Below are positions 1 through 44,316 of a stretch of DNA of 44,316 nucleotides, in pieces. Position numbers and translations under genes: made by a program. The notes beneath the pieces are model-generated. The model worked only from the letters and a program-made list of their open reading frames with translations, ran no database searches and was not told the origin of the DNA. Each line of letters opens with the position of its first letter. The first letter of the stretch is position 1. The stretch comes from Gemmatimonadota bacterium (GTDB lineage Bacteria > Gemmatimonadota > Gemmatimonadetes > Longimicrobiales > RSA9), in contig JBDLIA010000020.1 of NCBI GenBank assembly GCA_039715185.1, positions 1-44,316 of the forward strand. Direction: 5' to 3'.

Positions 1-662
1 GTGTTGGTCCCGTTCACGCAGCCGTTGTAGCCCAGCAGCGCGCGCTCCTCGTTGCCGCCGTAGCGGCGGATGTACCAGGACAGAATGCGCGTGCCGTAGC
101 ACAGGTTGGTTTCGATGTCGTACAGATCCCCGTCGGGGTCGCACCCGTTCCAGTGGCCCCGGTGCGTCGGCATGACCTGCATGAGCCCGCGGGCGCCCAC
201 GAAGCTGGTCGCCGCCGGCTTGCCGCGGCTCTCGAGCCACAGGATCGACAGCACCATCGCGGGGTCGAGCTCGCTGCGGTAGGAGTATTCGACCAGCGGC
301 CAGGCGATCTGCCGGGCCCGCTCCGCCGGGACCCCGCGTACCTGCAGCACCTGCTCTACCGGCTGCACGTGCTCGCGGTACACGCGTACGAAGTCGTGGG
401 TCTCCTCTCCTTCCACTCGGAGGGCGGCCATCTTCTCGCTGAGGGAGACGACTTCGCCGCCGTCCACGCGCTGGAACTCGTCTACGGGCTCGTAGATGGG
501 CAACGCGAGCGCCTTGTTGGTTGCGTCACCCAGCGTGAACCCGGCGAGCGCCAAGAGCGGAACGGCCAGCGCGAGCAGCTTGGCGCGCCGGCCCAGGCGC
601 TCGAGTTCCTCGAATAAGCCCACACGGGGCCGTCGTGGCCTGTTGGACCGCTTACGTGGCAT
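1..662 (-). CDS. Lytic transglycosylase (SLT domain), 3' end outside the window
   Basis: This gene runs leftward and is cut by the window edge; about 220 residues are visible from an ATG at 662. The N-terminus is basic and is followed by a hydrophobic segment (about residues 28-45), so the protein is probably a signal-anchored periplasmic enzyme. The SLT domain starts near residue 120. The probable catalytic Glu lies in LWLESRG, followed by the family signature GARGLMQVMPT and, near the edge, ALLGYNGC, which corresponds to the A-x-YN-G motif. The family cleaves the glycan strands of peptidoglycan to form 1,6-anhydromuropeptides. It lies 75 bp downstream of the Hsp33 gene on the same strand and could be co-transcribed. 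The family call is secure; the C-terminus and any further domain cannot be seen. Confidence 0.9.
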   Translation of the reverse strand, partial: MPRKRSNRPRRPRVGLFEELERLGRRAKLLALAVPLLALAGFTLGDATNKALALPIYEPVDEFQRVDGGEVVSLSEKMAALRVEGEETHDFVRVYREHVQPVEQVLQVRGVPAERARQIAWPLVEYSYRSELDPAMVLSILWLESRGKPAATSFVGARGLMQVMPTHRGHWNGCDPDGDLYDIETNLCYGTRILSWYIRRYGGNEERALLGYNGCVNGTN

Positions 663-737
663 AGAATCGGTGCTGTGGCCGGGAAGAGTACGACTCGGCG
701 ATCGAAATGTGTACGAGCCCCAGCGGGCTGGCAAGCT

Positions 738-1643
738 TCACGCTCGCGCGTCCTCGATGAGGCGATCCAACTGTTCGGGAGAGATCCGATAGATCTCGCC
801 GCAGAAGGCGCACGTCAGCTCGGCTCCCGGGACGTCCGGCACTTCCTTGACCGCGCGCATCTCGACTGTTCCGAGCAACGCGAGCGCCCGCTCGGCGCGC
901 TCGGGGCCGCACGGGCAAGCGAAGCGCACGGCGCGCTCCTCCTGAACGCGGAAGCCGTCAGTCGCCGCCAGCCGCCGAAGGATGTCCGCCGGACCGTCGC
1001 CCCCGAGCAGCATTTCCGTGGGTGGAGGAAGCGCGGACACGGCCTCTTCGAGCAGCGCGGCGTCCCTGCCGTCGGCTCCCGGCATGAGCTGCGCGAGGTA
1101 GCCGCCGGCAGCCTGGACCTCGCCGTCGGCGCTTACGAAGACGCCGATGCCCACCGCCGAAGGGACTTGCTCGCTGAGCACGAAGTAGTAGGCGAGATCC
1201 TCGCCTATTTCGCCCGACCGGAGCTCCACGGTGCTGACGTAGGGCTCGCCCATGGCCAGGTCGCGGGTGACGGTGAGGTTGCCCGGGAGGCCGACAGCCT
1301 GCCCGACGTTGAGCTTGCCGCTGGCGGCCACCTGGGCGATGTCCGGCCGCGGATTGCCTACCAGGGCGCGCACGTCGCCCGAGGGCGTGGCGCTGGCGAT
1401 CAGGGAGCCGAGCGGCCCGGACCCCTTCACCCGCAGGGTAACGAGGTGCTCGTCGTCCTTCAGGAGCGCGCCGAGCAGGAGCGCCCCCAGCGCCACGCGG
1501 CCCACCGCGGCCGTGGCGACCGGGTCGGTCCCCTGCCTGCGCCGGATCTCCCCGACCACCTCCACTCCGTCGAGCGCGAGCAGGCGGTAGCGACCTCCCG
1601 CCGCGGTGGCGCGGACGAGGCGTCCGGGCGCGGGGGCTACCAA
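738..1643 (-). CDS. hslO: Hsp33 redox-regulated holdase chaperone
   Basis: About 301 residues, the usual length for Hsp33, a cytoplasmic chaperone switched on by oxidation of a zinc centre. The C-terminal zinc site is complete: a CxC pair in FACPCGPERAE and a CxxC pair in CAFCGEIY. The core carries typical segments such as LVGNPRPDIAQV, YYFVLSEQVPSAVG and AAGGYLAQLMPGA. The start is uncertain. A TTG at 1643 lies just after a GAGG and overlaps the last bases of the GroES-like gene, which implies translational coupling; the open frame continues upstream but only as a shadow of that gene. Pairing with a GroES-like gene suggests a small proteostasis unit inside an operon headed by an acyl-CoA dehydrogenase. 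Confidence 0.93.
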   Translation of the reverse strand: MVAPAPGRLVRATAAGGRYRLLALDGVEVVGEIRRRQGTDPVATAAVGRVALGALLLGALLKDDEHLVTLRVKGSGPLGSLIASATPSGDVRALVGNPRPDIAQVAASGKLNVGQAVGLPGNLTVTRDLAMGEPYVSTVELRSGEIGEDLAYYFVLSEQVPSAVGIGVFVSADGEVQAAGGYLAQLMPGADGRDAALLEEAVSALPPPTEMLLGGDGPADILRRLAATDGFRVQEERAVRFACPCGPERAERALALLGTVEMRAVKEVPDVPGAELTCAFCGEIYRISPEQLDRLIEDARA

Positions 1644-2035
1644 TCCTCGGAGTGCGTGCTCTCGCGGACCAGCACGAGCACGGCGGCCTGCGGGACCACC
1701 AGGTAGGCATCCCCCTCGAAGGTGATCTCGACGGCGGCCTTGCGGAAGAAAATGGCGTAGTCGCCGCGCTCGGCCTGGACGGGCAGGTAACGCGCTTCTC
1801 CGCTGGCGATGCGCCACGGTTCGGAGTCCAGGTCGGTGGGGGGCGAGATGGGTGTTCCGGGCCCGGTGGCCATCACCGTACCACCGCGCACGGCCTGCGC
1901 GTCCACGGCGCTGGCGGGCAGGTACAGTCCGACCTTGCTCTTCTCCTCACCCTTCTCCGGCCGGATGAGGATGCGGTCGCCGACTACGATCAGGTGCTTC
2001 GGCTGCTTCGGTTCGGAGTCCGATCCGCTGCTCAC
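1637..2035 (-). CDS. GroES-like (Cpn10 family) co-chaperonin
   Basis: 132 residues from a GTG at 2035 that overlaps the stop of the upstream acyl-CoA dehydrogenase by four bases (GTGA). The sequence keeps the Cpn10 layout: HLIVVGDRILIRPEKGEEK at the N-terminus, where GroES has its first strand and the mobile loop (KVGLYLPASA), then a C-terminal barrel ending in VLVLVRE. It is longer than classical GroES (about 97 residues) because of an extra middle segment with PGTPISPPTDLDSEPW. No groEL neighbour is present, so it is probably a second, divergent Cpn10 rather than the housekeeping groS. It sits between acyl-CoA dehydrogenase and Hsp33 genes, and all three appear translationally coupled. Confidence 0.85.
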   Translation of the reverse strand: MSSGSDSEPKQPKHLIVVGDRILIRPEKGEEKSKVGLYLPASAVDAQAVRGGTVMATGPGTPISPPTDLDSEPWRIASGEARYLPVQAERGDYAIFFRKAAVEITFEGDAYLVVPQAAVLVLVRESTHSEDW

Positions 2036-3924
2036 GCGCCCGCGTCTCCATGCGGGGCGTCCACGATGCCCTCTTCGACGAACTCGTAGCGTCCCTCGAG
2101 CACCCTCTGCGCGAGCCTGTAGTTCGACACGTCGTCGTTGTCGAAGAGGCTGTCGAAGAGCACCTCGACGCGCCGCCGCGCGCCCTTCGCGAAGGCGTCG
2201 GCGAGCTCGTGGGCCGGCTCGGTGTCCAGATGCAGAGCGTAGGAGCAGGACGCGGCCACCGCGAACAACTCGGCGCCTATGTCCACGACCCTCCCGAGCA
2301 CAGCCTGGCGGCGCTCCAGCTTGGGCCCGAACCGCGCCATCGCGTAGCCCAGGTTGCGCGCCAACCGGCTCGCCGCGCGATCCGCCCAGCGGATGTGGCG
2401 CGCGAGCGGACCGAAGTCCCCGTGCTTGGGCCAACGGCCGTAACCGACCACGTTGCCGGCCAGCCACTTGGCCATGTGCGCGCCCAGCCCGACCGCGTCC
2501 TTGGCCTTGTCGCCCAGGGAGCTGTCCGGCTGCACCATGGAGCCCGCGCGCTGGAGGTGCGGATCGAGAGCCTCGCGCGCGATGAAGAGGCGCATGATCT
2601 CGCTCGACCCCTCGAAGATCGTGTTGATGCGCAGGTCGCGCATGACCTGCTCTACGGGAATCGGTGCCTCGCCCCGCGACCCGAGGGAGGCCGCAGTTTC
2701 GTAACCGCGGCCGCCGCGCACCTGCATCGTCTCGTCGGCCACCAGCAAGGCGCACTCGGAGTTGAACAACTTCGCGATCGCCGCCTCCAGCCGGATGTCG
2801 TAGTCGCCGGCGTCGGCGAGGCTGGCCGCCAGGTCGGCGACCGCTTCCATGGCGAACGCGCGCGCGGCGATGTCGGCGATCTGCTGCGCGACGGCGTCGT
2901 GCTTGCCGATCGGCGCGCCCCACTGCGTGCGCTCGGCGGCCCAGCGCCGCACCACCTGGAGGCACCATTTGCCCGCCGAGGAGCACGTCGCCGGGATGGT
3001 GAGTCGCCCAGTGTTGAGCGTGATGAGCGCCAGCTTGAGTCCCTTGCCCTCGCCCCAGAGCAGGTTCTCCCTGGGCACCCTCACGTCCTTGAACGAGATC
3101 ACGCCGTTCTCGATGCCGCGCAGGCCCATGAACTCCAGCCGGCTCTCGGTCTTCACGCCCTCCCAGGAGGATTCCACGATGAACGCCGAGATCCCTCGCC
3201 GTCCACCGGGCTTCCTGGCGGGCGTGCGAGCCATGACCACCATCACGTCTGCGATGGGGCCGTTGGTGCACCACAGCTTCTCGCCGTTGAGGATGTAGGC
3301 CTGGCCGTCTTCGGTGGGATCGGCGCTAGCCTGCATGCGCGCGGGGTCCGAGCCCACGTCGTGCTCGGTCAGCGCGAACGCCGAGATCTCACCCGCGGCT
3401 ATGCGCGGCAGGTACTCCTGCTTCTGCTCGGGAGTGCCGAACATCTTGAGGGGCTGCGGCACCCCGATCGACTGATGCGCCGACAGCAGCACCGCCAGCG
3501 CGCCGGACTTGCTGCCGATCAGCGAAATGGCGCGACCGTAGGCCCGCTGGGACAGCCCGAGCCCCCCGTACTCCTCGGGTATCTTGATACCGAACGCGCC
3601 TATCTTGCGCAGCCCCTCGATGACCTCGGCGGGCACCCGCCCCTCACGCTCTATGCGCTCGGCATCGACCGTGTCCAGGAAGTCGCGCACGCGCTCCATG
3701 AACGCCTGCGCCTTGCGGACGTCTTCCGGGTCCGGCTTGGGGTACGGGTGGATCAGGTCCATGCGCAGCCGCCCGAGGAACAACTCCTTGGCGAAGCTGG
3801 GCTTGGTCCACTCGGTCTCGCGTGAGGACTCTACCACCTCGCGCGTCTCCCGTTCGGTCACCTCGGCCGGAGCCGATCGCTTCGTCCCTTCCTCCGGCAA
3901 CGGTGGCGCTTGCGTCGTGCTCAT
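2032..3924 (-). CDS. Acyl-CoA dehydrogenase, long (VLCAD/ACAD9-like) form
   Basis: 630 residues from an ATG at 3924. Acyl-CoA dehydrogenases are FAD enzymes that introduce the alpha-beta double bond in the first step of beta-oxidation. The ACAD core covers about residues 60-460. It has the FAD/substrate-binding stretch FALTEHDVGSDPARM, the segment LNGEKLWCTNG, and the catalytic-base region INTIFEGSSEIMRLF with its Glu. An extra C-terminal helical domain of about 170 residues is typical of very-long-chain enzymes, so a long-chain substrate is likely but not proven. It is the first gene of the leftward operon with the GroES-like and Hsp33 genes. An in-frame ATG at 4023 would add 33 residues of poor composition and was not chosen. 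Confidence 0.92.
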   Translation of the reverse strand: MSTTQAPPLPEEGTKRSAPAEVTERETREVVESSRETEWTKPSFAKELFLGRLRMDLIHPYPKPDPEDVRKAQAFMERVRDFLDTVDAERIEREGRVPAEVIEGLRKIGAFGIKIPEEYGGLGLSQRAYGRAISLIGSKSGALAVLLSAHQSIGVPQPLKMFGTPEQKQEYLPRIAAGEISAFALTEHDVGSDPARMQASADPTEDGQAYILNGEKLWCTNGPIADVMVVMARTPARKPGGRRGISAFIVESSWEGVKTESRLEFMGLRGIENGVISFKDVRVPRENLLWGEGKGLKLALITLNTGRLTIPATCSSAGKWCLQVVRRWAAERTQWGAPIGKHDAVAQQIADIAARAFAMEAVADLAASLADAGDYDIRLEAAIAKLFNSECALLVADETMQVRGGRGYETAASLGSRGEAPIPVEQVMRDLRINTIFEGSSEIMRLFIAREALDPHLQRAGSMVQPDSSLGDKAKDAVGLGAHMAKWLAGNVVGYGRWPKHGDFGPLARHIRWADRAASRLARNLGYAMARFGPKLERRQAVLGRVVDIGAELFAVAASCSYALHLDTEPAHELADAFAKGARRRVEVLFDSLFDNDDVSNYRLAQRVLEGRYEFVEEGIVDAPHGDAGA

Positions 3925-4233
3925 GAGTGCGTCCGTGGAACGATGGGTGTGTGAGGACACCGCTTCCCGCCTGCCACATCCTCCCTCACAGACTACCCTC
4001 ATGTGGGAGGCTGGTTCAAACATGCGCGGCGCTCGGCACTTTGTAGCGGGACCCGAAAAAGATGTCGCCCAACGTGCCCCGGCTCAATTCCCCTCCCGTG
4101 CCCCCGACAAGCGCGCTATGTGGTTTTCCGTCAACGGATTAGGCGCCTCGACGGCGGACACTGCCCTGGCGGGTGCGGGCGTTGCCCATTGAAACGGTCC
4201 GCGCGTCGAGCCGTGCACTCGGGGGAACGCGAA
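3925..4233. other. Divergent intergenic region
   Basis: This stretch lies between the leftward acyl-CoA dehydrogenase gene and the rightward riboswitch. It must contain both promoters, but no convincing -35/-10 pair could be assigned. No gene was seen. Confidence 0.5.
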
Positions 4234-4323
4234 GCGCTGCAAAGAGCAAAGCCGCCGAAAGGCGGTGACGCAGAGCCACGGAGCTACAGCGGATTTCCGC
4301 CAAGCTAGCCGGGCCGCCAGCGA
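4234..4323 (+). promoter_or_regulatory. GEMM-I cyclic-dinucleotide riboswitch, A20 variant (c-di-GMP or 3',3'-cGAMP)
   Basis: Conserved GEMM-I blocks appear in order. GAGCAAA is followed by a 6-bp P1b stem with a GAAA tetraloop (4251-4266), then GACGCAGAGCC, then a second stem with inner arm GCGG/CCGC (4289-4300), then TAGCCGGGCCGCC. P1 closes as CGCTG (4235-4239) with CAGCG (4318-4322). The nucleotide aligned with G20 of the Vibrio Vc2 aptamer, the middle G of its AGGGCAAA, is A here (4245). In the literature, A20 marks the GEMM-Ib class that binds 3',3'-cGAMP, or aptamers that accept both ligands. The family is clear; the ligand is inferred. Confidence 0.85.
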
Positions 4324-4375
4324 CTCGGGGAACGAGTTTGTCGGCGGCCTCTTGTCGTATCGGGGCTCCGAGTCG
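4321..4375 (+). promoter_or_regulatory. Probable expression platform of the riboswitch
   Basis: CGACTCGG (4321-4328) and CCGAGTCG (4368-4375) form a perfect 8-bp inverted repeat. Its left arm shares bases 4321-4322 with the 3' strand of P1. The same left arm can also form a local 5-bp hairpin (ACTCG 4323-4327 with CGAGT 4333-4337) followed by TT. Mutually exclusive pairing beside P1 is what a switch would need. Whether it acts on transcription or on access to the downstream ribosome site cannot be decided from sequence. Confidence 0.5.
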
Positions 4376-4397
4376 ATCGAAGCATGGGGTGGGGTGG

Positions 4398-4547
4398 ATG
4401 ACTGATGTAGTGATGCTCTCGATCTCGGTCCTGTCGTTCATGGTAGCGGGCGTGATCCTGGGTGCCGCGCTCGGCGGCGCGGAGGCGCCGGTGTCGGGCA
4501 CCGGGCCGGAAGACGCGGGGAAGGGTGGTGGTAGGACGCAGTCGTAG
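4398..4547 (+). CDS. Predicted small single-pass membrane protein under riboswitch control
   Basis: 49 residues from an ATG at 4398, preceded by a G-rich GGGGTGGGGTGG that could serve as a ribosome site. Residues about 5-28 form one hydrophobic segment (MLSISVLSFMVAGVILGAAL), followed by a short polar tail rich in Gly, Pro and Lys. I do not recognise the family. The case for a real gene is contextual: it is the first reading frame after the riboswitch and it is followed by an intrinsic terminator, so the transcript appears dedicated to it. An in-frame GTG at 4389 is an alternative start. A different translated product, or a non-coding RNA, remains possible. Confidence 0.5.
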   Translation: MTDVVMLSISVLSFMVAGVILGAALGGAEAPVSGTGPEDAGKGGGRTQS

Positions 4548-4710
4548 TTGGGTGGCGTGGAGGCTGTGATAGACCGGCGTTGGAGTTCGGACGCCGGCCC
4601 GAAATGACAGGTCGGGGTGTGGGTTCTTGCCGCGCTCGTGTTTGCAACCGCAAGGCATCCCCCCCTCCCGGGCCGCGCGAGGCCCCGCCCCGACCTTTCT
4701 TCATAGCAGA

Positions 4711-4742
4711 GGGCGCTTCGACCAGGTCGAGGCGCCCTTTTC
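4711..4742 (+). terminator. Intrinsic terminator closing the riboswitch transcript
   Basis: AGGGCGC-TTCGACC pairs with GGTCGA-GGCGCCCT through a nearly perfect 13-bp stem with one wobble, followed by TTTT. The U tract is on the + strand only, so it ends the transcript that starts with the riboswitch and separates it from the downstream lipoprotein gene. Confidence 0.8.
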
Positions 4743-4831
4743 GCGTGCCCTCCATTTGATCGGTCCCGGGCGCGGGCCCACATTCGGATCCGTCGCAGCG
4801 TTGGATACCCCGAGACCGGACACAGAAGTCG

Positions 4832-6295
4832 TTGAATCCCGCAATCACGCCGCATCGCGCGCGGCCGAAGCGCGCCAGCCCCTCCTCGGTGTCCCAGCGC
4901 TCGGCGGCGCGGAGGGCCGGCTTGTACGTCGCCCTCGCGATCCTGGCCGCGGCTTGCTCCGATGCGACCGCCCCGGTCGACGACACCGATCCGCCACCCG
5001 GTCCGACCGTGTCGGTCGAGCAGTTGAGCACCCTCAACCCGCTGACGCGGGGGTTCAGGGTCGATGTCGCGCCCACCGCCGCGGTCACCGTGGATTACTG
5101 GACCGAGGGCGAACCCCGCCTGCGAGTGCGAAGCGACCCGGGGCAGAGCCACGAGCTGCTTGTGGGCCGGCTGCTCCCGGACGCGACCTACGAGTACGAG
5201 GTGGCGTTCGAGTTCGATGACGCCACGGTCACGGTCGATCCCGCGACCGGCTCCTTCGTCACCGATACGCTCCCGACTTTCCTTCAGGCGGTCACTCTGA
5301 CGTCCACGGGCGAATCGACCTCTCCGCTCGTGATGCTCGAGTTGAGGGAGCCCACCTTCCAGGGATTCGCGGCGGTCGACTCCAAGGGCCGAGTGGTGTG
5401 GTATCATCCCACCACCGGCGGCTCCTGGAGCTGGACGCGTCGCGCCAACGGGAACTTCGTGTTCCTGGACACGGGCGCTGGGCTGAACGAGGTGACGCCG
5501 GCCGGGGACATCGTGGCCACGCTCGCTCGCGCCAACAACGAGTCGATCCACCACGACGTCATCGCGACGCCCCAGAACACCGTCTATTTCTTGACGCGGC
5601 ACCCGCAGCTGGTGGACGGGATCACCTGGGTCGGCGAGATCATCTGGGAGTGGAATCCCGATACGGGAGGGCTCGCGGAGCGCTGGAACAGCTTCGATTT
5701 CCTGTCGCCTTCCACCGATACGACCTCTCGGAGCACGCGCTCGGACTGGCTCCACGGCAACAGCCTGAATGTCGGGCCGGCCGGCGGCATCCTGCTGTCC
5801 AGCCCCTGGCTCAATCAGGTGATCGCCATCTCGAGCGACTTCACGGCCCTGGCGTGGCGCCTCGGAGGCAAGAACGCCACCATTTTCACCGATTCCGCGG
5901 GCACCTTCAATTTCCAGCACACGGCGTCCAGGCTCTCGGAGAACAGGGTGCTCGTCTTCGACAACCGCGGCGGCGGGACGAGCGGCTTCCCCGTATCGCG
6001 TGCGCTCGAGCTGGAGGTCGACTTTGCGGCCGACTCCGCCCGCGCCGTGTGGAGCTTCCAGGCGCCGAACGACAACTACGCCTCCATCATCAGCGCCGCC
6101 CGCAGGATGGCGAACGGCAACACCATGGTGACGTTCGGCACCTCGGACGGATTCCGCGAGTCGCGCGGGCCCATCGAGGTCTACGAAGTAGCGCCGGGCG
6201 GGAGCATCGTCTGGAACCTGGTGGTGGAAGGCCCCGCGCTGATGTATCGGGCGACCCCGTTCGGGGACATCGCGGGTGAGGTCGAGGTGCCTTGA
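4832..6295 (+). CDS. Arylsulfotransferase-like (ASST family) lipoprotein
   Basis: 487 residues from a TTG at 4832. A basic N-terminus and hydrophobic stretch end in a lipobox (LAAAC, Cys 42), so the protein is predicted to be exported and lipid-anchored. After a fibronectin/Ig-like segment (about 55-145), the rest resembles the ASST beta-propeller family. Repeated blades carry GRVVWYHP, HHDVIATPQNTVYFLTRH, GEIIWEWNPDTG, WLHGNSLN and RRMANGNTMVTFGTSDG. Enterobacterial ASST moves sulfate between phenols through a catalytic His; several conserved-looking His are present here, but activity is not shown. Many environmental ASST-like lipoproteins are of unknown role. The start is uncertain because the N-terminus before the hydrophobic stretch is long. 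The last codon overlaps the next gene. Confidence 0.85.
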   Translation: MNPAITPHRARPKRASPSSVSQRSAARRAGLYVALAILAAACSDATAPVDDTDPPPGPTVSVEQLSTLNPLTRGFRVDVAPTAAVTVDYWTEGEPRLRVRSDPGQSHELLVGRLLPDATYEYEVAFEFDDATVTVDPATGSFVTDTLPTFLQAVTLTSTGESTSPLVMLELREPTFQGFAAVDSKGRVVWYHPTTGGSWSWTRRANGNFVFLDTGAGLNEVTPAGDIVATLARANNESIHHDVIATPQNTVYFLTRHPQLVDGITWVGEIIWEWNPDTGGLAERWNSFDFLSPSTDTTSRSTRSDWLHGNSLNVGPAGGILLSSPWLNQVIAISSDFTALAWRLGGKNATIFTDSAGTFNFQHTASRLSENRVLVFDNRGGGTSGFPVSRALELEVDFAADSARAVWSFQAPNDNYASIISAARRMANGNTMVTFGTSDGFRESRGPIEVYEVAPGGSIVWNLVVEGPALMYRATPFGDIAGEVEVP

Positions 6296-6909
6296 ATCCC
6301 GCTGTCGCGCTGGTGAGCGCCTACCTGGAGTTGAACGGCTACTTCACCATCGTCGAGCAGTCAGTCGTGCGCGGCGAGGGACAGGGGCGTTTTCGCGAGA
6401 TCACCGACCTGGACGTGCTCGCGCTGCGTTTCCCCCGCGCCCAGAACGTCGTGCCGCGCGGCCGTCCGGGGCTGGCCGACGACATTCGCTTCGCGGTGGA
6501 CGACGCGCTGGACATCGCCGACGACTGCATGGACCTGATCATCGGCGAGGTGAAGGAGGGCAAGCCGGCGATCAACGAGGCGCTGCGCTCTGACGACGTG
6601 CTGTACACGGCCGTGGCGCGCTTCGGCTGCTGCCCCGAAGACGAAATCGACGGCGTGGTCGACGCGCTGCAAAAGCAGGGCATGGCGCGGCTGCGCCACG
6701 GCGTTCGGGAGATTCCCTGCCGCATCCGGCTGGTAGCGTTCGGCGGAGGAAAGACTGGCCCGCGCGCGGACTTCACCGTGGTCTCGATGCGCGACGCCGC
6801 GGATTTCGTCCAGGACCACATCGACCGCAACCACCACATCCTGAATCCCGCCAACGTGCGGGACCCCGTGTTGGGGCTGCTGCACCTGCTGCGGAAGCTG
6901 GAGGATTAG
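6292..6909 (+). CDS. Hypothetical protein with a possible PD-(D/E)XK nuclease signature
   Basis: 205 residues from a TTG at 6292 that overlaps the TGA of the lipoprotein gene by four bases (TTGA), implying coupling. It has no signal peptide and no obvious membrane segment. I do not recognise a named family. REITDLDVLAL (Asp 39, Asp 41) followed about 45 residues later by DLIIGEVKEGK (Glu 86, Lys 88) has the spacing and pattern of a PD-(D/E)XK active site, in which an acidic residue precedes an E-x-K on a second strand. The C-terminal half contains a 'FVQDHIDRNHHIL' segment. Restriction-endonuclease-fold membership is therefore a motif-level inference. Its coupling to an exported sulfotransferase-like protein is hard to explain and may be fortuitous. 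Confidence 0.65.
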   Translation: MNPAVALVSAYLELNGYFTIVEQSVVRGEGQGRFREITDLDVLALRFPRAQNVVPRGRPGLADDIRFAVDDALDIADDCMDLIIGEVKEGKPAINEALRSDDVLYTAVARFGCCPEDEIDGVVDALQKQGMARLRHGVREIPCRIRLVAFGGGKTGPRADFTVVSMRDAADFVQDHIDRNHHILNPANVRDPVLGLLHLLRKLED

Positions 6910-6928
6910 GGGCGGCGGGAAAGGACCC

Positions 6929-7054
6929 GTGGGGGGCGGACTCAGCGCGGTTCGGCAGGTCCGGCAGATCGCCGCCTCGAGCACGGGCGTAAGCATGAAC
7001 GACTTCGTGAATGAGGCGCTGGAGCGGGCGACCGAAGACCTGGTGCCGGCATGA
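6929..7054 (+). pseudogene. Fragment of a ribbon-helix-helix (HicB/Arc-like) antitoxin
   Basis: A 41-codon reading frame ends in GVSMNDFVNEALERATEDL. This matches the common C-terminal helix pattern of HicB and other RHH antitoxins (GVSLNQFIxxAL). No N-terminal domain and no toxin partner are visible, so it is most likely a remnant. It ends 29 bp before the left copy of the 67-bp repeat and so lies on the chromosomal side of the island border. Confidence 0.45.
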
Positions 7055-7083
7055 GCGACTCGTCCACGGCAACTGTCGGCGAC

Positions 7084-7150
7084 TTACCGCAGCATGTACT
7101 TCGCGATGGTGTTGAGCTGCATGTTGGAGGTGCCCTCGTAGATCGTGCCG
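7084..7150. repeat. Left 67-bp direct repeat (putative attL)
   Basis: Identical at all 67 positions to 18238-18304. On the minus strand it encodes the last 21 residues and stop of an acyl-CoA dehydrogenase (GTIYEGTSNMQL...), but here it has no gene body attached. It starts exactly at the stop codon. Flanking bases differ on both sides. Confidence 0.9.
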
Positions 7151-7301
7151 TTGTATCGCGCCGAAATCCGCATCGTTCGCGGGGTCGGCTACATGCCTCA
7201 ACGGCGCCACATTGCGATAGCGCTCACACCTGCCAGATCGACCGATTTCGGCGATCGTCGGTCGGTGGTCACAACGAAAGTCACACCCGGGGGGAGCGGT
7301 G

Positions 7302-7701
7302 ATGGCGGCGGTGCGGGTCGACCCGCCACCTCCCACTCCGAACCCCCAACCCTACATGCTCCGCTGGCGCGGACTGGTAGCCAGCGAGCAGGGGCCCGAC
7401 AGTCCAACCACCCGGCTGGTGCTGCTCACCCTCGCGGTCTGCATGGACCGGCAGGGTAGCTGCTTCCCGTTGACCTCGCGTCTCGCGTCGATGTCGGGGC
7501 TCTCTGAGCGCTCGGTCTGCAGGCTTCTGGCTGGACGGCGACCTCGTGAGCTACCGCGACGACCTCACGATCGACAGGCGCGGCGTCTACGGCGCCTACC
7601 TGTCCCGCAACCTCAACCAAGGCCCCGACGCCGCGCAGTCGATGTGGTGGGCCCGGGCCGACATCTACGACCACCGCCCGAGCTGGGCGCTGATCGAATG
7701 A
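7302..7701 (+). pseudogene. Broken fusion: helix-turn-helix N-terminus joined out of frame to another protein's C-terminus
   Basis: From an ATG at 7302, behind a GGGGGAG ribosome site, about 75 residues read as a phage/plasmid-type helix-turn-helix protein: TTRLVLLTLAVCMDRQG, CFPLTSRLASMSGLSERSV. Near 7515-7535 this frame degenerates into Arg/Pro-rich shadow sequence. Another frame then becomes protein-like (WLDGDLVSYRDDLTIDRRG, then SMWWARADIYDHRPSWALIE) and stops at 7699-7701. The second part is not recognised. The two halves look like separate gene fragments brought together by a deletion, or one gene with a frameshift. A further short frame at 7720-7788 (VSYAWVATDPDTSGLFQESA) may be another remnant. 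Confidence 0.5.
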
Positions 7702-7832
7702 AAAACGGCTAAGGGCGCCGTGTCATACGCGTGGGTCGCGACGGACCCCGACACCTCCGGCCTCTTCCAGGAATCTGCGGACAAGTGAATCTTCGATGTC
7801 TCTTCTGGCATCGGCGCGTTCGAGCCGTCCCT

Positions 7833-8444
7833 TCAATGGCCGCGACGGCTTTGCCGATCGTTCTCCAGTCGGTCCAACTGCCTCTGGGCCATCCGCCGCG
7901 CTAGGGCACTTGGCCCCCTCGCCGCCGCGATTCGAAAGAAATCCTCATAAGCCTCGCGTTGGCGCCTTGGATCGACGTCAAGGTTCTTCTTTACATGAAA
8001 GCGTCCCTGGCGGAGAGAAACGCTCTGGCGCTCGAACACAGCGCGCGCCAGCCTCTCGGCCTGCATCGCGACATCGCTGAGCGGACCAGAGACACTCACC
8101 TCCAAGAATTCCACATGAGTGCCATTCTGTGACGAACGCAGCACTGCCTGTGGGTCTTCGTCGAGCTCCTGAAGATCCGCAATCAACTCCGCCCACTGCT
8201 CGTCGCTCCACTGGGCTCGAGGGACGGCCAAGAGTATTACATTCTCCTCTGGGCTGTCCGGCTTGCGAAATTGGGTGAACTTTCCGCTACGCTTCTCAGA
8301 GATGACCAAGAAGGCGCCAGGGAATGACACAGCCAGGGCTGGCACGGAGGCCAACGCGTCGTTCAGACCTCTGTGTCTACGACGAGTCAGAAGCAAAGTC
8401 CCCATGCCAAGGGCCACGACTGACAGCATTTGTAACAGCGTCAT
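7833..8444 (-). CDS. Putative membrane-anchored immunity protein for the adjacent Rhs toxin
   Basis: 203 residues from an ATG at 8444 with a strong GGAGG ribosome site. One N-terminal hydrophobic segment (LLQMLSVVALGMGTLLL) is followed by RRRHRG, so the bulk probably faces the cytoplasm. The rest is soluble and charged, with no family I recognise. It starts 38 bp after the stop of the Rhs gene on the same strand. In Rhs/CDI loci that position is usually taken by the cognate immunity gene. The function is therefore inferred only from position, size and lack of recognisable homology; a membrane anchor is compatible with blocking a toxin at or near the membrane. It could also be an unrelated cargo gene. 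Confidence 0.55.
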   Translation of the reverse strand: MTLLQMLSVVALGMGTLLLTRRRHRGLNDALASVPALAVSFPGAFLVISEKRSGKFTQFRKPDSPEENVILLAVPRAQWSDEQWAELIADLQELDEDPQAVLRSSQNGTHVEFLEVSVSGPLSDVAMQAERLARAVFERQSVSLRQGRFHVKKNLDVDPRRQREAYEDFFRIAAARGPSALARRMAQRQLDRLENDRQSRRGH

Positions 8445-8482
8445 TTTCCTCCTCTCGCTCCAACCAGCGATCAGCGAGGCCG

Positions 8483-11400
8483 TCAGCTGCCCTTCTTGAG
8501 AAACGAGGCGGTCAGCACTCCAAGGGCACGACCCAATCCTGCGGTGAATCCAGTAGGTCTACCACTCGCTGGATTATCCGGGCCGCTTGCCAACCCAATC
8601 GCGAACTCAGAGGCAAAGACATCAGGGTTGAAGTCCCGTCGGATTCTTGCGCCTATCGCTGACAACGAATTTGCGCCAAAACTCTCGAATTGGCCATTCG
8701 TTGGGTTGAATGGCTGCAGCCTGCCCCCGGCTCCTCGCTTGAGCGGTCGCAAGATCCCGCTAGTGGCGCGACTCGCTATACGTCCTGCTCTGGCTGCTCT
8801 GCCGATAGGCACGAGTGAAACCGCGGCCACTGCGGTTCCGACCGCGTCTCGTTCGCTCGCGGCGCCGAGCAAGGCGTTTACGCCAGCTGCCTCCGAGAGG
8901 CCGTTGAGGGCTGCGGCCCCGTTAAGCATGACACTACCGAAGAAGCCGCCGCGAATCGCACCCCTGTTGGCGATTTCTTGGAGCGCGCAATCGGGGAAAG
9001 GAACGCAGAGCCCGAAGGGATCGATGAACGATGCCGGGTTGTTTCCTCCGTAGTTGTAGAGGTTGATGCCGCCGCCGAAGCCGATCGGATCCTCTTGAGT
9101 GAATTTGCCCGTCTGGGAGTTGTAGAACCGGTTGCGGAAGAACGAGAGCGAGACGCCGCCGATACCCGAGGCGTCGGAGGTCGAGCGAGAGAGCCCGAAG
9201 CCTCGGCTGTCGGCGACAGCGCCCGACTCGCTCCCGAACGCGGCGAAAACACCACCCACCCCCCCTGGATCTGCACAGTCGTCGCCATCGGCGTTTTGGA
9301 AATCGAACAGTCGGCCGCCGTGGGTAACGTAGAAATAGGCGAATTCACCGTCACAACTGTACGAGTCCAGCGGGTCCAGGAACAACGGATCATCTGTCCC
9401 GGGCCCGGGAGTGAAGTGGCCGCCGCCCTGGCCGTCGCCGTAGAAGGCGACGTTGTCTCCATCGAAGATGACTCGAGTCGTGCCGATTCCGCCGTTGATG
9501 GTGTCGGTCAAACCGATGCCGACCCGCCTACCGAAGGGATCGTAGCGAAACCGCTTCTCGAGAGGGAAGGCCGCGGTGAGCTGTCCCGCGGCGTTGTAGT
9601 ACCTGGCGAAGTTGCTGGCGTTGACGCCGATCCCATCCAGGTGACGCACCTCGTTTCCGTTCTTGTCGTGCGTGTACTGGTCAAGGGCCGTACCCGTGGG
9701 TGACTGAATCTCGACCGTCATGTTGCCAAGCAGATCGACCACGTGCACCGTTGAGTCGCCACCGCCGATCCCTGTCCGATTTCCCGCGGCATCGTAGTGG
9801 AAGCGGTTGGGCGTAGTCGTCGAGTTCTGCGTAACGTCCACATGGGTTACTGCATCGCGCCCATTGTACTGGCTTACGGTGAGGTCGAATCCGCTGGTGG
9901 TAACCCGACGCTCGCCGTGATCCTCTTCTCGGATCAGGTTCCCGTCCCGATCGTAGGTATACCGTTGGTCAACTGGGTCCTCTAACTGTTGCGTGTGTGT
10001 TGAGTGAACCCGCCCGAGTCTCCCGTTCGCGTCGTAGTGGAAGTCGGTAGTGGAACCTGAGGAGTAGGCAAGCTGGTGCTTCCTGCCGAGTCCATCCCAC
10101 GCGAAGGTCGCCGATGGGCCAAGGGCGCCAGATACGGTCGAGAGCTCGTTCCCGGCCCCGTACGTGTAGGTGACCGTTCGCACGATTGATGTTGGCTGGT
10201 ATGGCCACGTCCATGACGCGCGATTCCCGGCCAGGTCGTAAGTGTAATCCTGCGTGTAGGAGGCGTTGGCGGCCCAGTCGGTGAGGTTCTGCACCTCTTT
10301 TGTAAGCAGTCCGCGGGAGTTGTAGGTCCTGACGACCTGGCTGGTCGCGTTCTCAGCAAGCTTCACACGCCCTGCAACGTCGTATTGCCACGTGATCGTA
10401 TCGCCCACGACTAGCGTGTCGCCGATCTGCATTGGGTTAAAGGACCAGGGGCTTTCCATAAGATCCCTATAGAGATCCAGTTCCGCCTGGTCGTCGACCA
10501 TGATCTGGCCGAGGATGCGGTTGATCGGGCGATTCATCGCGTCGTACTGCGTGGTGATCGTGTCGCCCTGGCGATCCTTCTGCCAGACTACATTTCCGGA
10601 GACATCGTGGCGCGTGAGCGCGGTGTAGCCCCGGGAGTCGCGCATGAGAGTGTCGCGCTCGAGTTCGTCGAACTCCCATTCCCTGGTGAGCCCTCGCGGA
10701 TCTGTGACTCTCGTGGCGTTGTCGGCTCCGTCGTAATCGGTGGCAGTCGTGAACTTCTGCGCGCCCTCCCACTGCTCTACGTGCGTACGTCGGTTGCGGA
10801 GGTCGTACTGGAACGTCTGTCTTCTGCCCTCGGCGCTCAGCACCTCCTTGACGTTGCCGTACGCGTCCCGGCTGACGATGTCGGTCGAGTCGCTAGTGGG
10901 CGAGATCGTCCTCTTGAGATTCCGATTCCCGCCGTACTCGAACGTCGTCGTGAGATTCTGCGTGCTTGTCGTGTTTGTGGCCGGGTTGTAGACCTCCACC
11001 GACTCCTCGGTAATCGTCTTGACCTGGCCCTGCTCGTAGGTGAAGCGCGTGACGTGACCGTTCGCGGTGGTCGCAGTCTCGGGCGTACCGTCAGCGTTGT
11101 AGCTGAAGAGAGTTGTATCGGCGGCTGCGGAGTCGCCACGCGGGCGAATGACCCGGCTTGGTTTCTCAGGTGCGTCGGCATCAGCGTAGTCGTAGTGCAC
11201 CGAGTCCGCGCCGCTCAGGTTGGCAAGGTCTTGCGTCATCTCAAGCCTGGCCGATGTGTCCCAACGCTGGCGGATCTGAGTCCCGTCCGGCTCGTTGATC
11301 GCTGTGACCAGCAGCGGGTGGGTCAGATCATAGGCGACGGTCGTCTCGTTCCCGGCAGCGTCACGGATCTTGGTGAGTGATCCAAACCGATTCACCCAGA

Positions 11401-13099
11401 ACACGGCCGAGTCGCCGACCGTCGTGCGCGGCCCGTCAATCACGATGTTAGTCCGGGCCGCAGAAGCGACAGCGTTGCCTGCCGTAAGTTGGGCAAGGCC
11501 CCGTGACTCGATGGGCTTGTAAGTGAGGACGGCCGTACCACTGCCGGTTGCTGGCAGCGTGACCGTGCTGAGGAGGAGTGTTTCGCCGTGGTAGGCATAG
11601 GTGGTTGTGGCGCCACGGGGCGAGCGCCGACTGGTCAGACGCCGGAGGCCACCCGTTTCATAGCCTAGCACGACCTCTTCGCCTATCCACAGCCCGACAG
11701 GGAGAATCGTCAGCAGCAGTTTCTCACTGCTCACGTTCGTATTCAGACGCCGGCCCGCGGGGTCGTCGATGAAAGCAAGCCCGTGAACGCCGTAGACAAA
11801 GTCGTAGGTCAGATTCGCGGCCCATGGCGCGATCCGGACCTGTGTCAGCCCCGCGCCGAGCGTCGTGTTCTGGTAGGTGTGGCCGACGACGTTGCCGACC
11901 CGGTCCGTCACGTAGACCTGCTGGCCGTACTGGTTGAAGTAGACGTTTGTGCCGTCCTGCAACCTCCGCTCGTACAGCCACACCTGGGCGGTGACGTCGG
12001 GGCTCGGATCGTCGAGTTGCTTCCACTCGATCGTGTCCTGGAATGCGCCGGCCGGTGCACGCCACAGGTTCGGCCCGATCGGGATGTAGGCCGCGGCGCT
12101 TCCGTCACCTTCGACCAGCAGCAGCGTGTCGGCGAGCACGCTCGTGTAGAGCTCGCTCACGCCGGCGATCCACCAGCCGGCTCCGTAGGGGCTCTGCGAG
12201 CGGTCAACCGTAATGAACTTGCTCTTGAACACGGCCGTCGCAAACGGCTCGGTGCCGTAGTAGTTGACTACGTTCAGGTCGTAGTCGTGTATGCCCGTGC
12301 CAAGCGCGCCCGCGTCGTAGGGCATCGAGAAGCGGCTCTTCGCAGCCGAAGATAGGCCCGCGCCCTGGAAGGAGCGGGTCTCGGTCACCTGTCCGACCTT
12401 GACGCTCGTGCGGAAGCTGTCGGGTACGGAGATGCCGTCCAGCCACACGTCGCCCATCACGACGGGCCGTGGGCTCGCGGTCGCGCTGTTGTAGAGCAAC
12501 GTTAGTGTGCGGTCCCGGTCGAGCGACTTGAACGCTGGCATGGAGTGCGTCACGAGCAGGTTTCCGCACTGAAAGGCGCCGGCCGGGCCGGCTCCGCTCG
12601 TCACGCACGCGCTCCGCTCGATCAGCTCCGTGGGGTTAACGGTCGCGTCGAGCGAGAGCGGTCCGTGCGCGACCACCAGCACGTTGTGGGAATCGGAGGT
12701 CGAGTGGCCGTTGTCGGTCGCGGTCAGGGTCAGAAGACCTGTGCCCGCTGTGCCCACGTCGAAGGTCACCGTTACGGTACGAAAGGCCTCGGGGAAGATC
12801 GTGAAGGAGCTCGGAGCGCTGCAGTTCGAGACCGGACCGGTGCCGCTACAGCTCAGCGAGACCGTGATCTTATTGGGATCGTCGTTGAAGATCCGGAACT
12901 GCGCCGTGTGGCCTGTAGTGTTCTCCTGCAACTGGCCCACCGACCCCCACCGGATCACCTCGAAGTGGTTGCGTGACGCGGCCTCCTCAGGCGGGGCCTC
13001 GCTCGCCCCGACCGAACTTGCCGCGGGCGGTGTGGCGGAAACCAAGCGGAGGGGCGTGAACAGCGAGGCCAGCAGGACCAACGCGAACCGGGTAGCCAC
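8483..13099 (-). CDS. Secreted Rhs/YD-repeat protein with variable C-terminal (putative toxin) domain
   Basis: 1538 residues. A Sec signal peptide (about 1-22, ending LRLVSA) is followed by an Ig-like domain (about 45-150) and a region rich in beta strands. A long array of YD/RHS repeats comes next (for example YDANGRLGRVHS, YDRDGNLIREE, FRYDPFGRRVG). The hallmark RHS core is RFYNSQTGKFTQEDPIGF, LYNYGGNNPASFIDPFGL, near residues 1320-1364. About 174 residues follow DPFGL (8486-9007). They include a hydrophobic Gly/Ala-rich linker, then a short tail with GAGGRLQPFNPTNGQFES that I cannot assign to a toxin family. RHS repeats form a shell that encapsulates the C-terminal effector in characterised proteins. 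It lies in the island next to a putative immunity gene, which supports an interbacterial toxin; a structural surface role is the alternative. Confidence 0.9.
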   Translation of the reverse strand: MATRFALVLLASLFTPLRLVSATPPAASSVGASEAPPEEAASRNHFEVIRWGSVGQLQENTTGHTAQFRIFNDDPNKITVSLSCSGTGPVSNCSAPSSFTIFPEAFRTVTVTFDVGTAGTGLLTLTATDNGHSTSDSHNVLVVAHGPLSLDATVNPTELIERSACVTSGAGPAGAFQCGNLLVTHSMPAFKSLDRDRTLTLLYNSATASPRPVVMGDVWLDGISVPDSFRTSVKVGQVTETRSFQGAGLSSAAKSRFSMPYDAGALGTGIHDYDLNVVNYYGTEPFATAVFKSKFITVDRSQSPYGAGWWIAGVSELYTSVLADTLLLVEGDGSAAAYIPIGPNLWRAPAGAFQDTIEWKQLDDPSPDVTAQVWLYERRLQDGTNVYFNQYGQQVYVTDRVGNVVGHTYQNTTLGAGLTQVRIAPWAANLTYDFVYGVHGLAFIDDPAGRRLNTNVSSEKLLLTILPVGLWIGEEVVLGYETGGLRRLTSRRSPRGATTTYAYHGETLLLSTVTLPATGSGTAVLTYKPIESRGLAQLTAGNAVASAARTNIVIDGPRTTVGDSAVFWVNRFGSLTKIRDAAGNETTVAYDLTHPLLVTAINEPDGTQIRQRWDTSARLEMTQDLANLSGADSVHYDYADADAPEKPSRVIRPRGDSAAADTTLFSYNADGTPETATTANGHVTRFTYEQGQVKTITEESVEVYNPATNTTSTQNLTTTFEYGGNRNLKRTISPTSDSTDIVSRDAYGNVKEVLSAEGRRQTFQYDLRNRRTHVEQWEGAQKFTTATDYDGADNATRVTDPRGLTREWEFDELERDTLMRDSRGYTALTRHDVSGNVVWQKDRQGDTITTQYDAMNRPINRILGQIMVDDQAELDLYRDLMESPWSFNPMQIGDTLVVGDTITWQYDVAGRVKLAENATSQVVRTYNSRGLLTKEVQNLTDWAANASYTQDYTYDLAGNRASWTWPYQPTSIVRTVTYTYGAGNELSTVSGALGPSATFAWDGLGRKHQLAYSSGSTTDFHYDANGRLGRVHSTHTQQLEDPVDQRYTYDRDGNLIREEDHGERRVTTSGFDLTVSQYNGRDAVTHVDVTQNSTTTPNRFHYDAAGNRTGIGGGDSTVHVVDLLGNMTVEIQSPTGTALDQYTHDKNGNEVRHLDGIGVNASNFARYYNAAGQLTAAFPLEKRFRYDPFGRRVGIGLTDTINGGIGTTRVIFDGDNVAFYGDGQGGGHFTPGPGTDDPLFLDPLDSYSCDGEFAYFYVTHGGRLFDFQNADGDDCADPGGVGGVFAAFGSESGAVADSRGFGLSRSTSDASGIGGVSLSFFRNRFYNSQTGKFTQEDPIGFGGGINLYNYGGNNPASFIDPFGLCVPFPDCALQEIANRGAIRGGFFGSVMLNGAAALNGLSEAAGVNALLGAASERDAVGTAVAAVSLVPIGRAARAGRIASRATSGILRPLKRGAGGRLQPFNPTNGQFESFGANSLSAIGARIRRDFNPDVFASEFAIGLASGPDNPASGRPTGFTAGLGRALGVLTASFLKKGS

Positions 13100-13606
13100 G
13101 GGAGGGCTCCTTCAGTGCAGGTGGACCGGGCGACACGCGCGTGCGCGGGCATCGCCCTTCTTCGCTCCACCTACTTATCTATTGGGGAGGAACCACTCGG
13201 AGTGAGGACCGATCGTACCAAGAAGTCGACCTAGCGTCCGCGGAAGATCTTCCGGCCCGAGAAAAGCCACCGGCCCAGGTTGAAGAGTCCGGGGGCTAGG
13301 GTGTTAGGGGTGCCAGGGCGCGGCCATGGCTGCGGGGGACCGGGCGCTAGCTAGGTGAGATCTTGAAGTGCCAGCGGCGCGGGGCCAAGGGGAGCGTCAG
13401 GTGGGGTTGTGGTGTCGGGAGCTGGAGCCGACAGGTTGAGTTGACCCGGAAACTGCCGAGAGGGCCAGTTTGAGAAACCGCCAAAGACCACTCATCAAGT
13501 ACCCATCAAGTACCCATCAAGAAGAGAGAGGCCCTCTCAAAGCCTTGCGCAGAGTAGCTTTCACCTCTGGTCGATCAGCAGTCCGGCCTCCAAGCGAAGT
13601 CACCCA
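13100..13606. other. Intergenic region upstream of the Rhs gene
   Basis: About 500 bp without a supported gene. It holds the Rhs promoter region and a short array of CATCAAGTACC repeats (13491-13525). Another CCCATCAAG overlaps the end of the AlbA_2 pseudogene (13603-13611). No RNA gene or inverted-repeat element was recognised. Confidence 0.5.
13491..13525. repeat. Short tandem 11-bp repeats (CATCAAGTACC)
   Basis: Three near-identical units in a row, with a fourth related CCCATCAAG about 100 bp downstream at the end of the AlbA_2 pseudogene. The size would suit iterons or an operator, but no replication gene is intact here. They may instead be scars of tandem duplication of the pseudogene's last bases. 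Confidence 0.5.
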
Positions 13607-14677
13607 TCAAGAACCCGGTGCAAAGGCCCAGAAGGGCGCGTACTTCATCATCTTCGGGGGAGCTTCGGCATCGTGTGGCTGGATTGCACCGACCTTAACT
13701 GCTTCCTTGATCAGCCTCGATGCAGTCGCGCTGTTTCTCTTGGCGATCCCGAATCTCTTCCGAACCGAGGAGTTCGTGAGGTAGTCCCGCTGCACGTACT
13801 TCAGACAAGCGTGGAGGTAGCACGCACGCACCCTGTCTTCTGGGGCCATAGCTGACAGCGGACGCGGCGCGAGGAGCACAACTCGAGTGTTGTCTCCCGC
13901 TTGTTCGAAGATCGGGGCCGGCAACTGATACAACTCTGTTTGGAACACGATCTTGCGATCTGTTACCCATGTCCCTTCACTCACCCGTTACTCATGTCCC
14001 TTCATCGGACCATCAGGTCTTCAAACCCTGCGGCGTAACCCCCCGGTGCGACGTACTCTCTGATAGCGTTGACGCGACTTCGGCCCTTGTATTCGATCAC
14101 TCGGACGGCCTTGCGGCGAAGGGTCGGAAACGCCGACAGATCCTTGGCGAAGAGTACGCCACCAAGACTGGTGATACGCCAGCGTCCTGAGTCGGGCGCG
14201 ATCAAAGCATCTCGCTGAAGCGCGGGAGCTATCTGCGCTGGCCCTTCAGGCACTGGGAGCCCCAAGAGTTCGAAGTATGCGTCAGAATCGAGGAGTTGGA
14301 TGACTTCGCTGGGATCCAGTGGCTCAGACGCAACACCTACTTCGAAAGGCGCCTCGTCAAACTGTCGCCAGAGCTGCCCCTCCAGCTGCGGGTGGTCTTT
14401 CAGCTTTTTCTTGTAGGATCCAACACGTATGAAGGCCACGTTCTTGAAGCGTGTTGGATGTCGAAACGCACGTTCAATCTTTAGAACGACCACCGGCATC
14501 CCGCCGACAGGCACGGTACGCGTTATGTCTCCCCGCAAGGGTAGCCGAGTTCGAGAGAGACGATACGTATTCGCCGATGGCCTCTGGGTCGTCCAAGTTC
14601 GTCTTGAACTCAACCCAGCCGGTCTCGTTCGGAAGCGTACGAAGCTGATGCACCAATTCTATCGCCGTCTCGGTCAA
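13607..14677 (-). pseudogene. AlbA_2 (Schlafen-type) domain putative DNA-binding/ATP-binding protein, broken
   Basis: Three segments in different frames read like one protein of the AlbA_2 regulator family. The N-terminal part (14677 to about 14500) has LVHQLRTLPNETGWVEFK, YVSSLSNSATLAG. The middle (about 14550-14002) has FKNVAFIRVGSYKKKLKDH, ITSLGGVLFAKDLSAFPTL, RVIEYKGRSR and ends at a stop after GYAAGFEDLMVR. The C-terminal part (13984-13607) has VVLLAPRPLSAMAPEDRVRA, CYLHACLKYVQRDYLTNSSV, IKEAVKVGAIQPHD. The middle region that usually links the last two parts is missing (my estimate is about 100 residues), and the N-terminal junction is a frameshift. The TTG start overlaps the stop of the HicB-like gene by four bases (TTGA), so it was the last gene of the operon. 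Confidence 0.75.
13962..14005. repeat. 19-bp direct repeat at the deletion junction of the AlbA_2 pseudogene
   Basis: GTTACCCATGTCCCTTCAC (13962-13980) and GTTACTCATGTCCCTTCAT (13987-14005) differ at two positions and lie exactly between the middle and C-terminal parts of the broken gene. They look like a scar of the event that removed the intervening codons. Confidence 0.6.
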
Positions 14678-15288
14678 GGGCTGTCCTTTTGCGCCAGCGA
14701 GTTCTCCGGCGGCTCCGGCTCGACGCCGTCCTCCGCGCACATCTCGAGGTAGACCCTCATCGACTCAGCCATCTCGTCGACCAACTTTTCCGGGTCCTTG
14801 CTGACGAAGGTGATGACCGCCTTCGGGAGGAGGACGTGGCCGTGGAAGTGGCCCGCGCCGTCGTCCCAGCAGAACTCGCCCTTGTAGCCCTCCCACTCGA
14901 TCGGGAGCCAAGCCGTCAGGGTCCGGACATCGTTAGTCTCCTTCGCTGCCAGGAGCGCAAGGGCCTTCTGCTCATCTGAGAGACGGGTCCACAGGTCCGG
15001 CGTGGTGCCCCAGGTGTACTCGTTCGAGTCGAGGATGAAGAAGAGCACCGTCCAGGCGGGCGCGGGCTCTTTGCTCAGCCCAACCCTCCCCCAGCCGACG
15101 TTCCACTCGTTGCCCTTCGAGTCGACGTAGGTCTCATCGTAGCCCTTGGGCCGGATGCCGAGCCGGCGACGGATCCGCCTGAGGCTGCGGATCTCTGTTC
15201 GGAGAATCTCGGTGCGCACCTCCGCACGCCGCCTCCGCTCGGGCGACATCTTTGCCTTGATCTCCGACCAGGGGTGGTGGCCGGTCAT
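14674..15288 (-). CDS. HicB-like domain protein in a toxin-antitoxin-like operon
   Basis: 204 residues from an ATG at 15288 overlapping the previous gene by four bases (ATGA). The N-terminus (MTGHHPWSEIKAKMSPERRR) resembles the pre-HTH leader found in many XRE/HigA antitoxins, but no helix-turn-helix follows. The C-terminal 60 residues (GEFCWDDGAGHFHGHVLLPK, then a DEMAESMRVYLEMCAEDGVEPEPP segment) match the HicB pattern of strand-strand-helix and a 'YLxxCAExGxEPExP' end. The middle section (LFFILDSNEYTWGTTPDLW) is not recognised. In HicAB systems HicB neutralises the RNA-cleaving HicA; no HicA is adjacent. The gene upstream encodes a GNAT enzyme, so a GNAT plus antitoxin-like pairing is possible. 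Confidence 0.6.
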   Translation of the reverse strand: MTGHHPWSEIKAKMSPERRRRAEVRTEILRTEIRSLRRIRRRLGIRPKGYDETYVDSKGNEWNVGWGRVGLSKEPAPAWTVLFFILDSNEYTWGTTPDLWTRLSDEQKALALLAAKETNDVRTLTAWLPIEWEGYKGEFCWDDGAGHFHGHVLLPKAVITFVSKDPEKLVDEMAESMRVYLEMCAEDGVEPEPPENSLAQKDSP

Positions 15289-16082
15289 CGCACGCCGATC
15301 GGGTCCAGGCCGCGGAAGCGCAGAGGCTCAGGCGGCGCCACATGCTCGTTCAGGCTCACGTACATGACGACCGGCTCCTTCGCCGTGATGCGCTCGCGCG
15401 GCAGCGCCCTCCTGAAGCCCAGGCGCTGGTAGTAGCGGACCAGGTTCCTGACGGCGCCCTCGCTCCGGAGCGGTGTCGCGTCGTCGAACGGGTTGTGCAT
15501 CGGATACGCCGCCAAAGCAGCAACGTCGCCCATCCCCGAGAACCGATCGAGGATCGCGTGCGCGAGGAGCCGGGCCCCGACCCACTGGTGCCGGAAGGTC
15601 GGGTGCACCGCGATTCGGTCCACCACGATCAGGCGGTTCCATAGCCCCAGGCCGCCGAGGCCCCGCCGCTTTCTCAGCCGGTCGATCGCGTACCCGATCT
15701 GCGCGCCGACACTGCTCGTCGCGTCCAGCATGTACCACCAGTTCGCGCGAATGCTGTCGCGCAGCCAGTCCGGGTAGACGTAGACGACGCAGGCGGCGAC
15801 GGCGAGGTCGCCGCTCGTTTCGAAACGTTTCTCGGTGAACGGCGTGACGCGCTGCTCGAGGTCGGCCGTGTCGCCCTTCCAGATATCGCCGCCGACGACG
15901 CACGTGTAGGTGAACGTGCGCGGGTGCCCGTCCAGCTCCTCGCCGAAGTCACCGAACCCGAACCCGCCGGGCAGGTCCGCGGCGATCTGCACGATCGGCT
16001 TGGCCTCCAGGGTAGAGCCGTCGGCCAGCAGAACCTGCAGGTCCGAGCCGGGGAGCTCGAGGGGGGCAGGGCGGGGGGTCAT
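15285..16082 (-). CDS. GNAT-family N-acetyltransferase
   Basis: 265 residues from an ATG at 16082, coupled by ATGA overlaps to both neighbours. The GNAT core lies in the C-terminal half. RLIVVDRIAVHPTFRHQWVG, followed by ARLLAHAIL, is the beta4-alpha3 acetyl-CoA binding segment with a somewhat degenerate Q/R-x-x-G-x-A loop, and NLVRYYQRLGFRRALPRE is the C-terminal motif. The first 95 residues are an extra domain without recognised similarity. GNAT proteins transfer acetyl groups to amines. In accessory operons they can be tRNA-acetylating toxins, but those are usually about 160-180 residues with an RHH partner, so a modification or defence role is equally possible. Confidence 0.8.
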   Translation of the reverse strand: MTPRPAPLELPGSDLQVLLADGSTLEAKPIVQIAADLPGGFGFGDFGEELDGHPRTFTYTCVVGGDIWKGDTADLEQRVTPFTEKRFETSGDLAVAACVVYVYPDWLRDSIRANWWYMLDATSSVGAQIGYAIDRLRKRRGLGGLGLWNRLIVVDRIAVHPTFRHQWVGARLLAHAILDRFSGMGDVAALAAYPMHNPFDDATPLRSEGAVRNLVRYYQRLGFRRALPRERITAKEPVVMYVSLNEHVAPPEPLRFRGLDPIGVR

Positions 16083-16411
16083 ACGAGCGGCGTCAACGGC
16101 AGGTAGCGCACGCCGGACTCAACGGACCGTAGCCCATTCAGGTACAGCGCGTGTTTCAGAACACGCTCCCGCTGCTCCTGCGACAGCTCGCCCCAGGGGG
16201 CCAGCGAAGTGGTCCACGTCCCTGCACCTGCCGCGTCCTTGCAGATGAGCACGCGTCGGAGGGGCGGGACACCGTAGGTCGAAGCTCCGCCCCACTCCTC
16301 AGAAACCATCCAGTCCATGAACATCATGATCACGCTCCTGTTGAAGACGTTCTGCCCTCGGATCAATGATCGCGTGAGACGCGCAACGTCTTCAACCACA
16401 ACTACCAGCAT
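16079..16411 (-). CDS. Hypothetical protein, first gene of the GNAT operon
   Basis: 110 residues from an ATG at 16411, ending in an ATGA overlap with the GNAT gene. No signal peptide is evident: the LVVVVED stretch at the N-terminus is too short to span a membrane and looks like a buried strand. A charged C-terminal half contains LSQEQRERVLKHALYLNGLRS, probably helical. I do not recognise the family. An internal start at Met 29 or 30 cannot be excluded. It is the lead gene of a four-gene set that appears to be translated as one unit. Two tandem TACGGGATT repeats lie 26 bp upstream of the start. Confidence 0.6.
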   Translation of the reverse strand: MLVVVVEDVARLTRSLIRGQNVFNRSVIMMFMDWMVSEEWGGASTYGVPPLRRVLICKDAAGAGTWTTSLAPWGELSQEQRERVLKHALYLNGLRSVESGVRYLPLTPLV

Positions 16412-16436
16412 CGACGTGCCGCTTGTGGCTTAACGG

Positions 16437-16454
16437 TACGGGATTTACGGGATT
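16437..16454. repeat. Tandem 9-bp repeat upstream of the GNAT operon
   Basis: TACGGGATT occurs twice head-to-tail, 26-43 bp upstream of the first start codon of the operon. The position fits an operator for autoregulation, as is common in toxin-antitoxin operons. No protein partner is known. Confidence 0.4.
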
Positions 16455-16639
16455 TGGCATGGCGGCGAAAAAGTCCAAAACCCCCCAATGAGACCACCAA
16501 GCCACGAGAAAACACTGGATTTCGACGGCGTATTCCTATACCATTGGCCTAGCACCGTTGTAGTAAGCGCGGCCGGCGATAAGAGCCCCTGGGCTCTGCC
16601 AGACCTTCGGGGACGGCTAGTCGGCCGCAACTACATCTA

Positions 16640-17302
16640 CTAGTAGTAGAGCTTCGTGCCGTTCCTCCAGAGATCGAACTCCGTAACCAGCTTGTCTTTG
16701 ATCAGGTCATAGGACCTCGCGTCGTCTCGCTCCCACTTCCTTCCGATTGCCCAGGAGCAATAGTCCGCAGCCTGTAGGCACGGGTCGCTCCGACAGTCCC
16801 ATGACGCAACCCGGTGATCCAGCGTTGGTGCTACCTGGCTCATCACGTCGCTGACCGCGTCCCTGAAGGCTGCGCGTCGCTTCTTGGTGCCTACCGATGC
16901 ACCGACAACCATCAGCTCGGTTACGCCTCTCCGGATTCGCGGCAGCAGATACCTCATGTGGTAGTACCACGCGTATTGGTAGAACCTCTCGTCGGTATTC
17001 CGAACGTGCGGCATCGCCTTCGCCTTTTCGAGGATTGTCGCGTCGAGTCGGAAGTCGTGCGGGGCGATCTGGGCGAAGACGCGGTCGCGGATGCGCTGCT
17101 TGTCCGTGGTGGCGTGGAATTCCGAGTTGAGCCCCAAACCGTCCCACGCAAGTTCCCTGCGTAAATCCAACAAGTGGTTGCCGACCTCGGGGCCGCTGCA
17201 TGTGAGGGTGGTGAGTACGAAGTAGCGCGTTGGGCCGCTTGCTGTGTGCGGCCGGAAATCCAGGTTGCCACTTTCATCGGCGAAGACGTAGAGGCGTGCC
17301 AT
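16640..17302 (-). CDS. DUF3800 domain protein
   Basis: 220 residues from an ATG at 17302. The DUF3800 hallmarks are present: an N-terminal YVFADESGNLDF (acidic residues on the first strand), an internal EFHATTDKQRIRDRVF segment, and a C-terminal CRSDPCLQAADYCSWAIGRK. The family is predicted to adopt an RNase H-like fold with acidic residues at the active site, and it is frequent in mobile elements and defence islands. No activity has been firmly assigned, to my knowledge. It is on the same strand as the GNAT operon but more than 200 bp upstream of it, so co-transcription is uncertain. A small hairpin (AGAGCCC-CT-GGGCTCT) lies about 50 bp after its stop. Confidence 0.85.
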   Translation of the reverse strand: MARLYVFADESGNLDFRPHTASGPTRYFVLTTLTCSGPEVGNHLLDLRRELAWDGLGLNSEFHATTDKQRIRDRVFAQIAPHDFRLDATILEKAKAMPHVRNTDERFYQYAWYYHMRYLLPRIRRGVTELMVVGASVGTKKRRAAFRDAVSDVMSQVAPTLDHRVASWDCRSDPCLQAADYCSWAIGRKWERDDARSYDLIKDKLVTEFDLWRNGTKLYY

Positions 17303-17528
17303 GCAGAGGGTCGGAAGTGTGAGCGCGCTCGACGGCAGGAACCTCGTAGTTGTCGTAGCGTAAGTCGATCCGCAAGGATCTCATCGAGAAGGCCACTCCT
17401 CCCGCAACACCCGATAGCCCACATGTTGGACTCCAACATCTTTGGGTAAGAGGTTCAGTAACTGAAAATCTAGGGACCGCCTCTACTGGGAATCCGCTGG
17501 GACCTCTTGAAAGCCCCTTTCCGAACGT

Positions 17529-17678
17529 CTACACGTTGCTGTCTACCGTGGGCGCGATTCCGTCAGCCGGGAGCAATCCTGACCAACGCATCCCGGCCAG
17601 CCATTCTCGCCAGTGTGACCAAATCACCCTGGCGAAAAGACTGCATTCTCGCCTAGCCAGCAGCGCGTCCTCAGTCAT
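17529..17678 (-). pseudogene. Decayed tandem copy of the lipoprotein C-terminus
   Basis: A 49-codon frame beginning with an ATGA overlap of the lipoprotein stop reads TEDALLARRECSLFAR..., like MEDALLARLECGFFAEG in the gene just upstream. After about 18 codons the similarity continues in another frame (GDLVTLARMAGRDALVRIAP against GDSVKLIRSDGPDALVTMIP) and returns at PTVDSNV (PTVDDNV in the original). It is therefore a partial duplication damaged by frameshifts, though the shifted frame remains open to 17529. Confidence 0.6.
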
Positions 17679-18028
17679 CGGAGCCCGCTCACCGAGGTCC
17701 ACACGTTGTCGTCCACCGTCGGCTCGCTCCCGTCCGCCGGGATCATCGTCACCAGCGCGTCCGGGCCGTCCGACCTGATCAGCTTCACCGAGTCTCCCTC
17801 GGCGAAGAACCCGCACTCGAGCCGCGCGAGCAGTGCGTCCTCCATGAGGCCGTCCTTGGCCTCCCGGAAGTCTGCGTGGGTCGGGCACCAGACCATGCTG
17901 TCGGCAATGACGGCATGCGTGGGTTCCGGCCGCTCCTCGGCGGGAACGCACGCGGCGAGAAGGACCGGGCCGACCATGGCGATGAGGCGACTGCGGGTGT
18001 AGCCGCCGGTGCTCCGTTGCTCAGTCAT
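17675..18028 (-). CDS. Small predicted lipoprotein
   Basis: 117 residues from an ATG at 18028. The N-terminus has Arg residues, a hydrophobic segment and a lipobox ending at Cys 27 (GPVLLAAC), so export and lipidation are likely. The mature part is acidic (ARLECGFFAEGDSVKLIRSD, EPTVDDNVWTSVSG) and contains Cys residues in MVWCPTHADF and LECGFF that could pair. I do not recognise the family. A longer start at 18133 would place 35 unusual residues before the signal and was not chosen. It is the last gene of the island before the right repeat, and a partial duplicate lies immediately downstream. Confidence 0.65.
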   Translation of the reverse strand: MTEQRSTGGYTRSRLIAMVGPVLLAACVPAEERPEPTHAVIADSMVWCPTHADFREAKDGLMEDALLARLECGFFAEGDSVKLIRSDGPDALVTMIPADGSEPTVDDNVWTSVSGLR

Positions 18029-18237
18029 CGATCGTCCCCAGCCGTTCATCATCGTAGTCCGGCCATTCGAGGGCCATCCATAGGTGCCTCTGAAGACCGC
18101 CCATAAGAAAAGCTCGGCGTTCCACCAACTCATCCTCGGATAGCGAGCCTAGAGCTCGCAGCCTCTACACTCACCCGAATACCCACCAACAGCGTTACGC
18201 GACTGCGACACCCGGAGGGCCGCAACCCCGTAAATCG

Positions 18238-18304
18238 TTACCGCAGCATGTACTTCGCGATGGTGTTGAGCTGCATGTTGGAGGTGCCCTCGTAGATCGT
18301 GCCG
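18238..18304. repeat. Right 67-bp direct repeat (putative attR), within the dehydrogenase gene
   Basis: Identical to 7084-7150. Here it forms the real 3' end of the acyl-CoA dehydrogenase gene, including the catalytic-Glu region and the stop codon, so the gene is intact after the insertion. Confidence 0.9.
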
Positions 18305-19407
18305 ATCTTCGAGTCGCGGAACAGCTTCTCCACGGGGTACTCCTTGGTGAAGCCGTAGCCGCCGTGCAGGTCGACGGCCTGTGACGAGATGCGCTGGGCG
18401 GCCTCCGACGCGTAGAGCTTGGCCATGGCCGCCTCGATCAGGAAGTCCTCGCCCGCTCCGCGCAGACGCGCCGCGTTGTACACCAGGAGCCGCGACGCTT
18501 CCAACTCCGTGCGCATGTTGGCGAGTTGGAACTGGACCGCCTGGAAGTCGGCCAGCGGGGCGCCGAACTGCTGGCGCTCCCGCGTGTAGCGCACCGTGTG
18601 ATCCAGCGCCCCCTGGGCCAGCCCCACCATCTGCGCGCCAATGCCGATGCGGCCCTCGTTCAGAGTACCTATGGCTATCTTGTACCCGTTTCCGACCTCA
18701 CCGACGACGTTGTCCTTCGGCACGCGCACGGAGTCCAGCAGCACCTCCACGGTGGACGAGGCGCGGATGCCCAGCTTGTCCTCCTTCTTGCCGATGGAGA
18801 CGCCCTCGTAGGTGCGTTCGACCGCGAAGGCCGTGATGCCCCGATAACCCAACGCCGGGTCCAGATTGGCGAACACGATGAAGAAGTCGGCCTCGCCGCC
18901 GTTGGTGATCCACAGCTTCGGTCCATCCAGCACGTAGTGATCGCCCGCGTCGGTCGCGCGACAGCTCAACGCGAACGCGTCCGAGCCGGAGCCCGCCTCG
19001 GACAGGCAGTACGCGCCTATCCACTCGGAGGCGAGTCGCGGCAAGTACCTGTTCTGCAGCTCGTCTTTGGCGTACCGGAGGAGGCAGTTGTTGATCAGCG
19101 TGTTCTGTACGTCCACCACCACGCCCACCGCCGGGTCCGCGCGCGAGACCTCCTCGATCACGACGATGGAGGCGAAGAAGGATGAGCCCGCGCCGCCCAG
19201 ATGCTCGGGCACCTCGATCCCCATCAGGCCCAACTCGAAGAGCTGCGGAAAAAGATCCGCGTCCATCTCGCCGGCCGCGTCCATGCGCGCGGCGCGCGGG
19301 GCCAATTCCGCCTCTGCAAACTGGCGTACGGCCTCGCGGAACATCGCCTCCTCTTCGTTGAGCGAGGTAAGGGGCAGTACGGCGGGGGGGTCCATCGTCA
19401 CTGTCAT
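18238..19407 (-). CDS. Acyl-CoA dehydrogenase, short/branched-chain type
   Basis: 389 residues from an ATG at 19407 behind AGAGAGG. This is the standard length for four-domain short-chain ACADs, which use FAD to oxidise acyl-CoA to enoyl-CoA and pass electrons to ETF. Motifs are complete: YCLSEAGSGSDAFALSCRAT (FAD and substrate binding), YVLDGPKLWITNGGEADFF, a 'RQQFGAPLADFQAVQFQLA' helix, and IGTIYEGTSNMQLNTIAKYM carrying the catalytic Glu. The pattern is closest to butyryl- or 2-methyl-branched-chain enzymes, but the exact substrate is not determined. The final 67 bp are duplicated at 7084-7150. A long leader with attenuator-like features and a MITE precedes the gene. Confidence 0.93.
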   Translation of the reverse strand: MTVTMDPPAVLPLTSLNEEEAMFREAVRQFAEAELAPRAARMDAAGEMDADLFPQLFELGLMGIEVPEHLGGAGSSFFASIVVIEEVSRADPAVGVVVDVQNTLINNCLLRYAKDELQNRYLPRLASEWIGAYCLSEAGSGSDAFALSCRATDAGDHYVLDGPKLWITNGGEADFFIVFANLDPALGYRGITAFAVERTYEGVSIGKKEDKLGIRASSTVEVLLDSVRVPKDNVVGEVGNGYKIAIGTLNEGRIGIGAQMVGLAQGALDHTVRYTRERQQFGAPLADFQAVQFQLANMRTELEASRLLVYNAARLRGAGEDFLIEAAMAKLYASEAAQRISSQAVDLHGGYGFTKEYPVEKLFRDSKIGTIYEGTSNMQLNTIAKYMLR

Positions 19408-19492
19408 CGAGCCTCTCTCGCTGTTCCCTGCGAATCCCTTCGGACCGGAACCTACGACGCGCCCGGAAGGTCCGGCTACCTCACAGGCTCAC

Positions 19493-19662
19493 CTAGTGTA
19501 CCGTTGCAGAAGTCCCGTAGGCATTCGGCGCGCGCTGCATCCCGCGGATGCTGCGTTGGAACTCCTTGCCGTAGCTACGGCTACGGCGCGTCGTTCCGCC
19601 TTGCCCCGCGGGCGCATCACGCGCCTCGGTGCACACGGGACTTCCGCGCCGGCACACTCTAG
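19493..19662. mobile_element. MITE-A copy 1 (170 bp, CTAG-flanked)
   Basis: Bounded by CTAG on both sides. Imperfect terminal repeats begin AGTGTACCG on the left and end CGGCACACT on the right, with GAAGTCCCGT inside each; about 19 of 23 bases match. The interior is an imperfect palindrome with GCCGTAGCTACGGC. It has no coding capacity. Only four mismatches separate it from the copy at 44152. It lies between the dehydrogenase gene and its putative promoter. Confidence 0.8.
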
Positions 19663-19671
19663 CAAACGAAG

Positions 19672-19701
19672 GAGCGCCGCCGGATGGTTCCGGCGGCGCT
19701 C
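19672..19701 (-). terminator. Strong GC hairpin, possible terminator in the dehydrogenase leader
   Basis: GAGCGCCGCCGGA pairs perfectly with TCCGGCGGCGCTC over a 4-nt loop. On the minus strand it is followed by CTTCGTTTG, a weak U-rich tract; on the plus strand the following bases are less U-rich. It is therefore assigned to the leftward transcript, where it would precede the MITE and the dehydrogenase gene. Confidence 0.45.
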
Positions 19702-19715
19702 TGACTCTTCCGACT

Positions 19716-19811
19716 GGACCTGACGCGATCCCTCAGGGGAGCGTCGGGTCGGACAGCGTGAAACCGATCTACCGACCAGTCCCTTCGATGACCGCTTGCC
19801 CCGTCAGGTCC
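19716..19811 (-). promoter_or_regulatory. Mutually exclusive stems (attenuator-like leader)
   Basis: Positions 19717-19726 and 19741-19750 form a full 10-bp stem, with an inner UCCC/GGGA helix between them. The segment 19716-19724 is also perfectly complementary over 9 bp to 19803-19811 (GGACCTGAC with GTCAGGTCC). The two pairings cannot coexist. On the leftward transcript the distal segment lies inside a short reading frame, as in classical attenuators. Confidence 0.45.
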
Positions 19812-19834
19812 GTCCGGATACTCCAACTAGACAA
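19769..19834 (-). CDS. Possible 21-residue leader peptide
   Basis: A TTG at 19834 is preceded at ideal spacing by AGGAGGTGATCC, a 12-nt perfect complement of the usual 16S rRNA 3' tail. The frame reads SSWSIRTDLTGQAVIEGTGR after the start and stops at 19769. It resembles no known protein and is not enriched in one amino acid. It overlaps one arm of the alternative stem. The ribosome site is exceptionally strong, but the evidence for translation is otherwise only positional. Confidence 0.35.
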   Translation of the reverse strand: MSSWSIRTDLTGQAVIEGTGR

Positions 19835-19968
19835 GGATCACCTCCTGTTCGCTGTCAATGTAAGGGCTCTCTCCAGCGGGGTCGCGCCCCGCGGTCCGCG
19901 CTCGGCCCTCCATGAGGCCCGATCTCGCGGCCCAGGAGCCGCACGCGCAAGACGCGCGGCTCAACCGA

Positions 19969-19997
19969 ATTGTACACGTCCCTCCTGGGGCCAGCAA
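19969..19997 (-). promoter_or_regulatory. Putative promoter for the leftward dehydrogenase transcript
   Basis: On the minus strand, TTGCTG (19997-19992), a 17-nt spacer and TACAAT (19974-19969). It is back to back with the gcvH promoter. It would create a leader of about 550 nt containing the peptide frame, the alternative stems, the GC hairpin and MITE-A. Confidence 0.5.
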
Positions 19998-20003
19998 GGC
20001 TGC

Positions 20004-20032
20004 TTGACGGCCCTCGCGGGGTCGTCTATTCT
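20004..20032 (+). promoter_or_regulatory. Putative sigma-70 promoter of the gcvH operon
   Basis: TTGACG (20004-20009), a 17-nt spacer and TATTCT (20027-20032), about 140 bp upstream of the gcvH start. I looked for a glycine riboswitch in the leader and did not find its conserved blocks. Confidence 0.6.
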
Positions 20033-20170
20033 CGACGCGCTTCAGCGGACGACCCGCCCGGCCGCGCGCGGCCGGGGATAGTCTACGGGGCTCAGTTCAA
20101 GCGAGATCGACCGATGGCGGGGCCGCCGAGCCGACGCCTCTCCGACTCCCAGATGCGACCGGAGGGCCCT

Positions 20171-20557
20171 ATGTCCGAAATCCCCTCGGACCTGATGTAC
20201 AGCGAGGAACACGAGTACTTGCGGCCCGCTGAGGAGGACGGGTTCTATTACATCGGCATCACCGATTACGCCCAGGGGGAGCTGGGTGACGTGGTGTTCG
20301 TGGAACTGCCCTCCGCCGGGGACTCCTTCGCCAAGATGGACGTGTTCGGCACAGTGGAGGCGGTGAAGGCGGTCAGCGACCTCTACATGCCGGTCGGCGG
20401 CGAAGTGGTGGAGATGAACGAATCGCTGGACGCGGATCCGTCCCTCGTGAACTCCGATCCATACGGCGACGGCTGGATGATCAAGGTTCGGGTCGCCGAC
20501 CAGTCGGAGTTGGATGCGCTCCTGGACGGCGCGGGGTACGAAGACCACATAGGCTAA
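20171..20557 (+). CDS. gcvH: Glycine cleavage system H protein
   Basis: 128 residues, the normal length, from an ATG at 20171 behind GGAGGG. GcvH carries the lipoyl arm that shuttles the aminomethyl group between the P, T and L proteins. The lipoylation site is Lys 66 in GTVEAVKAVSDLYMP. Other family blocks are YSEEHEYLR, IGITDYAQGELGDVVFVELP and NSDPYGDGWMIKV. It is the first gene of a rightward cluster with a UPF0173 hydrolase, gcvP and a lipoate ligase-like gene. That supports a unit for glycine decarboxylation and H-protein lipoylation. Confidence 0.97.
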   Translation: MSEIPSDLMYSEEHEYLRPAEEDGFYYIGITDYAQGELGDVVFVELPSAGDSFAKMDVFGTVEAVKAVSDLYMPVGGEVVEMNESLDADPSLVNSDPYGDGWMIKVRVADQSELDALLDGAGYEDHIG

Positions 20558-20659
20558 CGGCTCCGGGCCCTCGCGATCGCGGCCCCGCGGGCCTCGCTCG
20601 CCGTCGTCGCGGCCGGCCTCGGCCGGTCGTGGGTCGGGGCGAAGCCAGGACGGAGGCGC

Positions 20660-21346
20660 ATGGCGAAGCTCACCTGGTACGGGCACTCGACGTTCGGACT
20701 GACGACGGACTCGGGGCACCGGCTCATCATCGACCCCTTCCTGAACGACAACCCCTCCTGCGCAGCGTCGGTGGACGACATCGCCGAGCTGGACTTCATC
20801 CTCTGTACCCACGGCCACCACGATCATTTCGCGGACGCCATTCCGCTGGCCAAGAGCACCGGGGCCACGCTCATCTCGACCTTCGAGATCGTCAGCTACG
20901 TGGGCACCCAGGGGGTGAGCAAGGCGCATCCGCTGCACATCGGGGGCGGGCACAGCTTCCCGTTCGGGTACGCCAAGATGACGCCCGCGCTCCACGGCGG
21001 GATGGTCGCCGGGGAGGGCGCCGGCCCCTACACGACGGTGCCCGGCGGCTTCCTGATCGACATGGACGGCAAGCGGCTCTACCACGCTGGAGACACGGCG
21101 CTGATCGTCGACATGCAGCTCCTCGAGGGGCAGGTCGACGTCGCCCTGCTTCCCATCGGCGATAACTTCACCATGGGACCGGACGACGCCGTTCGCGCGG
21201 TGGAGTTCATTCGCCCGGATGTGGTGATCCCGATGCACTACAGCACCTGGGAAGTGATCGACCAGGATCCGCACGAGTTCGCCGCGAAGGTCGGCGACAA
21301 AGCCCGAACCGTAGTGCTGGAGCCCGGATCTACATGGGAGTTTTGA
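20660..21346 (+). CDS. UPF0173 family metal-dependent hydrolase (metallo-beta-lactamase fold)
   Basis: 228 residues from an ATG at 20660. The metallo-beta-lactamase metal site is clear: [11 protein letters not shown] near residues 50-60, a later [10 protein letters not shown] with its Asp, and [12 protein letters not shown] with the last His. The N-terminus ([20 protein letters not shown], then PFL) is diagnostic of UPF0173 (YtkL-like). The physiological substrate is unknown. The gene sits 102 bp after gcvH and its stop is one base from the gcvP start, so it is probably co-transcribed with the glycine cleavage genes. The reason for that association is not evident. Confidence 0.92.
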
Positions 21347-21347
21347 C

Positions 21348-24272
21348 TTGACGGAAGCCATGGCGGCGATACAGGGTCGGCCGGAGCGCGGGTCGGCCGC
21401 GGCCGCGAGCCCGCTCGCCTTCACCGACGCCTTCGCGCGTCGCCACATTGGCCCTTCGGAGGCCGAGACGGAGCAGATGCTCGAGCGGCTCGGCTACCCG
21501 GGGCTCGACGCGCTCGTGGATGCCTCCATTCCGGACGCGATTCGCCTGCGCCGGGACCTCTCGCTGCCCGAACCCGCGAGCGAGCACGCCATGCTGGCGG
21601 AGCTGCGGGACCTGGCGCTCAGGAACGAGGTCTGGCGGTCGTACATCGGGATGGGCTACCACGACTGCGTGACGCCGCCGGTCATCCTCCGCAATGTCCT
21701 GGAGAGCCCCGGCTGGTACACGGCCTACACTCCGTACCAGCCGGAGATCTCGCAGGGACGCCTGGAGATGCTGCTGAACTTCCAGACCGCGGTGATCGAC
21801 CTCACCGGCCTCCCCATCGCCAACGCGTCGCTGCTCGACGAGGCGACCGCGGCGGCTGAGTCCATGGCGCTCAGCCAGGCCGTGACGCGCGGCGCCCGCA
21901 ACACCTTTCTGGTCGCCGACGACTGCCATCCTCAGACGATCGAAGTGGTGCGCACCCGCGCGCGCGCGAGGGGCTGGGAGGTGCGCGTAGCCGATCCTTC
22001 GTCCTTCGCGTTCGACGACTCGGTGTTCGGCGCCCTGGTGCAGTATCCCGCCACGGACGGGTGCATTCGCGACTACTCCGCGCTCGCCGACGCCGCCCAC
22101 GAGGCCGGCGCGCTCGTCACCGCGGCTACCGATCCGCTCGCGCTCGCGCTGCTGACTCCGCCCGGAGAGTGGGGCGCCGACGTCGCGGTCGGCAGCGCTC
22201 AGCGCCTGGGCGTACCGCTGGGCTACGGCGGTCCGCACGCGGCCTTCTTCGCCACGCGGGAGGAGTTCAAGCGGCAGGTGCCCGGGCGCATCATCGGCGT
22301 GTCGGTCGACGACCGGGGCCGGCCCGCGCTGCGCATGGCGCTGCAAACCCGCGAGCAGCATATCCGCCGTGAACGCGCCACCAGCAACGTTTGCACGGCG
22401 CAGGTTCTGCTGGCGGTTGTGGCCGGAGCGTACGCCGTTTACCACGGCCCGGAGGGCCTGCGCCGGATCGCCGAGCGGGTGCGCACGGCCACGCGGGCGC
22501 TGGCCGAGGGCGTCACCAGGCTGGGCCACGAGGTGGTGCACGAGCGCTTCTTCGACACGGTGCGGGTGCGCGTAGCGGAGGGCGCGCGCGATCGGGTCCT
22601 GGCCGCGGCTCGCCAGCGCCTCATCAACCTCCGCTCCTACGGCGAAGACCTGGTGGTCGCGCTCGACGAGACTGTCACCGAGGACGACCTCGCCGACCTG
22701 CTGGGCGCCTTCGGCGGCGACGGCTCGCTGAGCCCCGCGGAGTTGGCGGCGCAAGTCGACGGCTCGTGGGGCGGCGGCTTCGACCGCGTCAGCGAATACC
22801 TCACGCACCCCGTGTTTTCCCGCTTCCACGCCGAGCATGAGATGCTGCGCTACCTGAAGCGGCTGGAGAGCAGGGACCTGTCGCTCACCACGTCCATGAT
22901 CCCGCTCGGCTCCTGCACGATGAAGCTCAACGCGGCCGCCGAGATGCTGCCGATCACGTGGCGAGAGTTCGGCGGAATTCATCCTTTCGCGCCGCCCGAG
23001 CAGGCCGCCGGCTACCAGGTCCTGTTCGGCCAGTTGGAGCAATGGCTAGCGGAGATCACGGGGTTCGCCGGGGTTTCGCTGCAGCCGAACGCGGGATCGC
23101 AGGGCGAGCTGTCCGGACTGCTGGTGATCCGCGCCTGGCACGCGAGCAGGGGCGACGAGGATCGCGACGTCTGCCTCATCCCCGCGTCCGCGCACGGGAC
23201 CAACCCGGCGAGCGCGGTCATGGCCGGGATGCGGGTGGTGGTGGTGAAGACCGACGAGGGCGGCAACGTGGATCTGGCGGATCTACGAGCCAAGGCGGAG
23301 GAGCACGCGGACGACCTCGCGGCGCTCATGATCACCTACCCCTCCACGCACGGCATCTTCGAGGAGTCGATCACCGAGATCTGCCAGGTGGTCCACTCCG
23401 GCGGCGGGCAGGTGTACCTGGATGGCGCGAACATGAACGCCATGGTCGGCCTCGCCCGGCCGGGAGACTTCGGCGCCGACGTGTGCCACCTGAACCTGCA
23501 CAAGACCTTCTGCATACCGCACGGCGGCGGCGGCCCCGGCGTGGGCCCCATCGGCGTCGCCGAGCACCTGGTGCCGTTTCTGCCGGGGCACCCCGTGATA
23601 CCGGTCGGCGGCGAGGCGCTCGGTCCGGTGGCCGCGGCGCCCTGGGGCAGCCCCAGCATCCTGCCGATTTCCTGGGCGTATGTCAGGATGCTGGGCGCGG
23701 ACGGCCTGAGGCGAGCGAGCGAGGTGGCCATCCTCAACGCCAACTACGTGGCCGAACGCCTGGACGAACACTTCCCGGTGCTCTACCGGGGGCCGGGCGG
23801 CTGCGTGGCTCACGAGTGCATCATCGACCCGCGCGACCTCAAGCCCGCGACGGGCGTGGACGCCACCGATATCGCCAAGCGTCTGATGGACTACGGCTTC
23901 CACGCGCCCACGCTGAGCTTCCCGGTGCCGGGCACGCTGATGATCGAGCCCACCGAGAGCGAGTCCAAGGCGGAGCTGGACCGCTTCTGCGACGCCCTCG
24001 TCTCGATCCGCGCCGAGATCGCCCGCGTCGAGAGCGGCGAGCTGGACGCGGACGACAATCCGCTGCGCAACGCCCCGCACACGGCCGCAGTCGTGACCTC
24101 CGACTCCTGGGACCGCCCGTACTCGCGCGAGCTGGCGGCCTTCCCGAGCCCGACCACCCGCGAGCACAAGTTCTGGCCCGCCGTGGGTCGCGTCGATGCC
24201 GCGTTCGGGGACCGCAACCTGGTCTGCGCCTGTCCCCCGATCGACGAGTACTCGGGGGCGGCGGCGGGGTGA
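21348..24272 (+). CDS. gcvP: Glycine dehydrogenase (decarboxylating), fused P protein
   Basis: 974 residues. It is the single-chain form that joins the two halves found as separate P1 and P2 subunits in many bacteria. P protein uses pyridoxal phosphate to decarboxylate glycine and loads the aminomethyl group on GcvH. The N-terminal half has [14 protein letters not shown] and [20 protein letters not shown]. The C-terminal half has [30 protein letters not shown] and the PLP lysine, Lys 719, in [24 protein letters not shown] at 21348 with GGGAG at good spacing is preferred over an ATG at 21360. The stop overlaps the lipoate ligase-like start. No gcvT is present in the window. Confidence 0.96.
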
Positions 24273-25123
24273 GCTCGGCGCGCCCGTGGCGGCTCCTGCT
24301 CGGCACGGGAGACGCCGGAACGGGTGCCGCGCTGGAGGCCCGCGGCGCCCGCAACATGGGCCTCGACGACGCTCTGTTGGAGTCGGCGGCGAACGGCGCT
24401 CCGCCTACCCTGCGCTTCTACCGCTGGACTCCCTCGTGCCTGTCCGTGGGAAGGAATCAGCCGCTGCGTGGTCGCGTGGACGCGGCCACCATCGCGGGTT
24501 TCGGCTGGGATATCGTGCGCCGGCCCACGGGCGGCCTGGCCGTGCTGCACGCCGACGAGATCACCTACTCGGTGGCGGCTCCGGTGTCCGCGCTCGGACG
24601 GCCCAGGGCGGCGTACGCGGCGATCAACCGCGCTCTCGCCGCGGGGCTCCGGGCGCTGGGCCTGGAGGCGCGCGTCACCCCTCCGAGCGCCACCGGAGCC
24701 AACCGGGTCGGCGCGGCGACGGGCCAGGTCTACCTGAACGGGCCCGAGGCTCGCTGCTTCCTCACCGCGGCTCCGGGCGAGGTGACGGTCTCCGGTCGCA
24801 AGATAATGGGCAGCGCTCAGCGGCGGCGCGGACGCGCCCTGCTGCAGCACGGCTCGCTCCTCCTGTCAGGCTCCCAGGCAGGGGTCGGCAAGGCGCTCTC
24901 GGGGGCCCCCGCCGGCACGACCCCGGCGCGCGCGGGCACCTCGCTCGCGGCGGAGCTGGGCCGCGCGCCCGCCGACGCGGACATTCTGGAGGCCCTCGGC
25001 GCTGCCTTCGGCGAGTTGCTGGCGGTCGGCCTGGAGCGCGCCGGCATCACGGCCGAGGAGGGCGCACTCGCGGAGCGCCGCGCTGAGACGTACTCATCCG
25101 AAGCGTGGACCTGGCGCCGCTAG
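24269..25123 (+). CDS. Lipoate-protein ligase A / octanoyltransferase family protein
   Basis: 284 residues from a GTG at 24269 that overlaps the gcvP stop by four bases (GTGA). Members attach lipoate, or transfer octanoate, to lysines of carrier proteins such as GcvH. Family motifs are present: [37 protein letters not shown], and [20 protein letters not shown], with the conserved Lys near residue 178. [14 protein letters not shown] resembles the segment with Cys in LipM-type octanoyltransferases, so LipM-like activity is as likely as ATP-dependent ligation. Coupling to gcvP makes the H protein its probable target. The TAG stop lies within a CTAG where a MITE-A remnant begins. Confidence 0.88.
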
Positions 25124-25141
25124 TGTGCAACGGTACACTAG
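25120..25141. repeat. 22-bp MITE-A remnant or palindrome at a stop codon
   Basis: CTAG, then TGTGC and AACGGTACA, then CTAG. The right part is the exact reverse complement of the MITE-A left end (CTAGTGTACCGTT). The first CTAG contains the TAG stop of the lipoate ligase-like gene. It is best read as an internally deleted MITE-A in inverted orientation. A regulatory palindrome for the ABC transporter operon is the alternative, since the arms CTAGTGT/ACACTAG are symmetric. Confidence 0.55.
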
Positions 25142-25172
25142 GTTCGGACCCCTGACCGGAGCGCCCACGAGG

Positions 25173-26774
25173 ATGAGTCGGCACCATCGTCGGATCGGCA
25201 CGGTGGCCCTGAGCGCGGCCCTCGCGGCGGGGGTGATCGCCTGCGGAGCCGACGCGCCGTCCGCCGCGGGACGCGCGCTCGTGGTCGGCGTGCGCAGCGA
25301 CTTCAGCGGCTTCAACTCCATCACCAACAGCAGCCAGTACACCGACGAGCTCATCAAGTACGCTCTATTCACCCCGCTCGTGCAGTACGATGAGCAGCTC
25401 CGCGTGCGTCCGTGGCTGGCCGAGTCCTGGCGACTGGAGGGCGACACGGCGGTGGTGTTCACGCTCCGGGGCGACGTCGCGTGGCACGACGGCGAGCCGG
25501 TGGACGCCGGGGACGTGGTCTTCACCTTCGAGCGCGCCAAGGACCCCGAGGCGGCGTCGCTGCTGGCCGAGGCTTACCTGACTCGGGTGGCGCGCGCGGA
25601 GGCCGTCGACGCGCGCACGGTCCGCTTCGTCTTCGACCGCCCACACGCGCAGGCATTGGAGGATTTCTGGTGGGCGCCGATGCCCGAGCACCTGCTCGCC
25701 GACGTACCCGTAGCCGAGCTCCGCAACGCGCCGTTCAACCGCGCCCCGGTGGGCAGCGGCCCGTTCCGATTCGCCGAGTGGCGCGCGGCCGAGCGCCTGG
25801 TGTTGGAACGCAACGACGCCTTTCCGGAGGCGCTCGGCGGGCCGCCCGAGGCGGCTCGGGTGGTGATCCGGGTGATCCCCGAGGCCGCGACCCGACTCAC
25901 CGAGCTGGTGACGGGGGGAATCCACGCGGACATAGACATCGCACCCGACCAGGCGGACGATGTGGCCGGGTCCGAGGACCTCCGCCTGCTCTCGTTCCCC
26001 GGTCGGACGGTCTACTTCGTGGCGTGGAACAATCGTCGCGAGCCGTTCACCGACCCTCGAGTGCGGCGCGCGCTGACGCACGCGATCGATCGCGACGAGA
26101 TCATCGCGGCGCTGCTGGGTGGATTCGGCGCGCCGGCCACGAGCCCGATTCCGCCGTGGAGTCCGCTGTCGCCGGAGGTGGAGCCGCTGCCCCACGACAC
26201 CGAGGCCGCGGAACGCCTCCTGCTGGAGGCCGGCTGGGAGGACGGGGACGGGGACGGCGTGCGCGAGAACGGCGCAGGGGATCCGCTCCGGTTCACGCTG
26301 CTCAGCAGCGACCGAGCCTTGAACCGCGCGGTGGTCGAGGTCGTCCAGGCGCACCTGCGCGAGGTGGGCGTCGACGTACGCCTGCAGGTCACCGAGTTCC
26401 AGACGATGCTCGCGCAGTTCCGCGCGCGCGACTACGACGCCGCATTCGCCAACTGGGTGCTGGACAACTTCCAGGTCGGCTCCGCGCCCTTCGCTCTCTT
26501 CGACTCGGAGCAGGCCGGCATACCGGGGTCGGCCAATCGCACGTCCTTCTCGAACGCCACGGCGGACAGCCTGCTCGACGCCGGGCGCGCGCCCTCGGAC
26601 CCGGACCTGGCGCGCTCGACCTGGGGCGAGTTCGTGCGGCTGCTGAAGCGGGAGCAGCCGGCCACCTTCATGTTCTGGCTGGACGAGCTGGCCGGAGTCG
26701 GGTCGGACGTCGCGGGCGTGGACATGGATCCCCGGGGCGAATTCCGCGGCCTCGCCGGCTGGGCGCCGCGCTGA
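25173..26774 (+). CDS. Peptide ABC transporter substrate-binding lipoprotein (SBP family 5)
   Basis: 533 residues from an ATG at 25173. A signal peptide with a lipobox (AAGVIAC, Cys 24) predicts a lipoprotein facing the periplasm. The fold and motifs are those of the DppA/OppA group: LFTPLVQYDEQLRVRPWLAE, WHDGEPVDAGDVVFTFERAK, PVGSGPFRFAEW, FTDPRVRRALTHAIDRDEII. Ligands in this family include di- and oligopeptides and nickel complexes; no feature selects one here. It is the first of five consecutive genes that make a complete importer. An earlier in-frame start at 25125 lies inside the MITE remnant and is less likely. Confidence 0.93.
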   Translation: MSRHHRRIGTVALSAALAAGVIACGADAPSAAGRALVVGVRSDFSGFNSITNSSQYTDELIKYALFTPLVQYDEQLRVRPWLAESWRLEGDTAVVFTLRGDVAWHDGEPVDAGDVVFTFERAKDPEAASLLAEAYLTRVARAEAVDARTVRFVFDRPHAQALEDFWWAPMPEHLLADVPVAELRNAPFNRAPVGSGPFRFAEWRAAERLVLERNDAFPEALGGPPEAARVVIRVIPEAATRLTELVTGGIHADIDIAPDQADDVAGSEDLRLLSFPGRTVYFVAWNNRREPFTDPRVRRALTHAIDRDEIIAALLGGFGAPATSPIPPWSPLSPEVEPLPHDTEAAERLLLEAGWEDGDGDGVRENGAGDPLRFTLLSSDRALNRAVVEVVQAHLREVGVDVRLQVTEFQTMLAQFRARDYDAAFANWVLDNFQVGSAPFALFDSEQAGIPGSANRTSFSNATADSLLDAGRAPSDPDLARSTWGEFVRLLKREQPATFMFWLDELAGVGSDVAGVDMDPRGEFRGLAGWAPR

Positions 26775-26775
26775 C

Positions 26776-27759
26776 GTGTTAAGGTACGCCGCACGCAGGA
26801 CCCTGGGGGCGATCCCACTTCTGCTCGCTGTCGCGACGCTCATCTTCATCGTGCTCGACTTGGCGCCGGGGGATCCCGCGGCGCTCTACTTCAACCCCAA
26901 CGTACCGCCCGAGGTGGTGGAGCAACTGCGGCGGAACCTGGGGCTCGACCAGCCGCTCGTCACGCGCTACGGAAAGTGGCTCGGCTCCTTTCTGACGGGC
27001 GACTTCGGCTACTCGTTCGCGCAGAATCGGCCGGTCGCCCAGGTCATCGGCGACGCGCTGCCCAACACCCTCCTGCTGGCCTTCGTCGCGCTGGCGGCGA
27101 TGTTCGCGATAGGCATCGTTGTGGGCGTCCTCCAGGCGGTCCGTCAGCACCGCTGGGTGGACCGCGTGCTCAGCGTAGGCGCGCTCTTCTTCTATTCGAT
27201 GCCGTCCTTCTGGCTCGCGCTGATGCTGATGCTCCTGTTCTCACTCAAGGCGCACCAGTGGGGCTTGCCCATAGCGCTCCCGGCCACCGGGATCACCAGC
27301 GTCGACTACGAATTCCTGAGCGCCTGGGGGAAGCTGACGGACAGGCTTACCCACCTCGTCCTGCCGGCGGCTACCCTCACGCTGGTGCTCGCGGCCGGCG
27401 TCGCCCGGTACACGCGGGGGCAGATGCTGGAGGTCATCCGCCAGGATTACATCCGCACGGCGCGCGCGAAGGGTCTGCCCGAGCGCACGGTGATCCTGAA
27501 GCACGGCCTGCGGAACTCGCTGATCCCCGTAGTCACGCTGCTGGGGCTGTACCTGCCGCTCCTGTTCAGCGGCACGGTGTTCGTGGAGACCATCTTCTCG
27601 TGGCCGGGCATGGGCCGCGTGATCTTCGACGCGATCTTCCAGCGCGACTACCCGGTGATCATGGCGACCAGCTTCATCTTCGCGGGCCTGGTCGTGCTGG
27701 GTAACCTGCTGGCCGACCTCCTCTACGCGGTTGTGGATCCGCGCATTCGCTATGACTGA
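26776..27759 (+). CDS. Peptide ABC transporter permease (DppB/OppB type)
   Basis: 327 residues from a GTG one base after the previous stop. About six transmembrane segments begin with the typical N-terminal helix (LGAIPLLLAVATLIFIVLDL). The coupling-loop EAA-type motif is DYIRTARAKGLPERTVILKH, followed by GLRNSLIPVVTLLGLYLPLL. The protein forms half of the inner-membrane channel together with the DppC-like subunit. GDFGYSFAQNRPV and FSWPGMGRVIFDAIFQRDYP are family signatures. Its end overlaps the next gene by eight bases. Confidence 0.94.
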   Translation: MLRYAARRTLGAIPLLLAVATLIFIVLDLAPGDPAALYFNPNVPPEVVEQLRRNLGLDQPLVTRYGKWLGSFLTGDFGYSFAQNRPVAQVIGDALPNTLLLAFVALAAMFAIGIVVGVLQAVRQHRWVDRVLSVGALFFYSMPSFWLALMLMLLFSLKAHQWGLPIALPATGITSVDYEFLSAWGKLTDRLTHLVLPAATLTLVLAAGVARYTRGQMLEVIRQDYIRTARAKGLPERTVILKHGLRNSLIPVVTLLGLYLPLLFSGTVFVETIFSWPGMGRVIFDAIFQRDYPVIMATSFIFAGLVVLGNLLADLLYAVVDPRIRYD

Positions 27760-28654
27760 GCCGCAGGTCGCCGAGTCCCCGGATGCCGGGGCGCCCCCGG
27801 AGAAGGGCGATTCCCAGTGGGCGATAGCGGCGCGCCACTTCCGCCGCAACGGCCTGGCGCTGGGGGGGTTGGCGCTGGTGGTCCTGCTGACGCTCCTGGC
27901 CGTGTTCGCGCCGCTCGCCGCGCCCTACGACCCCATCGCCCAGGACGACATCGTCGCGACGAGCTTCCTGGCCCCCTCCTTCGCGCACCCGCTGGGCACG
28001 GACCTGTTCGGGCGGGACGTTCTCACCCGGATCATCTACGGCGCCCGCATCTCGCTCGCGATAGGCTTCCTCGCGGTCGCGATCGCGGTGACACTGGGCA
28101 CCATGCTGGGCGCCGTCGCCGGGTACTTCGGCGGCTGGGTGGACAGCGCCATCATGCGCTTCACCGATACCGTCCTGGCGTTCCCGCGGCTCATCCTCCT
28201 GATCCTCATCGTGGCGCTGTTCAGCCCCTCGGTGCTGCTCATCATCCTGGTCCTGGGGTTCACACAGTGGCCCGGCACCGCTCGCATCGTGCGCGGGGAG
28301 GTGCTGTCGCTGCGTGAGCGGGAGTTCGTCCAGGCCGCGCGCGCTCTCGGCTTCGGCGCGGGGCGCATCATCGCGCGGCACATAGTCCCCAACGTCCTCG
28401 CGCCGGTCATCGTGGCGGCGACGCTCGGCGTGGGGAACACCATCGTCCTGGAGGCCGGCCTCAGCTTCCTGGGGCTGGGCGTGCAGCCGCCCATGCCCTC
28501 CTGGGGGAACATGGTGGCCGACGGCCGCCAGAATCTGATCGGCGCGTGGTGGGTGGCCACGTTCCCGGGGCTCACCATCGTGCTGACGGTGCTCGCGTTC
28601 AATCTGGTGGGCGATGGGCTGCGCGACGCCCTGGACCCGCGCCTCCGCCAGTGA
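27752..28654 (+). CDS. Peptide ABC transporter permease (DppC/OppC type)
   Basis: 300 residues from an ATG at 27752 inside the end of the DppB-like gene. It has an N-terminal cytoplasmic stretch, a first helix ([20 protein letters not shown]), and the DppC signature [20 protein letters not shown]. The EAA loop is [20 protein letters not shown], followed by [11 protein letters not shown]. The C-terminus has [20 protein letters not shown], typical of this subunit. It is the partner of the DppB-like permease. The stop overlaps the following ATPase gene by four bases (GTGA). Confidence 0.94.
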
Positions 28655-29724
28655 GCGATCCGGGCGCGGTGAGCGCCGCCGATCGGGTGGCCGACGAGGC
28701 CGCGGAGGGCCCCCATCCCATCCTGCGCGTACGCGACCTGCGGACCCATTTCCGGACCGAGCGAGGAGTCGCGCGGGCCGTCGATGGGGTGGGGTTCGAC
28801 CTGCACCAGGGCGAGGTCCTGGGCATCGTCGGCGAGAGCGGGTGCGGCAAGTCGGTGACCTCGCTGTCGATTCTGGGTCTGGTGCCGGACCCGCCCGGCC
28901 GCGTCCTGGAGGGCAGCTCGGTGAGCCTGCGAGGGCGCGAGCTGGTGGGCCTGCCGGAGCGGCAGATGCGGGCCATCAGAGGCGCCGACATCGCGATGAT
29001 CTTCCAGGAGCCGATGACCTCGCTGAACCCGGTGTTCCCGGTGGGCGAACAGGTGGCGGAGTCGCTACGCCTCCACCTGGGGATGGGGCGCAAGGCGGCG
29101 TGGTCCAGGGCCATCGAGTTGCTCGACCTGGTGGGCATCGCGGGCCCGGCACAGCGCGCCGGCGAATACCCGCACCAACTCTCCGGCGGCATGCGGCAGC
29201 GCGTCATGATCGCCATGGCGCTGGCGTGCGAGCCCGACGTGTTGATCGCCGATGAGCCCACCACCGCGCTGGACGTGACCATTCAGGCCCAGATCCTGGA
29301 ATTGATCGCCGAGCTGCGCGAGCGCATGGGGATGGCGGTGCTGCTCATCACGCACGATCTGGGAGTGGTCGCGGAAACGTGCGACAGGGTCCTCGTCATG
29401 TACGCGGGCCAGGTCGTGGAGCGCGGTCCCGTGGGCCCCATCTTCGACGACCCGCGCCACCCCTACACCGAGGGCCTGCTCGGCGCGGTGCCGCGGCTGG
29501 GAGCCGAAAGGGATCGGCTCACGGTCATTCCGGGCCAGGTGCCGTCGCCGCTCGCCTGGCCGCAGGGGTGTCGCTTCCGGGACCGCTGTCCGTACGCGTG
29601 GGAGCGGTGTCGCGAGGCGCCACCGGAGCCGGCGGATGACCCGGGCGCGCGCTGTTGGCTCGAGGCCGAACCCGCCCGACGGGTGGACGGCGGATTCGCG
29701 GTGGGCGTGGGAGGGTCCGCGTGA
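28651..29724 (+). CDS. Peptide ABC transporter ATPase (DppD/OppD type)
   Basis: 357 residues from a GTG overlapping the DppC-like stop. Walker A is GESGCGKSV, the ABC signature LSGGMRQRV, and Walker [13 protein letters not shown], followed by the switch His in LLITHDLGV. The C-terminus contains [15 protein letters not shown] and [15 protein letters not shown]. The Cys cluster there is characteristic of the oligopeptide/dipeptide ATPase C-terminal domain and can hold an Fe-S centre in relatives. It is predicted to pair with the DppF-like ATPase. The first 22 residues before [11 protein letters not shown] are poorly conserved, so the start is likely but not certain. Confidence 0.94.
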
Positions 29725-30737
29725 AGGCCGAGGCGCTGGTGCAGGTGCAGGACCTCGTAAAGAGCTTCCCCGTACGGAGGGGTGCGTTCGGCCGGGGCGT
29801 CGGCGCGGTGCAGGCCGTAGCGGGAGTGGATTTCGAGGTGCGACGTGGGGAGACGCTGGGCCTCGTGGGCGAGTCCGGCTCCGGCAAGTCGACGACCGGA
29901 CGGGCGCTGCTGCGCCTCATCGAGCCCACATCCGGCGTGGTGCGGTTCGATGGGCGCGATGTGGGCAGCCTGGACAGGGCCGGCCTGCGGGCGCTGCGGC
30001 GCCGCGCGCAGATCGTGTTTCAGGACCCGTTCGCCTCGCTGAATCCACGCATGACCGTGGGCGGGGCGTTGCGCGAGGTGCTGCGCGTACACCGGCTCGC
30101 CGCCGGCGAAGCGGCCGAGCGCAGGGTCAACGAGCTGCTGGGGATCGTCGGTCTGGCGCGCGAGCACGCCGGTCGATACCCCCACGAATTCAGCGGCGGG
30201 CAGAGGCAACGCGTGGGCATCGCGCGCGCGCTGGCGGTGGAGCCCGATTTCATCGTGTGCGACGAGCCGGTGTCCGCCCTGGACGTGTCGGTGCAGGCGC
30301 AGGTGCTCAACCTGCTGGCCCGTTTGCAGCTCGACCTGGGCATCTCCTACCTGTTCATCGCGCACGACCTGAGCGTGGTCGAGCACGTCAGCGACCGGGT
30401 GGCGGTCATGTACCTGGGAAGGATCGTGGAAACGGCTCCCGCCGCGACGCTGTATCGCGACCCGCGTCACCCGTACACGCGAGCCCTGCTGTCAGCGGTG
30501 CCGGTACCGCGACCGGGCGGCTCCCGCGACAGGATCGTCCTCACCGGCGACGTGCCCGACCCTTCCGCGCCGCCTCCCGGTTGCCCGTTCCACCCCCGGT
30601 GCCCGGATCCTCGCAAGGATCAGGAGTGCACGCTGGTGAGGCCACCGCTCGTGCAGATCGGGGTCGACCGCGCGGTGGCGTGCGTCAAGGAGGCTGCGGG
30701 GCCCGACCCCGGGCGGGCCGCCGCGGGCGCGGCCTAG
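29721..30737 (+). CDS. Peptide ABC transporter ATPase (DppF/OppF type)
   Basis: 338 residues from a GTG overlapping the DppD-like stop by four bases. Walker A is GESGSGKST, the signature [15 protein letters not shown], Walker [13 protein letters not shown] and the switch His in [14 protein letters not shown]. The C-terminal oligopeptide-type extension includes [17 protein letters not shown] and [11 protein letters not shown]. It completes the importer of binding protein, two permeases and two ATPases. All five genes are so tightly packed that they must be one transcription unit. No terminator was evident after its stop. Confidence 0.94.
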
Positions 30738-30823
30738 TCGCCCCGCTCCCGCACGGCCGACCCCGCGCGGACGCGCCTGGCGGCCATCGGGCGTGCGTCC
30801 GCACCCGGCATCACCATATGTTA

Positions 30824-30851
30824 TTGAAGCAGCATCCACGTGTGATACGTT
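30824..30851 (+). promoter_or_regulatory. Possible promoter of the GWxTD gene
   Basis: TTGAAG (30824-30829), a 16-nt spacer and TACGTT (30846-30851), about 26 bp before the start codon. The leader would be very short and has no clear ribosome site. Confidence 0.35.
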
Positions 30852-30877
30852 TTCGCTCCCTCGCGCGTTACATGTAG

Positions 30878-32977
30878 ATGATCGACTCCGCCCTCCTCCT
30901 CATGACGGCGGCGCTACAGGGCGCCGTCGGCTGTCTCCCGTGCGAACAATCTCAACAGCTCATCGCCAAGGGCGATACCGCCGGGGCGATGGCCGTCCTG
31001 CGGCAGGCGGCAACGAATGAAGCGCCGGCGGCGGTCTGGGGCGAGTACGGTATGCTCCTGGCCCAAACCGCGCCGCTGAATCCGCTCGACTACAAGCAGC
31101 GGCGAGAGGCCAAGCACGCCCTCGAGCGTGCGCTCGACGAGGACTACAAGAATCCCCGTTGGCTGTTCGGATTTTCGCTGCTGATGCGCAAGCGCGGGAG
31201 CATTGGTGACGCCAAGCGGGTCCTCGGCCGGGCGGTGGGCGAGGTCGAAGATGAGAGCCGGGATCTGGCCGCAGAGGACAGGGCGAGGATATACCTGGAG
31301 CACGCGCGGGCGATGGAGGAGTACGTTACGGACTACGACGGCTATCTCCCCATCAACCGCTTCATCCCGCGCAACTCCCCTTCGTGCAACATGCGCGGCC
31401 TCTTCTGCCTGAACTTCGCCCGCCCGAAGCGTTTCCACGAAAGGCTCTTCCAGTTCGATCCGCCGGACATGATGCGCGACGAGGCCGAAGAGATGTGGTC
31501 GAGCTTCGGCAAGGCGTTCGAGCTGCACCCGGCCAACGGTCAAGCCGCCGCGGGCCTGCTGGGCCAGCTGGCACGCGAGCGTCGTTGGGAGGAGTTTCGC
31601 GAAGTTGCGGAGCGGCATACTGCGTTCAGTGATACGTCGGGGTGGGCGCACATCTGGAAGGGCGCCGCCCATTTCCGTGCGGGCGATCCGGTCGCAGCTG
31701 AGCGCTTCTTCAAGGCCGGCATAGCGCGCCTGCAGCCGTCCGAGCGGGAGGTGTTGAACGACCTGACGGACATCGTTCTCAAGGACATCGCCGAACTGAT
31801 GGAGGGCATGGACTGGGACGAGCTCGGCAAGGTCCGGCGACACATCCTTGCGATCTCGGACCCCATGCGCATGACGCGGGAGAACGAGCGCGCCCTGGAG
31901 CACTGGACGAGGGTGGCGCTCGCCGAGTTGTGGTTCGGCAATCCGCTGTCGGGTAGCCGCGGCTACACCACCGAGCCGGGGCAGATCATGATTCGCTACG
32001 GGCGGCCGCGTTGGGTGCGCCAGATAGCCGGCACGACCATCAATCCTCGCTCCGGTCGGACGATCTTCTGGACCTACACCAAGGACCAGCCGAGCTTCAT
32101 CTTCGAGAAGAACCTGGGTTGGCGGCGCATGCGCCACGCGTTCAGCAGCTACAGCCGTGAGCACGCCAACGACCTGAAGAACTCCGTGCCGAGCGTGTTC
32201 CGGCCGACCTGGCTGAAGGACCTTCCGCACCAGGTGGTGCGCTTCAAGGGTGACCGCGCCGCGGCGAGCGTGGAGGTCTTCTTCCACCTCCCGGACGGCG
32301 GCCGCGATGCCGATTTCGACGGCATGGCGGGAGTGTACATTCTCCCGCTGAGGGTCGGGGACTCCGAACACAGAACCGAGCGCGAAGTGCAGATGGGTCC
32401 GGGGACCCGCCAGGTGGTCTTCCGGCTGCCGATGCGTCCCGGTACCTATCCCTACAGCGTGGAAGTCATGTCGGACGACCGCGAGGTTGTGGCCGTCGAC
32501 CGAGGCAGCGTGGTGGTCGGTGTCTTCGGCGATTGGTTGTCGACATCCGACCTGCTGATCGCGACCGAGATCGAGGCCCACAAACCGGTCGTGGAGACGC
32601 GCGCGGACCTTTCGATCACGGCCTCGCCGGACCTGAGCTTCGGGGCGGGGGACCCGATCGGCGTCTACTTCGAGGTGTACGGCCTGGGTGAGGCGAACGA
32701 CGCATCCCGGTATCGGGTCGAGGTGGAGCTCGAGGGGCGGCGCGGCCTGGTCGGGAGCATAGTGAGTTCGCTCGGACGACTTCTTCCGGGCGCGGGAGAC
32801 GATCCCACGAAGCTCTCGTGGGAGCGCGAGGTGCCGGCCGGCAGCGACAAGATTCCGGAATGGTTCACCCTGCAGATCCCCGACGCGGACACCGGTTCAT
32901 ACCAACTCCAGGTGACCATCACCGACCTGGTAGAGCGGACGTCATACGCCGCGCGGCGGGAAATTCGTATCCGGTGA
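30878..32977 (+). CDS. GWxTD domain protein with TPR-like N-terminus
   Basis: 699 residues from an ATG at 30878. A hydrophobic N-terminus (LLLMTAALQGAVGC) suggests export and possibly a lipid anchor at Cys 19, although the lipobox is imperfect. Residues about 25-330 look like repeated helices of the TPR kind, with FGKAFELHPANGQAAAGLLG as an example. Residues about 345-400 match the GWxTD domain, with the name motif in the variant form GYTTEPGQIMIRYGRPRWVR. The rest is predicted beta sandwich. GWxTD proteins are common in Gemmatimonadota and Acidobacteria and have no established function. No clear ribosome site precedes the start. Confidence 0.75.
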   Translation: MIDSALLLMTAALQGAVGCLPCEQSQQLIAKGDTAGAMAVLRQAATNEAPAAVWGEYGMLLAQTAPLNPLDYKQRREAKHALERALDEDYKNPRWLFGFSLLMRKRGSIGDAKRVLGRAVGEVEDESRDLAAEDRARIYLEHARAMEEYVTDYDGYLPINRFIPRNSPSCNMRGLFCLNFARPKRFHERLFQFDPPDMMRDEAEEMWSSFGKAFELHPANGQAAAGLLGQLARERRWEEFREVAERHTAFSDTSGWAHIWKGAAHFRAGDPVAAERFFKAGIARLQPSEREVLNDLTDIVLKDIAELMEGMDWDELGKVRRHILAISDPMRMTRENERALEHWTRVALAELWFGNPLSGSRGYTTEPGQIMIRYGRPRWVRQIAGTTINPRSGRTIFWTYTKDQPSFIFEKNLGWRRMRHAFSSYSREHANDLKNSVPSVFRPTWLKDLPHQVVRFKGDRAAASVEVFFHLPDGGRDADFDGMAGVYILPLRVGDSEHRTEREVQMGPGTRQVVFRLPMRPGTYPYSVEVMSDDREVVAVDRGSVVVGVFGDWLSTSDLLIATEIEAHKPVVETRADLSITASPDLSFGAGDPIGVYFEVYGLGEANDASRYRVEVELEGRRGLVGSIVSSLGRLLPGAGDDPTKLSWEREVPAGSDKIPEWFTLQIPDADTGSYQLQVTITDLVERTSYAARREIRIR

Positions 32978-32985
32978 TTCCTTGC

Positions 32986-33014
32986 TTGACACCCCGAAGG
33001 GGCCCCTCTAGTTT
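32986..33014 (+). promoter_or_regulatory. Sigma-70 promoter of the ExbB/TolQ gene
   Basis: TTGACA (32986-32991), a 17-nt spacer with a CCCC-GAA-GGGG palindrome, and TAGTTT (33009-33014). It lies just after the GWxTD stop, so the channel gene has its own promoter. Confidence 0.7.
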
Positions 33015-33089
33015 GCGACCCCTTCGCCAAATTCGCAGGCTCGCGCGCCTCGTGCTCGGGCCCGCATGGAACGATCGACGGAGGACTCC

Positions 33090-33788
33090 GTGAGCGGTCT
33101 TGGTTCCGTAAGCGCCGTACTGCTTCAGGTCCCGGGTCTCGAGACACAAGAGCTCAGTTTCTTTGAGCAGGTTGTCCAGATCTGGGAGGGCGGCGGCTTC
33201 ATGATGTACCCGTTGGCCGCTGCCTTTCTGGTGGGGGTCGTGATCATCGTTTGGAAGTTCTTCACGCTGACGTCTACGGCGTCGCGGACCAAGAGCCTCC
33301 TGCGTGACGTGGACGCCCTCCTCGCGGATCACCGCACGGACGAGGCGCTCACCCGCGCCCGCGAGTCGCGGACGCCCGCCGGCCGCATTCTGGTTGCGGG
33401 GCTGGAGCGCAAGAACGAGGGTACCGACCGCGTGATGAAGGCCATCGAGAACGTCGGCCTGATCGAAATGGCCGGCCTCGAGCGAGGGCTCGTGTGGCTC
33501 GCGACCCTGTCCAACGTGGCGCCGCTGCTCGGCTTCCTCGGGACGGTCATCGGGATGATCCAGGCCTTCCAGGCGATCGAGCTGGCCGGCGAGGTGGACG
33601 CCACATTGGTGGCCGGGGGTATCAAGGTGGCGCTGATCACGACCGCCGCGGGCCTCGCGATCGCCATTCCGCTGAACATCTTCCACAACTACTTCATCAC
33701 GCGGATCGACCGCCTGGTGCTCGATACGGAAGAGTCGGCGCAGAAGATGATCGACACGCTGCACGAACTGGAGGCGCGCACGGCCTGA
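33090..33788 (+). CDS. MotA/TolQ/ExbB proton channel family protein
   Basis: 232 residues from a GTG at 33090 with GGAGG at ideal spacing. An in-frame ATG at 33066 lacks a ribosome site. Three membrane segments are visible: GGFMMYPLAAAFLVGVVIIV, then APLLGFLGTVIGMIQAF, and ALITTAAGLAIAIPLNIF. The last two with the preceding ENVGLIEMAGLERGLVWLAT make the TolQ/ExbB channel signature. Such proteins assemble as pentamers around ExbD or TolR dimers and convert proton flow into work on the outer membrane. No exbD/tolR gene follows: a strong terminator does, so the partner must be elsewhere. TolQ or ExbB cannot be distinguished. Confidence 0.92.
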   Translation: MSGLGSVSAVLLQVPGLETQELSFFEQVVQIWEGGGFMMYPLAAAFLVGVVIIVWKFFTLTSTASRTKSLLRDVDALLADHRTDEALTRARESRTPAGRILVAGLERKNEGTDRVMKAIENVGLIEMAGLERGLVWLATLSNVAPLLGFLGTVIGMIQAFQAIELAGEVDATLVAGGIKVALITTAAGLAIAIPLNIFHNYFITRIDRLVLDTEESAQKMIDTLHELEARTA

Positions 33789-33825
33789 TCGAGGTCGCTG
33801 CCGGCTGTCCGGTCCGGTCGACAGG

Positions 33826-33859
33826 CCGCCGCCCGAGCTACCCGGGCGGCGGTTTTTTT
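33826..33859 (+). terminator. Intrinsic terminator after the ExbB/TolQ gene
   Basis: CCGCCGCCCG and CGGGCGGCGG form a perfect 10-bp stem with a 7-nt loop, followed by seven T. It ends a monocistronic exbB/tolQ transcript. The 250 bp between here and the next start hold no other gene. Confidence 0.92.
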
Positions 33860-34106
33860 CGTTTCATGGTCGTCCGGAAAAACATCGCACTTGCGCCCTC
33901 CCGGTGGTATCGTAGGGGTGCGCCGAAGGGGCGGGGTGCGGCAGGGCGGAGGATCTCGGCGCAATCCTCCGGTGTTCACAGACGGTACGGACGCGACGGT
34001 CTGGCGCATTGCCCGACTGGTGGGAGTGTATTCCCATCCAGGGCGGGCGTTGCTCGTGGCAGGCCTCGCCATTTCGCCGTACGTACGCTGGGTGGGCGGC
34101 AGGAGC

Positions 34107-36500
34107 ATGATGCATCGGTCCGTTGTGATTCTCGCGCTATTCGTCGCGTTGGCGGCGGCGACGCAGCTTCGAACACCCGACCAAGGCGGTCGGGCGTCGG
34201 CCGAGGCGTCGGGGTCGGGTGCGCTCGTGTGGGCGGACACTCTGCCCGAGGAGGCGCGCGAGGCGCTCGAGCGAGGCCGGTACTGGCGCGCCAGCCGTAT
34301 CCTGAGGGAGTACCTCGCCCAAGTCCCCGAACCCGAGCCTGCGACCGTGCTGTTGGCGGCCCGAGCCGAGGCGGGGCTGGGCCGCTGGGACCGCGTGGAG
34401 TCCCTGCTGGCGGACCGTCCGTGGCTGGACGAAGAGGCGGGGGGGCTGGGCTGGAGCCTGCTGGGCCGGAGCCGCCTGCTGCAGGGCGAGCGCGACCAGG
34501 CGGAGCTGGATCTGGCGCGCTTCCTGGAGATCACCCCGGACACCTCCAAGCGGGCGCGTGGGATCGCCGAGATCCAACGCGGCATGGCGGCCGCCGGAGC
34601 CGGCGGCCGGGACGAGGCGCGGCAGGCGTTCGATTCCGCTCGCACTCTGCTGCCGGAGATCGCGGACTGGATCGCCGTCCTGGCGGCGCGCGCAGCAGCA
34701 GAATTCGGCGACACCGCGAGCGTGGAGGTGGAACTCGGCTCTACCGATCCGGTGCTGGCGCTGGACTGGGGCTGGGAGGTGCGCATAGACGCCTACGAGG
34801 CCGCGGGAGATGTGGCCGGCGCGGCGTTGGCCGCCGAGAGGGCCGCGCGCGAGCTCGACAACGCGGGTCGTCGGGCGAGCGCCTGGACGCGCCTGGGAGG
34901 CCTGCGGCTCATGCGCGGCGATACCACGGCGGCACTCGAGGCGCTGCGCAACGGCATCGGAGCGGCGCCGAGGCACCCCAACGCCGTCCCGGCGGCGCGA
35001 CTGCTGGCCACGATTCCCGACCTGACGCCGAACGATCACCTGCTGATCGGCCGTCTGTACATGCGGCACGGCAATCCGCGCCGCGGCGAGGAAGGGATCC
35101 GCAGCTATCTGGACGCGGGCGCCACGGAGGGCGGCGAGCGTATGCGCCTGCGACTGGAGTTGGGCCGCGCGCTGTTCAACGGCCGCCAGTACGCGAACGC
35201 CGAGCGCAACATGCTCGACCTCGCCGGCGAGTCGGGAATCCCGGGCGATATCGGGGCGACGGCGCTCTACTATGCCGGCCGCGCCCAGTACCGCCAGGGT
35301 CGCAGCAGCGAAGGCAGGTCGACGCTGTCGTCGATCACGGAGCGCTTCCCGGGGACCGAGGCCGGGGCGCGCGGTCGCTACCTGGTGGCCGACCTGGATC
35401 ACGACGCGGGCCGGCTGCGCGCCGCCGCCATCGGCTACCGTGCGACCACCGACGCGGCTCCCGACATCTACGAATCCGGGCTGTCCATGATGCGCCTGGC
35501 CGGCATCGCGTGGCAGGACGGCAAGGTCGCCCAGGCGGCGGAGATATACGAGGACTACCGGGTCCGCTTTCCCACGGGCAGGCGGGTCGATCAGGCCACG
35601 TTCTGGGCCGCGCGGGGGTACGAGGAGCTCGGGCGAGATTCGCTCGCCCGTGAGCGCTATCGCCAGGCCCGCAGAGCGGACCCGCTCTCCTACTACGGGC
35701 TGCTGGCGGCCGACGCGCTCGGCGAGGAGCCTCTCGCGGGCGCCCTGGCCGAATCGCCGCCGCGCGACGCCGCGATCGAGCAACAGGTCGAGCGCGCGAT
35801 GGAGCGGCTCGATCTGCTGCGCGAGTTGGATCTCTCCGACGAGGAAGACTACGAGGTCGGGCGTCTGCGCAGACGCTTTCAGGACCGCGACGGTTTCGAT
35901 TACGCGGTCGCCGAAGCCCTCATCGCGCGCGGGCACACCATCAACGGGGTTCGGCTCGGCTGGGCGATCAAGGACGACGAGGGCGTCTGGAATCGGCGCA
36001 TGCTGGAGATCGTATTTCCCTTCCCGTACCGGGAGGTCGTCGTCGCCGAGGCACGCGGGCGAGGGTTGGACCCATTCGTCGTGGCGGGGCTCATCCGGCG
36101 CGAGTCGCTCTTCCAGCCGGGCGCCGTGAGCTCGGCCGGGGCCATCGGGCTGATGCAGGTGCTGCCGACGACCGGGCGAAGCCTGGCCCGGGAGGCCGGC
36201 GTCCGCAACTTCTCGCCCGACCTGCTCAAGGAACCCGAAATCAACGTGCACCTCGGGACGCTGTACCTGCGCCAGCAGATGGATCGCTACGATCAGCGCC
36301 TGCCGAGGGTATTGAGCGCCTACAACGCCGGCCCGCACCGCGTGACCCGGTGGAGTACCTTCCCCGAGTTCGAGGACGATCGCCTGTTCACCGAGCGCAT
36401 CCCGTTCCGGGAGACGCGCGAATACGTGCGCGCGGTGGAGTCGCACATCCACGTGTACAGGGCGCTGTATGGCGCGGCGGCGGCGAGTTCGGGTCCCTAG
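34107..36500 (+). CDS. Soluble lytic transglycosylase with long helical-repeat N-terminus
   Basis: 797 residues from an ATG at 34107; the next codon is also ATG, with AGGAG just upstream. An N-terminal hydrophobic stretch (VVILALFVALAAATQL) suggests a signal peptide. Residues about 45-620 are Ala/Arg-rich tetratricopeptide-like helices, comparable with the U-shaped superhelix of Slt70. The C-terminal SLT domain has LIRRESLFQPGAVSSAGAIG with the catalytic Glu, then LMQVLPTT, LGTLYLRQQMD and VLSAYNAGPHRV. The reaction is non-hydrolytic cleavage of peptidoglycan strands. The TAG stop lies within the CTAG at which MITE-B and MITE-A are inserted in series. Confidence 0.93.
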   Translation: MMHRSVVILALFVALAAATQLRTPDQGGRASAEASGSGALVWADTLPEEAREALERGRYWRASRILREYLAQVPEPEPATVLLAARAEAGLGRWDRVESLLADRPWLDEEAGGLGWSLLGRSRLLQGERDQAELDLARFLEITPDTSKRARGIAEIQRGMAAAGAGGRDEARQAFDSARTLLPEIADWIAVLAARAAAEFGDTASVEVELGSTDPVLALDWGWEVRIDAYEAAGDVAGAALAAERAARELDNAGRRASAWTRLGGLRLMRGDTTAALEALRNGIGAAPRHPNAVPAARLLATIPDLTPNDHLLIGRLYMRHGNPRRGEEGIRSYLDAGATEGGERMRLRLELGRALFNGRQYANAERNMLDLAGESGIPGDIGATALYYAGRAQYRQGRSSEGRSTLSSITERFPGTEAGARGRYLVADLDHDAGRLRAAAIGYRATTDAAPDIYESGLSMMRLAGIAWQDGKVAQAAEIYEDYRVRFPTGRRVDQATFWAARGYEELGRDSLARERYRQARRADPLSYYGLLAADALGEEPLAGALAESPPRDAAIEQQVERAMERLDLLRELDLSDEEDYEVGRLRRRFQDRDGFDYAVAEALIARGHTINGVRLGWAIKDDEGVWNRRMLEIVFPFPYREVVVAEARGRGLDPFVVAGLIRRESLFQPGAVSSAGAIGLMQVLPTTGRSLAREAGVRNFSPDLLKEPEINVHLGTLYLRQQMDRYDQRLPRVLSAYNAGPHRVTRWSTFPEFEDDRLFTERIPFRETREYVRAVESHIHVYRALYGAAAASSGP

Positions 36501-36778
36501 CAGGTCGCTGAAAAAGGGTAGCGAGCCGCGTTGGGAGCGCCACGGGGTCGGATGCAAGGCAGCGCGACGACGCGATACCGCTGCGTATCGGGGAGGAGCG
36601 CTAACGACCTCAGACGGCCCCGTGCCGCCCCAACCCGAAGGGAGCAGGGGGTTGCGGGATCCAGCGTTCGTCTCTCCTCGTCACCATAGCTTAGGCTATG
36701 CCTCCTCGTCGTTCCTGCCCTGGACGCCCGCAAGCCCCCTGCTCGCGGCCGCACTCCCCTTTTTCAGCGACCTGCTAG
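36497..36778. mobile_element. MITE-B (282 bp, perfect 22-bp terminal inverted repeats)
   Basis: The left end CTAGCAGGTCGCTGAAAAAG (plus GG) is repeated exactly in inverse orientation at the right end. The interior holds two imperfect palindromes, one closed by GAGCAGGGGGTTGCGGG and CCCGCAAGCCCCCTGCTC. No protein is encoded. CTAG flanks both ends. The first CTAG contains the stop codon of the lytic transglycosylase and the second is shared with the adjoining MITE-A. Confidence 0.85.
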
Positions 36779-36941
36779 TTACCGTAACAGAAGTTTCAAT
36801 GGCATTCAGCGCGCGCTGCATCCCGCGAGCGCATCGTTGCCGCTTCTCACCGTAGCTACGGCTACGCTTCGTCACGGCGCCTTGCGTCGCGAGCGCTTCG
36901 CGCGCTTCGGTGCACACCCAACTTCCGTTACGGCGCCCTAG
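36775..36941. mobile_element. MITE-A copy 3 (divergent, 167 bp)
   Basis: CTAG on both sides, terminal repeats TTACCGTAACAGAAGTT and AACTTCCGTTACGGCGC, and the same interior order as copy 1 (GCGCGCTGCATCCCGCG, CCGTAGCTACGGCTACG, GCTTCGGTGCACAC) with many substitutions. It represents an older member or a subfamily. It abuts MITE-B, sharing one CTAG, and ends 17 bp before the cspA -35 box. Confidence 0.75.
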
Positions 36942-36958
36942 GCCAAACAAATGTTTCC

Positions 36959-36988
36959 TTGACGGCTTTTTCCGAGCCGGCCTACCTT
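36959..36988 (+). promoter_or_regulatory. Putative promoter of the cold-shock gene
   Basis: TTGACG (36959-36964), an 18-nt spacer and TACCTT (36983-36988), about 45 bp before the start codon. The leader is short, unlike the long thermosensing leader of E. coli cspA. Confidence 0.55.
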
Positions 36989-37034
36989 CGGTTACGCTCT
37001 CTTCCGTGGTAACCCTTCATCGGAGGCAGCATTA

Positions 37035-37238
37035 ATGGCCAGGGGCAGGATCAAGTGGTTCAATGACGCGAAAGGGTACGGCTTCATTGAGCAACCCGAC
37101 GGCGGCGAAGACGTCTTCGTTCACTTCTCGGCGATCGCCATGGAAGGATTCAAGACGCTCGCCGAGGGCTCCGAAGTCGAGTTCGAGCTCAAGCAGACCG
37201 ACAAGGGGCTGCAGGCCGGGAACGTGATGAGGCTCTAG
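37035..37238 (+). CDS. Cold-shock domain protein (CspA family)
   Basis: 67 residues, the standard size, from an ATG at 37035 preceded by GGAGG. It is a single OB-fold nucleic-acid binding domain. RNP1 is KGYGFIEQ and RNP2 is DVFVHFSAI, and the start [14 protein letters not shown] is typical. These proteins bind single-stranded RNA and DNA and act as RNA chaperones. It has its own promoter and a hairpin terminator, so it is monocistronic. Cold induction cannot be judged from sequence. Confidence 0.96.
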
Positions 37239-37267
37239 ACCCTGCGGTCATAGGAGCCTTCGCGTAA

Positions 37268-37302
37268 CGAGCGCCCCGACGCATGCCGCGTCGGGGCGCT
37301 CG
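37268..37302 (+). terminator. Hairpin terminator after the cold-shock gene
   Basis: CGAGCGCCCCGACGC pairs perfectly with GCGTCGGGGCGCTCG (15 bp, 5-nt loop). There is no strong U tract after it (ATTGCGTT), so it may be inefficient or need a factor. Confidence 0.7.
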
Positions 37303-37358
37303 ATTGCGTTCGTCCATCGCCGTTGCCCCGAGACGCCTCCCCAACCAGCTTGGCGGCC

Positions 37359-40097
37359 ATGGTCGACATTCCTGCCAAGACGCGTCCGCGCCTCTTCCTC
37401 ATCGACGGATACGCCCTGATCTATCGGGCGTTCTTCGCGATGATCAGTCGCCCCCTGACCACCAGCTCCGGCGAGAACACCTCCGCGGCGTTCGGGATGG
37501 TCCGCTTCCTTCGCAAGATTCTGGATGAGCACGAGCCGGACTATCTGGGCGTGGTCTGGGACGCCGGGACGAGCATGCGGACCGAGCTTTACCCCGAGTA
37601 CAAGGCCACCCGCGAAAAGATGCCGGACGACCTCGCGGCGTCCCTGCCTCGCATCCGTGACCTGATCGGCGCCTTCGACATTCCGGTCCTCGAGCTGGCC
37701 GACCACGAGGCGGACGACGTAATCGGCACCCTGGCCACCAAGGCCTCGAACCAAGGGTTGGAGGCCGTGATCGTGTCCGGGGACAAGGACTTCTACCAGC
37801 TCATCGCGCCGGGCATCAGCTTGCTGAATCCGGGCCGCGGCGGCGCCGGAGCGGTCGACGAGGAGTGGGTCGATACGCGCAACGCGTCGGAGCGACTGGG
37901 CGTGGTGCCGGAGCGCGTGGTGGACTACCTGGCGCTGATCGGAGACAGCTCCGACAACGTGCCTGGAGCGCCCGGAATAGGACCCAAGACGGCGACCAGG
38001 CTGCTGGCGGAGTACGGTGACCTGGACAGCTTGCTGGCAGCCGCGCCGGAGCTGAAGGCCAAACGCGCCCGGGAGGCGCTGACCGACCACCGCGACGAAG
38101 TGCTGCTGTCCCGCCGTCTCGTGACCATTCAGCGCGACCTCCCCATCGACCTCGACCTGGGCGCTCTCGCCGTGGGGAATCCGGACGTGGAGCGCCTGCG
38201 CCAGCTCTTCGTGGAGCTGGAGTTCCATAGCCTGGCGCGCGAATTGGGAGAGCCGGAGCGGCCCGCCCGCGAGGTCGAGACCAACTACCGGGTCGCCGCC
38301 GTGGCCGACCTGCCGGCGCTGGTGCGGGAGGCGCGGGCGGCGGCCGCGATAGGCGTAGACGTGCGACCGGACGAGATCACCAGCGCCCCCGTGGGCGTGG
38401 CGGTCGCGGTCGCGGAAGGCGACGCGTGGTATGTGCCGCTCGCGCACCGGCGCCCGGGCGAGTTGGCCCTGGGCGATACGGTGAGCAACGCCCCCGGCCT
38501 GGCGAGCGCCGAGCTGGCCGATCTGCGCGGCCTGTTGTCCGATCCGGGCATCGACAAGGTCGGACACGATCTCAAAGGGGCGCTCCTGGCGCTCAGGCGC
38601 GGCGGAGTGGAACTGGCCGGCCTCGCGTTCGACACCATGCTCGGGTCCTACGTCCTGGAACCCGGCAGGCGGGACCACGACCTGGAATCGCTCGCCCTGG
38701 AGCACCTGGGCCGCTCGGCATCCGCGATCGCGGATGTCACAGGCCGCGGCCGCGACCGGCTGCCCATCGCCGAGCGCGCCGTGGAGGCGGTGGCGGACCT
38801 CGGGTGCCAGCGGGCGGACATTGCGCTGCAGTTGAGGGCGGGCTTCGCCGAGCGACTCGAGGCGTACGAGCAGACCCGGCTGTACGGCGATATCGAGCTG
38901 CCGCTGGTTCCCGTGCTGGCGGACATGGAAACGGCGGGAATAGGGATCGACCTGCCCTTCTTCCGGGACCTGTCCGCGCGCTTCGACTCCGAACTCGCGG
39001 TACTGAGCGAGGACATCCACAGCGAGGCCGGGGGCGAGTTCAACATCAACTCGACGCAGCAGCTACGGGAGGTCCTGTTCGAACGGCTGGAGCTCCCGGT
39101 GATCAAGCGGACGAAGACCGGCCCCTCCACCGACGCGAGCGTCCTGGAGGAGCTGGCGAGCCAGGGGCATACGCTGCCCACCAGGATCCTGGAATACCGC
39201 CAGCTCGAAAAGCTTCGCAACACCTACGTGGACGCGCTGCCCCAGCTCGTCGATCCTGCGACCGGCCGTATCCACACCAGCTTCAATCAGGCCGTGGCGG
39301 CCACCGGCAGGCTGTCGTCGAGCGATCCGAACCTTCAGAACATTCCCGTCCGCACCGAGTTGGGGGCCGAGATTCGCAAGGGCTTCGTGCCGGAAGCGGG
39401 CCACCTGTTCGTGAGCGTCGATTACTCGCAGATCGAGCTCCGCATCCTGGCGCATCTATCGGGCGACACGGGGTTCGTCGACGCGTTTCGTGGGGGACGG
39501 GACGTCCATCGGGAGACCGCCGCGCGCGTCTTCGACGTGCCTCCGGACGAGGTCACGAGTCCAATGAGGGAGGCGGCGAAGACCATCAATTTCGCGACCA
39601 TCTACGGCATCGGTCCGTTCGCGCTCGGGCGGCAGCTCGGCGTGCCCTATCAGGAGGCCAAGCACTTCATCGACCAGTACTTCGAGCGCTTTCCGGGTGT
39701 GCGCGCCTATCTGGACACCCAGATCGAGGCAGCCCGCGAGCGAGGCTGGGTGGAGACGCTGGTGGGCAGGCGGCGCTACATCCCCGAGATTCGGTCGAAA
39801 AATCACAACGTGCGGCAGTTTGGGGAGCGCGCGGCCACCAACGCCCCGGTGCAGGGTAGCGCCGCGGACATCATCAAGATCGCGATGATCGACATCCACG
39901 CCGCTCTGGCCGAGGCACCCCAGCGGGGGCGCATGCTCCTGCAGGTTCACGACGAGCTCGTCTTCGAGGTCCCCGAGGACGCTGCCGAAGAGCTTGCCGA
40001 AGACGTCCGGCGCAGGATGGAAGGCGCGTTCTCGCTCGATGTGCCGCTGGTCGCCAGCGCCGGAATCGGCGGAGATTGGCTCGCTTGTAAGGCCTGA
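37359..40097 (+). CDS. polA: DNA polymerase I with inactive-looking 3'-5' exonuclease domain
   Basis: 912 residues from an ATG at 37359; a TTG at 37323 is possible. The N-terminal 5' nuclease domain is intact (FLIDGYALIYRAFFA, DHEADDVIGTLA, VSGDKDFYQL, IGDSSDNVPG). The polymerase domain is intact: motif A VSVDYSQIELRILAHL, motif B REAAKTINFATIYGIG, motif C LLQVHDELVFEVP. In the middle domain the proofreading residues are largely lost. D-x-E reads D334-V-R336, the position of E. coli Asp424 is Ala 408 (GHDLKGAL), and that of Asp501 is Arg 485 (GCQRADIAL). Like Taq polymerase it should extend and nick-translate but not proofread. Its function in Okazaki fragment maturation and repair is otherwise as usual. 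Confidence 0.96.
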   Translation: MVDIPAKTRPRLFLIDGYALIYRAFFAMISRPLTTSSGENTSAAFGMVRFLRKILDEHEPDYLGVVWDAGTSMRTELYPEYKATREKMPDDLAASLPRIRDLIGAFDIPVLELADHEADDVIGTLATKASNQGLEAVIVSGDKDFYQLIAPGISLLNPGRGGAGAVDEEWVDTRNASERLGVVPERVVDYLALIGDSSDNVPGAPGIGPKTATRLLAEYGDLDSLLAAAPELKAKRAREALTDHRDEVLLSRRLVTIQRDLPIDLDLGALAVGNPDVERLRQLFVELEFHSLARELGEPERPAREVETNYRVAAVADLPALVREARAAAAIGVDVRPDEITSAPVGVAVAVAEGDAWYVPLAHRRPGELALGDTVSNAPGLASAELADLRGLLSDPGIDKVGHDLKGALLALRRGGVELAGLAFDTMLGSYVLEPGRRDHDLESLALEHLGRSASAIADVTGRGRDRLPIAERAVEAVADLGCQRADIALQLRAGFAERLEAYEQTRLYGDIELPLVPVLADMETAGIGIDLPFFRDLSARFDSELAVLSEDIHSEAGGEFNINSTQQLREVLFERLELPVIKRTKTGPSTDASVLEELASQGHTLPTRILEYRQLEKLRNTYVDALPQLVDPATGRIHTSFNQAVAATGRLSSSDPNLQNIPVRTELGAEIRKGFVPEAGHLFVSVDYSQIELRILAHLSGDTGFVDAFRGGRDVHRETAARVFDVPPDEVTSPMREAAKTINFATIYGIGPFALGRQLGVPYQEAKHFIDQYFERFPGVRAYLDTQIEAARERGWVETLVGRRRYIPEIRSKNHNVRQFGERAATNAPVQGSAADIIKIAMIDIHAALAEAPQRGRMLLQVHDELVFEVPEDAAEELAEDVRRRMEGAFSLDVPLVASAGIGGDWLACKA

Positions 40098-40339
40098 CAG
40101 AAGGTCCCCGAACTTTCATCCCGCCAGCCCGCGGCGTGACCTGACTGTGACTCGTCAAAGCGCGTTTTGCACACGGGCGGGCGTCTTTCCACGCACTTTT
40201 CCACATCAACGCGCCGTTCGCTCCCTCCACATCCGCCGATGGGACGACGCGTCGAACCATGTTGGAGCCCCGATTATCCCTGCATCTGCGGGCATGGCCC
40301 GCCGCCGACGGCGGGGTACTTCAATCGAAGGGGGATGCC

Positions 40340-40735
40340 ATGAGCCGCTCGATCAACAAGATCACTCTCGTGGGCCACGTGGGTCGCGACCCGGACGTCC
40401 AGACCACCGGCACCGGAGCCCGGGTCGCCCACATGTCGCTCGCAACCAGTCGCCGGGTGCCGCGCGACGGAAGCGTCGAGGAGCGGACCGAGTGGCACCG
40501 ACTGACGCTGTGGGACCGCCTCGCCGAGATCGCCGAGGCGCACATCCGCAAGGGGGACCGGATCTACGTCGAGGGCCGCATGGACTACGACAGTTACGAG
40601 CGCAACGGCGTGAGCGTGCCCACCGCCGAGGTAACGGTGCGCGAGCTGGTCATGCTCGGCTCCCCGCGCCCGGCCGGAGACGACGCCGACGCGCTCGAGG
40701 ACGTCGAGGAGGAAGAGCTGGTCGAAGTAGGGTAG
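40340..40735 (+). CDS. ssb: Single-stranded DNA-binding protein
   Basis: 131 residues from an ATG at 40340 behind GAAGGGGG. The OB-fold is typical: MSRSINKITLVGHVGRDPDV, EWHRLTLWDRLAEIAEAHIR, KGDRIYVEGRMDYDSYE. It binds and protects single-stranded DNA and recruits partner proteins. The linker is short. The tail is very acidic (DDADALEDVEEEELVEVG) but lacks the usual Pro-Phe tip that docks to partners. This might be a paralogue or a lineage-specific tail. It lies 240 bp after polA, on the same strand. Confidence 0.92.
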   Translation: MSRSINKITLVGHVGRDPDVQTTGTGARVAHMSLATSRRVPRDGSVEERTEWHRLTLWDRLAEIAEAHIRKGDRIYVEGRMDYDSYERNGVSVPTAEVTVRELVMLGSPRPAGDDADALEDVEEEELVEVG

Positions 40736-40776
40736 CCGGCCAGGGAGCAGGCGCTCCCGCGATCCTGTTGGTCCGG

Positions 40777-42900
40777 CTAGAGAAAGTCGCGGAGCCGGGG
40801 GCGGACGGAGACCAACGTCTGCCATTCGCCCCCGTCCAGGCCGCGCGCGACGTCCACGCGCAGGATGTCGTGGATGAGCCCCACTCCGAGTCCGAACGAG
40901 GCGCGCACGCCGTCCGTGGGGCTGGCCCCCCACTCGGCCGGCAGCTCTTGTCCGCCCTCCTCCGCCCAGCCGAGGTGGGCCAACAGGCGCGGGCGAATCC
41001 AGGGGCCGAGAACCCCGAAGGAAGCTTCCGCCGCGGCCGTGAAGTAGCGGTCACCGCCGAAGGAACGGAACGCGAAGCCCGGGATCGATCCCAGGCCGCC
41101 GATGGAGTAGAGGCGCTGCGGGGGAGCGCTGCCGAGCGCGGCTCCCGCCGCGAGGCGTGTTTCCAGGTCCGCGCCTCCGGGGCCGGAGGAAACGCGAGCG
41201 GCGAGTTCCATTTCCGGCTGCAGAAACACGTCCCCGTCCCATGTCCCCAGGGCCAGCGAGCCGCTCCCGTCCCAGGACCGCGCGGCGCCGGGCCGGTGGG
41301 GACGCTCGATCCGGATGGCCGCCTCACCCAGTACGCCTTTCTCCACCGCGCGTACGGGGCGGAATCCGTCCGTGTCCCCCGCGCCGGGCGGCTCGTCGCC
41401 CACGACCAGAGCTGCGCTGCGGTGTCGCTCCGCGCTCACCTCGCCGCTCATCGTCCAGCCGTCGGCGACCTCCCCCCGCAGGCGCAGCAGTCCGCCGCTG
41501 ACAAAGAACGGATCCCAGTAGTCGATGTCGGCGAGCGCTGCGTGCAGCGAGTTCATGGCCCCCGACACGCGGCTGGAAGGACGTTGGTCCCGTCGCCGTT
41601 CGTGGTAGAGCTCGATGCGGCCGAGCAGGCCCTCGGACAACGGCCGCTCGGCCGCGACCATGCCATCGGCCCTTCGGCGGCCAGCCGCGTAGCCCGCTCC
41701 CAGCTCGATCCTCGTTTCGGGGCGGGGCGCCCATACCAGCCCGGCGCCGACGCGCACGCCCTCGGCGCGATTGTAGCGCAGGAAGGACGACGCGTCGTTC
41801 AGCCGTAGCCGCAGGCCAGGGAGGCCGCTCAGGCGGCGGGCGCCGACGAGGTCGCGCGTGACGCGGCGCAGATCCTCGAGCTCGGCCGGCGTCCCCAGGC
41901 CCTCCGCGTCCACCTCCGCGTGGAGCTCATCCTCGAACGGAAAGCGCTCCCGCGTCCCTTCGGGAAACGCCAGCACCGGGCGGCCGGCAAAGAAGTTGTC
42001 CGGCTGAGCCTCGTTGAAGCGATAGTCGCCGATCCGCAGGACCCCGCGGATTACCCCGCCGGTCGGGAAGTCGATCTCGGGAAGCTGCCTCCTGATCTCG
42101 AGCTTCTGCTCGTGAGGCAGCCAGTAGCGCTCGTCCCAGAGTCCGTTGTCCAGCGATATCCGGATGTAGTCCAATCGGCGATCCACGTACGACGCGGGCG
42201 TGAACGTGAAGCTCATGCGTACGATGGCGGCCGAGGATCGGTCTATGAACAGGGACCCGACGAACGCCGGGCTGTCGAAGCGCCGCGGCCGCACCTGGAT
42301 CTCGTACACCCGAATCGGCTCGGGCCGGCCGGTCAAACGGATCGACAGCGAGTCGGCGAGCCGGAAGTCGTACGTCTGATCGGAGCGCGGCGCGGCGGGA
42401 TGCGGCACGTCGCGGACTTCATCCCCATCGCCGAGGCGGATCACGTCGCCGAACTCGTCCTGCACCACCGTGAGGTGGTCCATGTGGTAGCGGATGCCGT
42501 TGGGCAGCGAGCTGGCGTCGCGCAGGCCGACGATGTGCTGTTTGGTCCGATCGGGCGTGGCCCAGAAGATGTTCAGGGCGATCTGATCGGTCTTGACCAG
42601 GGTGCGCTCCGCCGAGTCTCGCCTGTCCAGATAGAAGTAGACGTACCCGGTCGCGCGCGCCTGGTAGCTGGTGAGCCCGGAGTCCGCGCGGGGCACCGCC
42701 CGCCGGGCTCGGGCCGCCGCGACGAGCTCCAGGGATCTGGCGTCGTTCCAGTCGTCCGATTCCTGGGCGAGCGCCGGCTGAATGGTGCCGGCACAGAGGA
42801 CCAGGCCGGCCACCCAGCGCGCAAGGCAGCGGCGCAACGGGGTCGCCCGTCCGCGGGCGCACTGAGGCGGTGAACGCCGCTGTGGATTGCTCGGGATCAT
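40777..42900 (-). CDS. Outer-membrane beta-barrel protein, predicted
   Basis: 707 residues from an ATG at 42900. A signal peptide ends at ALA-QE near residue 45. The N-terminal half is soluble and beta-rich (SYQARATGYVYFYLDRRDSA, SPAFVGSLFIDRSSAAIVRM, GLWDERYWLPHEQKLEIRRQ). This layout is seen in DUF5686-like and surface-antigen proteins, which have a periplasmic domain before the barrel. The second half has alternating amphipathic strands (GVRVGAGLVWAPRPETRIEL, GGDRYFTAAAEASFG) and ends in RPRLRDFL, consistent with a barrel. I cannot name the substrate or exact family. It converges with ssb (41-bp gap), and a GC hairpin without a U tract lies upstream at 42994-43028. Confidence 0.75.
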   Translation of the reverse strand: MIPSNPQRRSPPQCARGRATPLRRCLARWVAGLVLCAGTIQPALAQESDDWNDARSLELVAAARARRAVPRADSGLTSYQARATGYVYFYLDRRDSAERTLVKTDQIALNIFWATPDRTKQHIVGLRDASSLPNGIRYHMDHLTVVQDEFGDVIRLGDGDEVRDVPHPAAPRSDQTYDFRLADSLSIRLTGRPEPIRVYEIQVRPRRFDSPAFVGSLFIDRSSAAIVRMSFTFTPASYVDRRLDYIRISLDNGLWDERYWLPHEQKLEIRRQLPEIDFPTGGVIRGVLRIGDYRFNEAQPDNFFAGRPVLAFPEGTRERFPFEDELHAEVDAEGLGTPAELEDLRRVTRDLVGARRLSGLPGLRLRLNDASSFLRYNRAEGVRVGAGLVWAPRPETRIELGAGYAAGRRRADGMVAAERPLSEGLLGRIELYHERRRDQRPSSRVSGAMNSLHAALADIDYWDPFFVSGGLLRLRGEVADGWTMSGEVSAERHRSAALVVGDEPPGAGDTDGFRPVRAVEKGVLGEAAIRIERPHRPGAARSWDGSGSLALGTWDGDVFLQPEMELAARVSSGPGGADLETRLAAGAALGSAPPQRLYSIGGLGSIPGFAFRSFGGDRYFTAAAEASFGVLGPWIRPRLLAHLGWAEEGGQELPAEWGASPTDGVRASFGLGVGLIHDILRVDVARGLDGGEWQTLVSVRPRLRDFL

Positions 42901-43065
42901 GCCCGGAGGGGTTCGCTGGCCTAGCGCTTCACGAGCGTGGTGCCGGTCCTACTAACCGGCCGTTCCTTGCGCGGTTCCGGTGGCCAATACTGCCTCGGGG
43001 CCCCGCCGCGAGCGACGAAGGCCCCGAGTGCGCAGCCTCACGGCGCGTGCGCGCGCGGCTGCGAG

Positions 43066-43938
43066 CTAGGCGGCGCTCCAGAAGCCCGAGAGCGCCGCGC
43101 CGTCCGGACTCTCGCGGAGCTTCTCGAAGGCCCGGTTGCGAATCTGGCGGATGCGCTCGCGAGTTACGCCGAGCAGCGAGCCGATTTCCTCCAGCGTGCG
43201 CTCCTCGCCGTCGTCCAGCCCGTAGTACAGGTAGAGGATCTTGCGTTCCCGCTCGGTCAGGTACTTCTCGAACATCCGGTCCAGGAATTCCCGGCGCGCC
43301 TGATGCTCGACGGTATTCTCGATGTCGTCGCCCTCGGCCCCCGCGAAGCGCTCTCCGAACGAGGCGCTGTCGCGGTCTCCTCTGTCGATGGGCGCGTCGA
43401 GCGAAAGCTCGGAAGCGGCTACCCGACGCAGCGCCCGGATCGTCTCCAGAGGCTCCTGCATCTCGTCCGCGATTTCCTGATCGGAGGGAGTCCGACCCAA
43501 CTGCTGCGTGAGCGCGGTCTCCGTGCGCGAAAGCTTGACCAGGTTGGAGTTCTGATTCAGCGGAATTCGCACCGAACGGGTCTGTTCGGCCAGAGCCTGC
43601 AGCACGGTTTGGCGGATCCACCAGACGGCGTAGGAGATGAACTTCACGCCCTTATCCGGATCGAATTTCTTGACCGCTTTCAGCAGGCCTTCGTTGCCGA
43701 TGCATACCAGCTCGGCCAGGCCCAATCCTCGCCCTTGATACTTCTTCACGTAGGAGATTACGAATCGCAGATTCGCGGTGACCAGGCGTTCCGCGGCTTC
43801 CTTGTCGCCCTCGCGAGCACGCCGCGCCAGCGCGCGCTCCTCCAGGGGATGCTCGATCAGAGGGTACTTCTCTACATCGAACAAGTACTGATCGAAGGAA
43901 TCCAGGGCGCGGGACTCTGCAAACATGGATCGCGACAT
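43066..43938 (-). CDS. rpoD: RpoD-type sigma-70 factor (compact, no region 1.1)
   Basis: 290 residues from an ATG at 43938. All conserved regions are present. Region 1.2 is DQYLFDVEKYPLIEHPLEE, region 2 is LVTANLRFVISYVKKYQGRG with FISYAVWWIRQTV, region 3 is SVRIPLNQNSNLVKL, and region 4.2 is EEIGSLLGVTRERIRQIRN. It lacks the long N-terminal region 1.1, as do primary sigma factors in several phyla including Gemmatimonadota, so it may be the housekeeping factor; a group 2 factor is also possible. The start has no obvious ribosome site, and an ATG at 43926 is an alternative. Only 26 bp separate it from a terminator-like hairpin, so its mRNA must read through that structure. Confidence 0.9.
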   Translation of the reverse strand: MSRSMFAESRALDSFDQYLFDVEKYPLIEHPLEERALARRAREGDKEAAERLVTANLRFVISYVKKYQGRGLGLAELVCIGNEGLLKAVKKFDPDKGVKFISYAVWWIRQTVLQALAEQTRSVRIPLNQNSNLVKLSRTETALTQQLGRTPSDQEIADEMQEPLETIRALRRVAASELSLDAPIDRGDRDSASFGERFAGAEGDDIENTVEHQARREFLDRMFEKYLTERERKILYLYYGLDDGEERTLEEIGSLLGVTRERIRQIRNRAFEKLRESPDGAALSGFWSAA

Positions 43939-43964
43939 ATCTGGATCGGTCGGGTTACGGAGAC

Positions 43965-44008
43965 AAAAAAAGCAGCGGGTCGCACTGTCTGGGTGCGCGC
44001 GCCGCTGC
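43965..44008 (-). terminator. Terminator-like hairpin in the sigma factor leader
   Basis: On the minus strand GCAGCGG pairs with CCGCTGC, with an inner CGCAC/GTGCG helix, followed at once by seven U. It lies between a good promoter (44100-44128) and the sigma gene start (43938). It therefore looks like an attenuator rather than the end of another gene. Confidence 0.75.
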
Positions 44009-44099
44009 CACTGGGCTCAAGAACCGCGTCTCAATGCGTCGCAATAAGACAAGCGAAGTCTCTTCCCTACGATTCTGTGTGCCAAGGTTAGAACGAAAG

Positions 44100-44128
44100 A
44101 ATATATTCCTGGGGCCGATCGAGATCAA
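44100..44128 (-). promoter_or_regulatory. Putative promoter of the sigma factor gene
   Basis: On the minus strand TTGATC (44128-44123), a 17-nt spacer and TATATT (44105-44100). Transcription would start near 44093, giving a leader of about 155 nt. A 22-codon frame starting at TTG 44085 lies at the very 5' end (it stops at 44017), without a ribosome site. Confidence 0.65.
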
Positions 44129-44151
44129 CCCTTTAGGATCGAAATTCCGTG

Positions 44152-44316
44152 CTAGTGTACCGTTGCAGAAGTCCCGTAGGCATTCGGCTCGCGCTGCATC
44201 CCGCGGATGCGGCGTTCGAACTCCTTGCCGTAGCGACGGCTACGGCGCGTCGTTCCGCCTTGCCCCGCGGGCGCATCACGCGCCTCGGTGCACACGGGAC
44301 TTCCGCGCCGGCACAC
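44152..44316. mobile_element. MITE-A copy 2 (cut by the window end)
   Basis: 165 bp starting with CTAG, identical to copy 1 apart from four substitutions that I can count. The expected last five bases, including the right CTAG, fall outside the window. It lies just upstream of the sigma factor promoter. Confidence 0.8.

Follow-up and report, generated by a model that had tools for sequence, protein, structure and literature searches.

A 44,316-nucleotide stretch of DNA from a Gemmatimonadota bacterium (hereafter the window) carries a riboswitch aptamer followed by a very short open reading frame, and the locus raises the question of which nucleotide this RNA senses, c-di-GMP or 3',3'-cGAMP, and which gene it controls. 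When the region was analyzed with cmscan, the plus strand at 4235-4321 matched the covariance model RF01051 over its full length (positions 1-87 of 87) with 70.5 bits, above the gathering score of 35 bits (E = 5.8e-12), which confirmed the GEMM-I assignment made in a preliminary description of this DNA, and no other Rfam family was found within 4150-4900 at E values up to 1. The base 4245 is an A aligned to model position 11, as had been claimed for the G20 column. We take model position 11, from the known numbering, to be G20 of Vc2, which places A47 right after the GC that closes P2, at 4272. The elements of the aptamer are the following.

4235-4321, plus strand: GEMM-I (c-di-GMP-I) aptamer of the A20/G48 subclass
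4235-4239, plus strand: 5' strand of P1 (CGCUG), pairing with CAGCG at 4318-4322
4245, plus strand: A in the G20 column, presumably a ligand contact in the Vc2 numbering of the known structure
4272, plus strand: equivalent of A47, the intercalating adenine, conserved in the cmscan alignment
4273, plus strand: G at position 48 (family consensus A), a second pocket change seen in the order only with A20
4317, plus strand: equivalent of C92, base C, conserved in the cmscan alignment

The C92 equivalent presumably pairs with the second base of the ligand, as in the known structure. The pocket set of RF01051 is G20/A47/A48/C92, and the window aptamer keeps A47 and C92 and has A at 20 and G at 48, a change at base 4273 that had been overlooked in the preliminary description. 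The aptamer carries the A at position 20 (base 4245) expected of GEMM-Ib but not the A48 of the Geobacter-group A20 aptamers. Positions 20 and 48 are among those reported as necessary for ligand recognition, and the role of A47 is reported likewise (PMC3764141). The window RNA shares with the c-di-GMP-I riboswitch (RF01051, e.g. Vc2) the fold, the GAAA tetraloop, A47, C92 and an expression platform coupled to P1, but it has A20 and G48 whereas the Vc2 type has G20 and A48. It resembles the GEMM-Ib 3',3'-cGAMP riboswitch of Geobacter in A20 and in a predicted ON-type control of a terminator; in contrast, the Geobacteraceae and Desulfuromusa aptamers compared carry A48, and the ligand of the window RNA is a predicted one. 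The A20/A48 aptamers of Firmicutes likewise present A20 within an otherwise ordinary GEMM-I RNA, but they keep A48 and lack the CGCUGCUCAG consensus.

The changes at positions 20 and 48 were found to be linked in the order. Among the exact matches in 154 genomes, obtained with a pattern that allowed A or G at position 48, A20 was accompanied by G48 in 50 of 50 cases and G20 by A48 in 36 of 36, with no mixed types. The Fisher p value of 5e-25, calculated with matches as units, overstates this linkage, because the A20/G48 RNAs form one lineage, recognisable by CGCUGCUCAG before A20, and the relatedness of such non-independent units inflates the figure. At least 37 A20/G48 aptamers were found when 84,980 species genomes were scanned, and 30 of the matches listed belong to Gemmatimonadota; the matches listed also include one each from Chloroflexi, Acidobacteria, Nitrospirota, Zixiibacteriota and Desulfuromonadales, together with two further single cases, in another deltaproteobacterial bin and in one other bacterium. 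At least 84 A20/A48 aptamers were found in the same scan, mostly in Firmicutes, the Gemmatimonadota exception among the matches listed being L053. The window RNA is a member of a GEMM-I subclass (A20 and G48, with a P1 that is mostly CGCUG/CAGCG) concentrated in Gemmatimonadota, and the preliminary description was right in placing it in a phylum outside the Geobacter group.

The features that could couple this aptamer to gene expression lie immediately downstream.

4311-4350, plus strand: putative terminator hairpin sharing the 3' strand of P3/P1 (fold of -27.3 kcal/mol for 4310-4356)
4386-4394, plus strand: G-rich, weakly Shine-Dalgarno-like stretch
4398-4547, plus strand: 49-codon frame (ATG at 4398, TAG at 4547) encoding a predicted single-pass membrane protein with one hydrophobic stretch
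4609-4703, plus strand: long G+C-rich hairpin followed by UUUCUU (fold of -51.7 kcal/mol for 4600-4706)
about 4709-4742, plus strand: intrinsic-terminator-like perfect hairpin with UUUU (fold of -28.0 kcal/mol for 4704-4748)
4922-6295, plus strand: next large gene, encoding an arylsulfotransferase-like lipoprotein (PF05935, E = 3.1e-29)

The hairpin at 4311-4350 is located directly 3' of the aptamer and has a weak U tract (CUUGUCGU); since it uses the same 3' strands as P1, the two structures are mutually exclusive. In 57 of the 77 A20/G48 aptamers that could be read, P1 has all five pairs, and some of the changes within it are compensatory. Of 75 readable ones, 55 have further downstream a strand able to pair with the 3' strand of P1/P3, compared with 21% when the downstream sequence was shuffled. 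Many A20/G48 aptamers, but not all, have a U-rich tail, that of the window being weak. The P1-competing hairpin and the U-rich tail present in many of these RNAs therefore predict a ligand-ON switch, and we infer the same direction of control for the window. Ligand binding would lock P1 and P3 and block the 4311-4350 hairpin, and transcription would then proceed into the 49-codon frame and end near 4742, as in a ligand-ON transcriptional switch. The hairpins at 4311-4350 and 4709-4742 both come from folding and reading of the sequence, neither being listed by an automated terminator scan. A short transcript made of the small frame and a terminator, as formerly proposed, is plausible. The arylsulfotransferase-like lipoprotein gene is an alternative target of the switch, although it lies past the terminators.

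The 49-codon frame, whose translation we infer, encodes a protein that gave no match in Pfam. Its codon-usage score corresponds to the 32nd percentile of the gene segments of the window and is attained by 1.6% of wrong-frame segments, with a training set of long ORFs chosen by length alone that includes a spurious minus-strand ORF (4142-5920) overlapping the frame itself; the probability that an open frame this long arises here by chance is about 0.34. No homologue was detected in 60 relatives, which all belong to other genera and retain the aptamer only in part of the cases, so that the conservation of the small frame proposed as a check was not observed in this set; the best other match had an E value of 0.02, and such matches lay mostly within longer frames. 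A genome of the same family (G004) has in the same place an unrelated membrane frame of 45 amino acids with a strong Shine-Dalgarno sequence, which was considered as a relative of the 49-amino acid protein and rejected as dissimilar (E = 0.38). The small frame also departs from the usual targets. With the next gene taken by a simple rule, most A20/G48 aptamers for which that gene could be read are located before proteins whose N-terminus is hydrophobic, many of them lipoproteins, whereas the next frame in the window has only 49 codons. In the author-chosen selection of target proteins that was scanned, those behind A20/G48 aptamers often bear Big_2/Big_1 Ig-like repeats. Within the order, G20/A48 aptamers are often followed by GH26-like secreted proteins, and these differing kinds of downstream genes in the same order hint at different signals.

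The enzymes that could supply each nucleotide were then surveyed. Hypr enzymes carry a GGDE[F/Y] motif (PMC6456294) and are marked by Ser or Thr where strict diguanylate cyclases have Asp (PMC9140294). The genome that contains the window (G000; 3.66 Mb, 252 contigs, 96% complete) encodes five GGDEF proteins that read as Asp-type with intact GGDEF/GGEEF, and in its one Ser-type GGDEF protein (L011) the motif reads GGAEF and the conserved Asn is missing. The Hypr-type enzyme whose presence had been suggested as a check was not found in this 96% complete genome, both as a Ser-type protein with an intact motif and as an orthologue in the search with a GAF-GGDEF profile, and no CD-NTase was detected in it with the SMODS model, the sole CD-NTase model used. 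As a source of cGAMP, CD-NTases were also discarded among the A20 genomes, where two weak sub-cut-off matches (G035 and G015) were the only ones.

Across the order, the GAF-GGDEF Hypr profile matched in ten genomes at 528-618 bits, all other listed matches being below 150 bits. These ten Gemmatimonadota genomes encode Hypr-type GAF-GGDEF proteins with Ser and GGDEF (L268-L277), which makes cGAMP synthesis in the phylum possible and, given such enzymes in relatives of the window genome, cGAMP signalling plausible. Intact Hypr-type enzymes are present in G004 and G009, two A20 genomes of the same family as that of the window, and the best PDB match of the G004 enzyme is the GacA structure 6d9m. 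The orthologue was found in 4 of the order's 34 A20 genomes versus 6 of 120 others (p = 0.23), and in 2 of the 18 A20 genomes that are at least 95% complete. Among genomes with G20 aptamers 6 of 18 had it, compared with 4 of 136 for the rest (p = 1.7e-4), an association that probably reflects common descent within a single family. When further Gemmatimonadota A20/G48 genomes were reached through their contigs, only one had Hypr, and its coordinates are identical to those in G039, so that the two genome sets overlap. In four sampled A20 genomes (G007, G010, G031 and G126) the 24 GGDEF matches read were all Asp-type, out of 38 matches of which 30 were retrieved, 6 being unreadable by the motif regex and 8 outside the reading. 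Outside the phylum, Ser with GGDE[F/Y] was found in 3 of 7 A20/G48 genomes, and the Nitrospirota carriers have Ser with GGEEF. The sampled Firmicutes with A20/A48 aptamers gave nucleotide matches with one mismatch to a Ser-type GGDEF but no zero-mismatch match, whereas a Geobacteraceae genome gave exact ones. In several A20/A48 Bacilli (L334, L336-L341 and others), GGDEF-like matches read GHxxG and then a codon starting with AA, not Asp. This census, which can overlook synthases of unrecognised families, speaks against cGAMP as a general ligand in Gemmatimonadota, and an unrecognised synthase is compatible with it.

Position 20 has been described as a selectivity factor rather than a hard filter (PMC9262584). 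In known cases A20 weakens c-di-GMP binding and favours cGAMP (PMC6456294, PMC9481103), and one assayed A20 aptamer retained c-di-GMP binding, perhaps slightly weakened (PMC9481103). The view that A20 suffices as evidence for cGAMP was not supported, given that A20 comes here with G48, that A20/A48 aptamers are common in Firmicutes and that neither an intact Hypr enzyme nor a SMODS CD-NTase was detected in the window genome. The ligand would be a cyclic dinucleotide and, in this genome, most likely c-di-GMP, because its GGDEF proteins with an intact motif look like Asp-type cyclases and the survey revealed no cGAMP synthase; we hold this assignment with modest confidence, as a roughly even call, and the chemistry of A20, which favours adenine, counts against it. 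G48 may make up for the contact lost with A20. The best explanation as a whole, an A20/G48 GEMM-I ligand-ON switch that most likely responds to c-di-GMP and has the 49-codon frame as its target, is a tentative one that falls just short of an even call.

It is rather unlikely, in our judgement, that the A20/G48 RNAs are dedicated 3',3'-cGAMP sensors whose synthase was lost, was missed or belongs to an unrecognised family. In such a pocket A20 would read the Hoogsteen side of the adenine, G48 its other edge, and C92 would pair with the guanine, in agreement with the cGAMP-favouring nature of A20 (PMC6456294, PMC9481103), the retention of C92, the intact Hypr enzymes of the same-family A20 genomes G004 (GacA-like by its best PDB match, 6d9m) and G009, and the Ser-type enzymes encoded by three of the seven A20/G48 genomes from outside the phylum. 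However, the Hypr orthologue is missing in 30 of 34 A20 genomes, including 16 of the 18 with a completeness of 95% or more, its association with A20 is not significant, the contig-reached set, which may repeat genomes of the first, has it only once, and no SMODS CD-NTase was detected in G000. A promiscuous pocket, or one that recognises some other related nucleotide, appears improbable: the recognition positions 20 and 48 (PMC3764141) are altered together and cGAMP riboswitches are able to bind c-di-GMP (PMC9262584), but the scaffold is the usual one, with C92 and A47 in place, and there was no independent sign of another nucleotide. That the window copy is decaying, with an aptamer that persists without switching and a 49-codon frame due to chance, is very improbable; the full-length 70.5-bit aptamer, the intact P1, the gene-like codon usage and the similar layout of G004, with its small membrane frame and strong Shine-Dalgarno sequence, argue against decay, although the U tract past 4350 is weak, the frame gave no homologue in the 60 relatives and chance alone would readily produce a frame this long. 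Broader in scope, and doubtful though possible, is the proposal that the A20/G48 aptamers make up a riboswitch class of their own, with a ligand other than c-di-GMP (cGAMP made by an unrecognised synthase, or another nucleotide), with a regulon of Ig-like surface lipoproteins.

Position 20 serves as a sequence signature of cGAMP riboswitches, and here it is coupled to a second pocket base. Since A20 is tied to G48 in genomes that mostly have no recognised cGAMP synthase, ligand calls made from A20 alone may err in many bacteria. Should cGAMP prove to be the ligand, the A20/G48 genomes would be expected to contain an unrecognised synthase.

The window genome has five GEMM-I aptamers: the window copy and L005 are of the A20/G48 type, L001 is of the G20/A48 type but has U at position 92, and L003 and L004 share a GGCACC core. 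L001 (1501-1591) precedes a gene for a GH26-like secreted protein, and its U at the C92 position could make it read A rather than G as the second base. L003 and L004 (1501 to about 1595) combine the GGCACC core with a GCGA loop ahead of exported proteins, and similar aptamers occur in G041 and G032 (L153, L156). Elsewhere in the window, the minus strand at 8483-13099 encodes a large RHS-repeat-like protein. Downstream of the A20/G48 switch, the sequence GGGAYTCGCAACCCCGCGCAA is common to L178 (3360-3380, G002) and L180 (3669-3689, G004). In two further genomes (G051 and G005), A20/G48 and G20/A48 aptamers are arranged in tandem ahead of one gene (L137 and L140/L182), a possible two-input switch.
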